The notes beneath the pieces were generated by a model, which saw only the letters and a program-made list of their open reading frames with translations, made no database searches and was not told the origin of the DNA. Of a stretch of 64,000 bases of DNA, positions 1 to 64,000 are shown in pieces. Where the stretch lies: positions 2,160,001 through 2,224,000 of the forward strand of contig NZ_CP128650.1 of assembly GCF_030644225.1 (NCBI RefSeq), written 5' to 3'. The translations under genes and the position numbers were made by a program. Source of the stretch: Selenomonas dianae. Lineage in GTDB: Bacteria; Bacillota; Negativicutes; Selenomonadales; Selenomonadaceae. The stretch's first letter is position 1. Each line of letters starts with the position of its first letter.

Positions 1-1959
1 AAAGCGTGCGCCATTCGCGAGCGCGAGATTCAGCTCCTTCGGCGTGATCCTGTATGTGCTGCCGATGAGGTCATAGCCGAACGCATCACTGTAGATGCCG
101 CTCGCATCGCGTGTACCGACATTCTTCTCAAGGGCAGTATCCGAAAGAATGTGCGCGTCCCCGTCCCCGAATGTTTTGCCGTCATAGACTTTCGCAAGGC
201 GCTTCGTGCCCTTCATCAGTGCCGTGAGCATGGGCGTGGTCTTGCCCTCGTAGATGCGCCACGGCGTTCCCTTGCCGCCCTCGGTGGCGACGAGGGCGGT
301 GCCGTTCGCGTCCTTCCAGTCCGTGTATGTCGCCGCCAGCTTCATATCCGCCTCGGCAGCAAATTTGACATCCGTCGTCACGTCAGCCCCATTGCTCGAT
401 GCGCCGACTGCCTGCCCTGCGCTGCCCGACTTCCATACGGCATGGCGAATGCTGCCGCCGAGCGCCTGCCCCACAATGCCGCCGACCTTCTGATTCCCTG
501 TGACCGTCCCCGTATTCCATGCATGCTGAAGGGTACTGTCATCTATCGCCCCCACAATGCCGCCGACCAGCTTACTCCCTGTGATAGTGCCCGTATTGCA
601 GACATTCTGAATCTTAGCAGCCTCACTTGCATATCCCACAACACCGCCGGCGATCTGATCTGTCCCGCTGACTGCGCCCGTATTGCAGACATTCTGAATC
701 TTAGCAGCCTCACTTGCATATCCCACAATGCCGCCGACGACCTGATCTCCATTGACCCTGCCGGCGTATGAGACGTTCCGAATCTCAGTGTCGTCCGCCC
801 GTCCCACAATGCCGCCGACCACATAGTTCCCCTTCACATTGCCGTCCACGAGGGAGAGATTCTCAATGCGTGCCCCGCTGGCATAGCCAAACAGCCCTTG
901 AAAATTCTCATGCGGACGATTGATATACAGCCCCCGCAGCGCGTGCCCCGCGCCGTCGAATCGTCCCGTAAATTGCGTGCTAAAATTTTCTCCAATCGGA
1001 AGGAAGCCCTCTATGCCATACACAGTACTGTTCCATGTATTTGTGACACCTGCGTCGATGTCGCCCGCGAGGATGTATCTGCCATCCAGCTTCGCATTCA
1101 TATTCTGCAGGTCGTAGACGGTATGCACGCGCATATAGTCATAGTCCGTATGCGCCGTGCCGCCGAGGTTCGCTACATCCCATCCGCGCGATTTTGCAGA
1201 TGCCTTGTGATGGTCGGCATTCGTGCTCGCGTAGTCGAAAACCTGATACGGCGTCGCTGCGCCGTTCACGTCGATGTTCTCCGTCGTTTTATGCCCGACA
1301 TCGTAGCCGATGTGCGGGGTGTTTTCACTGCGGATGGTGACCGCGTTGCCCGTGAGCGCCGTGCCGTCTGTGTTCTGTATGTCATCCGTATTGAGGACTT
1401 TGACGTTCTTGCCCTCGATGTAGAGTTTGCTCGCCTGCACCGTGCCAAGGTTCAGCACATTGCCGTACTGTGTGCTCGCTGAGAGTGGACTATTACCCCC
1501 CCATGATGTACCCGCCGCGCTTGCAACAGCGTCGACATTCGCCGTCGAGAGGTAGAGCGCACCCGTATTGACCTCGGAGCCTTTGGCGAAGAGGATGCCG
1601 TGCGGATTCACGAGATAGACGTTCCTGCCGCCCTCGATTGTGCCGTAGATGTTCGATGCGCCCTCGCCCGTGACGAGGTTCAGATAGTCGCGCTCCTGAT
1701 TGCCGCCGTCAAAGCGTACCTTCTCGCCCGAGTCGATGGAGAAGTCCTCCCAGCGGAGCACATTGTGCTCGGTCTTGCCCGTGATGTCCATAGTTGTGCC
1801 GCTCGTGGAGATATTCGCCTCCCCCGCATTTGTCGCGGCGTGTGCGCCCTCGATGGGCAGCGCGTACGCGTGCGGCACGGCAAACGGCGCGGCGATACTC
1901 CCCGCAACGAGCGCACAGAGGAGTGTGCGGCGCAGATGTGCATTTGATGAGGCTTTCAT
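1..1959 (-). CDS. Filamentous haemagglutinin-type exoprotein (TpsA-like), 5' part only
   Basis: The gene runs off the left edge; 653 codons are visible. It starts at the ATG at 1959, behind an AAAGGAAG ribosome-binding site. Residues 1-31 look like a signal peptide (RR, hydrophobic core, AYA). Residues of roughly 40-170 match the haemagglutination-activity/TPS domain, with NVYLVNPHGILF as its hallmark. GLUG-type repeats (GLFGYAS, VVGGIVG, LVGGIVG) follow over about residues 310-470, then a VYDGKTFGDGD stretch typical of MBG/YDG domains of large adhesins. Known family role: secretion through an outer-membrane TpsB partner, then adhesion or binding. No TpsB gene is visible here. Family call is sure; the ligand is unknown. 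Confidence 0.85.
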   Translation of the reverse strand, partial: MKASSNAHLRRTLLCALVAGSIAAPFAVPHAYALPIEGAHAATNAGEANISTSGTTMDITGKTEHNVLRWEDFSIDSGEKVRFDGGNQERDYLNLVTGEGASNIYGTIEGGRNVYLVNPHGILFAKGSEVNTGALYLSTANVDAVASAAGTSWGGNSPLSASTQYGNVLNLGTVQASKLYIEGKNVKVLNTDDIQNTDGTALTGNAVTIRSENTPHIGYDVGHKTTENIDVNGAATPYQVFDYASTNADHHKASAKSRGWDVANLGGTAHTDYDYMRVHTVYDLQNMNAKLDGRYILAGDIDAGVTNTWNSTVYGIEGFLPIGENFSTQFTGRFDGAGHALRGLYINRPHENFQGLFGYASGARIENLSLVDGNVKGNYVVGGIVGRADDTEIRNVSYAGRVNGDQVVGGIVGYASEAAKIQNVCNTGAVSGTDQIAGGVVGYASEAAKIQNVCNTGTITGSKLVGGIVGAIDDSTLQHAWNTGTVTGNQKVGGIVGQALGGSIRHAVWKSGSAGQAVGASSNGADVTTDVKFAAEADMKLAATYTDWKDANGTALVATEGGKGTPWRIYEGKTTPMLTALMKGTKRLAKVYDGKTFGDGDAHILSDTALEKNVGTRDASGIYSDAFGYDLIGSTYRITPKELNLALANGARF
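589..728 (-). repeat. Exact 53-bp direct repeat inside the GLUG region
   Basis: Positions 589-641 and 676-728 are identical and lie 87 bp apart, that is 29 codons, so the repeat keeps frame. It encodes two copies of a VGYASEAAKIQNVCNTG unit. Recent slippage or unequal exchange would explain such identity. Confidence 0.9.
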
Positions 1960-2006
1960 ATTGCGACTTCCTTTCTCTATCCGAACCGATCATATTCCGT
2001 TGGTTC

Positions 2007-2174
2007 TAAGGAAGCACTGATAAATTCAGCACCGCCATCTTGACGCATCTTTTTTGCCCGCACTGTGTCGGCAAATCCTCCACATAGCTTTGGCTATGCG
2101 TCCGGTTTGCCTTCTTGTTCGGACGAAAAAATCTACGCCAATCTGACGGACTTCATTTTATCAGCGATTCCCTA
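2007..2174. repeat. MITE-like repeat, copy A (168 bp)
   Basis: The left end reads TA-AGGAAGCACTGATAAAT. The right end, reverse-complemented, reads TA-GGGAATCGCTGATAAAAT, so the ends are inverted repeats flanked by TA. The centre is an imperfect palindrome around CATAGC-TTTG-GCTATG inside GGCAAA...TTTGCC. The same sequence recurs at 13028, 46939 and 50804. It has no coding capacity, so it would need a transposase in trans. Confidence 0.8.
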
Positions 2175-2291
2175 AGTGTTTTCTTATATTATAGCATTTT
2201 TATGGATGTATCACACAAAATTGCAGAAAGTGACGATAACATACACGAAAGTGATGTGTTTCATCGCGTCGCAGAATCGAGAATGCATTGC

Positions 2292-2341
2292 AACAGGGGA
2301 TGCTGCACGAGTCAAAACGACTTCGCGCAACATCCCCTGTT
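2292..2341. terminator. Strong hairpin downstream of the beta-glucosidase gene
   Basis: AACAGGGGATG at 2292-2302 pairs with CATCCCCTGTT at 2331-2341, and the stem continues imperfectly inward to a TTTT/AAAA loop. It lies about 30 bp beyond the stop codon at 2370. No clear T-run follows on the minus strand, so terminator activity is likely but not certain. Confidence 0.55.
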
Positions 2342-2369
2342 TGTGTTGGCGCTCCAAGAGTCTGTATTC

Positions 2370-3845
<1,476 letters not shown>

Positions 3846-4151
3846 TTACGCAAGCTCGATGCCGTTGTCCTGCGCGAGTTTGCGGATGATCGGCACGGGA
3901 AGCTCCGCCGCCTTTGCCGCCGTCTCAAGGTCGATTCCCCCGCGCAGACAGTTCATCGCAACGCGGATCACGCCCTGCTTGCGCCCACGGAACTCACCTT
4001 CGCTGATGCCCTCCGCCTTGCCGGCCTCTTTTCCTTTCTCCCATGCCGCCATAAGATCCGCCTCGTAGCTCGCACGCATCGCCTCCACGCGCTGCGCACT
4101 CATCGAACGGGCAAACTCCTCGACATTGACTTCGCTCATTGATGCATACAC
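3846..4151 (-). CDS. Short protein like the C-terminus of Rpn-family nucleases
   Basis: A 101-residue reading frame, mostly charged helix, with a glycine/charged run (EKGKEAGKAEGISEGEFRG) followed by a small helical region (LETAAKAAELPVPIIRKLA). This is the layout of the tail of Rpn/PDDEXK 'transposase' family proteins, without the nuclease domain. The next gene upstream on the same strand is a complete family member, so this looks like a leftover 3' end or a stand-alone accessory. Two starts are possible, ATG 4151 and ATG 4139; AGGAAAG favours 4151. Function unknown. Confidence 0.5.
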   Translation of the reverse strand: MYASMSEVNVEEFARSMSAQRVEAMRASYEADLMAAWEKGKEAGKAEGISEGEFRGRKQGVIRVAMNCLRGGIDLETAAKAAELPVPIIRKLAQDNGIELA

Positions 4152-4202
4152 CCTTTCTTTCCTCTCAATTCTTTTCCATTATAAAAAAATCTTGCGAATC
4201 GG

Positions 4203-5087
4203 TCAAATCACACGATGCGTTTCGCCCTGCTCGGGAGCAGTCTCCTGCAGTGCCAAAATCTCTGCGCGTGTCATTCCGCTCGACTGCTCAATCACGTTAA
4301 TGGGGACGTTCAGCGCGAGCAGCGAGCGTGCCATATCGAGTACGCCCTCACGCCGGCCCTCTCGCAGTCCCTCTCGCCGTCCCTCTCGCCGTCCTGCTTC
4401 CAGCCCATCCCTATGATATTGTTGGTATTGCATATAGAGTGTCATATACTCCCGCCTCGCTTCCTTTTGTATCTTCACCCGCTCGACTTCTTTTGCCAGA
4501 GCTTCCGCAAACTGCCCCTGCACTGCCTTGCCATTGACATAGCGCAGGAATCCCTCAAGGTCTGCGTCGACAGCACCTTTCAGCCCCTTTGCATTGAGAA
4601 AAATCTTCGTTGCTCCATCGCCGAGCTCCAACTCCGGCAGCTCGACGCAGGTATGCCGAAACGTATAGACGCGCTGCTCCAATCCGAACAGATCAAACGT
4701 ACAGACAAAGATGATGTACGTCTGCCTCAACTGATCGTAATAAACCCCTTTTCCAATGAGATCCATATCGATCATCGCCTGATAGTAGCGCGTGCGCTTC
4801 GCGAGCGCCCCGTCTACGCCCTTTGCCGTCTGCATTTCGATGTTGTAGACCGTCCCTGCCTCGTCCTCAACATACACATCGAGGCGGACAGCCTTACTGT
4901 CAAGACGCAGATCAATCGTCTTTTCCGTGTGCGGGTACGAGATGTCACGAATCTTGATATGAAGGATCCGCTCAATCAAACGCTTGCACAGCTCCTTGTT
5001 CTGCATCACGCGCAAAAAGATGAAATTATCTTGAATCGACAGTTCTTCCCAAGCACGGTTCGCACGTTCCTCAAAACTCAGTGCCAT
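4203..5087 (-). CDS. Rpn family recombination-promoting nuclease/putative transposase (PDDEXK)
   Basis: A 294-residue protein starting at ATG 5087, five bases after AGGAGAA. An in-frame ATG at 5180 is less likely because it lies in the nar terminator region. The N-terminus (NRAWEELSIQDNFIFLRVM) and the nuclease core (RLDVYVEDEAGTVYNIEMQ) carry the D...ExQ pattern of the PDDEXK_2/TIGR01784 family. The C-terminal third holds in-frame GRREG-type repeats encoded by 12-bp tandem units near 4366-4400. Known family role: DNA endonucleases of the Rpn type, linked to recombination and, in some cases, phage defence. Target here is unknown. Confidence 0.8.
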   Translation of the reverse strand: MALSFEERANRAWEELSIQDNFIFLRVMQNKELCKRLIERILHIKIRDISYPHTEKTIDLRLDSKAVRLDVYVEDEAGTVYNIEMQTAKGVDGALAKRTRYYQAMIDMDLIGKGVYYDQLRQTYIIFVCTFDLFGLEQRVYTFRHTCVELPELELGDGATKIFLNAKGLKGAVDADLEGFLRYVNGKAVQGQFAEALAKEVERVKIQKEARREYMTLYMQYQQYHRDGLEAGRREGRREGLREGRREGVLDMARSLLALNVPINVIEQSSGMTRAEILALQETAPEQGETHRVI

Positions 5088-5148
5088 AGTGTTCTCCTTT
5101 CTCTCCCATTTTCTTTCTATTGTATCTTTTTTTTCCCTTTGATACAAG

Positions 5149-5173
5149 AAAAACCGTCCCCCGCAAGGGACGG
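5149..5173 (-). terminator. Rho-independent terminator after narI
   Basis: On the minus strand CCGTCCC pairs with GGGACGG across a short loop, followed by TTTTT. It lies 17 bp beyond the narI stop codon and closes the nar operon. Confidence 0.85.
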
Positions 5174-5189
5174 CTTCCAAAATATATCC

Positions 5190-5858
5190 TTATTTCTTCC
5201 GATAGATGATCGGGCTGCGCACGAGGTACTCGAACGGTGCGCTGAGGCAGTGGACAAGGCGCGTGAACGGGAAGAGGATCGCGACCGCCATCCACGAGAA
5301 CATATGGATGCGGAACATGAGCGGCACGTTCTCCATATAGTCGATCTCGGGGCTGAGCGCGAGAACCGAGCGGAACCACGGCGAGATGGTCTCGCGGTAG
5401 TCAAAACCGCCCTGCACGGCGTTCAGCGTCGTGGACGCGCAGCCCGTGAAAATCGCAAGGAAGAGGAACAAATAGAGCCACTTGTCCATTGTCGACGTGT
5501 TGACCGCCATGCGGTCTTTGCCAAAACGGCGGATGAGGAGCAGAATGAAGCCCCCGAAGAAGAGCACGCCTGCGGGCGCACCGCCGCCGAGCGCGATGAG
5601 ATGGTAGAGGTGCTCGTTGATGCCCGCCGCCTCGGTCATGAACTTCGGGATGAGCACGCCGATGACATGCCCGCCGAGTGCCATGACGAGGCCGAGGTGG
5701 AACATCGGCCCCGCTATTTTGAGGTCGCTCTTGGAGAGGAACTGACTGGACTTCGTCGTCCAGTTCCGCTCAAAGACGGTGTAGCGCACGATCGTCCCCA
5801 CGATGAGGAACGTGAACGCGATGTAGGGCAGGACGCCCCAAGCAAATTGTTTCATCAT
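5190..5858 (-). CDS. narI: Respiratory nitrate reductase gamma subunit (cytochrome b)
   Basis: A 222-residue integral membrane protein with about five hydrophobic spans, the usual NarI size. It holds two b haems and passes quinol electrons to NarH. Candidate haem histidines lie in the FHLGLVMALGGHVIG span (about 53-65) and near RIHMFSW and RLVHCLS toward the C-terminus. The start ATG 5858 overlaps the narJ stop by four bases, with GGGAGG five bases upstream. It is the last gene of the narGHJI operon. Confidence 0.95.
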   Translation of the reverse strand: MMKQFAWGVLPYIAFTFLIVGTIVRYTVFERNWTTKSSQFLSKSDLKIAGPMFHLGLVMALGGHVIGVLIPKFMTEAAGINEHLYHLIALGGGAPAGVLFFGGFILLLIRRFGKDRMAVNTSTMDKWLYLFLFLAIFTGCASTTLNAVQGGFDYRETISPWFRSVLALSPEIDYMENVPLMFRIHMFSWMAVAILFPFTRLVHCLSAPFEYLVRSPIIYRKK

Positions 5859-6385
5859 GCTGTCCTCCCTTCGAGCGCGGATGCCTCCGTGAGCACGACA
5901 TCGAGAAGAAATGCGTAGGGCAGCTTCGCCTCGATCAGACGGTCGCGCAGCAGCTCCAGTTTCGGACGCACCTCGGTGAGGATGTGCAGCGATTCACGCT
6001 CGGGTACTGCCGCCGCAAGCTCAAGGAGTGCGGGCAGATAGTCCGGCAGTTCGCGTTCGAGATCATAGCCCGCATCGAGGAAGAGCTGCTTGTAGCGCAG
6101 CAGTTCTTCCGCCTGCTTGCCGAAATCCGTGCGGTTGTGCGTCGTGAGGTAGAGGTTCGTGTTCTGCGAGAAGTCAAAGGCACGCACATAGGCATCCTCG
6201 AACTCCTGACGTTCGGTCTCGCCGATGTAGCCGAAGAACTCCTCGAATACCTCGCGCGACTGCGGACGCTCGACATCCGCGACCGCCGCCGCATGGGTGG
6301 GAACGCCCTCCCACCAATCCGCCGAGGGGTACTCGAACAGATAGGACGTGAGGAGGAGCGGGGTCTGTATGCGATTCGTCTCCAT
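5855..6385 (-). CDS. narJ: Nitrate reductase molybdenum cofactor assembly chaperone
   Basis: A 176-residue soluble protein of the NarJ/DmsD (TorD-like) chaperone family. It binds the NarG N-terminus and helps insert the molybdenum cofactor before membrane docking; it is not part of the final enzyme. FFGYIGETERQEFEDAYVRAFDFSQNTNLYLT is the family core (about 50-80). The ATG at 6385 shares its A with the narH TGA, so translation is coupled; a GTG at 6394 is a possible alternative start. Confidence 0.9.
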   Translation of the reverse strand: METNRIQTPLLLTSYLFEYPSADWWEGVPTHAAAVADVERPQSREVFEEFFGYIGETERQEFEDAYVRAFDFSQNTNLYLTTHNRTDFGKQAEELLRYKQLFLDAGYDLERELPDYLPALLELAAAVPERESLHILTEVRPKLELLRDRLIEAKLPYAFLLDVVLTEASALEGRTA

Positions 6386-7806
6386 CAGCAGCACCCCCCG
6401 GGGCAGGCATAGCCGACCGAGCCCTGCAGCTCACGCAGCTTGTCCTGTGTAACATCCTGCACCCCTGCGGGGATGTTGAAGCGGTCGCGGCGTTTGGCAA
6501 CGCCGAGGAGGCGGTACATCGCCTCATACGTCTCAATGTCGTGCATGAGGTTCGCCGGCAGTTCCTCACCCGTCTGCTTTGTACGCATGACGGCACGCAG
6601 TTCGAGCAGGACGCGCAGCACGCGCTCGATTGCAGCCTCATCCCCCGCCGTCAGCAGCTGCGCGAGGTAGGCGACAGGAATACGCATCTCCGCCGCCCCC
6701 GGGAAGAACACCTTCTCCTCGACGCGTCGTGCAATCGGGCTGAGGGGCGGCACGTACCAGACATTCGGCAGCGTGCGATACTCCGGATGGAGCGGAAACG
6801 CGAGCCGCCACTCGGCGATCAGCTTGTACGACGGCGAGTTCTGCGCCGCACGGATCCAGCGGTCGGGGATGCCCGCCGCCTGCGCCGCCGCAACGGTCGC
6901 GGGATCGTTCGGATCGCAGAGGGCATCGAGGTACGCGCTGTAGATGTCCTTCGGGTCGGGTGTGGATGCCGCCGCCTTGACCTTGTCCGCATCGTAGAGA
7001 ATGACGCCGATATAGCGCATACGCCCGACACAGCCGTCGCTGCACACGGTCGGCAGGCCGTTCTCAAGACGCGGGAAGCAGAACGTGCATTTTTCCGCCT
7101 TGTTCGTCTCCCAGTTGTAGTAGATTTTTTTATAGGGACACGACGGAACGCAGTGCCGCCAGCCGCGGCATCCGTCCTGCGAGATCAGCACCACGCCGTC
7201 CTCGTCGCGCTTGTAGATCGCACCCGAGGGGCACGCCGCCACGCACGCGGGGTTGAGGCAGTGGTTACACAGGCGCGGCAGATGCTTCATAAAGATGTCG
7301 TGGAACTCAAGCGTGATCTCCTGCCCCATCTTCGCGAGATTGTAGTCCTTGCGTGCGGACTGTCCGTCGGCGAGATCGTCCTCCCAGTTCGGCCCCCACT
7401 TGATCTCCATGCGCTTCTGCGTAATCAGTGAGCGCGGACGCGCGACGGGCTGATGGTTGCGCCGCTTCGTGTGAATCAGCGTTTCGTAGTCGTACGTCCA
7501 CGGCTCGTAGTAGTCGTCCATCTCGGGCTGCTGCGGATGGTAGAACAGCTTCGCCATGCGCGTCATCATGCCGCCCGTCTTGAGCGCGAGCGCACCGTCC
7601 CGCAGCTCCCAGCCGCCCTTCCACTTCTCCTGGTTCTCCCACTGCTTCGGATAGCCGATGCCGGGCTTCGTCTCGACGTTGTTGAAATACATATACTCTG
7701 CGCCGCGCCGGTTCGTCCAGACATTTTTGCAGAGGATGGAGCACGTGTGACAGCCAATGCACTTGTCCAGATTCATGACCATCGCAATCTGTGCTTTAAT
7801 CTTCAA
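6385..7806 (-). CDS. narH: Respiratory nitrate reductase beta subunit (Fe-S)
   Basis: A 473-residue iron-sulfur protein that carries electrons from NarI to NarG. Cysteine clusters are visible at CIGCHTCSILC near the N-terminus, CNHCLNPACVAACPSGAI and CRGWRHCVPSCPYKKI in the middle, and CTFCFPR further on. CRGWRHC has tryptophan at the cysteine position that distinguishes the 3Fe-4S cluster of NarH. The start is a TTG at 7806: GGAGG lies nine bases upstream and the protein then opens with the conserved MKIKAQIAMVMNLDKCIGC. It overlaps the narG stop by 11 bases. Confidence 0.95.
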   Translation of the reverse strand: MKIKAQIAMVMNLDKCIGCHTCSILCKNVWTNRRGAEYMYFNNVETKPGIGYPKQWENQEKWKGGWELRDGALALKTGGMMTRMAKLFYHPQQPEMDDYYEPWTYDYETLIHTKRRNHQPVARPRSLITQKRMEIKWGPNWEDDLADGQSARKDYNLAKMGQEITLEFHDIFMKHLPRLCNHCLNPACVAACPSGAIYKRDEDGVVLISQDGCRGWRHCVPSCPYKKIYYNWETNKAEKCTFCFPRLENGLPTVCSDGCVGRMRYIGVILYDADKVKAAASTPDPKDIYSAYLDALCDPNDPATVAAAQAAGIPDRWIRAAQNSPSYKLIAEWRLAFPLHPEYRTLPNVWYVPPLSPIARRVEEKVFFPGAAEMRIPVAYLAQLLTAGDEAAIERVLRVLLELRAVMRTKQTGEELPANLMHDIETYEAMYRLLGVAKRRDRFNIPAGVQDVTQDKLRELQGSVGYACPGGCC

Positions 7807-10800
7807 GCCAATCTACCTCCTCCATGCGCCGCACGACAACGTACGAGTCGCGCTGATTGCCCGTCGGGCCGTAGTAGTTGAAACCGTAGCTGAGCTGCCC
7901 GTAGCCGCCGATGAGGTGGGTGGGCTTGATGTGGATGTGCGTCGGCGTGTTGTGCGTACCCGCGCGCGTGCCCGAGATCTTCGAGCCCGGCACGTTGATG
8001 TGGCGGTCCTGCGCGTGGTGCATAAAGACACTGCCCTGCGGGAGGCGCGGCGAGACGACGACGCGCGAGGCGACGACACCGTTGCGGTTGTACAGCTCGA
8101 TCCAGTCGTTGTCCTTCACGCCGATCTCCGCCGCGTCCTTCTCGCTCATCCAGACGCTCTGTCCGCCGCGGAACATCGTGAGCATCTGCTGCGCATCGAA
8201 GTACATACTGTGCGTGCTCCACTTGTTATGGGGCGTGAGGTACTTCAGCGTAATTTCCTTCTGTGTGCCGTTCAGCGACTTGTTCATCGGGCGGAAGTCG
8301 AGAATCGGACGATAGATCGCCTGTGCCTCGCCAAACTCGCGCATGACCTCGTGATCCATGTAGAAATGCTGCCGTCCCGTCAGCGTGCGGAACGGAATGA
8401 GCTCCTCCACGTTGTTCGTAAAGGGAGTGTAGCGGCGGTTCTGGTTGCTGCCTGTAAACGTCGGTGCCGTGATGGTTTCACGCGGCTGCGCGATGACCTG
8501 ATCGTAGGTGAACCGCTCGTCCTCGCGATCCTTCGCGAGACGTACGAGGTTGTCGAGACCCGTGCGCTTTTCGACCGCCTCCCATGCGCGGACTGCCGTC
8601 CTGCCGCAGGTAGTCGGGGACATCCCGAGCACCGCATCAATCGCCTGCCGCGCCTCGTAGATGGAGGGGCAGCCGTAGGACACATAGTCCTTGTTCGTAA
8701 TCACGCCGTTGCGCCGGCGAACCTCCTCGTAGTCCTCCGCCGAGTCCCACGTATTGCCGTGGCTCGCCGTCTTGCCGCCCGCATTCGGGCCGAGCGCAAT
8801 CCACTTTTCGTAGAGCTTCGTGTAGTCAATCGTATTCGAGGCGATGTTCGGCATGGTCTTGCCGGGGATCGGCTCGCACTCGCCCTTGCTCCAGTCGCGC
8901 ACCACGCCGTCCGGCTGCGCCAGCTCCGCCTCGCTGTCGTGTCCGAGCGGGGTCGCGGCGATGTTCGTGTACGGCGTGAGCTTTGCGTCCTTTGCCACCT
9001 CAGACACCGCCTGTGCCAGTGTGCGGTAGATGTCCCAGTCCGTGCGCGACTCCCAGAGCGGATCGACTGCGGGCTGAAACGGATGGACAAACGGATGCAT
9101 ATCCGTCGAGGAAAGATCCGTTTTCTCGTACCATGTCGCCGTCGGCAGCACGATGTCGGAGTAGAGTGCGTTGCCCGCCATGCGGAAATCGAGGGCAACG
9201 AGCAGATCGAGCTTGCCCTCAAGCGCACCGCCCGGCTGCATGAGCTCCTCCTTCTCGCGCCACTTCACCTCCTGCGGGCGCGTCGCACAGTCCTCCTCCT
9301 GGAAAATGCTGTTCTCCGTGCCGAGGAGATACTTGAGGAAGTAATCGTTGCCCTTCGCGGACGAGCCGAGCAGGTTGCAGCGCCAGACAAAGAGGTTGCG
9401 CGGGAAATTCTCGGGAGCATCGGGATCCTCCCAAGCGAATTTGAGGCTCTTGTCCTTGAGACTTTTGACGATGTACTGCTTGATGCCGTCCGCACCCTCG
9501 AAGCCCGCCGCCTTTGCATCCGCCGCGATGTCGTTCGAGCCGCGGTTGAACGTCGGATAGGACGGCGCCCACCCGAGACGCGCCGCCATGACGGCATAGT
9601 CTGCCGCGTGGTTGTAACGCGCCGGCTCATTTGCCGCCGTAATCGCATCCGTCTGGATCTCGTCGCTGCGCCACTGGTCGGTCGCAAAGTAGTAGAACGA
9701 GGTGGAATTGAGCAGCTTCGGCGGACCCTGCCAGTCCGACCCGCTCATGATGCGCGCCCAGCCCTCGTTCGGGCGCAGCTTCTCCTGCCCGACGTAGTGC
9801 GCCCAGCCGCCGCCGTTGCGCCCCTCGCAGCCCGTGAAGAGCAGGAGGTTGATGATCGTGCGGTAGACCGCATCCGCGTGGAACCAGTGGTTGATGCCGC
9901 CGCCCATGATAATCATGGTTCTGCCGTTCGTCTTGATGGCGTTGTCCGCAATCTCGCGTGCCGTCTTGATGACGAGATCGGGCGAAATGCCCGTGTACTT
10001 CTCCTGCCATGCGGGCGTGTACGGCGTATCGTCCTCGTACGAGCCTGCGCTCTCGCCGCCGATGCCGCGATCGATCGCATAGTTTGCGAGCGTGAGGTCG
10101 TAGACCGTCGTCACGAGCACCTCGCCGTCCGCCGTCTTGACGCTGCGCACGGGAAGGGCACGCGTCAGCGTACGCTTGGCGCGGTCGTTGCCGAAGTACG
10201 GCAGCTCGACCTCCACCGTCCCCGTCTTGTCGTTCCAGACGGAGAGACGCGGGCAGATCTCCGCGCCCGTGTCGCGGTTCTCGGCGCGGATGTTCCACTT
10301 CTCCTGCGTCGACCAACGCTCGGCGAGCGTACCGTTCGGAATGACGATCTCCCCCGTCACATCGTCCACAACGTAGTAACGGAAATCGGAATGCTTTTCA
10401 TCGCGTCCCATGTCACGCGCAGAAAGCATACGCCCCGGGACATACGTGCCATCCTCGCGCTGCTCGATGCGCACGAGGAACGGGAAGTCCGTGTATTTGC
10501 GTGTGTATTCGAGAAAGAACGGTGTTGTCTTATCGACATAATATTCTTTGAGAATGACGTGTCCCATCGCCATCGCCATCGCCGAGTCGCTGCCCACCTT
10601 GAGCGGGATCCACGTATCGGCGAACATCGAGGACTCGGCATAGTCGGGCGCAATCGACACGACCTTTGTGCCTTTGTATCGAACTTCAGCCATGAAATGC
10701 GCGTCCGGCGTACGCGTAAGCGGCACGTTCGAGCCCCATGTGATGAGATAGCCCGCGTTGTACCAGTCGCTCGACTCGGGCACGTCCGTCTGCTCGCCCC

Positions 10801-11491
10801 AGATCTGCGGGCTCGCGGGCGGCAGGTCGGCGTACCAGTCATAGAACGAGAGGCCGACGCCGCCCATCAGCTGCATGAAGCGGATGCCCGCCGCATAGCT
10901 CAGCATCGACATCGCGGGGATGACAGAGAAGCCGAAGATGCGATCCGAGCCGTAGGTGTACGCCGTGTAGAGCACGGAGGCGGCGATCAGCTCACTGACC
11001 TCCTGCCAGTTCGAGCGCACAAAGCCGCCCATGCCGCGCGCCTGCTTGTACTGCTTCTTCTTTGCGGGATCGGAGGCGATGCTCTTCCACGCCTCGTACG
11101 CATTCGGATGCGCCGCACGCGCCTCACGCCAAAGAGCCGCGAGTTCCCCGCGCATATACGGGTACTTCACGCGGTGCGGGCTGTAGAGATACCACGAAAA
11201 CGTCGACCCACGCGGACAGCCGCGCGGCTCGAAGTCCGGCATATCCGGCGCCGTCTCCGGATAGTCCGTCGCCTGATTCTCCCACGCCACAATGCCGTTC
11301 TTGACGTGGATGTTCCAGCTGCACGAACCCGTGCAGTTGACCCCGTGCGTCGAGCGGACCGTCTTGTCGAACGACCAGCGGTCGCGGTACATGTTCTCCC
11401 ATGCGCGCCCGCCCTCGTGCGTCTCATTGTGACCGTCTGCGGATTTCGACGTCGGAATCAGATACTTGAACTTTTGAAAGATGCTGCTCAC
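7796..11491 (-). CDS. narG: Respiratory nitrate reductase alpha subunit (Mo-bisMGD catalytic)
   Basis: A 1231-residue molybdoenzyme that reduces nitrate to nitrite on the cytoplasmic face of the membrane. H49, C53, C57 and C92 give the H-x3-C-x3-C-x34-C pattern of the NarG FS0 [4Fe-4S] site. Length and order are standard. The start is GTG 11491 behind GGAGGGG. It is first in the narGHJI operon, with all junctions overlapping. A CRP/FNR-type palindrome lies about 85 bp upstream. No narK transporter or narXL sensor lies nearby. Confidence 0.97.
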   Translation of the reverse strand: MSSIFQKFKYLIPTSKSADGHNETHEGGRAWENMYRDRWSFDKTVRSTHGVNCTGSCSWNIHVKNGIVAWENQATDYPETAPDMPDFEPRGCPRGSTFSWYLYSPHRVKYPYMRGELAALWREARAAHPNAYEAWKSIASDPAKKKQYKQARGMGGFVRSNWQEVSELIAASVLYTAYTYGSDRIFGFSVIPAMSMLSYAAGIRFMQLMGGVGLSFYDWYADLPPASPQIWGEQTDVPESSDWYNAGYLITWGSNVPLTRTPDAHFMAEVRYKGTKVVSIAPDYAESSMFADTWIPLKVGSDSAMAMAMGHVILKEYYVDKTTPFFLEYTRKYTDFPFLVRIEQREDGTYVPGRMLSARDMGRDEKHSDFRYYVVDDVTGEIVIPNGTLAERWSTQEKWNIRAENRDTGAEICPRLSVWNDKTGTVEVELPYFGNDRAKRTLTRALPVRSVKTADGEVLVTTVYDLTLANYAIDRGIGGESAGSYEDDTPYTPAWQEKYTGISPDLVIKTAREIADNAIKTNGRTMIIMGGGINHWFHADAVYRTIINLLLFTGCEGRNGGGWAHYVGQEKLRPNEGWARIMSGSDWQGPPKLLNSTSFYYFATDQWRSDEIQTDAITAANEPARYNHAADYAVMAARLGWAPSYPTFNRGSNDIAADAKAAGFEGADGIKQYIVKSLKDKSLKFAWEDPDAPENFPRNLFVWRCNLLGSSAKGNDYFLKYLLGTENSIFQEEDCATRPQEVKWREKEELMQPGGALEGKLDLLVALDFRMAGNALYSDIVLPTATWYEKTDLSSTDMHPFVHPFQPAVDPLWESRTDWDIYRTLAQAVSEVAKDAKLTPYTNIAATPLGHDSEAELAQPDGVVRDWSKGECEPIPGKTMPNIASNTIDYTKLYEKWIALGPNAGGKTASHGNTWDSAEDYEEVRRRNGVITNKDYVSYGCPSIYEARQAIDAVLGMSPTTCGRTAVRAWEAVEKRTGLDNLVRLAKDREDERFTYDQVIAQPRETITAPTFTGSNQNRRYTPFTNNVEELIPFRTLTGRQHFYMDHEVMREFGEAQAIYRPILDFRPMNKSLNGTQKEITLKYLTPHNKWSTHSMYFDAQQMLTMFRGGQSVWMSEKDAAEIGVKDNDWIELYNRNGVVASRVVVSPRLPQGSVFMHHAQDRHINVPGSKISGTRAGTHNTPTHIHIKPTHLIGGYGQLSYGFNYYGPTGNQRDSYVVVRRMEEVDWLED

Positions 11492-11552
11492 GCCTTCACC
11501 CCTCCATTATTTTGGCTTTCATTGAAAAGGCTTATAGATACGATATAATTTT

Positions 11553-11590
11553 ACTATACCGCTTCGGGCGTGGATGTGAGCAATATCACA
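11553..11590 (-). promoter_or_regulatory. Putative nar promoter with a CRP/FNR-type operator
   Basis: TGTGA-GCAATA-TCACA at 11575-11590 is a perfect inverted repeat of the CRP class and is also close to FNR-type sites. On the minus strand TATAGT at 11558-11553 is the best -10; a second AT-rich hexamer lies at 11548-11543. The operator centre falls about 37-47 bp upstream of the inferred start, as for an activator. A Crp/Fnr-family gene lies at 49604, but a link between the two is inference. Confidence 0.65.
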
Positions 11591-11759
11591 GTTCTATAAA
11601 TTTTTATAATTGAAAACTATTCTTGTGATTGCTTTTTTCTATGTAGTACAAAATAGTTTGTAATGCATGGACAAAATGAAAATATGAAGACATAGCAAAG
11701 GTGGGCTATGGTACGATGACAAAACAGTCTTCGACGGGCAATCCCATCAAGGTACAAAA

Positions 11760-11812
11760 TAAGGGAAGCACTGATCAATTCAACTTGCGTTTCTTGGCAC
11801 GTTTTTTCCCGC
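11760..11812. repeat. MITE-like repeat, degenerate left-end fragment
   Basis: TA-AGGGAAGCACTGATCAATTC followed by a diverged GTTTTTTCCCGCC matches the first 50 bp of the window's repeat family. The rest is missing. Confidence 0.55.
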
Positions 11813-11813
11813 C

Positions 11814-12959
11814 TCACAACGCCCTCATTTTTGCAACAGTCCCCACAATCGCTCGCACCACATCATCAGCATCCTGTTCCGTAGTCTCCCGTCCGTAGGA
11901 GATGCGTAGTGCTTCCATTGCTTCCTTCTCACTGTATCCCATTGCAAGAAGTACATGAGACGGCACATCCGTCCCTGCGCTGCAGGCAGATGCCGCCGAA
12001 ACACAAATGCCCTTGAGATCGAGCAAATGCACAAGGGACTCGCCCCGCACATCTGGAACGCCAATATTCACCAGTCCCGGCAAGTGCGCCCCCCCTTCTC
12101 CATGTACGCGTGTCTCGGGCAGATTCGCCCGAATCTCCTGCACCGTATATGACACAAGCCCATGTAGACGCACGGCCTCATCCGCCATACATTCACAACT
12201 CTCCGTCAGAGCTTCGCCCAATGCGACAATCCCCGCCGTGTTCTCCGTCCCCGCACGCCATCCGCGCTCCTGCCCGCCGCCCGCAATCAGCGCGGGCAGC
12301 TCCGCGCCTGCCTTTTGATAGAGGAATCCCGTCCCCTTCATCCCGTAGAATTTATGCCCCGATGCAGTGAGATACGTTACGCCGAGCTCCCGAACATCAA
12401 CGGGAATATGCCCGACCGCCTGCACCGCATCGGTGTGAAAGGGGATACCGCGCCCCGCCAACGCTTCGGCAATCTCAGCAATGGGCTGAACCGTTCCGAC
12501 CTCATTATTGGCATACATAACAGACACTAGACGCGTATCCGTGCGTAGTGCACCGATAACAGACGCAGACGAAACGCGCCCCGCTCGCGAAACAGGCAAG
12601 TAGGAAACTTCTACACCACACCGCTCCAAAGCCCTGCACGTCATGAGAATCGACGGATGCTCGATCGCACTGACAACGATATGCACAGACTTGCTGCCCT
12701 GTTGCCGCGCCTCCTCCACCACACCGCGCAGAACAGTATTGTTCCCCTCTGAGCCCCCCGCCGTAAATACGATCTCCGCCGCGTGCGCTCCAACAGTGCA
12801 CGCCACTTGTTCACGCGCCCGCTCGACAGCTTTTCGCGCCCGCTTGCCAAACGAATAGGCACTCGATGCATTCCCGTAGTTCTCCCGAAAAAAAGGCAAA
12901 GCGACAGCAAGCGCTCTCTCCGAGAGCGCGGTCGTCGCCGCGTGATCCGCATATATCAT
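11814..12959 (-). CDS. NifS/IscS-like cysteine desulfurase next to the BREX locus
   Basis: A 381-residue PLP enzyme that takes sulfur from cysteine as a protein persulfide. K203 in SGHKFYG is the expected PLP lysine and C326 in SACSAGT is the catalytic cysteine; MIYADHAATT is the usual N-terminus. I chose ATG 12959 for that reason; in-frame GTGs at 12971 and 12980 are possible and no ribosome-binding site decides. It follows the defence genes on the same strand, separated by a MITE copy and a hairpin. Dnd and Ssp systems use such an enzyme (DndA, SspA) to feed a PAPS-reductase-like protein, which BrxP resembles. Housekeeping Fe-S or tRNA thiolation is the alternative. Confidence 0.9.
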   Translation of the reverse strand: MIYADHAATTALSERALAVALPFFRENYGNASSAYSFGKRARKAVERAREQVACTVGAHAAEIVFTAGGSEGNNTVLRGVVEEARQQGSKSVHIVVSAIEHPSILMTCRALERCGVEVSYLPVSRAGRVSSASVIGALRTDTRLVSVMYANNEVGTVQPIAEIAEALAGRGIPFHTDAVQAVGHIPVDVRELGVTYLTASGHKFYGMKGTGFLYQKAGAELPALIAGGGQERGWRAGTENTAGIVALGEALTESCECMADEAVRLHGLVSYTVQEIRANLPETRVHGEGGAHLPGLVNIGVPDVRGESLVHLLDLKGICVSAASACSAGTDVPSHVLLAMGYSEKEAMEALRISYGRETTEQDADDVVRAIVGTVAKMRAL

Positions 12960-12990
12960 CCGTTTATTCACCAACTTCACAAAACAAGAA

Positions 12991-13020
12991 GAGACGCTCC
13001 CCCTCCTCGTGAAGCGTCTC
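12991..13020 (-). terminator. Hairpin between the repeat and the cysteine desulfurase gene
   Basis: GAGACGCT at 12991-12998 pairs with AGCGTCTC at 13013-13020. On the minus strand it is followed by TTCTTGTTTT, so it could end the BREX transcript. Its loop contains GGAGGGGG, the only strong Shine-Dalgarno-like sequence before the desulfurase gene, so it could instead act on translation. Confidence 0.5.
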
Positions 13021-13027
13021 CCTTCCT

Positions 13028-13195
13028 TAAGGAAGCACTGATAAATTCAGCACCGCCATCTTGACGTATCTTTTTTGCCCGCACTTCGTCGGCAAATCCT
13101 CCACATAGCTTTGGCTATGCGTCCGGTTTGCCTCCTTGTTCGGACGAAAAAATCTACGCCAATCTGACGGACTTCATTTTATCAGCGATTCCTTA
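13028..13195. repeat. MITE-like repeat, copy B (168 bp)
   Basis: Same orientation as copy A and nearly identical, with TA at both ends (13028-13029 and 13194-13195). It separates the 65-residue zinc-ribbon gene from the cysteine desulfurase gene, and its end provides the TAA stop of the former. Confidence 0.85.
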
Positions 13196-13390
13196 AAACA
13201 ACGTACAGCCCTCATCCCTGAACTCTTCGACCTTCTCCCGAAGGAACTCCTCCTCCACCTCAAGGTATTCCGCAAGACATGAAAAGCAAAAAAAATCCTT
13301 TGCCTTCATATCCAGCAGCTTCTTCGTTAGACCGACCTCATCCTTTGACAAAGGATTTCCACATTCCCGACAAAACTTCTCTCGCGACAT
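13193..13390 (-). CDS. Small zinc-ribbon-like protein at the end of the BREX operon
   Basis: A 65-residue acidic protein with two CxxC pairs, CREC (about residues 7-10) and CFSC (about 35-38), likely binding one zinc, then a helical acidic tail (EVEEEFLREKVEEFRDEG). Its ATG lies three bases after the brxL TAG, so it is probably translationally coupled. The TAA stop lies in the terminal bases of the MITE-like repeat, so the C-terminus may have been altered by insertion. Role unknown; position suggests a BrxL-linked or regulatory factor. Confidence 0.75.
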   Translation of the reverse strand: MSREKFCRECGNPLSKDEVGLTKKLLDMKAKDFFCFSCLAEYLEVEEEFLREKVEEFRDEGCTLF

Positions 13391-13393
13391 CTT

Positions 13394-14836
13394 CTATATC
13401 TCCCGCAGTCGCAGCTTCGGTACATCCTTGCCCCTGTACTCAATATCCAGAACGCCCAGCTGTATCTTGACCGTATCGCGCATCTTGTGTGCCCGCCGCA
13501 AACAGTAGCGATCAAACTCGCGCACATTGACATCTGCCGCCGTACGGATATGAGGGAAGAGCAGCTTCATATATGCCGTTGCAATGCGCTTGATCGCCTC
13601 CGTATCGCGCGTATCGGCTTCCTCCGGCACCTCCACGATCTCATCCACGATGGCGCGATAAGACAAATCATCGCGCAGCTGATGAAGAATCGTCGAGAAA
13701 TACTCCGAGTTCAGCGCCCAGCCGGAGACCTTCAGATCCTCCGTCATACGCGGGATATTCCACCCCTTGATAAATCCGTGAAAGCGCTCGATCAGAGCCG
13801 ACTCATGGAACACCTTCGGCAGTTCCTCAAACATATTGCCATAGCCATCCTGATCCATAACCTCTTTCTTGATATTTCCGCAGAGAATCACACCGGCATC
13901 CCCGTCCACGCGATGCGTTCCGATATTGCAGTATCCATTCTCACAGAAGGACTTGAGTGCGCCGCGCATCTCATCCACATCGGGGAACGTGATCGTCTGC
14001 ACCTCATCCAGCGTCACAAAATCATGATTCGTCACAAGCCCGTCCTGTCGCCGTGCCACATCATAGAACATCTTTGCACGGCTCATCACACCACCGCTCG
14101 CCAACCAGCCGAAGCGGCTTACGCGCCCAAATAGATAGGATTTCCCCGTCCCCTTCGGTGCGAGTTCGATGAGGTTCAACTTCTTTTCGGCAAAGGGGAG
14201 GAGCCGTGTCAGCATCGTCAGCTTCTCTTCCTCACTCGCATACCCTGCGGGGTTGTAGTCCACCGCCCCCAGCAACACATCCATCCATTCTTCGGTTGTG
14301 AAGTCCCGTCGTGCGTCCTTATAGTAGTCCAAATCAATCGTATAGGGGCAGAAGCTCTTAAATGTGACGAGTTTGATTTTCCCTTTGTCCTGTACTGACT
14401 TTCCAGCTGGTGGACGGTAGCCCAGCTCCACCATCCCCCACGTCTCACGCGCCGCAACGAGTTCATCCTTGCAGTCCTGCCAGACATGCTCCTCGATCAT
14501 GGTCTCCTTACTCATCAGTCCAAAGTCCGGCAAAGAAAAGGACACCGCGCCCGTCTTAATATCAATATCAATCGAAATACGTGCAAGCAGCTTTACCTGC
14601 TCCCGTTCGATCACAATGCGGCTCTTGATTGCCGTCCATTCTTCCTTCCGCGGCAAAAAGCGATGCACAAAGCTCGCAAGTTCCTCGGCGTCAAATACAC
14701 CGTCCGCATTTGCAAACCGCTTCAAAAGCCAATCACGAAGGAAAGAAGGAAGTCCGAGTGCCGAAAGAAAACTGCTCTTCTTCAAATCCTTGTAAACAAT
14801 CATCTCATCAAAAGCATTTTTGAGCTTATCGATCAT
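13394..14836 (-). CDS. brxL: BREX protein BrxL (AAA+ ATPase, short form)
   Basis: A 480-residue protein of the BrxL/TIGR02688 family. The P-loop is APKGTGKS with K232; DFVTLDEVQTI and AGVILCGNI follow as AAA+ core motifs. The Lon-like protease domain of longer BrxL proteins of type 1 BREX is absent. The start is ATG 14836, eight bases from GGGGAGG; the in-frame ATG at 14842 is only two bases from it. BrxL proteins are known as hexameric DNA-binding AAA+ factors needed for phage exclusion in some BREX types. It follows pglZ by 23 bp. Confidence 0.85.
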   Translation of the reverse strand: MIDKLKNAFDEMIVYKDLKKSSFLSALGLPSFLRDWLLKRFANADGVFDAEELASFVHRFLPRKEEWTAIKSRIVIEREQVKLLARISIDIDIKTGAVSFSLPDFGLMSKETMIEEHVWQDCKDELVAARETWGMVELGYRPPAGKSVQDKGKIKLVTFKSFCPYTIDLDYYKDARRDFTTEEWMDVLLGAVDYNPAGYASEEEKLTMLTRLLPFAEKKLNLIELAPKGTGKSYLFGRVSRFGWLASGGVMSRAKMFYDVARRQDGLVTNHDFVTLDEVQTITFPDVDEMRGALKSFCENGYCNIGTHRVDGDAGVILCGNIKKEVMDQDGYGNMFEELPKVFHESALIERFHGFIKGWNIPRMTEDLKVSGWALNSEYFSTILHQLRDDLSYRAIVDEIVEVPEEADTRDTEAIKRIATAYMKLLFPHIRTAADVNVREFDRYCLRRAHKMRDTVKIQLGVLDIEYRGKDVPKLRLREI

Positions 14837-14859
14837 CAACATAACCTCCCCTCTTCACC

Positions 14860-17169
14860 TCAGAAGTCAAAATCATCATTCATCTTCATCCCTTTGCTCT
14901 GCGCCTCTACCACAAGCACGTTCAGGGGAGTATCCCCCTCATATACCGCAAGACTGTATGTGCCGGCGTGCGTAAGATCGGGAAGCTGCACCACGAAATG
15001 CTGGGCATCCTGCATTTGCCCCGCATAAAATTTACCTTGCCAAACAATCCCCAATGCGTTGATCGGCGCATCGGCAAAAAGAGCGAGGCGAAGCCCGGTC
15101 TTACGATCCACAAACACATTTTCATCCGCAAGGCTCACATGAACCGTCTGCCCATCGGCACGCTCCAATGTGATGAGCGGCACAAGCACCTCTTCCAACG
15201 ATGCGCCGCCGTGTACCTCCACACTCGCCTTACGGCTGCCCTTGAACCTGCCGTAGTCGGCAAGCACGAGGTAGTCGCCCTCCTCCGTTGCAAAAGGCAA
15301 ATCATGTGCATAGTTCGAAAACATACGGCAGCACCGCCCCGAATGCTCCCCCCTCGTATCCGTCTCGTACTTCTCCTCCTTCTCTCTGCGCACCGCCAGA
15401 CGAGAGGCTCCGTGATCGCTCACAATGACAAACCTGCGGCACTTTCCTGCCGCAAGCTGCGTCGCAGCATCACGCATCATCTCTTCGATTACATCTATTT
15501 CCTTCGCAAGGTGAATCGGATGTTTCTCCAGCGTATAGTTGTAGCGGCTCTCCTCGCCATGTTTCAGATCATCCAGTCGCTTGCTTGCCGCTTTACTGCC
15601 CTGCCATTGCGCGTAAAACGCCCGATTCACCGAGGTAATCGTCGGGAGCATCGCACGCCCCACCTGCACCCGTATCTTCAATCCGAGCTGTTTGCTAAAC
15701 GCCCCAATCAGGGCGAGATACTCCACGCCGAGCGCATCCAGCCAAAAGAGATGCGTCCCCTCCTGCGGAACACCATCCAACAGCGACTCACGCGCAGGGA
15801 GCTCATTATAAATCCGCGCCGCAGCAAGCGCATCTACTTTAGATAGGAACATCTCTTCGAGACAGTTGCTGAGCTTCTGCCGCTTGTAGGCAATGAAATA
15901 CTCCGTCAGTTCCGCTGCCCGTGCACAATCCTTGAACACATAGTCAGAGGCATAAGCATAGAGCGAGGGATAGACCGTTTGCAAAATCCCACAATTTTTC
16001 CAGTCATCATAGCCATCATCTGCATCATGCGAAAGTGCCGCGATCATATCCTCGCGCTCCACCTCCGTCAGATCCGTCAAACGGTAGATGCGCTCTGCAC
16101 GAATTCTGCGATTTTTCCGCACAAACTCCGCCATTTCTGCCTCAGAGCAATTGCGCAGGAGACGTTTCCGCTCCTGATACAGCTTCTGAAACTCTGGATT
16201 TTGAAGCGACATATTTGAGATGGCATGAATAACCGCCGTACGAAGTCCTGCGGCACTTTCCGCCTGCTGTGCGGCAAAGAAAAGATAGGGATACTTCTTC
16301 GCCATGTCGTCCCCTGCCAGCCGCAGGGCAATAAAATACAACCATCTATCAAAGTCAGAGGCATTGGTTCGCTCATGAAAAAGCTGTGCCAAATCTCCGT
16401 CCAGTCCGTAGTGCGCGAACACGGCAGACATCTTCCACTGTTCCTTGGAGAGTTCCTGCAAGAGCCGCTGCCATTCCGCCTCCGTCCCGCAAGAGCACAG
16501 GAGGGCAAATTCCTCACAAAAATGCGAAATCACCCCAAACGCATCCCTCACATGATGAACACGAAGGAGCGCATGGGGAAAGCTCTGCCGACTATGGACA
16601 ATGTGGACACCGCCGCGTCCCTGCTCCAATACCGCCAGCAAAGACCGTGCACCGTGTATTCCCGCCTCCACAGGAATCTCCGGCGGCAATACGCTCAGGG
16701 AGACATCCATCCCCAGCACAGAGTCCTCCGCCGCATCTTCGGCACTGCGCCGCAGTGCCAAGCGACGCTCACCGTTTGCGATACGGGGATCCTCGGACAG
16801 CTCCGACGCATAACGGAAAAATCCGCGCAGCAGAAGTAGAGCGGCACCATCCCCACAGGGCATCGACTTGAGACGGGAAAAGAGACGGCGCGCCGCCTCC
16901 TCCCCACACAGGGCGAGATATTCCGCCAAGCCGATGAGGAGGATCTTCTCACCGCTCTGCGCCTTCGTTTTGATGGTCGTAACAATGTCATCGGGAAGCG
17001 GCAGCCGATCCTCCTCAGAGGAAAGCGAACTCAGCGTAAGCAAATGAAGCCCCAGACCTTGCAGCCTGTGGCGCAGCTGCGCATAGACCGAGTCCCCCGC
17101 AAAGAGGAAGAACGGCGTTCGCTCCCTGTCCTGCAAATATCGCTCGACAGCTGTCAAATCCGGCACCAT
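14860..17169 (-). CDS. pglZ: BREX protein PglZ (alkaline phosphatase superfamily)
   Basis: A 769-residue PglZ-domain protein. Metal-binding motifs of the alkaline-phosphatase fold are visible as D478 in FWLDALG and D585 in IVSDHGAS, and HGGASLEEVLVP is the PglZ signature. PglZ is the one protein found in nearly all BREX types; it has nuclease/phosphatase-type chemistry and holds the complex together. ATG 17169 is preceded by GGGAGTG. It sits between brxC and brxL, as in other type 4 loci. Confidence 0.9.
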   Translation of the reverse strand: MVPDLTAVERYLQDRERTPFFLFAGDSVYAQLRHRLQGLGLHLLTLSSLSSEEDRLPLPDDIVTTIKTKAQSGEKILLIGLAEYLALCGEEAARRLFSRLKSMPCGDGAALLLLRGFFRYASELSEDPRIANGERRLALRRSAEDAAEDSVLGMDVSLSVLPPEIPVEAGIHGARSLLAVLEQGRGGVHIVHSRQSFPHALLRVHHVRDAFGVISHFCEEFALLCSCGTEAEWQRLLQELSKEQWKMSAVFAHYGLDGDLAQLFHERTNASDFDRWLYFIALRLAGDDMAKKYPYLFFAAQQAESAAGLRTAVIHAISNMSLQNPEFQKLYQERKRLLRNCSEAEMAEFVRKNRRIRAERIYRLTDLTEVEREDMIAALSHDADDGYDDWKNCGILQTVYPSLYAYASDYVFKDCARAAELTEYFIAYKRQKLSNCLEEMFLSKVDALAAARIYNELPARESLLDGVPQEGTHLFWLDALGVEYLALIGAFSKQLGLKIRVQVGRAMLPTITSVNRAFYAQWQGSKAASKRLDDLKHGEESRYNYTLEKHPIHLAKEIDVIEEMMRDAATQLAAGKCRRFVIVSDHGASRLAVRREKEEKYETDTRGEHSGRCCRMFSNYAHDLPFATEEGDYLVLADYGRFKGSRKASVEVHGGASLEEVLVPLITLERADGQTVHVSLADENVFVDRKTGLRLALFADAPINALGIVWQGKFYAGQMQDAQHFVVQLPDLTHAGTYSLAVYEGDTPLNVLVVEAQSKGMKMNDDFDF

Positions 17170-17185
17170 TGCATTTCACTCCCAT

Positions 17186-20100
17186 TTACGAGTTTTCCAG
17201 AATCTCCATCCCGACCGTCATATTATCTGCCACAAGGCGCTTCAAATATGCCTTGAGCGTTGCATCGTCCATACTGTCGATCTTCGAGAGCACCTTGGAG
17301 GAGCCGCCTGCATCGTAGCTCGCCTTTGCAAGCTGCTTCAGTTTTTCCTCAACGCGCAGGTGACCTCTCCAGTCGTACGGAGAGATACCGAGTGCAGTCA
17401 GTTTTTCACGTACTACCGGCAAATCAGTCAAGAGTCCCGCATACTTCCCGATGACATTTTTGCGGAACGCTGCATCTCTCTGTGCCCCATCCGAAAGCAC
17501 CGTGATAAAAGCCGCCTTCTCCAAAAAGGCAATCGCCGCCTTCAGTTCCTCGTCCTTGCCGTCGCGATGGTCAATATAGGAGAATACACGCTGCGCCGCA
17601 TCGTATTCATCCGCCCCCACACAGGCAAGGACAGGTGTTTGGTACTGCTCCGACCATTTGCGCGGACTGAGCGAGCCCGTTTTCTCCTTCCAGAGTTCGC
17701 GCAGCTGTTCCTTGAGCTGACTGCGCCGATACTCCTCCGCACAGGAACGTACCGCCTCATTGCAGTGGGTTTTCGTTTTGAGGAAAAGCCCCTGCTCCAC
17801 CTTGCTCCGTATTGTTTTCCGCTCTGCCTCAGAAAGCCCATCCAGATAGGGAGCATACGCCTTGGCAAAGAACACATCCTCCTCACCGAGCACCTGCTCC
17901 ATCTCGGCACCATACTGTTCCATCAACGAAACAAAGTCACGCACATGCTCGGGCAGGACATCACCGCCCTTCGCCAACAGTTGGAGAATATGCCTCGTCT
18001 TCGCAAACGCTTCGGACTGCTCCGCCAAAAATTCTGCCGAGATACGCAGGAAGCTCAGGCGTTCCTTCCACGCCGCACGTGCCGCAGTCCACTCCTGAAG
18101 CTGTACATTGAGCACCCGATTCGTCGCACGAACCGCGCGATACTCCATGCAGAGCTCCCGCAGGAGCTCCTCCCCTGTCTCCTTGCTCCAAAGACAGGCG
18201 TACTTCTGTGAAAACTTGTGTCGTATATCTTGGAGCAGCTGACCGCGCCGCCCAAGTTCATCCGCAAGATGCAGGAGTTCACCATCGGCAAAGGATTTCA
18301 GGAAGAGGTTCATCCCCTCCTCCAGCCGTTCCACACAGAGCAGTGCTTTCAGCTCATCCGCCAACGAGGGATGTTCTTGCGGAGAGCTTCCAAGCGCCAT
18401 CATGATGCCGTGAGCCTCGCGTCCCTCCTTCTGCTGCAGAAGGGAATACAGCTCAACAACAGCGAACAAATTCTCCTCTGCCAAATCATCGAGGCACCAA
18501 AGCGGCAGCTGCCACTCCTTCATGCGATTTTGGATGCCAATGGAGACTCGCGCCACAGACGTACAGCTTGCCTCCGATAGGCCCCACGCCTTTTGCGTTA
18601 TCTCATAAAAGGCGCGCTCCTCTGCCGTCATCTCCACGATAAAGGTATCCTGCGGTGTCTTTCCCTTTGCCAGATCGCCAATACAGTCCCCCAGCATCTC
18701 TTTTAGCTTCTCGGCAGTCATTGCCCCCGAGCTGCCCGCCGCATCGCCGTAGCGATAGGGATCGCCTGCGTATGGACGCAGCAGGAAACCGAGCAGGAAC
18801 GCCGTGAGATTGCACGGAGGCATCCCATACTCCGACAGGAGCACATCGCATAGCTCGGCAACGCCGATCTGACCCGCCTGAGAGAATTGGGCAGCGATGC
18901 GAGCTTCCAGATCCCTCTTGATCATAGAGATGGGAAGACTCTTCGTCTCCGCTCTCTGCCAATAGTCGGGGAGCGTCCACACCTCGGACAAGACGCGATT
19001 GTCCGCATCCTTGATCGTACCTGACACTACACCATTGAGGCCGGCGAGTGCCGATGGCTTTAGCGCATTTGTCTTATAATACCCTTCCGTGGTTGTCTTC
19101 TCAACATCAAAGGCGTTTGGAAATTGACGCAGCACAATCGCTTTAAGAACGCCGGACACCTCACTTGCCTGCGTCAGAGAGATTCCGTCCGGCTGCTGTG
19201 CCGTATAGACGATAAAGCGGCCGCTGTAGATACGGTTCTTCCAGCTCTGCTCCAGTACAGCGTTTGCATGTCTTGCCTGCTGATCGGCTGCCGTCCGATT
19301 ATTCCCCTGATAGTATTCCGCCATTGCGGAGTATTCCACATATTTCTCGAAATCGTCTGCTCCAAGCGGCGTGCTCAGTGCATCGATAAAAATGATATGC
19401 CCATACTTCGGATCACGCGCTGCGTCCTTGATCTTGGAGCGGAAAGCAGCCGCCTCCATATCGTCCTTGGCGAAGGCAAGGACGGCTTGAAAACGCCACG
19501 CCTCCACTGGCTTCTCCAGCCCATTGATAATACGGGTAAAGTTATCGGCCGTCACCGTCTGGATACTGCCGAGACTGCTCAGGAAGCGTGGCTTCAACCC
19601 CTCGGGGTGGAGTGTCAGAATCTTGCCCAGATTCCCCGTCTCCACCAGCTTATCCGTCTTCGTCTTGCGCAGCCCCTCCTTGTACTGCTCGATCTTCCCC
19701 TGATCGCCGCTGAGCAGTGCCAAATCATACGTCGGCCCTCCCTTTTGACGAGGCGTTTGGATCAAAATCCCCTGCGTCTTGAGAGACTGTGCGATCGCGG
19801 CAACACGAGAGCCCAGATCATCATCCCCCTCAAACACATAGGAGAGATTCTGATCCGTCGCGTGCAGGAGTTCGATGCTGCCGCCCAACTGCTTATCCAC
19901 TGCGAGCAGGATCAAAATCGCCTTGAGCACCGTCTGCTGTTCCTCACGCAAATCCTTCTGCTGCTCATAGGTGTCCAGAATCATGCGGATATGGGTTGCA
20001 AGATCTGCCTTTCCACGCACATAGAAGAAATCCCAGAGCTGATCCACCGTCAGCAGAGGATGCTCGTCATACGGACCCGTATGATCGATGAAATATTGGA

Positions 20101-21331
20101 ATGCCTTGACCTGCTCATCCCCAACCGACTTGATAAAATCAAACATACTACGCTGGTTCGACTGGAACGAGGATGCAATATGTTTGAGAACCAGAGCCGT
20201 CATCGGATGCAGAGGCATGATATTTCGGATCACATCCTCAGACGTGATGCCCGCGACATCCATCACGCGACGACGGGACTCATGAAGACGACCATTGAGA
20301 TCGCCCTCCACCTCCGCCCAATCCTGCGCCGCGACAGCTTTCGGCTTGAATGCCGCACCGATGAGATCAAACGCGATATTGTCCGGCAGTGTAATCCCGA
20401 CATCGATGAAGCGGTCGCGAACCTTCTTCCACGTCTCATCCGCCTGCGTAAAAAGATGATCCGTCTCATGGGTCACAGGAACGAAGAAAAAATGCTTTGC
20501 ATTCACGAGCTCCGCCAGTTTTTGAAAATCTGCCAGACTCTCACGATTTATGCGGAAATAGTCCGAGAATTCATCCCAGATAAAGACGAGTTTGATATTG
20601 TTCTGCTCAATGACATCCGTCAGCCACGCAATCAGACGATCAATATCGAGCTGCATCATGGTAAAGCCCTCGGCGTTAGAGAGTCGCGTAATACGCTCCA
20701 TGAGGTCACGCACCTCACCGCCCTCGCGCAGACGTGTGACAATATCCTCGACCATCATCCCGCCGAACGATGCCGTCCATTGCGGCTGCTGTAGCACGCT
20801 GTCAACGAAGATCTTGCGCGCCTCAGTCGCCTCCAGCCATGCGATGACACTCTCCTTGAGCGTATGTTCTCCCTCGTAAAGGCCACGCGCATGAAGTTCT
20901 GCCTGCACACTCTCCTGCACGGCAATGAGCAGATCTTGCGTCGAGTGCGGAGTTCCCGCGTAGCGGTACACCGTCACAATGCCATTGCCTACCTGCTTGT
21001 GTCCAAGCAGCTTGCCCAGTAAATCAGTCTCATGTGCGAGTGCCTTATAGTCTTCCCAGTAGGCGCGCAGTTCCGACTCGGGTACATCGAGAATCTTCTT
21101 GAGCGTATAGGCGCACTGCGACTTGCCCGTGCCGTATGCGCCCGAGATCCACACCGAGCGTTTCTCCTGCCGCGCCATCACACGCTCCATCTTTTTCAGC
21201 AGTTCCAGAAACTTCTCATGCGGATAGGTTTTCAGCCACAGATTCTCCGAGTCCCGAATCGAGGAGTCCGTTATCTGAGGAAAATAGTTCTCGTCAAAGT
21301 CAAAATATGTGCGATACATTCCCTGTGCCAT
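17186..21331 (-). CDS. brxC: BREX protein BrxC (large ATPase)
   Basis: A 1381-residue P-loop ATPase. Walker A is GAYGTGKS with K70 and Walker B is LVFIWDE with D253. Long helical segments fill the C-terminal half. BrxC/PglY is a core component of BREX complexes. ATG 21331 is chosen: it lies ten bases after GGAGG and four bases after the brxP stop, while in-frame ATGs upstream lie inside brxP. Homologues with a DUF6079 label belong to this family; I recognise it from motifs plus gene order. Confidence 0.9.
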   Translation of the reverse strand: MAQGMYRTYFDFDENYFPQITDSSIRDSENLWLKTYPHEKFLELLKKMERVMARQEKRSVWISGAYGTGKSQCAYTLKKILDVPESELRAYWEDYKALAHETDLLGKLLGHKQVGNGIVTVYRYAGTPHSTQDLLIAVQESVQAELHARGLYEGEHTLKESVIAWLEATEARKIFVDSVLQQPQWTASFGGMMVEDIVTRLREGGEVRDLMERITRLSNAEGFTMMQLDIDRLIAWLTDVIEQNNIKLVFIWDEFSDYFRINRESLADFQKLAELVNAKHFFFVPVTHETDHLFTQADETWKKVRDRFIDVGITLPDNIAFDLIGAAFKPKAVAAQDWAEVEGDLNGRLHESRRRVMDVAGITSEDVIRNIMPLHPMTALVLKHIASSFQSNQRSMFDFIKSVGDEQVKAFQYFIDHTGPYDEHPLLTVDQLWDFFYVRGKADLATHIRMILDTYEQQKDLREEQQTVLKAILILLAVDKQLGGSIELLHATDQNLSYVFEGDDDLGSRVAAIAQSLKTQGILIQTPRQKGGPTYDLALLSGDQGKIEQYKEGLRKTKTDKLVETGNLGKILTLHPEGLKPRFLSSLGSIQTVTADNFTRIINGLEKPVEAWRFQAVLAFAKDDMEAAAFRSKIKDAARDPKYGHIIFIDALSTPLGADDFEKYVEYSAMAEYYQGNNRTAADQQARHANAVLEQSWKNRIYSGRFIVYTAQQPDGISLTQASEVSGVLKAIVLRQFPNAFDVEKTTTEGYYKTNALKPSALAGLNGVVSGTIKDADNRVLSEVWTLPDYWQRAETKSLPISMIKRDLEARIAAQFSQAGQIGVAELCDVLLSEYGMPPCNLTAFLLGFLLRPYAGDPYRYGDAAGSSGAMTAEKLKEMLGDCIGDLAKGKTPQDTFIVEMTAEERAFYEITQKAWGLSEASCTSVARVSIGIQNRMKEWQLPLWCLDDLAEENLFAVVELYSLLQQKEGREAHGIMMALGSSPQEHPSLADELKALLCVERLEEGMNLFLKSFADGELLHLADELGRRGQLLQDIRHKFSQKYACLWSKETGEELLRELCMEYRAVRATNRVLNVQLQEWTAARAAWKERLSFLRISAEFLAEQSEAFAKTRHILQLLAKGGDVLPEHVRDFVSLMEQYGAEMEQVLGEEDVFFAKAYAPYLDGLSEAERKTIRSKVEQGLFLKTKTHCNEAVRSCAEEYRRSQLKEQLRELWKEKTGSLSPRKWSEQYQTPVLACVGADEYDAAQRVFSYIDHRDGKDEELKAAIAFLEKAAFITVLSDGAQRDAAFRKNVIGKYAGLLTDLPVVREKLTALGISPYDWRGHLRVEEKLKQLAKASYDAGGSSKVLSKIDSMDDATLKAYLKRLVADNMTVGMEILENS

Positions 21332-21335
21332 TTCC

Positions 21336-23603
21336 TCAGACCTCCTCGGTGCGGAAGAGTTCCAATACATCTGCGGAGCTCTTATCCTCTGCCAGCGTGA
21401 TCTTCTCCAAATCATGCGTAAAGGACACGTCAATGAAATCCGGATACTTCGCCGAAAGCCCCCGCAGCATTGGCTCCGCCTCCTCGCGCGTCACACCGAA
21501 GATCCGCGTCGGACTGATGCCGTCACGCTCAATTGTATCATTGAGCAGCGTCGAGAGCGTGAACGCTTTATAGTCGCCGCATTTCTCCGCGAACTTAAAC
21601 AGCCCGTAGAGGAACACACGCGCATCCGAAAGCACACATTTCGTTCGGCAAAGACTCCCATCCTCCGACACATAGCCAAAGTTTAGTACAGTGCCGAGAG
21701 GTGTATTAACAATACGCTTAAATGATTTCACAATCGACTTTGCGTCTTTAGGCTTTACTTCAAACACAAGAAGCATATTCTCGACATCGGCTCTAGCATA
21801 CAGTCGATTTAGGTCAAGATTCTTTATATACCAAGCTATTTGAGGATTGTCAGCCGCCAGATTGAGTAAGATAAGCCCTTCTGCTTCTGCCGAATCCCAC
21901 CCAAGACCGGCAATCAGCTCAGCAAATGGAGTAAAATGATTTTTTTCATTTAAGCCAGCATCGCGTAGAAATCGACGGAACATATCATACATATTGGGAC
22001 CCAATGTATGCTCCGTAAAAAAAGCTTCTTTCAGCTCAAAAAACGATTTCATCCATTCGGGTTTTGGTGCATGATCGGCAAACGAGTTCAAACTCTTCAT
22101 AGCTTTTCCCCCTCCTTGTGGATGTCTTAACGAATGAAACATCAAGCATCCACTGTCAATGTCATGACACGCATGACATTGAATACATCCATCGATTTTT
22201 ACTTTTCCTTCATTGAAACTGATACAGCCATGCGGACAATTCGTTTCACATACACGACATGAACTACAGTAAGAAGCCTTCCGAAATACCTGTCGAAACA
22301 ACTTGCTGAGTTCGGCTCTGTCTTTTAAGGTTCTCTCAGAGATTTTTACATCGTAGCCATCCGCTGTTTGTTTTACAACAAAACGAATTGTCTCACGTTT
22401 ATATGCTAAATAGCACACCTCTCCTTCTACACGCAGTTCCCCAATCGTCTTCATCCATTCTTGCCAGTCCGAATCAGGTCTTCTCACCACAATACGAACA
22501 GTATTCTTCTCCACTGTTTCAACACAGCGAAAGGGGTTATCCAACAAATCCCTGCCATTTTTTCGAGCATTCCACCCACCATTCACAAGATAGGATTCTG
22601 CTTGTTTTTTTGCTCCTCCATGTGTGTTCTTAATAATATCTGTGTATTGTCGCACTTCATCCGGATAGCTTGTTTGACGGAAGAACCCGCTCACGCCACC
22701 TGACATAGGGCAGAACAAGCATCCGGCTCTGGCATTCCCTTTTTTATACGTTTCATTGATCAGAAGTTTGTGTGTATAGATATACAGCCAGATTTCGGCA
22801 GAAGTCCATTTCAAAATAGAATTATGACTGAACTGTCCTCTTTGTTTTTTTCCATAATTTTCATATTGATAACTACTTCGCCTGACACTTTCCTCGGCAC
22901 GGACACCAACGAAGTCCATCCCGACATAGTCTTTTTTTCCTAGCACTTCACGAATTTTCAAAGTTTGTGGTGTGCTCTTATGAACCGAGCAGCACCAGCG
23001 AAGTGTACGCGATGGGGGACCAAAGAGATTCCATGACTCGGCGGGGGTAAAATGCGAGGCAGCCCGATAGAACGGTATCTCCTCGGCTTTGCACTCCGCC
23101 TCTACCTGATCGACGAGCGCGTAGGTGTCCGGGAACTCCATCCCCGTATCGCCGAACACAACAACAAAGCTGCCCTGCGGCAGTGCCTTTTTCACGAGAT
23201 CGAGCAGGACACAGCTGTCCTTCCCTCCCGAGAACGCAACATGAAAACAATCCAGCTTTGCTCGATACTTCTCATAAACCGCGACGATCTTCTTCACCGT
23301 GGTCTGCTCAATCAACTCCAGCATCTCGCGATTCTTCGCGACCATACGAGGAATATCTACACAGATGAGCTCCACGCCTTTCGGAAGAAGTAGGTCGCCG
23401 TTCTCATCCGCCATCAGCTCAATCTGTGGTGCGGTATAGACATCGCCGCCCTTGAGCTTTGCAACCATCTGCCCACGGTAGTAGTAGCAATTCGCCTCTG
23501 CCCAGAGATAGGGCAACTCATTCTGATGTACGTACTTCCAATACGCATCAAATCCCAAAACATCCAACTCAGCAGCATATACAGGACGAGGCTCCTTGGA
23601 CAT
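21336..23603 (-). CDS. brxP: BREX type 4 protein BrxP (PAPS-reductase-like, ferredoxin-containing)
   Basis: At least 755 residues from ATG 23603. The PP-loop SGGKDS (125-130) and GDTGMEFPDT mark the PAPS reductase/DndC-type domain. WCCSVHK and GCLFCPMS add cysteines, and CSSCRVCETNCPHGC plus CIQCHACHD are ferredoxin-like 4Fe-4S motifs; an unrecognised C-terminal domain follows. Type 4 BREX has this protein in place of PglX. The frame stays open upstream of the ATG and encodes a convincing extra N-terminus (IYSYTYDDETGGLLLNSS). An ATT codon at 23666 lies five bases after GAGGGG, whereas the ATG has no ribosome-binding site, so the true start may be ATT, giving 776 residues. GC content drops sharply inside the gene. 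Confidence 0.88.
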   Translation of the reverse strand: MSKEPRPVYAAELDVLGFDAYWKYVHQNELPYLWAEANCYYYRGQMVAKLKGGDVYTAPQIELMADENGDLLLPKGVELICVDIPRMVAKNREMLELIEQTTVKKIVAVYEKYRAKLDCFHVAFSGGKDSCVLLDLVKKALPQGSFVVVFGDTGMEFPDTYALVDQVEAECKAEEIPFYRAASHFTPAESWNLFGPPSRTLRWCCSVHKSTPQTLKIREVLGKKDYVGMDFVGVRAEESVRRSSYQYENYGKKQRGQFSHNSILKWTSAEIWLYIYTHKLLINETYKKGNARAGCLFCPMSGGVSGFFRQTSYPDEVRQYTDIIKNTHGGAKKQAESYLVNGGWNARKNGRDLLDNPFRCVETVEKNTVRIVVRRPDSDWQEWMKTIGELRVEGEVCYLAYKRETIRFVVKQTADGYDVKISERTLKDRAELSKLFRQVFRKASYCSSCRVCETNCPHGCISFNEGKVKIDGCIQCHACHDIDSGCLMFHSLRHPQGGGKAMKSLNSFADHAPKPEWMKSFFELKEAFFTEHTLGPNMYDMFRRFLRDAGLNEKNHFTPFAELIAGLGWDSAEAEGLILLNLAADNPQIAWYIKNLDLNRLYARADVENMLLVFEVKPKDAKSIVKSFKRIVNTPLGTVLNFGYVSEDGSLCRTKCVLSDARVFLYGLFKFAEKCGDYKAFTLSTLLNDTIERDGISPTRIFGVTREEAEPMLRGLSAKYPDFIDVSFTHDLEKITLAEDKSSADVLELFRTEEV

Positions 23604-23667
23604 CTTCGTCGGTGAGGAGTTTAACAGCAGCCCCCCCGTCTCGTCATCATACGTATAGGAATAAATT

Positions 23668-25089
23668 TCAACCCCTCACCTTCGCTAGTGCTATTACGAC
23701 GTTTAGTTGTCTGTCAATCGGCATTTTACCAACATAACCAAAATCACAAAGAAACTGTCCAACTGTTTCGCGTTCCAAGTCTATATTTGCATGAAGTACG
23801 GCATCTGCCAACAAATCATCGTAAGTTCTAAGTGATGCAGTTTTCCGAATAACGGCTCCCACATTACCATTATTAAATTGCGGTGCTTCAAATCGAAATT
23901 GCCGACTAAACCTTCTGCAATAGCTCTCAAGTAAGTACCGATTCCACTGCTTTCCACATGCAGGAAAATGTGCAAAGGACACAAAATCTTTTAAGACAAG
24001 ATATTCTCCAACAACGATTTCTGAAAGCACTTCATCCGTTCTTGCTACATCAAAAGCCACGTAAGAATCCGATACAAAATTCTCCGCATCAACTCGAACC
24101 ATTATTTCCAATGCTGCACGCAAGGCTGTCACACTATTTTTTGTAAGTTTTTTCGCATAATCATTCATCTCCGACAACGTACAGACATCTCGCTCGCGAC
24201 AGAACGCACGCATTCGGTCAATCGCCGACATTTTCCGCCCCTCCGCCGCTGATGAATGCCCTTTTTGCGTTACGGTGACACCCTTTTTATCGTAATGATC
24301 CGCCAGACAGATCGCATAAATCGCATCATAAATCGCGGAGCAACTCTCCGTCTCGAGTTCATAGTTCTCGGCGAGAACATCATCGACGGGCAGTTCCTTG
24401 ATGCTCCAGTACGGCTGCTGCTCCGAAAGCTCTTGAGCCTTTTCGCGCAGCCGAACCTTCACCTCATCACGGATTGCAACACGCGAAACATGCGTATACG
24501 TCTCGTTCGACACCCGCAGGAAATCACCGCCATCCCGCAATGTTTGTTTGATTTTATCATAGGGGATATAGAGTCGATCTGCCAGTTCCTCATACGTCCA
24601 TAGGGTCTTATCACCCCAGATCGCTATTATATCGTCTGTGATTACATCAAAAAGAGTACCATCCCGCTTTCCAAAGTACATTTTTTCATAATGCAGGTCG
24701 GGGAATAATTGCCGCAAGACAGCGTTCAAGATGGATTCGCTAAATATATGCGCATCGCTCAGCTTCTTTTGATGGCGTGCGAAAAACGCCTCATAGAAGA
24801 TGACCTGCGACTTTCCGAGATAAGTCGTAACAATAAATTGCAGCCAGTCCAGGACATCGCGAGGAATCAGAAATGCCATTTGCCCGTCCTGTATGGTGAA
24901 CGCAGCAATCTGTGCACGCACAGCATGATCCGATGCCAGCAGCTCCTCGCCACCATGATCTTCCCGCCATCGCTCACGCAGCTGCCGCATTGCAATCGGC
25001 GAATTGAGCCGATAGCCATTGGGAAAATGACGACGAAGGAGCTGCAGCAGCGCATCTCGCAAGAAATCATTCCCCGCAAAAATGCCCAT
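23668..25089 (-). CDS. Unrecognised 473-residue protein in the BREX operon
   Basis: I do not recognise a family. The start is ATG 25089; an in-frame GTG at 25101 abuts its AGGAAG site and is too close. The protein is soluble and mostly helical, with possible winged-helix stretches (LWTYEELADRLYIPYDKIKQTLRD and VCTLSEMNDYAKKLTKNSVTALR) that would suit DNA binding, and a conserved-looking end (ETVGQFLCDFGYVGKMPIDRQL). Its stop lies at the 5' end of brxP, two bases from the candidate ATT start, so the two are probably coupled. A DNA-binding accessory or specificity factor is a guess from position only. The 3' third is AT-richer than the rest. Confidence 0.75.
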   Translation of the reverse strand: MGIFAGNDFLRDALLQLLRRHFPNGYRLNSPIAMRQLRERWREDHGGEELLASDHAVRAQIAAFTIQDGQMAFLIPRDVLDWLQFIVTTYLGKSQVIFYEAFFARHQKKLSDAHIFSESILNAVLRQLFPDLHYEKMYFGKRDGTLFDVITDDIIAIWGDKTLWTYEELADRLYIPYDKIKQTLRDGGDFLRVSNETYTHVSRVAIRDEVKVRLREKAQELSEQQPYWSIKELPVDDVLAENYELETESCSAIYDAIYAICLADHYDKKGVTVTQKGHSSAAEGRKMSAIDRMRAFCRERDVCTLSEMNDYAKKLTKNSVTALRAALEIMVRVDAENFVSDSYVAFDVARTDEVLSEIVVGEYLVLKDFVSFAHFPACGKQWNRYLLESYCRRFSRQFRFEAPQFNNGNVGAVIRKTASLRTYDDLLADAVLHANIDLERETVGQFLCDFGYVGKMPIDRQLNVVIALAKVRG

Positions 25090-25123
25090 GCCTTTATTCA
25101 CCTTCCTAATCTATAATAAATGT

Positions 25124-25151
25124 ATTTTACCACAATCAGTCATTCTTGTAA
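25124..25151 (-). promoter_or_regulatory. Possible internal promoter of the BREX core
   Basis: On the minus strand TTACAA (25151-25146), a 16-bp spacer and TAAAAT (25129-25124) preceded by TG form a weak extended -10 promoter. It would separate the BREX core from the ATPase/TOPRIM pair. Confidence 0.35.
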
Positions 25152-25193
25152 TCCACATTTTCCTGAATACGCTCCTTAGATTTCGTCTGACAG

Positions 25194-25943
25194 CTAATCG
25201 GCCCCATCAAATATATCAAACGCCTGCAAGGTTCTTTGTATCTCCGCAAGTTCGTTCCAATCTATTGTACTTAGTATTTTCCGGTGTTTTTGATAAATAT
25301 GTGTCGGCGCAGCAATAGCAAGATATACCGCCAATGGAGCTTTTACTTGATCTTCCCTGACTGATAAATATGGCATATTCTCTTTTTCTTTATGTTTTAC
25401 CAGACATTGAACAAACTTTCGCGACACTCTCGCAAGACACGCTCCTTTTGCGGTTTTCTCCAAGCCTGACAAAAGAGCGGTCTCCAAAGCGCCTTCACCT
25501 TCCAACGGTATGCCCAAAAAGAGAGTTTCTACATCGATAAGACGCCCGCCCATTGCCGTGGGTTGACGACCTTTACACCATGCACCATCTTGAAAGTTTG
25601 GCAAATTATACTTTTGTAGAATCTGATTAAGTTCTTGCAACAGAGCATTCTTTTCTGCCTCACTGTCATGATCGGCAATGACAGCGATATGTGTGTACCG
25701 ATTCTGCAGATTAGTATTGACATAATTGACACGCAAAACTTCTTCCAACTTCGTACAAAATTTTGTACATCCTTGAACCACACGAATTGTAAGAAGTATT
25801 TGGTCTTTTTCATAATAGCAGTCTTCTATGTACTCATTGCGAATCTCGCCGTCGCCTTTATGTAGAAAGCCAAATCGCTTGCAAAAATAACGATCTAAGA
25901 CAACTCGATCCGATTCACCTTCGCAAAGTATGATGACATTCAT
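25194..25943 (-). CDS. TOPRIM-type nuclease-like partner of an OLD-like ATPase
   Basis: A 249-residue protein. ILCEGESD (5-12) and VIADHDSEAE (about 88-97) match the glutamate and DxD motifs of TOPRIM folds, as found in OLD nucleases and in two-gene ATPase/TOPRIM defence pairs. Its ATG overlaps the stop of the upstream ATPase by four bases, so the two are translationally coupled and likely form one complex. Composition is clearly AT-richer than the flanks. Exact family (for example DUF3226- or DUF4435-like) cannot be decided by eye. Inferred role: effector cleaving nucleic acid when the ATPase is triggered. Confidence 0.75.
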   Translation of the reverse strand: MNVIILCEGESDRVVLDRYFCKRFGFLHKGDGEIRNEYIEDCYYEKDQILLTIRVVQGCTKFCTKLEEVLRVNYVNTNLQNRYTHIAVIADHDSEAEKNALLQELNQILQKYNLPNFQDGAWCKGRQPTAMGGRLIDVETLFLGIPLEGEGALETALLSGLEKTAKGACLARVSRKFVQCLVKHKEKENMPYLSVREDQVKAPLAVYLAIAAPTHIYQKHRKILSTIDWNELAEIQRTLQAFDIFDGAD

Positions 25944-27100
25944 ATTCTCAGCTCCAATCCACGCTCACGTGCCCACAGAGCCTCCTCCCCGTCCATGACA
26001 CGATGCGTAACGCCCTGGCCATCATGACGCAGTGTAACAATACGAATCTGTTCTTGTAAGCACTGCTTTCCCCGTTTCTGAGCCGCCTGCAGGAGCGCAT
26101 CCATATACTCCAAATTGTGCGTCGTCATAAAGAGCTGATTGTTATATTTCTCTGCATAGTGAAGGAGATTACGGCTCAACTGCTCCTGCGCCTCTGAGTG
26201 GAATCCGCTGTCAACTTCCTCTAGGCAGTGAATGGCGCGCGGAAACGATAACATCCCACCTAAAATGTCATACCAGCGTCGAACACCATCCCCCATCCCA
26301 TAGAGAGGGATTCGCCCACCGTCTTTCATGAAAAGTGAAATAGATGCCTCAGAGCCATCAGGGAATGGTATATTCTCTATTTTTTGTATCGACAACCCTT
26401 CAAATGATCGATTCATTTCCATTGCAAACGCATCGATTTCATTCTCTCTGCTTAACTGAGAATAAATCCTTTTATTTTCTTTTTCATTTCGATACGTAAG
26501 CATATCGGTAAATCGGGCTAAAAACAACGGTTTTTTACTTTTCATTTCACCGGGAATATGTGGAAATAAAATTTGATATAAACTTTCTTGTTCATTGACT
26601 GCTATTTTCCAGCTTCCAATCAACTGCGGGTCAATCTGTATACTGATACTGTCATTCGTTTGCATTTGTATGCGGGGAACGTGTATGTCATCTGGTGCAA
26701 TATCTATCGTATGCCCCTCATCCGGCGAATGATAAAAAAAATCTGAGAATATCTCCCCCGGAACAAGTGTATGATGTATATTTATGACACTGTCATCTGT
26801 CTTAATCTTAAAAGAGAACTCATACGTATCCCGCTCCGTTTTTCTTGTAAAGGAATTAAACACTGCATCAGCCATTCGATAAGGTGTCATGGACTGCCCT
26901 GAATACTGCACAGAACGGCTCATGATCCCCTTGGAAAACAGCGGTCTAAAGTGATCCCCACATGCCCCCCCATAAACAGCCTCTAGCAGTGTTGTCTTGC
27001 CGGCGTTGTTCATCCCGACAAAAAGATTGACCTGTGCGAGATTTTCAATTTGTATATGCTCAAATTTTTTGAAGTCATTGATCTCTATTGTTCGAATCAT
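25940..27100 (-). CDS. SMC/OLD-like AAA ATPase, sensor partner of the TOPRIM protein
   Basis: A 386-residue ABC/SMC-type ATPase starting at ATG 27100, nine bases after GGAGG; an in-frame start at 27175 lies before the promoter's -35 box. MIRTIEINDFKKFEHIQIENL is the typical N-terminal strand pair, GMNNAGKTT (K35) is Walker A, CLEEVDSGFH resembles Walker B/D-loop and MTTHN the switch histidine. Similar ATPases pair with TOPRIM proteins in OLD, Gabija and PARIS-type defence. It is the first gene of the minus-strand defence locus and has its own promoter. The middle (about 26330-26880) is much AT-richer than both ends. Confidence 0.8.
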   Translation of the reverse strand: MIRTIEINDFKKFEHIQIENLAQVNLFVGMNNAGKTTLLEAVYGGACGDHFRPLFSKGIMSRSVQYSGQSMTPYRMADAVFNSFTRKTERDTYEFSFKIKTDDSVINIHHTLVPGEIFSDFFYHSPDEGHTIDIAPDDIHVPRIQMQTNDSISIQIDPQLIGSWKIAVNEQESLYQILFPHIPGEMKSKKPLFLARFTDMLTYRNEKENKRIYSQLSRENEIDAFAMEMNRSFEGLSIQKIENIPFPDGSEASISLFMKDGGRIPLYGMGDGVRRWYDILGGMLSFPRAIHCLEEVDSGFHSEAQEQLSRNLLHYAEKYNNQLFMTTHNLEYMDALLQAAQKRGKQCLQEQIRIVTLRHDGQGVTHRVMDGEEALWARERGLELRI

Positions 27101-27134
27101 ATCGCAATCCTCCCTATTATTCTTTTGCAAATTC

Positions 27135-27163
27135 ATTATACCCCACGTTTCGGCATATGGAAA
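27135..27163 (-). promoter_or_regulatory. Promoter of the ATPase/TOPRIM/BREX gene series
   Basis: On the minus strand TTTCCA (27163-27158), a 17-bp spacer and a perfect TATAAT (27140-27135) stand 35 bp before the ATPase start codon. It diverges from the promoter at 27254. Confidence 0.7.
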
Positions 27164-27253
27164 GCACAAAACCAACCGCTATGACGATTCTCTTTCCGAA
27201 AAATGAAGAACTCCCTGATAAAGCCACATCGTCATATGAGACAATTCGCCCGA

Positions 27254-27282
27254 TTGTAGCCTCCTGTAAGAAATGTTACAAT
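27254..27282 (+). promoter_or_regulatory. Promoter of the 140-residue and giant-protein genes
   Basis: TTGTAG (27254-27259), 17 bp and TACAAT (27277-27282) lie 37 bp before ATG 27319. Confidence 0.6.
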
Positions 27283-27318
27283 AAAGCGAATAAAACAGCG
27301 ACACAGAGGAGCGAGGCT

Positions 27319-27741
27319 ATGCAGGTACAGGTAAACGTAAAGCGAATCGGAAAGCGCAGGAACGCGATTGAAACGCGCCCCTATGAAATTGGGGAGGTGC
27401 GTGATGTCGGCGGGCTGATTGCGGCGTTCGTCACGGCGGAGGTCACACGGTTCAACGAACGGGCGGCGGCGGGAGAGACGGTGCTCCGCTATCTGACGAG
27501 CGAGGATGTCGCGGATGCCGCCACGGTCGGAAAGATCGGGTTCGGCGCGGACTACAACGGGCAGGTGCAGGACACGGCGGCGGCGATCGAGAACGCACGT
27601 CAGTCGTTCGAGGACGGCATCTACCGCATCTTCATCAACGGAGAGGAGGCGGGCGAGACCTGCGACACGCCCGTCACGCTGCACGAAAACGATGAGATCA
27701 CCTTTGTCCGCCTGACAATGCTTGCGGGACGTATGTGGTAA
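27319..27741 (+). CDS. Unrecognised 140-residue protein before the giant protein
   Basis: The start ATG 27319 follows GAGGAGCGAGG. The protein is soluble. Its last 40 residues (FINGEEAG, TLHENDEITFVRLTMLAGRMW) look like a small beta-rich fold and loosely resemble beta-grasp proteins, but lack a terminal GG. The stop lies 26 bp before the start of the 1707-residue gene, so the two probably form one operon and may act together. No family assigned. Orientation and promoter separate it from the BREX series. Confidence 0.7.
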   Translation: MQVQVNVKRIGKRRNAIETRPYEIGEVRDVGGLIAAFVTAEVTRFNERAAAGETVLRYLTSEDVADAATVGKIGFGADYNGQVQDTAAAIENARQSFEDGIYRIFINGEEAGETCDTPVTLHENDEITFVRLTMLAGRMW

Positions 27742-27767
27742 AAATCGCTGATAAATGGAGGAATACG

Positions 27768-30700
27768 ATGATCAGTTACTATCTGCGCGACGAGGAAATG
27801 ACACGCTATATCGAGCGGCTGAAGGCAGGGTTTGATGCGCTGAACCCACAGAGCCAAAAGCTGCTCAATTTCCTTTTTTTCCGTACGGACGAAAAGGGCA
27901 ATCCCGACTACGACTGGGACATCGCCGTGACAAACTTCCGCCGCAACAAGAAGGATGTGGTCTGCACGGTCGATGATGACGTGCTGCCGCCCGCGCTGTA
28001 TCCCGCCTTTGATCTGATGATGGGTGAGGATCTGCGCAGGGATCTCGTCGCTATGGCGCACAACCTCGCCGCCTATCCCTATACGAACCGCTACTACCGT
28101 CGTCTCGTCCGCTCGCATGACTATCACCAGCATGTCGGTCGCATTTGGAATCTGGTCGAGCAGCTTGTGCGCGAGTACGCCTCAGGAAAGAACTTCCTGC
28201 AGCTCCTGCGCAGGGAGTACGATGTGGAGAGGTACGGCAGCAGCTTCCTCCCGCCCGAGCAGATCGCCGTATGGATCGACCGTGGGGACGCGGAGACCAT
28301 CGCCATCATCCGCGATATGCTCCTCAGTGAGAACAATACGAACGTGCTCACCTACGACATTTTCCGCGCCATCTTCAAGTCACAGAGTACCGAACTCGTG
28401 GAACTCGTCGGCAAACTCCTGCTCGCGGGGAAGCTACAGGAGGGACTGCGGCAGGCGATCTGTGAGACGATGGACTGCGGGCGGCAGGAGCACTTCGTCT
28501 CCATGATGGGGCTGATCGAGGAGCACAACCTCATCCGCTTCTCGTCCGTGCGCCGCGCCATCGCGACGACCATCGGCATCGGCACGGACAGCGAGCGCGT
28601 GGACAAGAAGCTCCTCGCGCTCATGATGCGCGTGCTGCGCGACCCTGCGGAGGCGGACACGCTCCTTCGCAGTGAGGACAATGTCGAGGCGATGGTCGGG
28701 CTGTGGAGCAAGGGCGTACACGACCTCACAGAACTCATCACCGGCATGGAGGCGATCATCGCGGAGGGACGGCCGCACTCCGTCCTGCTCGTTTCGTACT
28801 TCCTGCACGCCCTACAGGACGGCGCATACGAGCGGCGCATTGCAAAGCGCGTTCTCCTCGGCATCACGGACGCGGAACTCAGTGCGGCGGATATGCAGAA
28901 AATCGCCTGCTATCTGTCCTATGTGACGGGCGATTTCTACATCCTGCGGGAACTCGACGACTTCGTCAAAAAGTTCGACGCACAGGCATATTTCGCGGAC
29001 GCAGAGGAGGCCACGCGTTTCTTCGACCTCTGTGAACGCGCCCACGCACGCATGAAGCGCAAGGAGGAGGAATACCGTCCGTGCATTTTCCCGTGGTACG
29101 GGGTGACGCTGACAAAGGAAGCGCTGTCCAATGCGATGGTGCTCGCCGCCCTCTGTGCCGGCACTGCGCTGACGGATCGCGTCGCGCCCATCCTCCCCGC
29201 CTGCTACACGGGACAGCGGGCTGCGCCGCTCCTGCTCAAAGCGCCGATGAGCGCCGTGCAGGAGAAGGCGCTCATCGACCTCCTGCGCCAAGCCCCCGAG
29301 ACGGCGGCAGAGATCATCCGCAAAAATCCCACAGCGGCAGCGGCGGAGGAGGCAGGCACCGGCTTCGTCCCGCGCCACCGTACAGAGATCGCCGCCCTGC
29401 TGCGGCTGAAAAATACAGCGACGCGCCGCACGGTGCTCGACCTCCTCTACACGCAGGAGGACGAATTGCTCCGCACAAGCATCGCAGACCTCCTCGCGCA
29501 GAAGGACGTGATGAAGCGTCTCGGCGCACTTGACCTCCTCCTACGCTGCAAGGCGGACGGGCGCCTCACACAGGAGGATCTGCTCTCCCTCGCGCACGGG
29601 ATCAAGTCGCCTACCTCGGATGAACAGGTGCTGATCGACGAGCTGTCGAGCAGCGCGGGGGCGGACGCACAGGAGCAGGAGCTGTATGACGCGTCCTATA
29701 CGCCGGATTTCAACATCGAAATCACGGATGCGGCAAATACGGACGGTGTGACGGGCGGCTACGATGCGGCGACGAAAAACGTCCGCGTCGTCAACACGCT
29801 CACGCTCAAAGACATATTTCCGCGCACGGACGAGGAACTGCTTGCCATCGTCACGAAGCTGAACACGCTCTATGCGAAACACGAGGACTACGAGTACAAG
29901 AGCCGCTGGATCGGCAGAGAGGAGACGACGCTTGCGGCGGGCTTTTACGAACGGGCAGACGCAGAGCACGCGAAGGACGCGCCCGAGCATATCGGGCGCT
30001 ATCCGCTCGCCGAAGTCTGGGAGGAGTTTTACGCGCAGGAAATCGTGGACTTCCCCACGCTCTATCAGCTCGCCATCGCGCTCCGTATGCCAAAGGCGGA
30101 GGACGCATTCTTTACCGAGGGTCTGACGCGCATTACGGAGCGGGACTGGACGGCGTTCCCCGCCGCCCTCGCCGCGCAGAAGCTGAGTTACTTCGGCGAG
30201 GGGTACGTCGGACGGCAGACGGGGAAAAACGTCATCCGCGTGCTCTATGAAACGCACGCCGAGGAGAACCGCTCGTTTGTCTTTGCGGCAGGGCTGCTTC
30301 TGATGAGCCGCGCCTATGAATGCTTTGACGAAAAACTCTTTCTCGTGGAGTACAAGAATCAGTGGCGCACAGGGAACACGCGCCAGATCATGCACCATAC
30401 TGCGCTCATGCAGACCGCCCTGCACGGTGCGCGGCTCTATCAGGGGGCGGCGGAATTCGCACAGTCTTACGCCCTGCGGTACCGCATGATGGAGCGGCTC
30501 GAAGCACAGCTTCTGCGCACGGAGCAGGAGCCGGAATCCGGCATGGTCGGCATCATCGAGCACGCGCAGGCACATCTCCTCGGCATGGTGGAGAAGGACG
30601 CATTCTACAAGATGCTCCTCGGCACGCAGGCGGACGGGATGAGTGAGGACGCGGCACGCAAACAAAAAGCAGTGGAAACGAATCGCGTGCAGGTACTCGA

Positions 30701-32891
30701 ACGCTATCGCAGCGGCAAACTGCCAAACCCAAGTGATCCCGAATTTAGAGGAGCACAGACGGAGGACGTGCTCGCCTTTGTCAAGGAGGAGGGGCAGCGG
30801 GTCATCGACTGCATCGTCACGGCAGAACTGCGGCGCGGCGACACGCCCGCACGCCACTCCGCCGCCGTGCGCAGCATTCTCCGCGTCGAGGGCATCCCGA
30901 CGCTCGTGCGCATCCTACAGGCGCTCGGTGCGCTGAAACTCGACCGCGGCAGTTGGTACTACGGATCGAACGAGGCAAAGGCATCGACCCTCAGCCACCT
31001 ACTGAAAGTCTCCCACCCGCGTGCGGGCGAGACGGCGGCAGACCTAAAGGCGGCTCTCTCGGGAACAGGCATCACGGAGCAGCGTCTCGTCGAAGTTGCA
31101 ATGTACGCGCCGCAGTGGATCCCGCTCATCGAGGCGCACCTCGGCTGGCGCGGCATGGCGAGCGGCTGCTACTACTTCCAAGCGCACATGAGCGACATCC
31201 CGAAGGATCGCGAGAGCATGATCGCCAAATACACGCCCATCCCCATCGAGGATCTGAAGGAGGGCGCATTCGATATTGACTGGTTCCGCACGGCGTACAA
31301 GGAGCTGGGCAAGGCGCATTTCGACCTCCTCTACGAGAGCGCGAAATACATCTCCGACGGCGCGAAGCACGCGCGGGCGCGCAAATTCGCCGATGCCGTA
31401 CGCGGCGTGATGAAGCTCGCGGACGTGGAGAAGGAAATCGCGGCAAAGCGCAACAAAGATCTCGTCCTGTGCTGCGGGCTGATCCCGCTGAAACGCGCAC
31501 GGGAGAAGGACATGCTCGCACGCTACGCATTCCTGCAAAACTTCCTCAAGGAGAGCCGCCAGTTCGGTGCACAACGGCGCGCGAGCGAGGGCAAGGCGGT
31601 CGAGATCGCCCTCTCGAACCTCGCGCGTGCCTGCGGTTTTGACGATGTGACACGCCTCGTATGGACGGCGGAGACAGAGCTCATCAAGGCGCACGCCGCC
31701 CATTTCACCCCGAAGGAGGTCGATGGTGTCGAGCTGTGGCTCTCCGTCGCAGAGGACGGCGCCGTCTCCCTCTCCTGCACCAAGGGCGGAAAACCGCTGA
31801 AATCCATCCCCGCCAAGCTGAAAAAGAACGCCTACGTGCTCGAACTGAAGGAAGCGGAGAAGAACCTGCGGGAGCAGTACCGCCGTGCGCGGAAGATGCT
31901 CGAAGAGATGATGGAGGACGGCACGCCGCTCCTCGCCCGCGAGATCGCAAACGTCATGGAGTACAACCCCGTCATCGCGCCGCTCCTAAAGCCACTCGTC
32001 TTTTGCGCGGGGAATGCGCTCGGCTTCTACGCGGACGGCGCACTCGTCGCACCCGACGGCACGCGCACCGAGGTCGCGGGCGACACGAAGCTGAAAATCG
32101 CCCACGCGCTCGATCTCTATGAGAGCGGCACATGGGCGGCGTATCAGAAGTATCTCTTTGAAAAGGGCATCCGTCAGCCGTTCAAGCAGGTGTTCCGCGA
32201 ACTGTATGTCAAGACGGCGGACGAACACGGCAAGGAAACGAGCCGTCGCTACGCGGGACACCAGATCCAGCCCGCCAAAACCGTCGCGCTGCTCAAGACG
32301 CGCCGCTGGGTCGTCGATGGCGAGGAGGGCTTGCAGCGCGTCTACTACAAGGCGAACATCATCGCACGCATCTACGCGCTCGCCGACTGGTTCTCGCCCG
32401 CCGACATCGAGGCACCCACGCTCGAATGGGTGGACTTCTTCGACCGCAAGACGTTCAAGAAATTGCCCATTGACGATGTACCCGACCTCGTCTTTACCGA
32501 GGTCATGCGTGACGTCGATCTCGTCGTCTCCGTCGCGCACGTCGGCGGTGTCGATCCCGAGGCAAGCCACTCGACCGTCGAGATGCGCCGCGCCATCGTG
32601 CAGTACAGTCTCCCGCTCTTTAAGCTCGACAACGTACGGCTCGAAGGCTCGCACGCACACATCCACGGAACGCTCGGCGACTACACCGTCCACCTCGGCA
32701 GCGGCGTCGTGCAGCAGAAGGCGGGCGCGATGATAAACGTGCTGCCCGTCCACAGCCAGCACCGTGGGCGGCTCTTCCTGCCGTTCCTCGACGAGGATCC
32801 GAAAACGGCGGAGATCGTGTCCAAAATCGTCCTTTTCGCGGAGGACGGAAAAATCAAAGACCCGTTCATCTTGGAGCAGATCAAACGCTGA
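27768..32891 (+). CDS. Giant DUF4132/DUF5724-type protein
   Basis: A 1707-residue soluble protein starting at ATG 27768, six bases after GGAGG. The N-terminal two thirds are helical-repeat-like (HEAT/ARM-like segments such as LLDLLYTQEDELLRTSIADLLAQKDVMKRLGALDLLL are visible). The C-terminal third (roughly 1370-1700) matches what I know of DUF4132: helix-rich, with WVVDGEEGLQRVYYK, and ending in VSKIVLFAEDGKIKDPFI. The family includes E. coli YehI; its biochemical function is not established. GC-rich throughout, unlike the neighbouring ATPase. It may have no link to the divergent defence locus. Confidence 0.75.
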   Translation: MISYYLRDEEMTRYIERLKAGFDALNPQSQKLLNFLFFRTDEKGNPDYDWDIAVTNFRRNKKDVVCTVDDDVLPPALYPAFDLMMGEDLRRDLVAMAHNLAAYPYTNRYYRRLVRSHDYHQHVGRIWNLVEQLVREYASGKNFLQLLRREYDVERYGSSFLPPEQIAVWIDRGDAETIAIIRDMLLSENNTNVLTYDIFRAIFKSQSTELVELVGKLLLAGKLQEGLRQAICETMDCGRQEHFVSMMGLIEEHNLIRFSSVRRAIATTIGIGTDSERVDKKLLALMMRVLRDPAEADTLLRSEDNVEAMVGLWSKGVHDLTELITGMEAIIAEGRPHSVLLVSYFLHALQDGAYERRIAKRVLLGITDAELSAADMQKIACYLSYVTGDFYILRELDDFVKKFDAQAYFADAEEATRFFDLCERAHARMKRKEEEYRPCIFPWYGVTLTKEALSNAMVLAALCAGTALTDRVAPILPACYTGQRAAPLLLKAPMSAVQEKALIDLLRQAPETAAEIIRKNPTAAAAEEAGTGFVPRHRTEIAALLRLKNTATRRTVLDLLYTQEDELLRTSIADLLAQKDVMKRLGALDLLLRCKADGRLTQEDLLSLAHGIKSPTSDEQVLIDELSSSAGADAQEQELYDASYTPDFNIEITDAANTDGVTGGYDAATKNVRVVNTLTLKDIFPRTDEELLAIVTKLNTLYAKHEDYEYKSRWIGREETTLAAGFYERADAEHAKDAPEHIGRYPLAEVWEEFYAQEIVDFPTLYQLAIALRMPKAEDAFFTEGLTRITERDWTAFPAALAAQKLSYFGEGYVGRQTGKNVIRVLYETHAEENRSFVFAAGLLLMSRAYECFDEKLFLVEYKNQWRTGNTRQIMHHTALMQTALHGARLYQGAAEFAQSYALRYRMMERLEAQLLRTEQEPESGMVGIIEHAQAHLLGMVEKDAFYKMLLGTQADGMSEDAARKQKAVETNRVQVLERYRSGKLPNPSDPEFRGAQTEDVLAFVKEEGQRVIDCIVTAELRRGDTPARHSAAVRSILRVEGIPTLVRILQALGALKLDRGSWYYGSNEAKASTLSHLLKVSHPRAGETAADLKAALSGTGITEQRLVEVAMYAPQWIPLIEAHLGWRGMASGCYYFQAHMSDIPKDRESMIAKYTPIPIEDLKEGAFDIDWFRTAYKELGKAHFDLLYESAKYISDGAKHARARKFADAVRGVMKLADVEKEIAAKRNKDLVLCCGLIPLKRAREKDMLARYAFLQNFLKESRQFGAQRRASEGKAVEIALSNLARACGFDDVTRLVWTAETELIKAHAAHFTPKEVDGVELWLSVAEDGAVSLSCTKGGKPLKSIPAKLKKNAYVLELKEAEKNLREQYRRARKMLEEMMEDGTPLLAREIANVMEYNPVIAPLLKPLVFCAGNALGFYADGALVAPDGTRTEVAGDTKLKIAHALDLYESGTWAAYQKYLFEKGIRQPFKQVFRELYVKTADEHGKETSRRYAGHQIQPAKTVALLKTRRWVVDGEEGLQRVYYKANIIARIYALADWFSPADIEAPTLEWVDFFDRKTFKKLPIDDVPDLVFTEVMRDVDLVVSVAHVGGVDPEASHSTVEMRRAIVQYSLPLFKLDNVRLEGSHAHIHGTLGDYTVHLGSGVVQQKAGAMINVLPVHSQHRGRLFLPFLDEDPKTAEIVSKIVLFAEDGKIKDPFILEQIKR

Positions 32892-32975
32892 CTCCTATCG
32901 TCTGACGGTCGGGCGTTGTATGAAGTTTTTAGCTTCGTGCAACAGCCCCGCCGCGAGACGAATCAGCTGCACAAA

Positions 32976-33029
32976 AAAACCGCAGAAAACTCAATCGGTC
33001 ATTCCACCGACTCAGCTTTCTGCGGTTTT
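32976..33029. terminator. Bidirectional terminator after the giant-protein gene
   Basis: AAACCGCAGAAA (32977-32988) pairs with TTTCTGCGGTTT (33017-33028); an inner CGGT/ACCG stem adds stability. A- and T-runs flank it, so it can end transcription from both sides. Confidence 0.85.
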
Positions 33030-33080
33030 CGTTTGCAGTTCTATGCAGTTGTTCAGATGTATCCCCTCCTGTGAGAAGAT

Positions 33081-33416
33081 CTACGCCGACGCCGCCTCGG
33101 CATCGGTCGCGGGGCGATGTCCCCCCAGCTCGACAACATATGCGTCGCCGAACATCTCGCGCGTTGCGTCCACGCGGATATCCTCTTCCAACGCACGTAG
33201 CGAACGCGTCAATCCCTCGATGTCGAGCTTGTACGCCTCACTGTCCATGCGGTGCAGCTGCCGGATCTGCTCCCGATAGGCAAGCCGCTGCGCACGCATC
33301 CCCTCGAAGAGATCGTCATCCTTCGCGGGATAGACCGCCGACGCCTGCACCATCGCATGAATCGGAATCCGTTTCGCCGGATCGTCCAGCACTGATGCGA
33401 GTGATATGACTGCCAT
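33081..33416 (-). CDS. Unrecognised 111-residue protein
   Basis: ATG 33416 is preceded by GAGGTG at six bases; a GTG at 33425 overlaps that site and is less likely. The protein is soluble and charged, with a helical middle (MRAQRLAYREQIRQLHRMDSEAYK and LEGL-like heptads) that may form a coiled coil, and an Ala-rich end. No family recognised. It is a single-gene unit between a terminator and a candidate small-RNA region. Confidence 0.65.
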   Translation of the reverse strand: MAVISLASVLDDPAKRIPIHAMVQASAVYPAKDDDLFEGMRAQRLAYREQIRQLHRMDSEAYKLDIEGLTRSLRALEEDIRVDATREMFGDAYVVELGGHRPATDAEAASA

Positions 33417-33597
33417 TACAGCCACCTCATTTCCTTATGAGTATTCTTGGTCGTATCGCTCCTTTGTACGACCTGCTCAGACACTTCCATTGTCCATATT
33501 TATTATAAAAAAAATCTCAGTCATTGAACATAGGGCTTTCTTCCCATTTTCACGCAATTCCTCCGATAAAATTCTCTATAAAATTTTCTTCCCGCTA

Positions 33598-33742
33598 TTG
33601 AAATTCATTCTCTCATGTGGTATAGTATCCACAGGCTTTCAAGAGAAGCGGTATCCCGCGGAAGGGATACGGTTTCCGGAGCTCTCCTAAAATATAATAC
33701 ACAGCAAAAACAGCCCGCAACTGCTCATTGCGGGCTGTTTTT
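33598..33742 (+). ncRNA. Candidate small RNA (promoter 33598-33626, transcript about 33633-33742)
   Basis: TTGAAA (33598-33603), a 17-bp spacer and TATAGT (33621-33626) make a good promoter on the plus strand. The inferred transcript has a GTATCCC/GGGATAC hairpin and ends in a perfect terminator at 33706-33742 with a T-run. No ribosome-binding site or convincing reading frame is present, so a regulatory RNA of about 110 nt is the simplest reading. Confidence 0.45.
33706..33742. terminator. Perfect bidirectional terminator
   Basis: AAAAACAGCCCGCAA (33706-33720) pairs without mismatch with TTGCGGGCTGTTTTT (33728-33742) across a 7-base loop. It closes the haemerythrin series on the minus strand and the candidate small RNA on the plus strand. 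Confidence 0.9.
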
Positions 33743-33802
33743 GTGCGCTCCGTATGCGCCCGTGCGGTACCTGCAAAGGTGCCGCGCGGATGCAGTACGC
33801 CG

Positions 33803-34210
33803 TTACTGTGCAGCGGATTTGCGCGGGAGCTTGCAGTCGCGCCCCTTGATGTGATCATAGAGCCAACGCGCGAGGAAGTCGAGAATCTTCAACAGGTATT
33901 CCTGCTGATTCTCATCGACGGCACTAAGATCGACCTCGGCGACCTTTTTCATGAAGCGCAGGTGCAGGGCGCGGTGACTGAACCGATGCGGATCCTTGAC
34001 GCTCTCCCCATATGCCTCCTCATGCGCGAAATGCGTCCCCGCATAGGCGGCGAGCTCATTCAAGATGGCGACGATCTTGTCGTATTTATCGTCCGAGGTA
34101 TCCCCCATCACGAGCTCATAGCATTCATTTGTCAGATCGAACAGTTTTTTGTGCTGCGCGTCCACAGACGCAATCCCCGTCAGATAGTCGTCGGTAAACT
34201 CGTATTTCAT
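33803..34210 (-). CDS. Bacteriohaemerythrin with a full ligand set
   Basis: A 135-residue single-domain haemerythrin. All seven di-iron ligands are in place: H20, H60, E64, H79, H83, H120 and D125. Such proteins bind O2 or NO reversibly and may deliver, store or scavenge them in a microaerophile or anaerobe. It is the last gene of a minus-strand series starting at cinA, and a second haemerythrin lies 74 bp upstream. Confidence 0.92.
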   Translation of the reverse strand: MKYEFTDDYLTGIASVDAQHKKLFDLTNECYELVMGDTSDDKYDKIVAILNELAAYAGTHFAHEEAYGESVKDPHRFSHRALHLRFMKKVAEVDLSAVDENQQEYLLKILDFLARWLYDHIKGRDCKLPRKSAAQ

Positions 34211-34284
34211 GACTGCCCATTCCCTCTTCCTCTGCCATTTCTTCCCTGTATTTTCCCGCAGCGGCGCAGTCCCCTATGTGCCGC

Positions 34285-34989
34285 CTATTTTTTCTTGGTC
34301 TTCTTTTCCTTTGCGGCGGTCTCCTTCTTCGGCTTCGCCGCCTTTTTCTTGGCGGCAGGAGACTCGTCCTCGGGCTCCGGCGCAGCTGGCTCCTCCGGTG
34401 CCGGGCTGTCAGCAGCCTCTGCCGGGGCATCTGCCACAGGTTCGGGGGCGGCAGGTGCGGAGGACTCCTCCGTCGCTGCGGCGGGAGGTTCCGCACCGCG
34501 CTCCGTCACAGGGGGTTCTGCCTGCTGTTCCTCCTGCGTCGCAGCAGACTCTTCCGCACGCGCCGCCGCAGACGCTCTCTGCGCAGCGATGTCCTCCTCC
34601 CGTGGAATGCGGCAGTCCATGCCCTTGATATGGCCATAGAGCCATTGCGCGAGGAAGTCGAGGAGCTTCAGCAGGTACTCCTGCTGGTTCTCGTCGATGT
34701 CGTCGAGGTTGATCCCGCTGAGTTTCTGGATGAAGCGCAGATGCTGATAGCGTTCGCTGAAGCGGCGTTCGTACTGAATGCGCTCCATATACTCTTCCTC
34801 GTGGGCAAAATGCGTCGCCGCATAGTTGCGCAACTCATCGAGGAGGGCAACGATCTTGTCAAAGCGATCCACCGCCGCATCGTCCATCACGAGTTCATAG
34901 CATTCATTGGCAATCTCAAAGAGCCGCGCGTGCTCCTTGTCGATCTCCCCGATGCCCGTCAAATAGTCTTTTGTGAATTCATATTTCAT
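34285..34989 (-). CDS. Haemerythrin-domain protein with Pro/Ala/Glu-rich and lysine-rich tail
   Basis: A 234-residue paralogue of its neighbour. The first 130 residues are the haemerythrin domain, with H20, H60, E64, H83, H120 and D125 kept but glutamate (E79) where the neighbour has ligand H79. Residues of about 135-215 are low-complexity Ala/Pro/Glu, and the end is lysine-rich (KKETAAKEKKTKKK). The tail suggests binding to an acidic partner such as nucleic acid or the cell surface (inference). The changed ligand could shift the chemistry from O2 binding to oxidation or sensing. ATG follows GGAGAAC; the gene is 12 bp from the previous stop. Confidence 0.85.
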   Translation of the reverse strand: MKYEFTKDYLTGIGEIDKEHARLFEIANECYELVMDDAAVDRFDKIVALLDELRNYAATHFAHEEEYMERIQYERRFSERYQHLRFIQKLSGINLDDIDENQQEYLLKLLDFLAQWLYGHIKGMDCRIPREEDIAAQRASAAARAEESAATQEEQQAEPPVTERGAEPPAAATEESSAPAAPEPVADAPAEAADSPAPEEPAAPEPEDESPAAKKKAAKPKKETAAKEKKTKKK

Positions 34990-35001
34990 GTTCTGTTCTC
35001 C

Positions 35002-35700
35002 TTAATCCCAACCCTGAAGTTCCCAATACCGTTCCGCCGCATCGACAAAGGCATAGAATCCGTTCGCCCGCGCGGTGTCCGTCATGATGCGTGTGAGTTT
35101 CCACCGCCCGCTCTCCTGCCGCACCAGCTCCATCGTAACGGAGCCCTCGGGCAAAAGCCGGCCATTCTCCGCAGCGTCGCCGTGTATGCGGCAGAGAACT
35201 AACGCACGGTCTCCCGCGATGACGGCGGGCTCCATGTCCATCGTATAGTGCGCGGCAAACGCACGCATCTCATCCGAGATCCAACGTGCATTGCCGTCCT
35301 CCTTCGTCACGGGTACACGGTGCGCGTCGAAGTAGAAATCCAACGCCATCCGTGCCGCATCCATGTGCTCTGCACGGTGCTGTGCCATGTAGTCCCGCAT
35401 AAAGGCAGAATCGTGACGAAAAAACCAATCGGATGGATGCCGCTCGTGGAGCACCTCGATATTGTCCGCGAGGAGCGCGGCCGTATCCGCATACATCGTT
35501 TCGAGCACGGCATCCTCGTCAACGTATGTGTCAAAGAGCTGCCGATCCTCGGTGCGGACGGCGTGCGCGATCTGCATGAGCGCCGCCTCTGGCGTACGGT
35601 CGCGCCAATCGGCATAGACCGTATATGCCCCACCCAAAAATACGAGCGTGAGGAGGAGGATCGCACGGCGGCGCAGTCGTTGTATTATAGCGTGTCCCAT
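35002..35700 (-). CDS. Membrane-anchored protein of unknown function
   Basis: A 232-residue protein. Residues 11-30 (RRAILLLTLVFLGGAYTVYA) form one membrane span or uncleaved signal after an Arg-rich start, so most of the chain lies outside the cytoplasm. The rest has the look of an NTF2-like/DUF2939-type fold (TPEAALMQIAHAVRTEDRQLFDTYVD near the start), but I cannot fix the family. Its ATG lies three bases after the SGNH hydrolase stop, so the two are co-translated. Confidence 0.6.
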   Translation of the reverse strand: MGHAIIQRLRRRAILLLTLVFLGGAYTVYADWRDRTPEAALMQIAHAVRTEDRQLFDTYVDEDAVLETMYADTAALLADNIEVLHERHPSDWFFRHDSAFMRDYMAQHRAEHMDAARMALDFYFDAHRVPVTKEDGNARWISDEMRAFAAHYTMDMEPAVIAGDRALVLCRIHGDAAENGRLLPEGSVTMELVRQESGRWKLTRIMTDTARANGFYAFVDAAERYWELQGWD

Positions 35701-35703
35701 CGG

Positions 35704-37071
35704 TTATTTCCCATCTGCTTTCAGCATCCGCACGCGCCGCTCGGCCGCCCCCGCCGCGAAGGCAAAGTGTTCGCGCAGATACGCATCCACGCGTTCGCCG
35801 ATGTATTTCTTGCCCATGAGATCGGGATGCAGACCGTCGGTCGTGTACTCCGCCTCAAGTTCGCTGTGCGCGTCTGCGAGGGTGCGTGCAACCTCGATGT
35901 GGAACTCCTGCTGCATGACCCAGTCATTGATGTATTCCTGATGCTCGTACCAGTCCTCCGGCGGCGGCGTGATGTCCATGCGTGCGGTCATCAGCGCGGG
36001 GCGGATGGGCGTCGGGGTCAGGAAAACCGGCGTGATGCCGTGCGCAGCGCATTTTTCACGCAGGGCGATGAGATTGTCCACGCTCTTTGCCGCGTCAATG
36101 CCGACACGGTAGTCGTTGACCCCGCCCATGATGAGGAGGACGCGCGGGGCAAAGGGCAGTACGTCGTGCTCAAACCGCGCCAGCATCGCCGCCGTTGTAT
36201 CGCCGCTGTGACCGAGATTCTTCACGGGAACGGAGCAGTACGTCTCCCAGTCATAGATGCGGTACGAGGGCGGCGTTGTGATCGCGCCGCCGCCGTGCGT
36301 GATGCTGTCCCCGAGCGCCGCGATCGGCACGGGTTCTGCGACGGTGAACGTCCCATAGTCCGACCACGCCGAGAGCGGCTCGCCCTCCTGCGTCACGCCG
36401 CGCACGCGATAGAGATAGATGCCGGGCACGGTAAACGGCATCTCGTCATAGACATCATACTCATTCGCCTGCAAGGTGTGCAGGTAGCGATCGGCGTCCG
36501 CCGTACGGCGGTAGACCTCGACCTCATGATGTCGCTGCCCCGCGAGCGGGATCCACGAATAGACCGGGTAGAGCGGCGCATACGGCATTTCCGCGTACTC
36601 GTCGGTGAGCACAGGCGCAGGGGACTGCGCCGTCTCCCCGCGTACCGAACGCGGCTCGGATGCCCGCCCGAGCGGCACGCCGTCGTAGTCCAGCGGCTGC
36701 ACGCTCCAGTAGAGGCCGTCCGCCGTACCATACGCCAACAGCGGGAGGTGAAGTCCCGTCGTATAGACACGCTCCATTGTTTCAATCACGGACATACGCC
36801 CGTCCGGCTCCGCACGCAGAACGCGCACGGCATAGCGCACCGCACCCGAAACGGGTTCCCAGCGCAGGAGCACCGTCTCCGGCGTCGCCTCCTGCGGCGG
36901 AATGCGCTGCATCTCCGCCGTGATCTCCTGCATGGCACGCTTCGCCTCCCCCGTGATCTGCGCACTGTGGCGCGGCACTGTTTTTGCGCCCGCCGCAGCC
37001 GGCATGGCGGTCAGCATCATCAAAACGGCAAGGAGCGCCCCAACGCCCCGCCCGAATCCCCCAAATCGCAT
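35704..37071 (-). CDS. Secreted SGNH/GDSL-family hydrolase
   Basis: A 455-residue exported protein. Residues 1-29 are a signal peptide ending AAAGA. Residues of about 65-250 look like fibronectin-type or similar beta modules (WEPVSGAVRYAVRVL). The catalytic domain follows, with GDSIT (nucleophile Ser), GGVND and DGLHPD (Asp/His pair), as in lipases, acetylxylan esterases and peptidoglycan or polysaccharide O-acetyl esterases. Substrate unknown; an exported ester hydrolase acting on surface or dietary polysaccharide is likely. Its start codon directly abuts the cinA stop. Confidence 0.85.
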   Translation of the reverse strand: MRFGGFGRGVGALLAVLMMLTAMPAAAGAKTVPRHSAQITGEAKRAMQEITAEMQRIPPQEATPETVLLRWEPVSGAVRYAVRVLRAEPDGRMSVIETMERVYTTGLHLPLLAYGTADGLYWSVQPLDYDGVPLGRASEPRSVRGETAQSPAPVLTDEYAEMPYAPLYPVYSWIPLAGQRHHEVEVYRRTADADRYLHTLQANEYDVYDEMPFTVPGIYLYRVRGVTQEGEPLSAWSDYGTFTVAEPVPIAALGDSITHGGGAITTPPSYRIYDWETYCSVPVKNLGHSGDTTAAMLARFEHDVLPFAPRVLLIMGGVNDYRVGIDAAKSVDNLIALREKCAAHGITPVFLTPTPIRPALMTARMDITPPPEDWYEHQEYINDWVMQQEFHIEVARTLADAHSELEAEYTTDGLHPDLMGKKYIGERVDAYLREHFAFAAGAAERRVRMLKADGK

Positions 37072-37860
37072 TTAGTCCTCTTCCATATGTCTGATGTATT
37101 CCGAACCGATTGCCTCACGCACAGCCGCAAGCGTCGGTGCGAGCAGCTGCCGTGCTTCCTCACGCGTCGGTGCTGCCGCCGTGACGCGCACGAGACACCC
37201 GTCCGCCTTCGCATAGGTCGCAACGGTCGGATTCTCCCCATCGACGAGTGCGCCGAGGCGGTCGGCGACGGGCGACTCCCCGACGGGCAGTCCCTTTTCC
37301 GCCATCGAATACAGCTTGATGTTCATAGAAACAAAAACCTTGTCGCTTTTCCCGCGCAAAAAGACATCACACGCCGTTTCGAACATCGGCACCATCTCCT
37401 TCGGCGGTCCCGGGAGCATGATGCACGCCCTGCCGTCCTTCTCGATGATCACGCCGGGTGCTGTGCCGTGGTCGTTCCGGAGGACGATCGCGCCCGCGGG
37501 GACGGTCGCCTGTTTGCGCATACTGTCCGAGAGAGGGACACCGCGCTTTGCCGCGCGTTCCTCCAGACGACGCAGCGTCTCCGCATCCTCGACGGGTACG
37601 CAGCCGAAATACGAGATGAGCATCTCCTTCGTCAGATCGTCCTTCGTGGGACCAAGCCCGCCTGTCGTGATGACGCAGTCCGCGCGCGTGTACGCGATGT
37701 CGAGCGCACTGCGCAGCCGCTCGGGGTTGTCGCCCACGACAGTCTGATAGTACGCGTCCAGTCCCATATGCGTGAGTTTTTTGGCGATATGCTGTGCGTT
37801 CGTGTTGACGATGCTGCCCATGAGCAGCTCCGTGCCGACGCTGATGATTTCAACGATCAT
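37072..37860 (-). CDS. cinA: CinA-type molybdopterin-binding-domain protein, short form
   Basis: A 262-residue protein with the MIVEIISVGTELLMGSIVNTN start and TTGGLGPTKDDLTKE motif of the CinA N-terminal (MoaB/MogA-like) domain. The C-terminal nicotinamide-nucleotide amidase domain of full CinA (about 400 residues) is missing, and no fragment of it lies downstream. The N-terminal domain is known as an ADP-ribose/NMN-related pyrophosphatase in CinA proteins. ATG 37860 follows AAGGAG. First gene of the series running to the haemerythrins. Confidence 0.8.
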   Translation of the reverse strand: MIVEIISVGTELLMGSIVNTNAQHIAKKLTHMGLDAYYQTVVGDNPERLRSALDIAYTRADCVITTGGLGPTKDDLTKEMLISYFGCVPVEDAETLRRLEERAAKRGVPLSDSMRKQATVPAGAIVLRNDHGTAPGVIIEKDGRACIMLPGPPKEMVPMFETACDVFLRGKSDKVFVSMNIKLYSMAEKGLPVGESPVADRLGALVDGENPTVATYAKADGCLVRVTAAAPTREEARQLLAPTLAAVREAIGSEYIRHMEED

Positions 37861-38089
37861 GTAATACTCCTTTGCAACCGATAGGTTTTCTACACTATTT
37901 TACTACAAAAGGCCTATATAGAAAAGGTAATTTCATATTTTTTGTCGAAAAATATCAGTGACAGCATCCCTATGCGTACTCCACGCAAACACCTCGTTTC
38001 CATTCATCATTGCTTTTGACAAATCACCATTCTAATGATACGGTATGATAGACGATCATGCGATACTGAAAACACAGAGGAAAAATATA
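37861..38089. promoter_or_regulatory. Divergent intergenic region between cinA and the YdjC-type gene
   Basis: AT-rich, 229 bp. TTGACA at 38016-38021 on the plus strand is a good -35 box, but the -10 options downstream (TACGGT, TATGAT) are weak or badly spaced. GAGGAAAAATA before 38090 is the ribosome-binding site of the next gene. Confidence 0.4.
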
Positions 38090-38935
38090 TTGAAACTAAT
38101 TATCGTAAATGCGGACGATTTCGGGCGGCACACGCTCATCAACCGCGCGGTCGAGCGCGGGGTCGCGGACGGCGTGCTGCGCTCGGCGACGCTCATGCCG
38201 GGCGGCGCGGCGTTCGACGATGCGGCAGCGCTTGCCGCACGCAGCCCGGCGCTCGGGGTCGGCATCCATCTGACGCTCGTGAACGGACAGCCCGTCCTGC
38301 CACCCGCTGAGATCCCGTCGCTCGTGACGGAGACGGGCGTATTTGTCGACGATCATACGGCGTTTGCCGTGCGCCTTCTGCGCGGCGCAGTGCGTCTTGA
38401 TGAGGTGCGTGCGGAACTCGCCGCGCAGCTGCGGCGTGTCGAGGCGGCGGGGATCCATCCGACGCACGCGGACAGTCACCAGCATATGCACGTCCTGCCG
38501 GGCGTGCTCGACATCGTGCTCGATCTCTGCGCGTCGGCGCAGATCCCCGCCATGCGTGCGCCGCGTGCGCCGCTCTTTGCGGGAAACTTCGGCGGCATCG
38601 GGCAGCTCATCGGACGCGTGGGGCTTGCCGTACTCGCCCGCCGTGCGGCGGCAAAGGCGCGGCGGCGCGGCATCCGCACGCCCGATCACTTCGCCGGCAT
38701 CGTTGCGGGCGAGGCGGTAAATACGGCGACACTCACAGAGATAGCGGCGTCTCTCAGAGAAGGCGCGACCGAGGTCATGCTCCACCCCGGCACGGACAAT
38801 GCCGTACTCGTGCGCGACTGCCTCTGGCAGCACGATTTCGAAGCGGAGCTGGCCGCCGTCACATCGTCCGCCGTACGCGACGCACTCACCGCATCGGGTG
38901 CGGCGGCGGTCAATTTTCATGCACTTGTACCGTGA
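38090..38935 (+). CDS. YdjC/ChbG-family carbohydrate deacetylase
   Basis: 281 residues from a TTG start at 38090 (KLIIVNADDFG follows, the family N-terminus), behind GAGGA. An ATG at 38045 in frame has no ribosome-binding site. ADDFG and HADSHQHMHV hold the metal-binding Asp and His residues; HLTLVNG and VMLHPGTDN are further family signatures. Known members remove N-acetyl groups from chitobiose-6-P or hopanoid/lipid-linked GlcNAc (HpnK). A membrane protein gene follows 9 bp on, so a lipid-linked glycan is plausible as substrate. Confidence 0.85.
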   Translation: MKLIIVNADDFGRHTLINRAVERGVADGVLRSATLMPGGAAFDDAAALAARSPALGVGIHLTLVNGQPVLPPAEIPSLVTETGVFVDDHTAFAVRLLRGAVRLDEVRAELAAQLRRVEAAGIHPTHADSHQHMHVLPGVLDIVLDLCASAQIPAMRAPRAPLFAGNFGGIGQLIGRVGLAVLARRAAAKARRRGIRTPDHFAGIVAGEAVNTATLTEIAASLREGATEVMLHPGTDNAVLVRDCLWQHDFEAELAAVTSSAVRDALTASGAAAVNFHALVP

Positions 38936-38944
38936 GGAGGATCT

Positions 38945-40597
38945 ATGCAGAACCATACCTGTCGTACGGCACTGACCGCACTTTTGATCTTCTCGCTGAT
39001 GTTCGCGCTCAACTACTTTATGCCGCTGCACCGTGACGACTACGACTATTCGATGATCTGGCACACGGGCGTTCACATCACCACATTTGCCGATGTATTC
39101 GACTCGCTCCTGCGCCACTATTTCGAGCACGGCGGGCGCATGGTCTCCTTCTTCTTCCTCGATGCGCTGCTGCTCGCGGGCAAGCTCCCCTTTGACATTG
39201 CGAACGCGCTGGTATTCCTCCTGCTCGTCCTGCTGCTCGTGATGCACGCGCGGCGCAGCATCGCCGTCCATGAGCGCCCCGATCTCATCGCCGCCGCGTT
39301 TGTCCTCGCATGGCTCTGCCTCCCGCATTTTGCCGAGGTGACGATCTGGAAATGTGGCGCGACCGTCTACCTCTGGTCGGCAGTGTTCGGGCTGCTCAGT
39401 CTCCTGCCGTACAACATCGGTCTGCGCAGGCTCTGTGCGGGCGAACGCAGACGGCACACGTGGGCGGTGCTCCCGATGTTCTTCGTGGGGCTGCTCGGCA
39501 GCTGGTCAATCGAAAACCTCGCCGTGACCGTCGTCCTTGTCACGTTCGGTGCGGTTCTGTATGCGTGGAAACGGCACGGATTCCTCCCGCCGTGGATGCT
39601 CTCCGGCGCGCTTGGTGCGCTCACGGGGCTGATCCTGCTCGTCGCCGCGCCCGGCAACTACGTCCGCTACGATGAGCAGGGTACGGGCAAGGGAATCCTC
39701 CTGCACATCGGCAACCAGTTCGCGGGGCAGGGTGAGATGATGCTCTACCTCCTGCCCGTCCTCCTCCTCATCCTGACGGCATGGCGGCTCTATCGCCGCA
39801 GCCTCGCGGGCGGAGAAATGCCGCCTGCCGCGTCCGCAGGCAAAGGCATGATCCTCCTGACCGCCGTGCTCGCACTCCTCACCGTTTCCTATTTCACAGG
39901 CGGATGGGTCGCGTCGGGCATCCGCGAGGCCGTGATCGGCGGCGTGCTTACGCCGCTGGGGTTCACAAAACCAAAGACGATCCACCTCTTTACAAACGTG
40001 ATGAATGGCTTCGAGGAAATGGCGATCTACTGGTGCGCCCTGCTGCTCTGCTACGCTCGCCTCAAGCAGCGGCTCGGGCTGACCTCTGCCGCCATCCGTG
40101 CGGCGGCATCGCGTGTCCCCGCCTGCACGGTGCTGCGCACCTATCCCGCCGCACGCTATGCGGCGGTGCTCATGCTCCTCGGTCTCGGCAACAACTTCGT
40201 CATGCTCGCCGCACCGACCTTCCCGGGGCGCGCGACGTTCAGCTCCGCCGCCATGTTCATCACGGCTGCACTGGCACTCCTCAACGACCCTGCCGTCCGC
40301 GCCGCCCTCTGCCCGCGCGGCGGACTGCTCCTCCGCACGGCGGCGGCGCTGCTCGTCGCCTACACCGCAGCAGCCGCCCTCCTCATCACGCACGAGATGA
40401 GCGCGGAGGATGCGGCGCGCATCGCCGCCATCAAGGCGGCGCGCGCACGCGGCGAAACCGTTGTGCATTTCGCTCCCATCCGAACCACGAACCGCGCCCT
40501 GCGCCATGTATTCTACGAGGACTGGGACAACGGCGTAACCGCCGACGGCGCGAAGCAGTATTTCGGACTGACGAACATTGTTGTGGATGGGAAATGA
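38945..40597 (+). CDS. Polytopic membrane protein, DUF6056-type (GT-C-like)
   Basis: A 550-residue protein with 10 or more hydrophobic spans. The first extracytoplasmic loop carries LHRDDYDYS with acidic residues like those of GT-C glycosyltransferases that use polyprenyl-phosphate sugars. GGAGG precedes the ATG by four bases and the gene lies 9 bp after the deacetylase. Inference: it transfers a sugar on the outer face of the membrane, with the deacetylase acting on the same glycan. DUF6056 is my best family guess. Confidence 0.65.
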   Translation: MQNHTCRTALTALLIFSLMFALNYFMPLHRDDYDYSMIWHTGVHITTFADVFDSLLRHYFEHGGRMVSFFFLDALLLAGKLPFDIANALVFLLLVLLLVMHARRSIAVHERPDLIAAAFVLAWLCLPHFAEVTIWKCGATVYLWSAVFGLLSLLPYNIGLRRLCAGERRRHTWAVLPMFFVGLLGSWSIENLAVTVVLVTFGAVLYAWKRHGFLPPWMLSGALGALTGLILLVAAPGNYVRYDEQGTGKGILLHIGNQFAGQGEMMLYLLPVLLLILTAWRLYRRSLAGGEMPPAASAGKGMILLTAVLALLTVSYFTGGWVASGIREAVIGGVLTPLGFTKPKTIHLFTNVMNGFEEMAIYWCALLLCYARLKQRLGLTSAAIRAAASRVPACTVLRTYPAARYAAVLMLLGLGNNFVMLAAPTFPGRATFSSAAMFITAALALLNDPAVRAALCPRGGLLLRTAAALLVAYTAAAALLITHEMSAEDAARIAAIKAARARGETVVHFAPIRTTNRALRHVFYEDWDNGVTADGAKQYFGLTNIVVDGK

Positions 40598-40622
40598 CAT
40601 TTCCGCGCCGCTGTGCTACAAT
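40594..40622 (+). promoter_or_regulatory. Promoter of the CNNM/CorC gene
   Basis: ATGACA (40594-40599), 17 bp and TACAAT (40617-40622) stand 43 bp before the TTG start. The -35 box overlaps the stop codon of the upstream gene. Confidence 0.6.
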
Positions 40623-40664
40623 ACAAGCGAATCTCTATATTTTTGAAAGGAGCTGCATACACCC

Positions 40665-41981
40665 TTGGACAGTTCCCTATCCGATCTTTTTGCACTCATC
40701 CTGCTCATCGTCTGCCTCTCGGCGAACGCCTACTTCGCGCAGATCGAGACCGCGCTCACCGCATCCCATCGCGGACGGCTCGAACGCCTTGAGGGTGACG
40801 GCGACAAGGATGCGGCGGCGGCACTCGCCCTCCTCGAACATCCCGCGCCGCCGCTCGCCATGGCACAGGCGGGCGTCACCTGCACCAGTCTCCTCATGGG
40901 GCTTGGCATCGGTCTCCTCGTCGCGCCCACCTTCGGCAGATTTCTCGCAAAGCTCCTCCCCGGCATGGAGGTCTTTGCTGCCGCGCTCGTTCTCAGCATC
41001 CTCGTCATGACCGCGCTGACCCTGCTCTTCGGCGACTTCCTGCCCAAGCAGATCGCCCTGCAGGATCCCGAGGACATCCTCATGCGCAGCCACCGCTCGA
41101 TCCGTCTGCTCACGCGCCTCACGGCACTGCCGAGCGCGGCACTCGTCTCCGTTTCACGCGGCATCCTCCTCCTCGTCGGCATCAATCCCGAGAACCGCGC
41201 CTCCGTCACGGAGGATGCCGTCAAGGATCTCATGGAGCAGGGTACGGAGGACGGCACCTTTGAAAAGGCGGAACAGGACATGGTCGACCGCATCTTTCAC
41301 ATGAGCGACCAGACCGCCTCCGCCCTCATGACCCCGCGCACACAGATCGCGTGGATCGACCTCGCCGAGACACGCGCCGAGCAGCTGCGCGTCATCCGTG
41401 CGGCAGAACACGACGTATTCCCCGTCGCGTACGAGAACCTCGACGATTTTCGCGGGGTCGTCTACGCAAAGGAACTCCTCGACGCCGTCTTGGGTGGCGC
41501 GGAGCTCGACCTTGCGGACTACATTCGGAAGCCGCTCTTCGTCCCGCGCACCATGGAGGGGTTGCGTGTCCTTGAGAAATTCCGCACAGGTGCGATTCAC
41601 GAGGCGGTCGTCCTCGACGAGTACGGCGGTGTCGTCGGCTTCATCACCATGGGCGACATCATGGAGGAGATCATCGGCAGCGCGACAGGCGATGCCCCCA
41701 CCGGCACGCGAACCGGCGCAGAGGAGACGGCGAACTGGGTCTTTGACGGCCTCTTCCCCATCGACGAGTTCAAGGAGGAGTTCGGCACAGGCGATCTGCC
41801 CGACGAGGATCACGACCACTTCCACACCCTCGGCGGCTTCGTCACCGCCCAGATTGGCCGCATCCCGAAGGTCGGCGAGACCTGCACATGGGACGCATAC
41901 ACCTTCGAAGTTCTGCGCATGGATCGCGCACGCGTCGCCCAGATCCGCATGACGCGAACGGAAGCACCACCCGAAGAATAA
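40665..41981 (+). CDS. HlyC/CorC-type protein: CNNM membrane domain, CBS pair, CorC domain
   Basis: 438 residues from a TTG start behind GAAAGGAG. The N-terminal CNNM/DUF21 domain has about four membrane segments (to about residue 175), starting SLSDLFALILLIVCLSANAYFAQIETAL. A CBS pair follows (MTPRTQIAWIDL, VVLDEYGGVVGFITMGDIMEEIIG), then the CorC/HlyC domain (GDLPDEDHDHFHTLGGFV). Family members export Mg2+ or Co2+, with CBS domains sensing nucleotide-Mg. The label 'haemolysin' in the family is historical. serC follows 22 bp downstream. Confidence 0.9.
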   Translation: MDSSLSDLFALILLIVCLSANAYFAQIETALTASHRGRLERLEGDGDKDAAAALALLEHPAPPLAMAQAGVTCTSLLMGLGIGLLVAPTFGRFLAKLLPGMEVFAAALVLSILVMTALTLLFGDFLPKQIALQDPEDILMRSHRSIRLLTRLTALPSAALVSVSRGILLLVGINPENRASVTEDAVKDLMEQGTEDGTFEKAEQDMVDRIFHMSDQTASALMTPRTQIAWIDLAETRAEQLRVIRAAEHDVFPVAYENLDDFRGVVYAKELLDAVLGGAELDLADYIRKPLFVPRTMEGLRVLEKFRTGAIHEAVVLDEYGGVVGFITMGDIMEEIIGSATGDAPTGTRTGAEETANWVFDGLFPIDEFKEEFGTGDLPDEDHDHFHTLGGFVTAQIGRIPKVGETCTWDAYTFEVLRMDRARVAQIRMTRTEAPPEE

Positions 41982-42003
41982 TAGACACAGAGGGAGAAAT
42001 ACC

Positions 42004-43089
42004 ATGAACGAACGCATTTATAACTTCAACCCCGGTCCCGCCGTCCTGCCCGAGGACGTTCTGAGAGAGGTACAGGCGGAGCTCCTGAACTTTAACGGCA
42101 CAGGTATGTCCATCCTCGAAATCAGCCACCGCTCCCCCGCCTACGACGAGGTGCATCAGCAGACAAAGGCGGACATCAAAGAGCTCATGGGGCTCGGCGA
42201 CGACTACGATGTCGTCTTTACCGCCGGCGGCGCAAGCCAGACCTTCGCCCTCATCCCGCTCAACTTCGCCACCGAGACGCATCCCGGCAGCTACCTGCTC
42301 TCGGGCAGCTTCTCCGAAAAGGCATACGAGGAGGCTGTAAAACTCGGGGTCGGCACCGTCGCCGCCTCGACGAAGGAGGAGAACTACGTGCGCGTCCCGC
42401 GTCCGAACGAAATCCGCATCGCCCCCGACGCCGCCTACCTCCACCTCTGCCTCAACAACACCATCTACGGCACGGAGTACCACTACACCCCCGAGACCGG
42501 CGATGTCCCCCTCTTTGCCGATATGTCCTCCGACATCCTCTCGCGCCCGTGGGACTTTTCCTCCTACGACTTCATCTATGCGGGCGTGCAGAAGAACCTC
42601 GGTCCTGCGGGTGTCGTCCTGAACGTCGCCAAAAAGAAACTGCTCGAAAACACCCCCGCCGAGCTCCCAACCATGCTGCGCTACAGCACCTTCCAAAAGA
42701 ACGACTCCCTCTACAACACCCCGCCCGTCTTCGCCATCTACATGGTCGGCAAAACCGTCCGTTGGATCAAGGAGCACGGCGGCCTCGCCGCCATGGGCGA
42801 AACGAACGCGAAGAAAGCCGCCCTCCTCTACGATGCCATCGACGCATCGGACGGATTCTATCGCGGACACGCAGAAAAGGGCAGCCGCTCGCGCATGAAC
42901 GTCACCTTCCGCCTCGCAAGCGAATCCCTTGAAAAAGACTTCGTCGCACGCGCAAGCGAGCAGGGACTTGCGGGCATCAAGGGACACCGCAGCGTCGGCG
43001 GTATGCGCGCCTCCATCTACAACGCCATGCCACTCGCCGGCGTTGAAAAACTCGCGGCATTTATGGCAGAGTTCCGCAAGAAACACTGA
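42004..43089 (+). CDS. serC: Phosphoserine aminotransferase
   Basis: A 361-residue, full-length PLP enzyme of serine (and B6) biosynthesis: 3-phosphohydroxypyruvate plus glutamate to phosphoserine. NFNPGPAVLPEDVL opens the protein, EISHRSPAY and TAGGASQTF are cofactor/substrate motifs, and AGVQKNLGPAG holds the PLP lysine. SVGGMRASIYNAMP near the end is also typical. GGGAG precedes the ATG. No serA or serB lies in the window. Confidence 0.97.
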   Translation: MNERIYNFNPGPAVLPEDVLREVQAELLNFNGTGMSILEISHRSPAYDEVHQQTKADIKELMGLGDDYDVVFTAGGASQTFALIPLNFATETHPGSYLLSGSFSEKAYEEAVKLGVGTVAASTKEENYVRVPRPNEIRIAPDAAYLHLCLNNTIYGTEYHYTPETGDVPLFADMSSDILSRPWDFSSYDFIYAGVQKNLGPAGVVLNVAKKKLLENTPAELPTMLRYSTFQKNDSLYNTPPVFAIYMVGKTVRWIKEHGGLAAMGETNAKKAALLYDAIDASDGFYRGHAEKGSRSRMNVTFRLASESLEKDFVARASEQGLAGIKGHRSVGGMRASIYNAMPLAGVEKLAAFMAEFRKKH

Positions 43090-43105
43090 TTCCAATTGCA
43101 CACAC

Positions 43106-43145
43106 AAAAAGGGGCTGCTGCACGTTTATTTCGTACAGCAGCCCC
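43106..43145. terminator. Terminator between serC and the nucleoside gene cluster
   Basis: GGGGCTGCTG (43111-43120) pairs with CAGCAGCCCC (43136-43145). The minus strand has a T-run after the stem, so it ends the nucleoside operon; it also serves serC. Confidence 0.85.
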
Positions 43146-43177
43146 CATGATTTGCAGCGGTGCCTTTTTTGTTTCAC

Positions 43178-44374
43178 CTACCAGACAAACAATCCGCAGA
43201 TGGCGGCAGACAGCAGGGAGACCAGCAATCCGGAGAGTATCATGTAGGACACGTTGCGCGCGACGATCGTGTTGCTCTCGCTGTCAACGAGCCCCTTAAA
43301 GCAGCCGAGGATGATGCCGATTGTCCCGAGGTTGGCGAATGACGTAATGAACACGGTCATCACAGCCTGCATATGCGCGGGCCACGTCCGGACGACATCC
43401 TAGATCTGCAGCATGACGACAAACTCGTTCGTGATGAACTTCGTCCCCATGTACTGCGCAATCTGGAATGCCTCTGCCGGCGCAAGCCCAAGCAGCCACG
43501 CGAATGGGAACAGCACGACGCCGAGGATGAGCTCAAGCGAGAGCGATGGGTGCAGCACGCCGAGAAGGAGGTCAACGCACTTGAGCAGCGCAACGATGGC
43601 GATGACGTTCGCACAGATGATGAGCACGAGGCGTCCTGCGCCGATGATCGACTCCGCAAGGTAGGAGAAGAACGGCTCGCGCCCCCCTCCCTCGTGGATC
43701 GTTGCAATCGTATCCTCCTCCGGCGCAACCTTCACGGGATGGAGGAGCGAGGAGACGAGCAGCGCGTTGATGACATTCAGCGGGATTGCCGTGACGACAT
43801 ACTCCGCCGGCATCATCTTGACATAGACGGCGATGAGTGCCGCCGTCACGCAGCTCATCGACATGAGGCCGATGGTCAGCACGCGTTCCTTGCTCATCTT
43901 CATGAGCTGGAGTTTCGACACGGCGAGTGCCTCCGTGTTGTCGAGAAACATCATCTCGATGGCGAAGAACGACTCGAACTTCGGCGCGCGCGTGAGAAAT
44001 GTGAGCAGTTTGCCAATCCAACGAATGACGAACGGCAAAATGCCGAAATACGTGAGGATGTCAAACATCGGCACAACGAAGAGGATCGGCAGCAGTGCCG
44101 CAGCGAAGAAGTTCATCTGCGGCACGTTGACCCAGTCGGGGAACACGAACGCGATGCCGACGTACGAGATGTTGATCAGCTCCGTGAATCCGGCCGCAGC
44201 GGCTGTAATCATCTCGCGCCCGATCTCGAACGAGGTCAGAAACCACGCGAGCATGAGGTTCAGCGTGAGCAGAGAGGCGACCGAACGCCACTGGATCTCC
44301 TTGCGGTTCCGTGAGGCGAGTACACCGATTCCGAGGAACACAACAAGGCCGAGCAAGTTGACGAAGAAAAACAT
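43178..44374 (-). pseudogene. nupC: NupC-family nucleoside transporter broken by an in-frame TAG
   Basis: A concentrative nucleoside transporter (CNT) of about 400 residues whose reading frame is cut by TAG at 43402-43400. The same frame continues with DVVRTWPAHMQAVMTVFITSFANLGTIG, which fits the conserved C-terminus of NupC and ends at 43178. Upstream parts include NEFVVMLQI just before the stop. Everything else looks intact, so this is a recent nonsense mutation, a base-call error, or readthrough. A product stopping at TAG would lose about 73 residues and the last membrane spans. Start: ATG 44374 behind GGGGGGG, or ATG 44386. It closes the nucleoside operon. Confidence 0.85.
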
Positions 44375-44398
44375 ACGCCCCCCCATAGGAATTTATGC

Positions 44399-45721
44399 TT
44401 AGTATCGAACGACCTTGTCTTTCTCCACACGGGCATAGACGAGCGGACGGACGGGCGGCTCCTCTGTGCCGATGGTAATCGCCGCGCGGTAGAGCTGCGC
44501 CGCGCTGTCGCCGCGCTGTGTGCTGTCCGTGTAGAGCGTTGCGATGACATCGTCCGACTTCACTGCGTCGCCGTACTTCTTGTGCAGGATGAGACCGGCG
44601 GCGAAATCAATCGGACTGTCCTTCGTCTCACGCCCCGCACCGAGCACGACGCTCACCGCGCCGATTTTCTCCGCGTCCATGGCCGTGATGTAGCCGTCTG
44701 CGTTCGCGCGGATCTGCACCTGCACGGCCGCCTGCGGGAATTTCGAGGCGTCGCGCAGGACGGCATCATCACCGCCCTGCCGCCGCACCATCGTACAGAA
44801 TGTCTCGAACGCCGACCCGTCTGCAATCGACTGCTCCGCCATGCGGCGGCACTCCTCAATCGTGCCCTTGCCGACGAGGTAGAGCATATTCTCCGCGAGT
44901 TGGAGCGACACCTCCGTCAGGTCATGCGGTCCTTTGCCGCGCAGCACGTCCATCGACTCCGCGACCTCGATGCTGTTGCCGATGCCGAGTCCGAGCGGCG
45001 TGTCCATGTCGGTAATCAGTGCGACGGTGCGCCGTCCTGCGCCCTCGCCGATGGCGACCATCGTCTGTGCAAGCGCGATGGCATCGTCGAGCGTCTTCAT
45101 GAATGCGCCCGAGCCCGTCTTGACATCGAGCAGAATGCAGTCCGAGCCGGCGGCGAGCTTCTTGCTCATGATCGAGGACGCGATCAGCGGGATCGCGTCG
45201 ACCGTCGCCGTCACGTCGCGCAGTGCGTAGAGTTTCTTGTCCGCCGGCGCGAGGTTGCCCGACTGCCCGATGACGGACACGCCGCACTCGTTCACGATGG
45301 AGAAGAATTTTTCGCGCGAAATCGCCGTCTCATAGCCGGGGATGGCCTCCAGTTTGTCCACGGTGCCGCCCGTGTGCCCAAGACCGCGACCGCTCATCTT
45401 CGCGACGCGCCCACCGCAGGCGGCGACAATCGGGGCGCAGATGAGCGTCGTCTTGTCGCCGACGCCGCCGGTGGAGTGCTTGTCCACCTTTTTGCCGGCA
45501 ATCGCCGAGAGGTCGACACGGTCGCCCGAGTCCGCCATTGCAATCGTCAGCTCCGTCGTCTCCTGTGCCGTCATGCCGTTGAACCAGATTGCCATCAGCA
45601 TGGCGGACATCTGGTAGTCGGGAATCTCGCCCGCGACATAGCCTTCGACCATATAGCGCAGCTCCTCGGCAGTGAGTGTGCCGCCATGCTTTTTCTTCGT
45701 AATCAGGTCATACATGCGCAT
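44399..45721 (-). CDS. pdp: Pyrimidine-nucleoside phosphorylase
   Basis: A 440-residue enzyme that splits uridine, thymidine and deoxyuridine with phosphate. KVDKHSTGGVGDKTT is the family signature, MSGRGLGHTGGTVDKLE and DVKTGSGAFM are active-site motifs. ATG 45721 lies eight bases after GAGGAGG; an in-frame GTG upstream overlaps deoB. Length and sequence fit the Pdp/DeoA group; choosing between them is inference. It follows deoB by 13 bp. Confidence 0.93.
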   Translation of the reverse strand: MRMYDLITKKKHGGTLTAEELRYMVEGYVAGEIPDYQMSAMLMAIWFNGMTAQETTELTIAMADSGDRVDLSAIAGKKVDKHSTGGVGDKTTLICAPIVAACGGRVAKMSGRGLGHTGGTVDKLEAIPGYETAISREKFFSIVNECGVSVIGQSGNLAPADKKLYALRDVTATVDAIPLIASSIMSKKLAAGSDCILLDVKTGSGAFMKTLDDAIALAQTMVAIGEGAGRRTVALITDMDTPLGLGIGNSIEVAESMDVLRGKGPHDLTEVSLQLAENMLYLVGKGTIEECRRMAEQSIADGSAFETFCTMVRRQGGDDAVLRDASKFPQAAVQVQIRANADGYITAMDAEKIGAVSVVLGAGRETKDSPIDFAAGLILHKKYGDAVKSDDVIATLYTDSTQRGDSAAQLYRAAITIGTEEPPVRPLVYARVEKDKVVRY

Positions 45722-45734
45722 GGGTCGATCCTCC

Positions 45735-46919
45735 TCAGTGTGCAAGAATGCGCGGCAGCAGGCTCTCGCCCTTCGTCGTCAGCCCCGCACCGAACATATC
45801 TGACACCGTCGCGCCGATCATGGCGAAGGTCGGGTACGTCCCGAGGTTGACCCCCTTGCGGATCTGTGCGCCGTAGACGAGAAGCGGCACGTACTCACGC
45901 GTGTGATCCGTGCCGGGGGCACCGGGGTCGCAGCCGTGGTCGGCCGTAATCATCAGAACATCGTCCTCGCGCATATGCTCCATGAATGTGCCGAGCTGCA
46001 CGTCGAACTCCGTTGTCGCGCGCGCATAGCCTGCGATGTCGCGCCTGTGTCCATACGTCATGTCGAAATCGACGAGGTTGACGAAGCACAGCCCCGTGAA
46101 GTCCTCCTGCTGAATGCGCAGTGTCTTTTCCATACCGTCGGCGTTGTTCTCGTTGACCCCCGTGCTGCGCGTGACGCCGCGCCCCGCAAAGATGTCGCTG
46201 ATCTTGCCGACGGCGATGACCTCATGCCCCTGCCGCATGAGCGCGTCCATCATCGTCTCGCCCGTGGGGTCGAGGGAGAAGTCGTGACGGTGCGCTGTGC
46301 GCTCATAGTTCGGATAGCTGCCGACATACGGCCGTGCAATGATGCGTCCGACGCCGTGCTCGCCCTGCATGATCCCGCGTGCCGCACGGCAGTAGTCATA
46401 GAGACGCTCGACGGGGACATCGGCCTCGTTCGCTGCGATCTGCAGCACGCTGTCCGCCGACGTGTAGACGATGAGCCCGCCCGTCTCCTCCTGCTCGCGC
46501 CCGTAGTCGTGGATGACCTGCGTGCCGGAGTAGGGCTTGTTGCAGAGGATTTTCTTCCCGTCACACGCCGCCGAGAGCCGCGTGAGGATCTCCATCGGGA
46601 ATCCGTTCGGATACGTGGGCATGGGCTGCTCGGAGACGATGCCTGCGATTTCCCAGTGTCCGATCGTCGTGTCCTTGCCGCGCGAGAGCTCCCGCAGTCG
46701 TGCAAAAGTACCGATGGGGCTGTCTGCGGGCGTGCCGCAGCCGACGCCGTCGATGTTAAACAGGCCGAGCTTTGTGAGGTTCGGCGCGTGCAGCTCCGGC
46801 GATGTCGTCAGCGATGCGAGCGTGTTGCAGCGCCCATCGCCGAAGTCTGCTGCGTCCGGAGCACACCCGATGCCGAAGCTGTCGAGGACGATCAGAAATA
46901 CGCGTTTGATACTGGTCAT
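45735..46919 (-). CDS. deoB: Phosphopentomutase
   Basis: A 394-residue alkaline-phosphatase-superfamily enzyme that converts (deoxy)ribose-1-P from the phosphorylases to the 5-phosphate. VLDSFGIGCAPDA holds the N-terminal metal-binding Asp, ITADHGCDP and DHTREYVPLL the C-terminal ones. GGAGGAG precedes ATG 46919. A MITE-like repeat sits directly upstream, between deoB and deoD, and its end lies only 20 bp from the start codon. Confidence 0.97.
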   Translation of the reverse strand: MTSIKRVFLIVLDSFGIGCAPDAADFGDGRCNTLASLTTSPELHAPNLTKLGLFNIDGVGCGTPADSPIGTFARLRELSRGKDTTIGHWEIAGIVSEQPMPTYPNGFPMEILTRLSAACDGKKILCNKPYSGTQVIHDYGREQEETGGLIVYTSADSVLQIAANEADVPVERLYDYCRAARGIMQGEHGVGRIIARPYVGSYPNYERTAHRHDFSLDPTGETMMDALMRQGHEVIAVGKISDIFAGRGVTRSTGVNENNADGMEKTLRIQQEDFTGLCFVNLVDFDMTYGHRRDIAGYARATTEFDVQLGTFMEHMREDDVLMITADHGCDPGAPGTDHTREYVPLLVYGAQIRKGVNLGTYPTFAMIGATVSDMFGAGLTTKGESLLPRILAH

Positions 46920-46938
46920 TGCTATCTCCTCCTATAAT

Positions 46939-47105
46939 TAGGGAAGCACTGATAAATTCTGCACCACCATCTTAGCGCATCTTTTTCGCTCTGTCTGTGT
47001 CGACAAATCCTCCACATAGCTCTTGCTATGCGTCCGGTTTGTCTTCTTGACAGAACAAAAAATCTGCACTAATCTGGCGGACTTCATTTTATCAGCGATT
47101 CCCTA
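46939..47105. repeat. MITE-like repeat, copy C (167 bp, diverged)
   Basis: Same ends and central palindrome as copies A and B but with scattered changes (for example CATAGCTCTTGCTATG in the centre). TA flanks at 46939-46940 and 47104-47105. It lies inside the nucleoside operon and supplies the TAG stop of deoD. Confidence 0.85.
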
Positions 47106-47798
47106 GGCAATCGACGCCTCCAGTGCAATCTCGATCATCTCGCTGAACGATGTCTGACGTTCCTCTGCCGTGGAAGGCGGCTCGTCGCTGACGGTAAAGA
47201 GTGCGAGCGCACGCACGCCGAACTTCGCCGCGATGAGGTAGAGTGCCGCCGCCTCCATCTCCAGACCGAGGACACCGTAGCTCGCGAGCTTGTGGATGTC
47301 GAGTTCGTCGTCGTAGAAGCGATCCTGCGACATCACATTTCCAACGCGCACGGCGATGCCTTTGTCGACGGCGGCCTGATATGCGGAGCGCAGCAGATCG
47401 AAGTTCGCGACCGGTGCAAAGTTGACCGCAGAGCCGAAGATGTTGCGCGGCATGGAGGAATCGGTCGTCGTCGCCTGCGCGATGAGGACGTCGCGGATGT
47501 GGATATCCTTGTGGCATGCGCCGCAGCTGCCGATGCGGATCAGCGTCTTGCAGCCGTACTCGCGGATGAGCTCGTTGACGTAGATGGAGATCGACGGCAT
47601 CCCCATGCCCGTTCCCTGCACGGAGATGGGATGCCCCTTGTACGTGCCGGTGTAGCCGAGGATGTTGCGGATGTTCGTGTACTCTTTCGCCCCTTCGAGG
47701 AAGTTCTCAGCGATGTACTTGGCGCGGAGCGGGTCACCCGGCAGGAGAATGCGCTCGGCGACTTCGCCCTTTGCAGCTGCAATGTGTGGGGTTGGCAT
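47103..47798 (-). CDS. deoD: Purine-nucleoside phosphorylase, DeoD type
   Basis: A 231-residue hexamer-type phosphorylase for inosine, guanosine and adenosine. [26 protein letters not shown] is the classic start; [14 protein letters not shown] and SDEPPS are active-site motifs. ATG 47798 follows GAGAGG. The C-terminus ends in LEASIA with a TAG made of the repeat's terminal bases; it may have lost a few residues. Four-gene order permease-deoD-deoB-pdp points to coordinated salvage. Confidence 0.95.
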
Positions 47799-47870
47799 GA
47801 TGTGTACCTCTCTTTCATAAACTGTGGAGAACATTTATCGAAAACCGACATAGCGGTCTATGACCTATAC

Positions 47871-49133
47871 TCACTGCACCGCCTCAAAGATGAGCTGCAG
47901 GAGGAACAGTGCACCGAGGACGTAGGAGAGCGTGCCAAGCTCGCGCCGGCGCCCCGTGAACAGCTTCATCATCGGATGCGCGGCGAAGCCGAACGCCAAG
48001 CCCGTCGAGATGCTGTTCGTCAGCGGGATGAGTACGATGATGAGGAACGCCGGGAACCACTCTGAGAAATCCTGAAAGTGGATATTTTCAAGCTGCTGCA
48101 TCATCAGGGCGCCTGTGATGATGATGACCGGCGCAACGGCCGTCTGCGGAACGTAGGCGAGCAGGGGGATGAATACGAGCGTGAGCAGGAACAGGGCACC
48201 GCCGACGAGTGCCGTCAGTCCGCGCCGCCCACCCTCTACGATGCCCGCCGCACTCTCAGCGGCAGCAACTGTCGGGCTCGTCCCAAGTACCGAGGACAGC
48301 ACCGCTGTCAGCGACGAGGCGCGGAACGCGTTGCGAAACTTCTCCGTATCGGGCAGCAGCCCTTCGAGCAATCCGATGGACTCAAAGACGAGGATCATCG
48401 TCATCGAGAATACCGCAAGCCAGAACGAAATCGTCAGCACGGCGGAGAAGTCCTCCGCAAAGAGCAGTGCGCCGTACTCGCCGAGCCGCGTCATATCAAT
48501 CTCAATCGTATTCGCGTGGACGAGGTCGAACACATTGACGATGACCGTCACAATGAGGATGGCGATGAAAAAGCCGCCCTTCACCCGCCGCTGGTAGAAC
48601 AGCAGGCTCAACACAAGACCGAGGAGCGCGAGCTGCGCAGACGGATTTTGCAGATCACCGAGCGCGAGGATCGAGTTCTCGCCGGCACGGATCAGCTCCG
48701 CCTTCTCCAGTCCAATCTCCACGAGGAACAACCCGATGCCCGCCGTCACTGCGTATTTCAGCGATTTCGGCACAGCATCTGCCAGAACCCTGCCCGCGCG
48801 CGTCACCGCCAGTGCGAAGAAGATGAGTGCCGAAACGAGCGAGATGGCAAGTGCCTCCTGCCAACGGAACCCCATGTTCGTCACGACGGTATATGTGAAG
48901 AACGCATTGATCCCCATGCCGGGGGTCAAGATGATCGGCGCATCCGCCCAGAGTGCCATCAGCAGACACCCAATCGCCGAGGCGAATATCGTTGCGAACA
49001 CGCTCAGTTCCGCCGGGATCCCGCCGTCCGCAAGAATCAGCGGATTGACGATGATGATGTACGAGATGGCAAAGAACGATGTCAGCCCTGCCATCACTTC
49101 CACGCGTCTGCTCTGCACGTTCTCTGAACTCAT
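47871..49133 (-). CDS. AzgA-type purine (adenine/guanine/hypoxanthine) permease
   Basis: A 420-residue NCS2/AzgA-family transporter with about 12-14 hydrophobic spans. GLTSFFAISYIIIVNP, LTPGMGINAFFTYTVV and GTSPTVAAAESAAGIVEGGRRG are family motifs. ATG 49133 follows AAAGGGGAATGCGG; longer in-frame starts exist but lack a site. First gene of the purine/nucleoside operon, importing free bases while the phosphorylases handle nucleosides. Which base is preferred cannot be told from sequence alone. Confidence 0.92.
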   Translation of the reverse strand: MSSENVQSRRVEVMAGLTSFFAISYIIIVNPLILADGGIPAELSVFATIFASAIGCLLMALWADAPIILTPGMGINAFFTYTVVTNMGFRWQEALAISLVSALIFFALAVTRAGRVLADAVPKSLKYAVTAGIGLFLVEIGLEKAELIRAGENSILALGDLQNPSAQLALLGLVLSLLFYQRRVKGGFFIAILIVTVIVNVFDLVHANTIEIDMTRLGEYGALLFAEDFSAVLTISFWLAVFSMTMILVFESIGLLEGLLPDTEKFRNAFRASSLTAVLSSVLGTSPTVAAAESAAGIVEGGRRGLTALVGGALFLLTLVFIPLLAYVPQTAVAPVIIITGALMMQQLENIHFQDFSEWFPAFLIIVLIPLTNSISTGLAFGFAAHPMMKLFTGRRRELGTLSYVLGALFLLQLIFEAVQ

Positions 49134-49603
49134 ACCGCATTCCCCTTTCTTTTTTGATTGTATCAAATGCGCCAAACGAAAAAAAGGACACATGACTTTT
49201 CAGCGCGCTTTTTTTCGTTAAAATGAAAAGAGGTTCTATGATAAATGTTACGGAAAAATGAGGATGGCGATGCTCCTAAACAAACCCTAGTGGAGCAAGC
49301 GAGAAAATACTGACCTGTCCAAGAAGCAAGTCCACAGGACGAAGCTGATTGGGTAACAGGTCACATGGGAAAACGTCCCAAGAACACGAGCGTTAGCGAT
49401 GTGTGATTGGATGACGTTGACCGCTTGTGCGGTACGCCCCGTTGGACTTCTTTCGTTCAAGCGCAGCGCGTTTAAGAAGTCCAGCGGTATTTGAGCGTAC
49501 AAGCACACGAACGCTTGCACAACTAAGTGTTTGCGTGGAGCACGCATGTCCGTAAAATTTGACGTAGACACTGGAAAGAACCTGTACTGAGAGGAGAGGC
49601 ATC
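49134..49603. other. 470-bp non-coding region rich in stem-loops before the Crp/Fnr gene
   Basis: No convincing gene. Several plus-strand stems are visible: TGCTCC/GGAGCA, GACCTGT/ACAGGTC enclosing GTCC/GGAC, TGGGA/TCCCA, CCGC-TTGT-GCGG, and GGACTTCTT/AAGAAGTCC around GCGC. Such a density over about 49270-49480 suggests a structured RNA: a leader of the regulator gene, an independent RNA, or the remains of a self-splicing intron. A 94-codon minus-strand frame there shows no recognisable protein. Confidence 0.5.
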
Positions 49604-50242
49604 ATGCTGTTACCGTCGTTCCCCGAGATACCGCCACACCTGCTGCGCGTTGCGCGGCCGCTCACTTTCCAGCCCGACGAGATCATCCGCTGCAAGGGGA
49701 CGCATGCCGACACGGTCTACATCCTCCTTGCGGGGCGCGTGCGCATCATCAACGAGTTCTCAAGCGGCGATCGGTATGTGTTTGCCATTGTCGACCCGCC
49801 TACATTCCTCGGCGAGTACGAGGCCCTTGCAGGCACGCCGTACTACGCCGCGACGTGTGAGGCGGAGACGGTGTGCGATCTGCTTGCCGTCAGCATCGAC
49901 GCGTTCGCCGCGTGGCTCCAACGCGACGCGGGAGCAGCGTTTGCCGTCGCCTGTATGATCGCACGAAAATCTTGGCCGATCTCGGACGAATACGGTCAGA
50001 TCAAATACATGACGGTTCAATCGCGCCTCCTCTCCTATCTGCAAAAGAACCTGCCCGCATGCGATGTCGCCGTGCGGTTCCCCATGCGCCGACAGGACAT
50101 TGCCGATGCCATCGGCACGAGCCTAAAGACGGTCAACCGCAGCGTTGACCGCCTTCGTGCAGAGGGTCTCCTCTCCCTCGATCGCGGCAAGCTCGCCCTT
50201 CCCCCTGAGCAATGCGCCAAAATACGGGCGATGAATACGTGA
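49604..50242 (+). CDS. Crp/Fnr-family transcription regulator
   Basis: A 212-residue regulator: cyclic-nucleotide-type beta barrel (about 15-110), dimer helix, then a winged helix-turn-helix (RRQDIADAIGTSLKTVNRSVDRL, about 165-187). It lacks the N-terminal cysteine cluster of FNR, so O2 sensing through Fe-S is unlikely; ligand unknown. In the recognition helix, lysine and leucine replace the usual E and R of CRP/FNR (SRET becomes SLKT), so DNA specificity may differ from TGTGA. ATG follows GAGGAGAGG. Candidate regulator of nar or purine genes, by inference only. Confidence 0.88.
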   Translation: MLLPSFPEIPPHLLRVARPLTFQPDEIIRCKGTHADTVYILLAGRVRIINEFSSGDRYVFAIVDPPTFLGEYEALAGTPYYAATCEAETVCDLLAVSIDAFAAWLQRDAGAAFAVACMIARKSWPISDEYGQIKYMTVQSRLLSYLQKNLPACDVAVRFPMRRQDIADAIGTSLKTVNRSVDRLRAEGLLSLDRGKLALPPEQCAKIRAMNT

Positions 50243-50249
50243 AAAGACG

Positions 50250-50305
50250 TAAGGAAACCACGGATAAACTAAAATCCGTCAGATTGGTGCAGATTTTTGT
50301 CCTAT
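50250..50305. repeat. MITE-like repeat, inverted right-end fragment
   Basis: Starts TAAGGAAACCACGGATAAAC and goes on ATCCGTCAGATTGG, GCAGATTTTTGTCC, matching the reverse complement of the right half of the repeat family. It lies eight bases past the regulator's stop codon. Confidence 0.6.
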
Positions 50306-50464
50306 CGAGGAGCCAACCCAGAATCTTGGCATCACCGCCGAGGCTGCGATGGATGTGCTGCGAATTGCAAAGGATGAACAATCAAAATATCCGGCACTCC
50401 TCTAAAGGGAAGTCTACATCACTTTTCTCGTATACTTCTTCAAAAAGTGATGCACAAACGAATG

Positions 50465-50494
50465 CGAGGATGCTGCACGGCATCCTCGTTTTTT
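50465..50494 (+). terminator. Rho-independent terminator
   Basis: CGAGGATGC pairs with GCATCCTCG, followed by TTTTTT. It ends plus-strand transcription after the Crp/Fnr gene. Confidence 0.88.
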
Positions 50495-50587
50495 ATGTCA
50501 GTTCCCCTCATTTCGAGCACCATAAAATCCATTTTCAAAATCTCGTGTGCCCAAAATCCTGTTTTTCACCCCAAAATGGACACAGAA

Positions 50588-50617
50588 AAGGCTTCGTGGA
50601 AATCTCCACGAAGCCTT
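50588..50617 (-). terminator. Terminator of the tRNA-Ser gene
   Basis: AAGGCTTCGTGGA pairs perfectly with TCCACGAAGCCTT across a 4-base loop, followed on the minus strand by TTTT. It lies just beyond the tRNA 3' end. Confidence 0.85.
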
Positions 50618-50625
50618 GATTTTAC

Positions 50626-50714
50626 TGGCAGAGAGGGTGGGATTCGAACCCACGGTGGCTCATCACCACACTTGATTTCGAGTCAAGCACCTTCGACCAC
50701 TCGGACACCTCTCC
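50626..50714 (-). tRNA. tRNA-Ser (anticodon CGA)
   Basis: An 89-nt class II tRNA with CCA encoded. The acceptor GGAGAGG pairs with CCTCTCT (one G-U), the anticodon loop reads CT-CGA-AA within CTTGA/TCAAG, a long variable arm is present, and GGTTCGAATCC is the T arm. It reads UCG codons. Confidence 0.95.
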
Positions 50715-50803
50715 ATGCGCTTATGCGACATGACGCATTATAGCACAGTGAGGGGCGCGTTGGCAAGGACTTTTTCTACGAAGGACGTCCGGCGCGCCCC
50801 ACC

Positions 50804-50967
50804 TAGGGAAGCACTGATAAATTCAGCCGCGCCATCTTGACGCATCTTTTTTGCCCGCACTGTGCCCGCGATCCTCCACATAGCTTTGGCTATGCGTCCG
50901 GTTTGCCTTCTTGTTCGGACGAAAAAATCTACGCCAATCTGAGGGTCTATTTTATCAGCGATTCCTA
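50804..50967. repeat. MITE-like repeat, copy D (164 bp)
   Basis: Near-identical to copies A and B, with a changed part around 50868 (GTGCCCGCGATCC) and a short deletion near the right end. TA at 50804-50805 and 50966-50967. Confidence 0.85.
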
Positions 50968-50984
50968 TAAAATCATTATAACAT

Positions 50985-51033
50985 AAAAAATACCTCTGCA
51001 CGATGGAAAACCTTCGTACAGAGGTATCTTTTT
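50985..51033 (-). terminator. Terminator after metY
   Basis: ATACCTCTG (50990-50998) pairs with CAGAGGTAT (51019-51027), with A/T runs on both sides. It lies 14 bp past the metY stop. Confidence 0.8.
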
Positions 51034-51046
51034 ACGGAAAAACGGC

Positions 51047-52336
51047 TCACACTGCGGCGAGCGCCTCCTCAAGATCCGCAATCAGATCGTCGACGTGCTC
51101 GATGCCGATGGAGAGGCGTACCGTTCCCTCGCCGATGCCGGAGGCGGCAAGCTCGGCTTCGTTCATCTGCGAATGGGTCGTGGTCGCGGGATGGATGACG
51201 AGCGACTTCACGTCCGCAACGTTCGCCAGCAGCGAGAACAGGGTCAGCTTGTCGATAAAGCGGAACGCCGCCTCACGTCCGCCCACGATGTCGAACGTAA
51301 AGATGGAGATGCCGCCGTGCGGGAAATACCGCTTGTAGATCTCGTGATCGGGATGGTTGGGCAGGGAGGGATGGTTGACCTTTGCCACTTTCGGGTGCTT
51401 CGCGAGGAAGTCCACGATCTTCAGCGCATTCTCGACGTGACGCTCGACACGCAGGGACAGCGTCTCAAGCCCGTGGATGAAGTAGAACGCGCTCTGTGGT
51501 GCGATTGCCGCGCCCGTGTCGCGCAGGATGAGCGCACGCAGGTAGACGGCAAAGGCGACAGGGCCGAGCGCATCGACAAAGCTCACGCCGTGATAGCTCG
51601 GGTTCGGGTCGGTGAGGTGCGGGAAGCGTCCCGATGCCTTCCAGTCGAACTTGCCGCCGTCGACGATCACGCCGCCGAGGCTCGCGCCGTGTCCGCCGAG
51701 GAACTTCGTCGCGGAGTGCACAACGATGTCCGCGCCGTGCTCGATGGGGCGCAGGAGGTAGGGCGTGGCAAAGGTGTTGTCGATGACGACAGGCACGCCC
51801 TGCGCGTGCGCCGCCTGTGCGATCGCCTCGATGTCGATGAGATCGGCGTTCGGGTTGCCGACGGTCTCGATAAAGACACACTTCGTATTCGGACGGATCG
51901 CATCTGCAACCCCCTGTGCGCCCGTCTTCGGATCGACGAAGGTCACGTCGATGCCCCACTCCTTCACCGTATGCGCGAGGAGGTTGTATGAGCCGCCATA
52001 GATCGTCTGCTGCGCGACGATGTGATCGCCCGCATGGGCGAGCCCTTGGAACGTCGCCGTGATCGCCGCCGCTCCCGAGGCAAACGCGAGTGCCGCCGCA
52101 CCGCCCTCAAGTGCCGCGATGCGCTTCTCGAACACATCCTGCGTCGGATTCATGAGCCGCCCGTAGATATAGCCCGGATCTTTGAGCGCAAAGCGGTCGG
52201 CGGCGTGCTGCGCATTGTGGAACACGTACGAGGTCGTCTGATAGATCGGCACCGCACGCGCATCCGTGACGGGATCCGCCGCCTCCTGTCCGACGCGCAC
52301 CTGTAGGGTCTCAAAATGATAGTTTTTCTCGCTCAT
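51047..52336 (-). CDS. metY: O-acetylhomoserine sulfhydrylase
   Basis: A 429-residue PLP enzyme of the Cys/Met metabolism family that makes homocysteine from O-acetylhomoserine and sulfide. FETLQVRVGQEAADP, YIYGRLMNPTQDVFEKR and VVHSATKFLGGHG (PLP lysine) are MetY motifs, and the length suits the sulfhydrylase rather than the shorter MetB. ATG 52336 follows GAAGGGG. It has its own promoter. With the cysteine desulfurase it is one of two sulfur-handling enzymes here, but they are 38 kb apart. Confidence 0.93.
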   Translation of the reverse strand: MSEKNYHFETLQVRVGQEAADPVTDARAVPIYQTTSYVFHNAQHAADRFALKDPGYIYGRLMNPTQDVFEKRIAALEGGAAALAFASGAAAITATFQGLAHAGDHIVAQQTIYGGSYNLLAHTVKEWGIDVTFVDPKTGAQGVADAIRPNTKCVFIETVGNPNADLIDIEAIAQAAHAQGVPVVIDNTFATPYLLRPIEHGADIVVHSATKFLGGHGASLGGVIVDGGKFDWKASGRFPHLTDPNPSYHGVSFVDALGPVAFAVYLRALILRDTGAAIAPQSAFYFIHGLETLSLRVERHVENALKIVDFLAKHPKVAKVNHPSLPNHPDHEIYKRYFPHGGISIFTFDIVGGREAAFRFIDKLTLFSLLANVADVKSLVIHPATTTHSQMNEAELAASGIGEGTVRLSIGIEHVDDLIADLEEALAAV

Positions 52337-52382
52337 GGATATTCCCCTTCTCTTTTTGCAATAACATATTTTATTGATATGA

Positions 52383-52410
52383 ATTATATATAAAGAGTGG
52401 ATTTTGTCAA
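52383..52410 (-). promoter_or_regulatory. Promoter of metY
   Basis: On the minus strand TTGACA (52410-52405), a 16-bp spacer and TATAAT (52388-52383), both perfect, lie about 50 bp before the metY start. Confidence 0.75.
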
Positions 52411-52458
52411 GCAAAATCTTTTGTCGATATTTTTTGCAGAGTTATTTAATAATTACTA

Positions 52459-52487
52459 TTGACAAATAACACTATATGAACTATAAT
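52459..52487 (+). promoter_or_regulatory. Promoter of dps
   Basis: TTGACA (52459-52464), 17 bp and TATAAT (52482-52487): a full consensus sigma-70-type promoter 74 bp before the dps start. AT-rich sequence just upstream could hold a PerR or Fur site, but no clean palindrome is visible. Confidence 0.8.
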
Positions 52488-52560
52488 AGCCCATGTCAAC
52501 AGGATATGAAACAGATCCTCAAGGGTCTGCAGTACAAAATGATGAAAGGGGATTTTCACT

Positions 52561-53013
52561 ATGTCACACGCAAATGATGCAAACCTGAACGATGCACTCA
52601 ACACCTACATCGCCAACATCGGCGTCGGCTACATCAAGCTGCACAACCTCCACTGGAACGTTGTCGGCTCGCAGTTCAAGGCAGTCCATGAGTACCTCGA
52701 ATCGCTCTACGATGCGTTCGCGGATGTGCTCGACGAGACGGCGGAGCTGCTGAAGATCGCGGGCGCACAGCCGGTTGCAAGCCTCAAGGGCTACCTCGAA
52801 ATTGCGACGATCAAGGAACTCGGCAACGAGGCGGTCGATCAGAAGAAGGCGCTTGAGATCACGCTCGCGGATCTCGAACTCCTCCGCGACCAGGCACTTG
52901 AGATCCGCAAGGCTGCCGATGCACACGACTGCTTCGGCGTTGCGAACCTCATGGAGGATCATGTCACGAACTACGCAAAGCAGATCTGGTTCCTCCGCTC
53001 CATGCTCGCTTAA
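52561..53013 (+). CDS. dps: Dps-family ferritin-like DNA-protection protein
   Basis: A 150-residue Dps/miniferritin. KLHNLHWNVVGSQFKAVHEYLESLYDAFADVLDETAE (about 27-63) has the ferroxidase His, Asp and Glu positions of the intersubunit Dps site. It should oxidise and store Fe2+ with peroxide and protect against oxidative stress. AAAGGGG precedes the ATG by nine bases. Single-gene unit with consensus promoter and strong terminator, so probably highly expressed. Confidence 0.93.
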   Translation: MSHANDANLNDALNTYIANIGVGYIKLHNLHWNVVGSQFKAVHEYLESLYDAFADVLDETAELLKIAGAQPVASLKGYLEIATIKELGNEAVDQKKALEITLADLELLRDQALEIRKAADAHDCFGVANLMEDHVTNYAKQIWFLRSMLA

Positions 53014-53052
53014 TCCATTTTCGCCATCCATTCTCCACTTCCTTATATACAC

Positions 53053-53086
53053 AAAACCCGCCGCACCGATTGGTGCGGCGGGTTTT
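53053..53086. terminator. Terminator after dps
   Basis: AAAACCCGCCGCACC (53053-53067) pairs perfectly with GGTGCGGCGGGTTTT (53072-53086) across a 4-base loop. It works in both directions and may also end the polysaccharide operon. Confidence 0.92.
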
Positions 53087-53167
53087 GTGTTGCTACTGTA
53101 CTGTCATCGACGAACAAAAGAACGCCCTCGGCATCTCCTGACGCATGGTTCTGCACGATAAAGTCCT

Positions 53168-54115
53168 TCATCGCTCCGCACGCATCGGATTGTTCAAGAA
53201 ATCTTCGTACGCAAGCCGAATCCCGTCTGCAAGCTCCGTTGTGTACCGCCAGCCGAGCGCCGCCGCCTTGGAGACATCGAGCAGCTTACGCGGCGTGCCG
53301 TTCGGTTTCGTAGTATCCCACAGGATCTCTCCGCGATAGTCCACCACACGCGCAACCAGCTCCGCGAGCCCTCGAATCGAGATTTCCCTGCCACTCCCCG
53401 CGTTGACGGTCTCGTCTCCGCTGTAGTGGTTCATCAGGAAAACGCAGAGGTTTGCGAGATCGTCCACATAGAGGAACTCGCGCAGCGGCGATCCGTCGCC
53501 CCAACAGGTCACGGACGGCGCACCCGCTTCCTTTGCCTCATGAAACCGTCGGATGAGCGCGGGAAGGACGTGACTGTGCTCCGGATGATAGTTGTCATTC
53601 GGACCGTAGAGATTCGTCGGCATGACTGAGATATAGTCCGCAGCGTACTGTTTGTTGAGGTATGTACAGTACTTCAGCCCTGCGATCTTCGCAAGCGCAT
53701 ATGCCTCGTTTGTCTTCTCAAGCGACGAAGTTAAGAGGCAGTCCTCCGTCATCGGCTGCGGGGCAAGACGCGGATAGATGCAGGACGATCCGAGAAATTC
53801 CAATTTCCTGCACCCATTCTGCCATGCTGCATGGATAACGTTCATCTCAAGCATCATATTTTGGTACATAAAGTCGGCAGGGGCTTCCGAATTTGCTTGT
53901 ATTCCGCCGACCTTTGCCGCCGCCAGAAAAACATACGACGGTTTTTCCTCCGCAAAAAATGTTTCGACGGCATCCTGCCGGCACAGATCAAGCTGTGCGT
54001 GCGTGCGCGTTATGATGTTCGTATATCCCTGCCGCCCGAGTTCCCGACAGATCGCAGAGCCGACCATGCCGCAATGCCCCGCGACGTAGATCTTCGCATC
54101 CTTTTCCATCATCAT
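53168..54115 (-). CDS. fcl: GDP-L-fucose synthase
   Basis: A 315-residue short-chain dehydrogenase/epimerase, last step to GDP-L-fucose. [10 protein letters not shown] is the NADP-binding motif, GSSCIYP and [12 protein letters not shown] give the Ser and the YxxxK pair, and [21 protein letters not shown] is typical of Fcl. GAGG precedes the ATG, which lies just after the manC stop. With gmd and manC it forms the GDP-fucose supply unit of the surface polysaccharide. Confidence 0.95.
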
Positions 54116-54116
54116 A

Positions 54117-55433
54117 CTACACCTCTTCCGCCCACTTGACCTTGTCCTCTTTCACAATGTCCTCGCCGATCTGGACTTCGATCACCACCATGCGCTCCCG
54201 TGCGCTGATCTTGTGCTTCATCCCCACGGGAATTTCGATGACATCCCCTGCTGCTACAGCACGCTCCTCGCCGTCCAACAGAACCGTTCCGCTGCCGCTC
54301 ACGAGGGTCCAGATCTCACGTCGTCGCTCGTGACTGTGGTAATTCATCGCGTGCCCTGCATTCAGCGTCACCTTGATCGTCAGACTGCCCTCCTCCACGT
54401 CGATGATGCGGAAACTCCCCCATGACTTCTCCGCAAACATGACGGGCTGATGCATCCGCTCCACATAGGGTTTCATATGGCTTGATGCCGCCTTGTCCGC
54501 CACGAGGATGCCCTCGGGGCTCGCTGCGACAATGAGATCCTGCCCGCCCATCACGAGAATCGGGACATCCAGTTCGTTGACGACGTGGGTACTGCGACAC
54601 CCTCCATCCATCGTGACATCGCCGAGCGCGGCTTCCTCCATGACCTCCGTCAGTGTGTTCCACGTCCCGAGATCCTTCCATGCCCCCGCATAGCGCAGAA
54701 CGCCGATGTTCTTCTCCCGCTCGGCAACGGCATAGTCAAAGCTGATCTTGTCGAGGCGGTCATAGGTCGAAAACAGCGTCCCATAGTCCGCGCATCCAAG
54801 CAGCGCATCCGCACGCGTTAGCACATACCCCAGACGATAGGCGAATACACCGCTGTTCCAGAGCGCCCCCTGCGCGATGTAGCGTTTTGCCGCGGCTTCC
54901 TCGGGTTTTTCGCGAAACGAGAGGACGCGGCTCACCTCCGCCTTGTCCTGCGGTATGATGTAGCCGTATTTCTCACTCGGATAGGTCGGCTCGATGCCCA
55001 TGAGCATCAGATTCGCCGCACCGTCTGCGGCAAGCTGCGCCAAACGCCGCACGGAGGCGAAATACGCATCCTCAACGTATGGATCAACCGGACAAACGGC
55101 GACAGCCTCATCGCGCCCAACGCCTTTCACATCATGCAGGTAGGCGCTGACGAGCGCGATCGCAGGGAACGTGTCACGGCGGCACGGTTCAACGCAGATG
55201 TCGATCGCATCGCCGAGTTGATTGCGGATCGCCGAAACTTGGGATTTTGACGTTGCTACCGTAACAGAAACATCCGAAACCGTGCGGCGCACCTGTCCGC
55301 AGACACGCTGTGCCATCGAATGCCGCAAGCCGTCACGCCCGCGAAAGATCGGAATGAACTGCTTGGAACGAATGTCGTTCGACAGCGGCCAGAGCCGTTT
55401 CCCCGAGCCGCCCGAAAGCAGGACAATGTGCAT
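54117..55433 (-). CDS. manC: Mannose-1-phosphate guanylyltransferase (with cupin C-terminus)
   Basis: A 438-residue enzyme that makes GDP-mannose. [13 protein letters not shown] is the pyrophosphorylase signature, SFREKPE the second motif. The C-terminal part ([31 protein letters not shown]) is the cupin of type II mannose-6-phosphate isomerases, so it may be bifunctional. AAGGAGAA precedes ATG 55433. It lies between gmd and fcl. Confidence 0.93.
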
Positions 55434-55458
55434 ATACGTTCTCCTTATCGCAGCACGT

Positions 55459-56490
55459 TCAGTGCCCGTACTTCTCCCGATCCGCCTCGACCATCATGCG
55501 GACAAGCTCCGAGAACGACACCTTGCGCCGCCAGCCGAGTTCCCGCTCCGCCTTCGACGGATTCCCCCATAGGAGTTCCACCTCGGCAGGACGGAAAAAG
55601 CGCGGATTGACATCGACGAGCAGTCGCCCCGTCTTTGCATCGTATCCCTTTTCCTCGACACCGCTGCCGCGCCATTCGATCTCAATGCCCGCCTCACGGA
55701 AGGACAGTTCTGCAAACTCACGCACCGTATGCGTCTCATTCGTCGCAAGCACATAGTCGTCGGGCGCATCCTGTTGCAGCATCCGCCACATCCCCTCGAC
55801 ATAGTCGCCCGCAAAGCCCCAGTCGCGCTTTGCATCCAGATTCCCGAGCGAGAGTTTTTCCTGCTTCCCTGCAAGAATACGGGCAACAGCAAGCGTGATC
55901 TTGCGTGTGACAAAGGTCTCCCCACGGCGCGGCGACTCGTGGTTGAAGAGGATGCCGTTCACGGCGAACATATCGTAGGACTCGCGGTAGTTCTTCGTAA
56001 TCCAGAAGCTGTAGAGCTTTGCCGCGCCGTACGGCGACTTCGGATAGAACGGCGTTGCCTCGCTCTGCGGCGCCGTATCCGGAAGCCCGCCAAAAAGCTC
56101 CGACGTCGATGCCTGATAGAACCGGATCGGCAGGCCGCTCTGCCGCAGTGCCTCCAACAGGCGGAGCGTCCCGACCCCCGTCGCCTCCGCCGTATACTCC
56201 GGCACTTCGAACGATACGGCGACATGGGACTGTGCCGCGAGGTTGTAGACCTCATCCGGTCGAATCTCCCGAATCAGCGTATGTGCATTGCTCGAATCCG
56301 TCAGATCGCCATAGTGGAGGAAAAGCCGCCCATCGTACCGTACATCGGACAGAAGATGATCGATCCGCGCCGTACACGGCGTACTGTGCCGACGGATGAT
56401 GCCGTGCACCTCATAGCCCTTTTCGAGCAAAAGCTCAGTCAAGTACGAACCGTCCTGCCCTGTAATCCCTGTAATCAATGCTTTTTTCAC
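55459..56490 (-). CDS. gmd: GDP-mannose 4,6-dehydratase
   Basis: A 343-residue NADP-dependent enzyme giving GDP-4-keto-6-deoxymannose. [24 protein letters not shown] is the Gmd N-terminus, [10 protein letters not shown] holds the catalytic Thr/Glu region, and [12 protein letters not shown] the YxxxK pair. The start is GTG 56490 ten bases after GGAG. It is somewhat shorter than the common 360-370 residues but has all motifs. Confidence 0.94.
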
Positions 56491-56563
56491 AGAACATCGC
56501 TCCTTCGCCAGAATGTCATTTCACAAAATCGTAACATACCATACGCATTATCGCAAAATAATC

Positions 56564-57658
56564 TTATCGGAACTCCTCATAGACGGACATAATTCGCTCC
56601 ATCATTTTATCAGTCGTAAAATTTTCAAGAAAGGACTGCCGCCCGGCTCGCCCCATCGCACGAAATTCTTCCCGATGCATGGCTGCATATCGCAGCTTCT
56701 CCGTGAGATCATCCACATTGTCCCGCCGCACAAGAAGCCCCGTGGTGCCATGAAGAACCTCCTCGCACACGCCCCCCACATCCGAGGCGATGACCGGCAG
56801 CTCTGCCCGCATCGCTTCAAGGATACTGATGGGAAAGCCTTCCCATCGACTGATGAGTAAAAACCCGTCATAGTGCGGCAAAAGCTCCTCGACATGCGTT
56901 TGGCTGCCCAAAAATCGAACCTGATCGGATAGAGAAAGGCGTTCCGCAAGCTGCCTTGCAGAGGCAAGTTCCGCACCATCCCCAACGAAGTCAACATGGA
57001 CTTTCATTCCGCACGCGTTCAAATGAAAAAGTGCCTGCAACACATCCCCCTGTGCTTTCGGCTGCGAAAAACGCGCCACCATGACGAGATGCAGAGGATC
57101 CTGCATGATGCCTGTATAACGGGGCGCATCTTCCGAAACACCGTTATAGATGGTCACCATCTTTTCACGATGTTTCCCCAGTGCTGCCGCGCCCAATTTA
57201 CGGTCATACGCGGACACACAAATAATACGCTGCGCGAAGAATCCGCCGATCCATTCGATGCACTCATAAATGCGTCGCTTCGTTGACGCAACCCCTTCCG
57301 TAAACGCCCATCCATGCACCGTGAAAACAGCAGGAATACCAAGTGACCTCGCAGCAATTCGTCCGAGCAGTCCCGCCTTGCTTGAATGACAATGAACAAG
57401 ATCCGGCTGATACTCCTTGATGATGCGGCGCAGACGCCGGAACGCGGCAAAATCACAAGCAGGTGCGATCTCTCGTCTGAGCGTTGGCAAGACGACACAT
57501 TGGATGCCGCGTTCCTCCAACTGCTCGGTCAGCCAACCTGCCGCACCAACAACAACGGCAGCCTCATGCTCTCGTTTCAAAAGCTCCGTCACCAGTGTGA
57601 GCAGATGAACCTGCGCACCGCCAATCTGCGGCAGCGTGATGACATATAGTATTTTCAT
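56564..57658 (-). CDS. Glycosyltransferase, family 4 type
   Basis: A 364-residue GT-B enzyme. The N-terminal domain opens with ILYVITLPQIGGAQVHLLTL; LVHCHSSKAGLLGRIAA and FTVHGWAFTEG follow; the donor-binding end has RWEGFPISILEAMRAELPVIASDVGG with the EGFP...E pattern of GT4. ATG 57658 follows GGGGGAG and overlaps nothing, though a GTG at 57664 is in frame. Donor and acceptor unknown; it works on the cytoplasmic face in building the surface polysaccharide. Confidence 0.85.
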   Translation of the reverse strand: MKILYVITLPQIGGAQVHLLTLVTELLKREHEAAVVVGAAGWLTEQLEERGIQCVVLPTLRREIAPACDFAAFRRLRRIIKEYQPDLVHCHSSKAGLLGRIAARSLGIPAVFTVHGWAFTEGVASTKRRIYECIEWIGGFFAQRIICVSAYDRKLGAAALGKHREKMVTIYNGVSEDAPRYTGIMQDPLHLVMVARFSQPKAQGDVLQALFHLNACGMKVHVDFVGDGAELASARQLAERLSLSDQVRFLGSQTHVEELLPHYDGFLLISRWEGFPISILEAMRAELPVIASDVGGVCEEVLHGTTGLLVRRDNVDDLTEKLRYAAMHREEFRAMGRAGRQSFLENFTTDKMMERIMSVYEEFR

Positions 57659-57660
57659 CC

Positions 57661-58557
57661 TCACTCCCCCAACAGACGCATCAAGGCATCATCCAAGCCG
57701 GAGTTCCTCAAGATGTGTTCCCATTTCAAGTCTTCTATATCCGTATTGCAAAAAGAGAATGCATTCAGTTCATTCCAATCAAATCCCGAAAAATCCTCCC
57801 GTATCTTATAAAAGTGCATCTTGCGCTGCGCCTCAAACCGGTTGACCCAGTGATATGACGTTGTAACAACCTTCATGCCCATCGCAACGTATTCGAGCAG
57901 CTTCGTTGAGGTCTGCAACGAATACGGATATTGATCCGGAATGTAGTTCAACGCATACTGCGCTTGTTTCGCGAGGCGCGGAACATCTTGGTATGGAACA
58001 GCACCGGTAAAGGTTATATTGGTATATCCTTTATATGCGTCATACAGATCGCCGGGGGGCTTTCCGATCAGCAAAATGCGATGCTTCGGATTGCGTGCAA
58101 AAAAATCCAACACATGATGGAATTTTCGATGCGCATCCATTGCACCGACATAAACGAAATCATACATGATTTCAGGATCAGGTACTTCAAAAAAACGGGG
58201 ATCCACCCCCATATCGCGATAACAATAAGGCACGCCGTCCGCAAATCCATAGGCATCACGAATGGACGGATTCAGAAAAATTCGCAGGGAAGGACGTGCG
58301 TTCAACCACCGCTTCATGAAATCCTTGATCCGATTCCCTCGTCCCACCGAAAGCGATGCATACTCGTGAATCGTCGGAATGGATTTTCGGAAATGCAAGT
58401 CCACGCCCATAAACTGCCATATCAGATCGAAATCAGATAATGAATACGAAGGCAGGTCTTGGCAATTTACGAAGCAATACCGAGAAAAAAACTTTTTATA
58501 AATGGAAATCTCAGGAAGGTTCGCCTTTCCCGGATGCAAAAACAAAATCTTCTTCAT
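57661..58557 (-). CDS. Glycosyltransferase-like protein, GT-B fold
   Basis: A 298-residue protein with KKILFLHPGKANLPEISIY at the start and a C-terminal half resembling GT4 donor domains (DFVYVGAMDAHRKFHHVLDFF, ILLIGKPPGD, SLQTSTKLLEYVAMGMKVVTT with the E of the usual ExG region). It is shorter than most GT4 enzymes. Overlaps the next gene upstream by four bases (ATGA). AT-richer than manC/gmd/fcl. Sugar unknown. Confidence 0.7.
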   Translation of the reverse strand: MKKILFLHPGKANLPEISIYKKFFSRYCFVNCQDLPSYSLSDFDLIWQFMGVDLHFRKSIPTIHEYASLSVGRGNRIKDFMKRWLNARPSLRIFLNPSIRDAYGFADGVPYCYRDMGVDPRFFEVPDPEIMYDFVYVGAMDAHRKFHHVLDFFARNPKHRILLIGKPPGDLYDAYKGYTNITFTGAVPYQDVPRLAKQAQYALNYIPDQYPYSLQTSTKLLEYVAMGMKVVTTSYHWVNRFEAQRKMHFYKIREDFSGFDWNELNAFSFCNTDIEDLKWEHILRNSGLDDALMRLLGE

Positions 58558-59450
58558 CTAAATTGTCCTCTTGCCTTTCGCACCTTAGCCAAGGCAGATA
58601 CAAGGTAAAAATACCAACCCGAAATCCCAAGTTCCTGTTTTATTTCATGATCCTGCATCTTAAAAAATCGAGCATAGAGAACGTACCACGATGCGACCTT
58701 CATCCCCCACCAGATATTTTTTCTTATAAACGAGTGCCATTCCTTAAAGTATAACAACGTGGATCGAGGACTGTTTTTCATATGTGCCTCGATGTTTGCA
58801 CTCAGCCCATCTTGCAGGTATTCACACGTCTTAAAGACTTCATTGACACAAAAGAGCTTATATCCATCATGTGCCATTCGATTCCAGACGATTGCCTCAG
58901 AACAAAATTTTTCACCCTGCTCCTGCGGAAACGGATATTTTTTTAGACTGGGAAGATAAAACACCTCTGCCTTATCTCCAACAACACCATCTTTCTTCCA
59001 GTCCAAAACACTCGTATATTTATTTTCACAACGAGAAGGAAATGCTGTTCCGATCACACGCCCATCTCTCGTCTCAGACAGCCCCGCAATTCCTGCCAGC
59101 AATCCATTATAATTTTTAATGATACGCCGGAAAATTCCTTCTATTTTTTCCAATACGCCGGTTCTTAGCACATCATCTGAATCTACAATAAAAAAGATTT
59201 CCCCTTGGGCCATCTGTACACCACGGTTAATGGCAACGTGCTTTCCTGAATTTTGCTGCTTTACAAAACGGATGGGAAAGGCAGCTTCCTTCTCCCATTC
59301 TTCCAGAAGAACCTCCGTGCTGTCCTCGGAGCCATCGTCCACAACAAGCCATTCAAAGGAATCATAGTTTTGCGCCTTCAAGGACGCATATAACTCTTTT
59401 AGACGATGCGCTCTGTTATACGCAGCCGTAAAAACCGTGATCTTTATCAT
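58554..59450 (-). CDS. Glycosyltransferase, family 2 type
   Basis: A 298-residue GT-A enzyme. ITVFTAAYNRAHRLKELYASL, LVVDDGSEDSTEVLL and FIVDSDDVL carry the nucleotide-binding and DxD-type motifs of GT2. The stop overlaps the start of the downstream gene. Low-GC like its neighbours. Substrate unknown; part of the polysaccharide assembly set. Confidence 0.88.
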   Translation of the reverse strand: MIKITVFTAAYNRAHRLKELYASLKAQNYDSFEWLVVDDGSEDSTEVLLEEWEKEAAFPIRFVKQQNSGKHVAINRGVQMAQGEIFFIVDSDDVLRTGVLEKIEGIFRRIIKNYNGLLAGIAGLSETRDGRVIGTAFPSRCENKYTSVLDWKKDGVVGDKAEVFYLPSLKKYPFPQEQGEKFCSEAIVWNRMAHDGYKLFCVNEVFKTCEYLQDGLSANIEAHMKNSPRSTLLYFKEWHSFIRKNIWWGMKVASWYVLYARFFKMQDHEIKQELGISGWYFYLVSALAKVRKARGQFR

Positions 59451-59494
59451 GTATGATGTTCACTTTCCGAAAGAATTTCATGCTTTGAATATTT

Positions 59495-60289
59495 TCATGT
59501 AAGAAACCTTATTATTTTTTTTGCTGTGATTTTTGCGCCATATACCTTATATGTGGAAATAAGCCGTGCCAAACCATTCACTACACACTCTATTGGCACA
59601 TACTTACGTAAAAAAAGATAGGTTTTCTGATACATCTCCTTTACTTTCACAGCATCTTCTGAAAGCCACGAACCCGCAAAATGATGTATCGTATAAGTTT
59701 CATCTGATACAAAAAGTTCTCCTGTCTGAAAAGATTTCGCACAAAGACATTCAAAAGGAAAGAGTGCGATATTGCCTTCCAGCACTCTCATCTTTCCATC
59801 CAATTCTATTTGATACACATCTTTCGTCCGATTCGTTATTCTATGTACATTCGTTGTCAAATCATACGAACCATCCGCTTTGACAAACCTGAGCGTCTCA
59901 TATTCTCGTAACAACGTCTGAATCCAAGCGTTGCACTTTTCAGCGCCTATTATTCCGGTAGGAATATATCGTGTTGATTCATATCCGGTAAATGCAGAGT
60001 AAGACAGGAATCTATCAAGCGGTTTTACAACTTCGACATCCGTATCCATGTATATACCGCCATAAGTAAATAGCACCTTCAGCCGAACATAGTCTGTGAC
60101 AAATGCCCACTTTCTTGCTTCGTAGGCTTCTCTGCAATATTGATTTTCATTGATGTCAAAATTCTCTTCGTTCCACTCGATAATCTGATAGTCCGGGCAG
60201 TATGTTTTCCACGTTTCGATATACGATTTTATCTGTTCTGTTTTCGGCGCATGACCAAACCAACAATAGTGTATAATTTTAGGAATCAC
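59495..60289 (-). CDS. Glycosyltransferase, family 32 (OCH1-like)
   Basis: 264 residues from GTG 60289, six bases after GGGAGGG, giving the family start (M/V)IPKIIHYCWFG. GGIYMDTDVEVVKPLD carries the DxD motif, YVRLKVLFTYGG the usual helix before it. Such enzymes add mannose, galactose or related sugars to capsular or teichoic-type polymers. In-frame ATG at 60337 would overlap the neighbour and lacks a site. Confidence 0.88.
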   Translation of the reverse strand: MIPKIIHYCWFGHAPKTEQIKSYIETWKTYCPDYQIIEWNEENFDINENQYCREAYEARKWAFVTDYVRLKVLFTYGGIYMDTDVEVVKPLDRFLSYSAFTGYESTRYIPTGIIGAEKCNAWIQTLLREYETLRFVKADGSYDLTTNVHRITNRTKDVYQIELDGKMRVLEGNIALFPFECLCAKSFQTGELFVSDETYTIHHFAGSWLSEDAVKVKEMYQKTYLFLRKYVPIECVVNGLARLISTYKVYGAKITAKKIIRFLT

Positions 60290-60333
60290 ACAGCGCCCTC
60301 CCTTCACAAAGTGTTGCTGTATATGGGCATATA

Positions 60334-61167
60334 TCAACTTCTTTTACACCAACGGCAATGTTCCCATGTACAGTGATGTTTGTTCCAATTTTTAAACGTG
60401 CATAAAACCCATCCCAAAATATGTGCCCGATCCAGTACATTACGTATGAGGCTCTTTACCTTTATACTTGTTTTATGTTGCGAAGGAAGCCTCACATAAT
60501 CTGTCAAGGCGAGTTCCTTGATAATCCTCCGGTTCTCCACTTCTGCATATTTTTCCTCTTTATTGCTTACACCTCCAAGACTGAAATACGTCACTGGAAA
60601 ATTTGCAAACTGGAACTTTTTCTGCATCGTATAATACAACTTTAGGAGCAGTTTCAGATCAGCAGCAATCCGATACGACGTATCAAATTGCTCCTGCTTC
60701 AAAACAGCACTTTTGACAAACACACCCGGGTGCGGCAACTTCGGCAATGAACGAAAATTGTCTTTTGACACTCCTTCAGCATCCAGAACCCCCTCACAAT
60801 GGTATTTTTCATCTACAGCAATACAAGGCGCACTAAACACATCCGTATCATCACGGATTGCACCGCAAACGCGCTCTATTGTGTACGGATCAACCAAACA
60901 ATCATCGGCACCCAGGAATTGTATATAATCCCCTGTTGCGACACGAATCCCTTTATTCATAGCATCATATATGCCATTGTCATCTTCGGAAATAATCGTT
61001 GCTATTTGTGCTTCATAGGAATGAACAATATCCATGGTACGATCCGTAGAATTTCCATCTACAATGATGTACTCTATATTCGAATATGTCTGTTGTACTA
61101 CGCTGCGTATGGTCTGCTCGATGGTAGCCTCAGCATTATAACAGACCGTGATAATCGAGATTCTCAT
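60334..61167 (-). CDS. Glycosyltransferase, family 2 type
   Basis: A 277-residue GT-A enzyme: ISIITVCYNAEATIEQTIRSV, YIIVDGNSTDRTMDIV, ISEDDNGIYDAMNKGI and FLGADDCLV are the motifs of the WcaA/colanic-acid-type GT2 group. Ends in a basic, Cys/Trp-rich tail (HHCTWEHCRWCKRS). AT-rich. It follows the priming transferase gene by 16 bp. Confidence 0.88.
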   Translation of the reverse strand: MRISIITVCYNAEATIEQTIRSVVQQTYSNIEYIIVDGNSTDRTMDIVHSYEAQIATIISEDDNGIYDAMNKGIRVATGDYIQFLGADDCLVDPYTIERVCGAIRDDTDVFSAPCIAVDEKYHCEGVLDAEGVSKDNFRSLPKLPHPGVFVKSAVLKQEQFDTSYRIAADLKLLLKLYYTMQKKFQFANFPVTYFSLGGVSNKEEKYAEVENRRIIKELALTDYVRLPSQHKTSIKVKSLIRNVLDRAHILGWVLCTFKNWNKHHCTWEHCRWCKRS

Positions 61168-61183
61168 TCTCTATCCTCTGTCG

Positions 61184-62575
61184 TTAGAAATCCCCGTAGA
61201 TATTCTTCTGTATATCGAACTCCTTCAAGCTCTCCTTCGAACGCACGTCATACACGCCCTCCGTGGCACTCTTTTGAAAGAGGACGCAGACCGTCTGGAG
61301 GATGATGGTGAGATCGGTGCGGATACCGGCGTTCTGGATGTAGACGAGGTCGTAGATGAGCTTGTCGTACGCCGTTGTATTGTATTTGCCGTAGACCTGC
61401 GCCAGTCCCGTAATGCCGGGTTTGACATTCATCCGATAGACGTATTCGGGGATCTCCCGTTTGAACTGTTCAATAAAGAACGGGCGCTCCGGACGCGGAC
61501 CGACGATGCTCATATCCCCAACGAGGACATTCCAGATCTGCGGGAGCTCATCAAGGCGAACCGCGCGGAGGAACGCGCCAAGACGTGTGATGCGCGGGTC
61601 ATTTTCCTGTGCGAGCATGGGACCGCTCACTTTCTCCGCATCGACGCACATCGTGCGGAACTTATACACCTTGAACGGCTTTTCATAGCGTCCCGCCCGC
61701 TCCTGACTGTAGAAGATCGGTCCCGGATCAAAAATCTTGATGGCAATTGCCGTCAAAATCATGATCGGGAGAGCCACGAGGAATCCTGCCAATGCAACCG
61801 TGATGTCCAAGATCCGCTTCAGGCTGCGCTGCTCCAAGGTCAGCCGAAGTCGCTCCGGGCGAAAGACGGGAATATCGTCAATCTTGTCCAGCGTCATTCC
61901 GCTGCAGAACACCTCGTATGCGTTTGGAATCAGGAGCGCCTGCTTTTCGTGCAGGTTACAGTAGTGTACGAGTTTCGCCTTGTCCTTGAGACGTATATCG
62001 GGGCAGATGACGAGGACATCCACCTGCTCCGCCGCAGACGCCCAGTCACTCCCCGCGAGATCCGTGCAGATGGAGCGAAGTTCCATCGCGAGCTGCGGCT
62101 GCTGCTTCATACGATGGTAGACGTGCTGACATTCTTCCTCGCTGCCGATCAGCATAACCCCATGAATTTCCTGATGCGCTCGGACATAGCGCCAAAGAAG
62201 ATGCCGCCATGCCGCAAGCAGGACGAAGTCAATGCCCGCACACCACAGCAGCACACCACGGGACAGCGCAAACTCACGGATGAAAAAGGTCAGTGCCATC
62301 ATGAGGACGAGCATTTGCACCATGCTGACCGCGACAGAGAGCAGGATCTCCGCGAAACGTTTGCGCTCGATCGTATAGAGTCCGTTGATGTTGAACAACA
62401 GACCCGTCAGTATGACCTGCACAGGGAGCATCCCCTGATACAGGTCGAAATTAATGATGAGACTGCCGCGCGCCAAGATGACCGTCGTAACAAAAAGGTA
62501 CACCAAGACGGTAATCCCCATATCGCCGAGCAGCAGAGCCAGCTTCTGCGACATTGGAAAGTCCTTTTTCTCCAT
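61184..62575 (-). CDS. Polyprenyl-phosphate sugar-1-phosphate transferase (WbaP/TIGR03025 type)
   Basis: A 463-residue initiating enzyme that puts the first sugar-phosphate on undecaprenyl phosphate. About four N-terminal membrane spans, a soluble middle (CoA-binding-like, about 150-240), one more span, then the catalytic domain: [43 protein letters not shown] and MSIVGPRPE. It is GC-richer than the glycosyltransferases beside it. First-sugar identity (galactose, glucose or other) is open. Confidence 0.92.
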
Positions 62576-62681
62576 GGCGTCCCCCTTAGATTACTGATAC
62601 TTTGCGGATAAATAATCTGCCATCCCCTTGAAATAATATCACGCTCTATGGTACATATTTGTTCTTGCACATACACAACAA

Positions 62682-63830
62682 CTATCGTGATGTCTGCACA
62701 ATATCACAATAGTCCTGTGCAAATTTTTGAAGCGCCGCCTCATTTCTTCTCTTCAAAACATCAACATCTTCATGCAGCGTCGGCTGCCGCCACAGTTCCC
62801 ACATCTTCTTCGCCAGATCTTCAGCATCGTTTGGATGGAAAAACACGCCCTTTGACGGTGCTTGCTCTCTATGTACTTTCAGATCTGACAGCAGTATCGG
62901 TTTCCCCCGATATTTTGCCTCCTCTACCGTGGTACTCCACCCCTCAAAGAACGAGGGGTTGATGTACCCCAAAGAGCCCTCTGCCAGTGCCTGCACATCT
63001 GCATAGGGGATCATGCCCAAGATCAAATATCGGTCGCCGAGCTCGTGTGCCTCAACAAACGCCTCGATCTCAGCAAAGTACGCAGGCGCTCGATAGTCAC
63101 TTGTATTCCCCGTGGACACGACGCGGACGAATTTCCCCTCTTCCTTCAGAAGGTGCAGTGCCTTTAGAACCACTTTATGATTTTTATGTTTCCAGTATTG
63201 ATTCGGCAAAAAGAAATACTTCCCTGTAATGCCATATTTCTCCTCAACCGCATTCACCTGTTTGGGCAAATCGAAATCCAGAACGGGTGCAAAATGCAGG
63301 ACACGTGCTTTTTCTTTGTACTGCGGATAATATTTTATAAAATCATCTTTCGCTGCCTCACTGCTGAGGATCACCTTGTCCATACACGCTGCAATGCGCT
63401 CAAATTTTGCGTCCAGAAACGAACGCTCTTCTTGTGAAAAAAACTCCGGCAGATACTTGTGTTGAAAGTCCGGAATCCACGCGATATTCTCTACTCCCGG
63501 ACACCGAACAGAATCCGGCGCATGAGAGAGAACATCGACACCATGACGGCGAAGAAGCCGCGCCAGAAACCGGTCTTCATGAAAAAATTTCATCCACAGT
63601 TTTCGCACGAACCAAGGAAATGTCCATCGTGCAGGAAACGATATGTATACAAACTCGACAGTCCTTGAGAGATCACGAAACGCATCTATATCCTGCCCTT
63701 TCGGAAGAAACACCTTGACGCGAATATCATCCGATGCATACCGCGAAATCACAGTAAGGAGATTCCGATAGTAATTTACTCCACCAAGCCAGCTGTTCGA
63801 TAGGTCAAGCACGAATGCCGCCGTTACCAT
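62682..63830 (-). CDS. Glycosyltransferase, family 4 type
   Basis: A 382-residue GT-B enzyme. SNSWLGGVNYYRNLL opens the acceptor domain; YFFLPNQYWKHKNHKVVLKAL and LGYINPSFFEGWSTTVEEAKYRGKPILLSD give the donor-binding pattern. Its start overlaps the end of the upstream epimerase gene by 26 bases, so the two are coupled. Sugar unknown. Confidence 0.85.
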   Translation of the reverse strand: MVTAAFVLDLSNSWLGGVNYYRNLLTVISRYASDDIRVKVFLPKGQDIDAFRDLSRTVEFVYISFPARWTFPWFVRKLWMKFFHEDRFLARLLRRHGVDVLSHAPDSVRCPGVENIAWIPDFQHKYLPEFFSQEERSFLDAKFERIAACMDKVILSSEAAKDDFIKYYPQYKEKARVLHFAPVLDFDLPKQVNAVEEKYGITGKYFFLPNQYWKHKNHKVVLKALHLLKEEGKFVRVVSTGNTSDYRAPAYFAEIEAFVEAHELGDRYLILGMIPYADVQALAEGSLGYINPSFFEGWSTTVEEAKYRGKPILLSDLKVHREQAPSKGVFFHPNDAEDLAKKMWELWRQPTLHEDVDVLKRRNEAALQKFAQDYCDIVQTSR

Positions 63831-64000
63831 ACTCCCGATACCACCTTACATACGCTCTGATCCCCTGCGTCAAATCAACGGACGGGTGCCACCCCCAGCC
63901 GTTCATCGCAGCAGCGTCCGCCACATAATGATTCGGATTCCCTGCATTGACCTCTCCGCCGAAGGCCGGATGCCCCTGCGCCCCGTACGCTTCAAAAAGG
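63805..64000 (-). CDS. NAD-dependent epimerase/dehydratase, C-terminal part only
   Basis: The gene enters from the right edge; the last 64 codons are visible, ending at TGA 63807-63805. NPNHYVADAAAMNGWGWHPSVDLTQGIRAYVRWYRE is the usual C-terminus of nucleotide-sugar epimerases and 6-deoxymannose reductases. Which sugar is made cannot be told. First visible gene of the polysaccharide series. Confidence 0.7.
   Translation of the reverse strand, partial: LFEAYGAQGHPAFGGEVNAGNPNHYVADAAAMNGWGWHPSVDLTQGIRAYVRWYREYGNGGIRA

Follow-up and report, generated by a model that had tools for sequence, protein, structure and literature searches.

A type 4 BREX locus of Selenomonas dianae ends in a cysteine desulfurase that probably supplies sulfur to BrxP

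Our analysis of a 64,000-nucleotide stretch of the Selenomonas dianae genome (here called the window) shows that it holds a complete type 4 BREX locus, and that the terminal gene of this locus encodes a cysteine desulfurase. We consider it very likely that the desulfurase is dedicated to the system and feeds BrxP. The sequence-only reading had proposed a BREX-4 module that is self-sufficient for sulfur, and this proposal is supported by the linkage of desulfurase and brxP genes at many loci, by the single clade that the linked desulfurases form, and by a host genome that lacks iscS. The transfer of sulfur to BrxP, and the presence of phosphorothioate in this organism, are what we infer from this arrangement.

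The genes of the locus all lie on the minus strand, in the order upstream gene, brxP, brxC, pglZ, brxL, zinc-ribbon gene and desulfurase gene (Table 1). Placement of the desulfurase at the end of a BrxP-containing locus, on the same strand as the BREX genes, had been proposed earlier and is borne out by the open reading frame and by the PADLOC and NCBIfam names. PglZ matches the NCBIfam 'BREX-4 system phosphatase' model at 399 bits (cut-off 140), and the window thus combines brxP, brxC, a BREX-4 type pglZ and brxL, the set that defines type 4 BREX. The brxP product has a PAPS-reductase-like domain and a ferredoxin-like region with eight invariant cysteines, and its C-terminus matches a second BrxP model. 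Because the PADLOC match for brxC starts at residue 40, translation probably begins downstream of the listed start. The predicted model of the upstream protein looks like a chain of winged-helix modules; profile comparison gave no meaningful relative among solved structures and no relation to BrxP.

Table 1. Features of the BREX locus, in window coordinates
Feature	Position	Strand	Basis or remark
Class I cysteine desulfurase, BREX-4 clade	11814..12980	-	ORF, PADLOC/NCBIfam, trees, alignment
Small hairpin, just 5' of desulfurase start	12986..13007	-	terminator-like by pattern only
MITE-like inverted repeat, ends approximate	13027..13196	.	between zinc gene and desulfurase
Zinc-ribbon gene, 65 aa, invariant C-terminal GC-x-LF	13193..13390	-	
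brxL	13394..14842	-	PADLOC name
pglZ, BREX-4 type	14860..17169	-	PADLOC and NCBIfam
brxC, open frame from first possible start	17186..21433	-	PADLOC name
brxP	21336..23603	-	PADLOC name
Conserved upstream gene, 477 aa	23668..25101	-	no family above cut-off

The spacer before the desulfurase had been described as only a repeat and a hairpin. Both are present, but the zinc-ribbon gene was missed. Its product carries four paired cysteines; a first version of the zinc motif matched 34/36 sequences, and a looser one, in which the residue before the third cysteine is not fixed, matched 36/36. The profile of this protein had no meaningful match to any solved structure.

The desulfurase frame encodes 388 aa from a GTG start. 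Judged by its residues, the gene is a class I (IscS/NifS) cysteine desulfurase, with the PLP lysine, the active-site histidine and a cysteine in a long loop. The lysine and cysteine are K210 and C333 when numbered from the GTG; the K203 and C326 given by the sequence-only reading are right if translation begins at the ATG at 12959, and both residues line up with their counterparts in E. coli IscS, the PLP lysine and the cysteine of the loop. Among BREX-linked rows of the alignment, the lysine is kept in 38/38 and the cysteine in 37/38, the exception (G180a) being a gap in a reading frame that runs off its contig. Neither DndA nor housekeeping IscS describes this protein: it scores 315.2 bits against the TIGR03235 cut-off of 480 for DndA, from which its clade is separate, and 310.5 and 317.1 bits against the NCBIfam IscS cut-offs of 643.2 and 548. 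No DndC match was found in this genome at 1e-60, and by this measure it has no dnd cluster. The PADLOC models for SspA and DndA give similar scores and cannot tell these desulfurases apart; identity with SspA was rejected because Ssp-linked desulfurases form a separate clade (100/100).

In the class covered by the proposed survey of NifS-like neighbors, a same-strand desulfurase follows brxP downstream at 31 of 48 loci. Ten of the 17 loci without one are cut by a contig end, and restricting the count to uncut loci gives 31/38. Seven loci have room downstream and no desulfurase there (G128, G302, G206b, G197b, G230, G192 and G215); in G215 a BREX-type copy was found on another contig. Outside the class, 14 BREX-4 loci were readable past pglZ, and half of these (7/14) have the desulfurase. 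The system can therefore do without it, given the seven class loci and the seven named loci that lack it. The chance of one gene falling on the same strand within 9.1 kb downstream in a 2.5 Mb genome is about 0.2%; because the loci are related, we give no joint probability. Two loci, G181 and G204, lack pglZ and brxL yet retain brxP, brxC, the zinc gene and the desulfurase, as one would predict for a desulfurase that is part of the modification half of the system. These counts use 48 of 73 BrxP match rows (46 full-length, two partial), the other 25 being half-length Ssp-like hits and short fragments. The desulfurase list has 57 rows, after exclusion of SufS-like rows scoring over about 340 bits and of anything under 200 bits, such as SerC; one SufS-like row, G128:C2, was included with no effect, and row G188:C71 (49.5 bits) was dropped. 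Inspection by eye showed no excluded row in the 15 kb downstream of any brxP.

Phylogenetic analysis, also called for by the sequence-only reading, places the window desulfurase in a BREX-4 clade separate from DndA, Ssp-linked desulfurases and housekeeping IscS. The brxP-linked desulfurases form one clade with support of 96/91 in a tree with 31 BREX rows, for which ten of 80 rows with long branches or short reading frames were dropped (including T. roseum BREX-4, G180a, G206a and the G215 contig piece). In a cross-phylum tree, for which 17 of the 31 BREX rows of the class were used, the clade (24 rows, several phyla) has 98/94 support and takes in desulfurases from BREX loci of Spirochaetota, Fibrobacteraceae, Lachnospiraceae, Ruminococcaceae and Peptococcaceae; the desulfurase of the T. 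roseum BREX-4 locus falls outside it. Sister species aside, the window desulfurase pairs with a Spirochaetota one (100/99), and BrxP from that Spirochaetota locus is 67% identical, the joint highest value in the scan of named loci. The window's pair joins the BREX clade at only 80 in a quick tree of all 80 rows, to which four rows below 60 bits were not added and from which three rows (SufS, G070:C5 and G128:C49) were removed. Across 38 loci, desulfurase distances are correlated with BrxP distances (r 0.51; 0/5000 permutations as high), less strongly than BrxP distances are with those of BrxC (0.95).

The whole BREX block lies between narG and a 1718-aa gene, 16,250 bp apart here. Of the seven relatives with both genes, five (G004, G009, G010, G011 and G012; not G001 and G005) have them separated by 701-3442 bp, and neither brxP nor the desulfurase was found at that site in those five. 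This empty site rules out the desulfurase as a core gene of the region. A BREX-free relative carrying this desulfurase at this site would have spoken against a BREX role; none was found among the relatives examined. In the sister species G004 the block sits elsewhere in the genome and its desulfurase is 93% identical. A check for other desulfurases in the S. dianae genome found one SufS (TIGR01979, 602.8 bits against 475.1) and no second gene of the IscS/NifS type.

On the reading we prefer, the desulfurase would draw sulfur off cysteine to form a persulfide on C333, and this sulfur would pass to the PAPS-reductase-like BrxP, either directly or via the small zinc protein. BrxP and the BrxC ATPase would then mark the DNA by inserting the sulfur into its backbone as phosphorothioate, and PglZ and BrxL would act on unmarked phage DNA. 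SufS could supply sulfur as well. A bolder proposal, which we regard as unlikely, is that the zinc protein is a dedicated sulfur relay or adaptor rather than a regulator: the cysteine of its C-terminal GC-x-LF motif would pass persulfide sulfur from the desulfurase to BrxP, and would also dock a housekeeping desulfurase at loci that have the zinc gene without the desulfurase.

Desulfurases of this family are mostly housekeeping enzymes, and the gene could be an IscS that adjoins BREX by chance and works in tRNA thiolation or Fe-S assembly. The genome has an MnmA-family gene at 1.28 Mb and lacks iscS at the place where nine relatives carry it, so MnmA could by now be a further client of the BREX enzyme. 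We nevertheless find a chance neighbor highly improbable, because the desulfurase groups with the BREX-4 clade rather than with the genus iscS clade and is missing from all 12 genus genomes without full-length brxP. In addition, G001 and G008 have no iscS and no intact IscS-type gene that we could find, so SufS seems to suffice there. That these two genomes live without either enzyme also bears on a dual role, in which a BREX-4 donor also took on the housekeeping delivery of sulfur in genomes without iscS. A second IscS-type gene was not found in 22 of the 31 linked genomes, which fits such a role, but while nine of these 22 are 95% complete or more, the other 13 fall below 95%; we view a dual role as rather unlikely.

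The desulfurase may instead be present but silent, with SufS feeding BrxP. Tight spacing in most relatives suggests that the desulfurase is co-transcribed with the BREX genes; in the sister species its frame can start, at the earliest, 4 nt past the zinc gene stop, and the repeat is absent at the corresponding place. Here the MITE-like hairpin parts the desulfurase from the rest of the operon, and transcription could be cut. The repeat-bearing stretch has a folding energy of -108.7 kcal/mol, compared with a mean of -69.4 for shuffled sequence, and a pattern scan placed terminator-like patterns between repeat and desulfurase. The repeat itself is no part of the BREX system, given at least 40 further copies genome-wide at 86-98% identity (40 of 130 candidates scored). 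Against silencing, the reading frame is intact and close to the sister copy, and the terminators are such by pattern only. No promoter-like site turned up in the scan from the zinc gene to the desulfurase, so read-through is the likely way of expression, and we judge a silent gene very unlikely.

The link between BREX-4 and a desulfurase is already known: PMC12839542 (NAR, January 2026) reports the gene in 255/457 type 4 taxa as a potential sixth core component. The type 4 BREX described there resembles ours, with a PAPS reductase fused to DUF4007, BrxC, PglZ, BrxL, the desulfurase and a small zinc-finger protein. That paper calls the desulfurase closely DndA-like, whereas in our trees it has its own clade, separate from the three DndA rows of the class; the text of its type 4 section makes no mention of the upstream gene. 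Our analysis adds the separate clade, the two loci without pglZ and brxL, the invariant C-terminal cysteine of the zinc protein and the conserved upstream gene. PMC11931770 states, citing other work, that brxPCZL makes phosphorothioate.

As in Dnd (DndA/DndC), a NifS-like desulfurase is encoded near a PAPS-reductase-like sulfur-transfer protein, but the Dnd ATPase and restriction genes differ according to the literature, and the DndA rows form a separate clade. The resemblance to Ssp (SspA with SspD and SspC) extends to BrxP and BrxC, which match the SspD and SspC models more weakly, but the desulfurases of 11 Ssp-like loci found here (so labeled by our own profiles, with a PADLOC check on one locus, L187) again form a separate clade, and the catalytic loop is shorter in the two inspected. 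The genus IscS belongs to the same class I family, with 47-53% identity in nine relatives, and its gene has a core location in 9/9, between an Rrf2-family (IscR/CymR-like) regulator and rodZ (named by eye), followed by nrdR; no iscS was found in that slot in this genome.

If our reading is correct, the type 4 BREX locus travels with its own sulfur supply and can therefore work in hosts without IscS, which would help explain the spread of sulfur-based defence between phyla. The brxP, brxC, zinc and desulfurase genes would then be a compact set for rebuilding BREX DNA phosphorothioation, and the S. dianae locus offers a clean natural test because its host has no iscS of its own.

The desulfurase that closes the BREX-4 locus was proposed, in the sequence-only reading, to be a built-in sulfur donor of the system. 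The link between BREX-4 and a desulfurase is correct, and it is already published: PMC12839542 finds the desulfurase in 255 of 457 type 4 taxa, describes it as having no earlier BREX association and as potentially a sixth core component, and also notes a small zinc-finger protein, which it likens to HTH-type regulators. The window protein matches Aminotran_5 in Pfam at 237 bits, and its nearest NCBIfam models, NifS (406 bits), IscS (311-317) and DndA (315), all score under their curated cut-offs. Its PLP lysine, two histidines and loop cysteine agree with E. coli IscS in an alignment, and the proposed numbering of K203 and C326 fits translation from the ATG at 12959.

Features of the BREX-4 region; minus-strand genes follow the order of transcription
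Feature	Coordinates	Strand	Remark
Upstream gene	25101-23668	-	477 aa
brxP	23603-21336	-	
brxC		-	
pglZ		-	BREX-4 type
brxL		-	
Zinc-ribbon gene	13390-13193	-	65 aa
Repeat	13027-13196		MITE-like, inverted, about 170 bp
Cysteine desulfurase	12980-11814	-	
narG-type gene		-	follows the desulfurase
PDC-M38A/B candidate (PADLOC)	25194-27175		ATPase plus DUF3226-like pair, same inserted stretch

Only a repeat and a hairpin had been thought to separate the BREX genes from the desulfurase. The repeat is indeed present and has 40 or more further copies in the genome (2.39 Mb, one contig, of which the window is 2160001-2224000), and the stretch that bears it has a very stable predicted fold that may block transcription, but the zinc-ribbon gene also lies between brxL and the desulfurase. 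The copy count comes from 41 matches at ≥86%, including the window copy, after scoring of 40 among 130 candidates; another two matches are weak and read copies already counted from the opposite strand. In the sister species (G004) the repeat is absent here, and the desulfurase frame has its first possible start codon 4 nt past the zinc gene stop; the repeat therefore appears to have been inserted later, into an already tight operon.

A BrxP model was matched at 1e-50 in 64 of 380 genomes of the class, and 48 loci in 43 class genomes were taken for survey. Of these 48 loci, 31 have a downstream desulfurase in the same orientation, always with the zinc gene (31/31). Contig ends truncate a further ten; in two of the genomes concerned, brxL-zinc gene-desulfurase (G175) or brxC-pglZ-brxL-zinc gene-desulfurase (G220) stands on a contig of its own. 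The remaining seven loci have room for a downstream desulfurase and none there; three of them have the zinc gene, and one genome, G215, has a BREX-type copy on another contig. Two brxP loci occur in each of five genomes: G180, G197, G206 and G218 have the desulfurase at one locus, the second being without it (G197, G206) or truncated at a contig end (G180, G218), and in G219 contig ends cut both loci and a BREX-type desulfurase sits at a contig end. A separate scan of named relatives (the best 80 of 311) gave 14 BREX-4 loci readable past pglZ. Seven carry zinc gene and desulfurase (Spirochaetota, Fibrobacteraceae, three Lachnospiraceae, Ruminococcaceae, Peptococcaceae), two the zinc gene only, and five neither (four Bacteroidota and Coprothermobacter). 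At the plasmid BREX-4 locus of Thermomicrobium roseum the desulfurase comes straight after brxL, which it overlaps by 4 bp, and the zinc gene was not found; a Methanosphaera plasmid record has no desulfurase.

In phylogeny, the BREX-type proteins group apart from DndA and the Ssp-linked desulfurases. In a careful tree of 70 rows, a branch at 96/91 sets off 31 BREX-type rows, including the window protein and two contig pieces (G175, G220). An earlier, quick tree of 80 rows groups the remaining class BREX rows and three contig pieces at 99, with the window's pair joining them at 80. A further tree, in which named loci were included and class rows reduced, holds 24 BREX-4 rows together at 98/94; its Ssp-linked rows (11) and its DndA rows (three) each form a group at 100/100. 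The T. roseum enzyme is placed in this last tree with E. coli IscS and DndA, outside the BREX-4 group, and a desulfurase therefore seems to have been recruited separately in at least one BREX-4 lineage.

An alternative is that the desulfurase belongs to the site itself, in which case BREX-free relatives could carry it there. Such a case was looked for and not found. Full-length brxP is missing from 12 of 14 genus genomes, and nine of these twelve carry an iscS with 47-53% identity to the window desulfurase, the gene order in every case being miaA, hfq, Rrf2-family regulator, iscS, rodZ, nrdR, radical-SAM gene (the regulator scores above the Rrf2 and below the IscR cut-off, nrdR was confirmed, and miaA, hfq, rodZ and the radical-SAM gene were named by eye). 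Seven relatives have narG as well as the 1718-aa gene that lies right of the island. These two genes are 701 to 3442 bp apart in five (G004, G009, G010, G011, G012), with no brxP or desulfurase match between them, and far apart in G001 and G005. In the window they are separated by 16,250 bp that hold the desulfurase, the BREX genes and the M38A/B pair, and the sister species has its BREX block at another place (C2:138-151 kb), its own narG site being empty. Arrival of the desulfurase together with the island is thus the simplest reading.

The genome was also searched for other desulfurases. Its eight Aminotran_5 matches comprise the window desulfurase, a SufS, SerC, a PhnW-like protein, O-acetylhomoserine sulfhydrylase, a decarboxylase-like protein, an aminotransferase and one without family. 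In this genome, G004, G001 and G008, the interval from the Rrf2-family regulator to rodZ has no iscS; all four retain the regulator (L247, L248, L249, L250), and iscS was probably lost from them. The only desulfurase match in G001 is SufS-like, G008 has a broken dndA-like copy (L036, 8323-9151), and G005 has an intact dndA-like gene adjoining dndC.

Upstream of brxP, 43 of 44 genes (268-1148 aa) fall in one single-linkage homology cluster, 4 of the 48 loci being without an upstream gene under the rule used. The window copy scores above cut-off with no Pfam or NCBIfam model and is not matched by PADLOC, and the passage of PMC12839542 on the desulfurase does not mention the gene. Its predicted structure (pLDDT 86.6, pTM 0.54) looks like tandem winged-helix modules. 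Compared in 250-bp steps, the block in the window and its sister-species counterpart (L030) share 92-100% identity over most of their length. The exceptions are two replaced stretches, at residues about 185-477 in the upstream protein and about 212-628 in BrxP, which look like a swap of specificity parts.

The zinc protein conserves two C-x2-C motifs and a C-terminal GC-x-LF in 36/36 class sequences, and all five cysteines are common to the window and nine named sequences; its AlphaFold model has three helices (pLDDT 86.4). Because the fifth cysteine is invariant, we raise the possibility of a role in sulfur relay. The BREX-4 loci of two draft genomes, G181 (94% complete) and G204 (85% complete; its brxP matched over model positions 1-559 only), are without pglZ and brxL and keep brxP, brxC, the zinc gene and the desulfurase. 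These cases, although few, point to the desulfurase belonging with the modification half of BREX-4.
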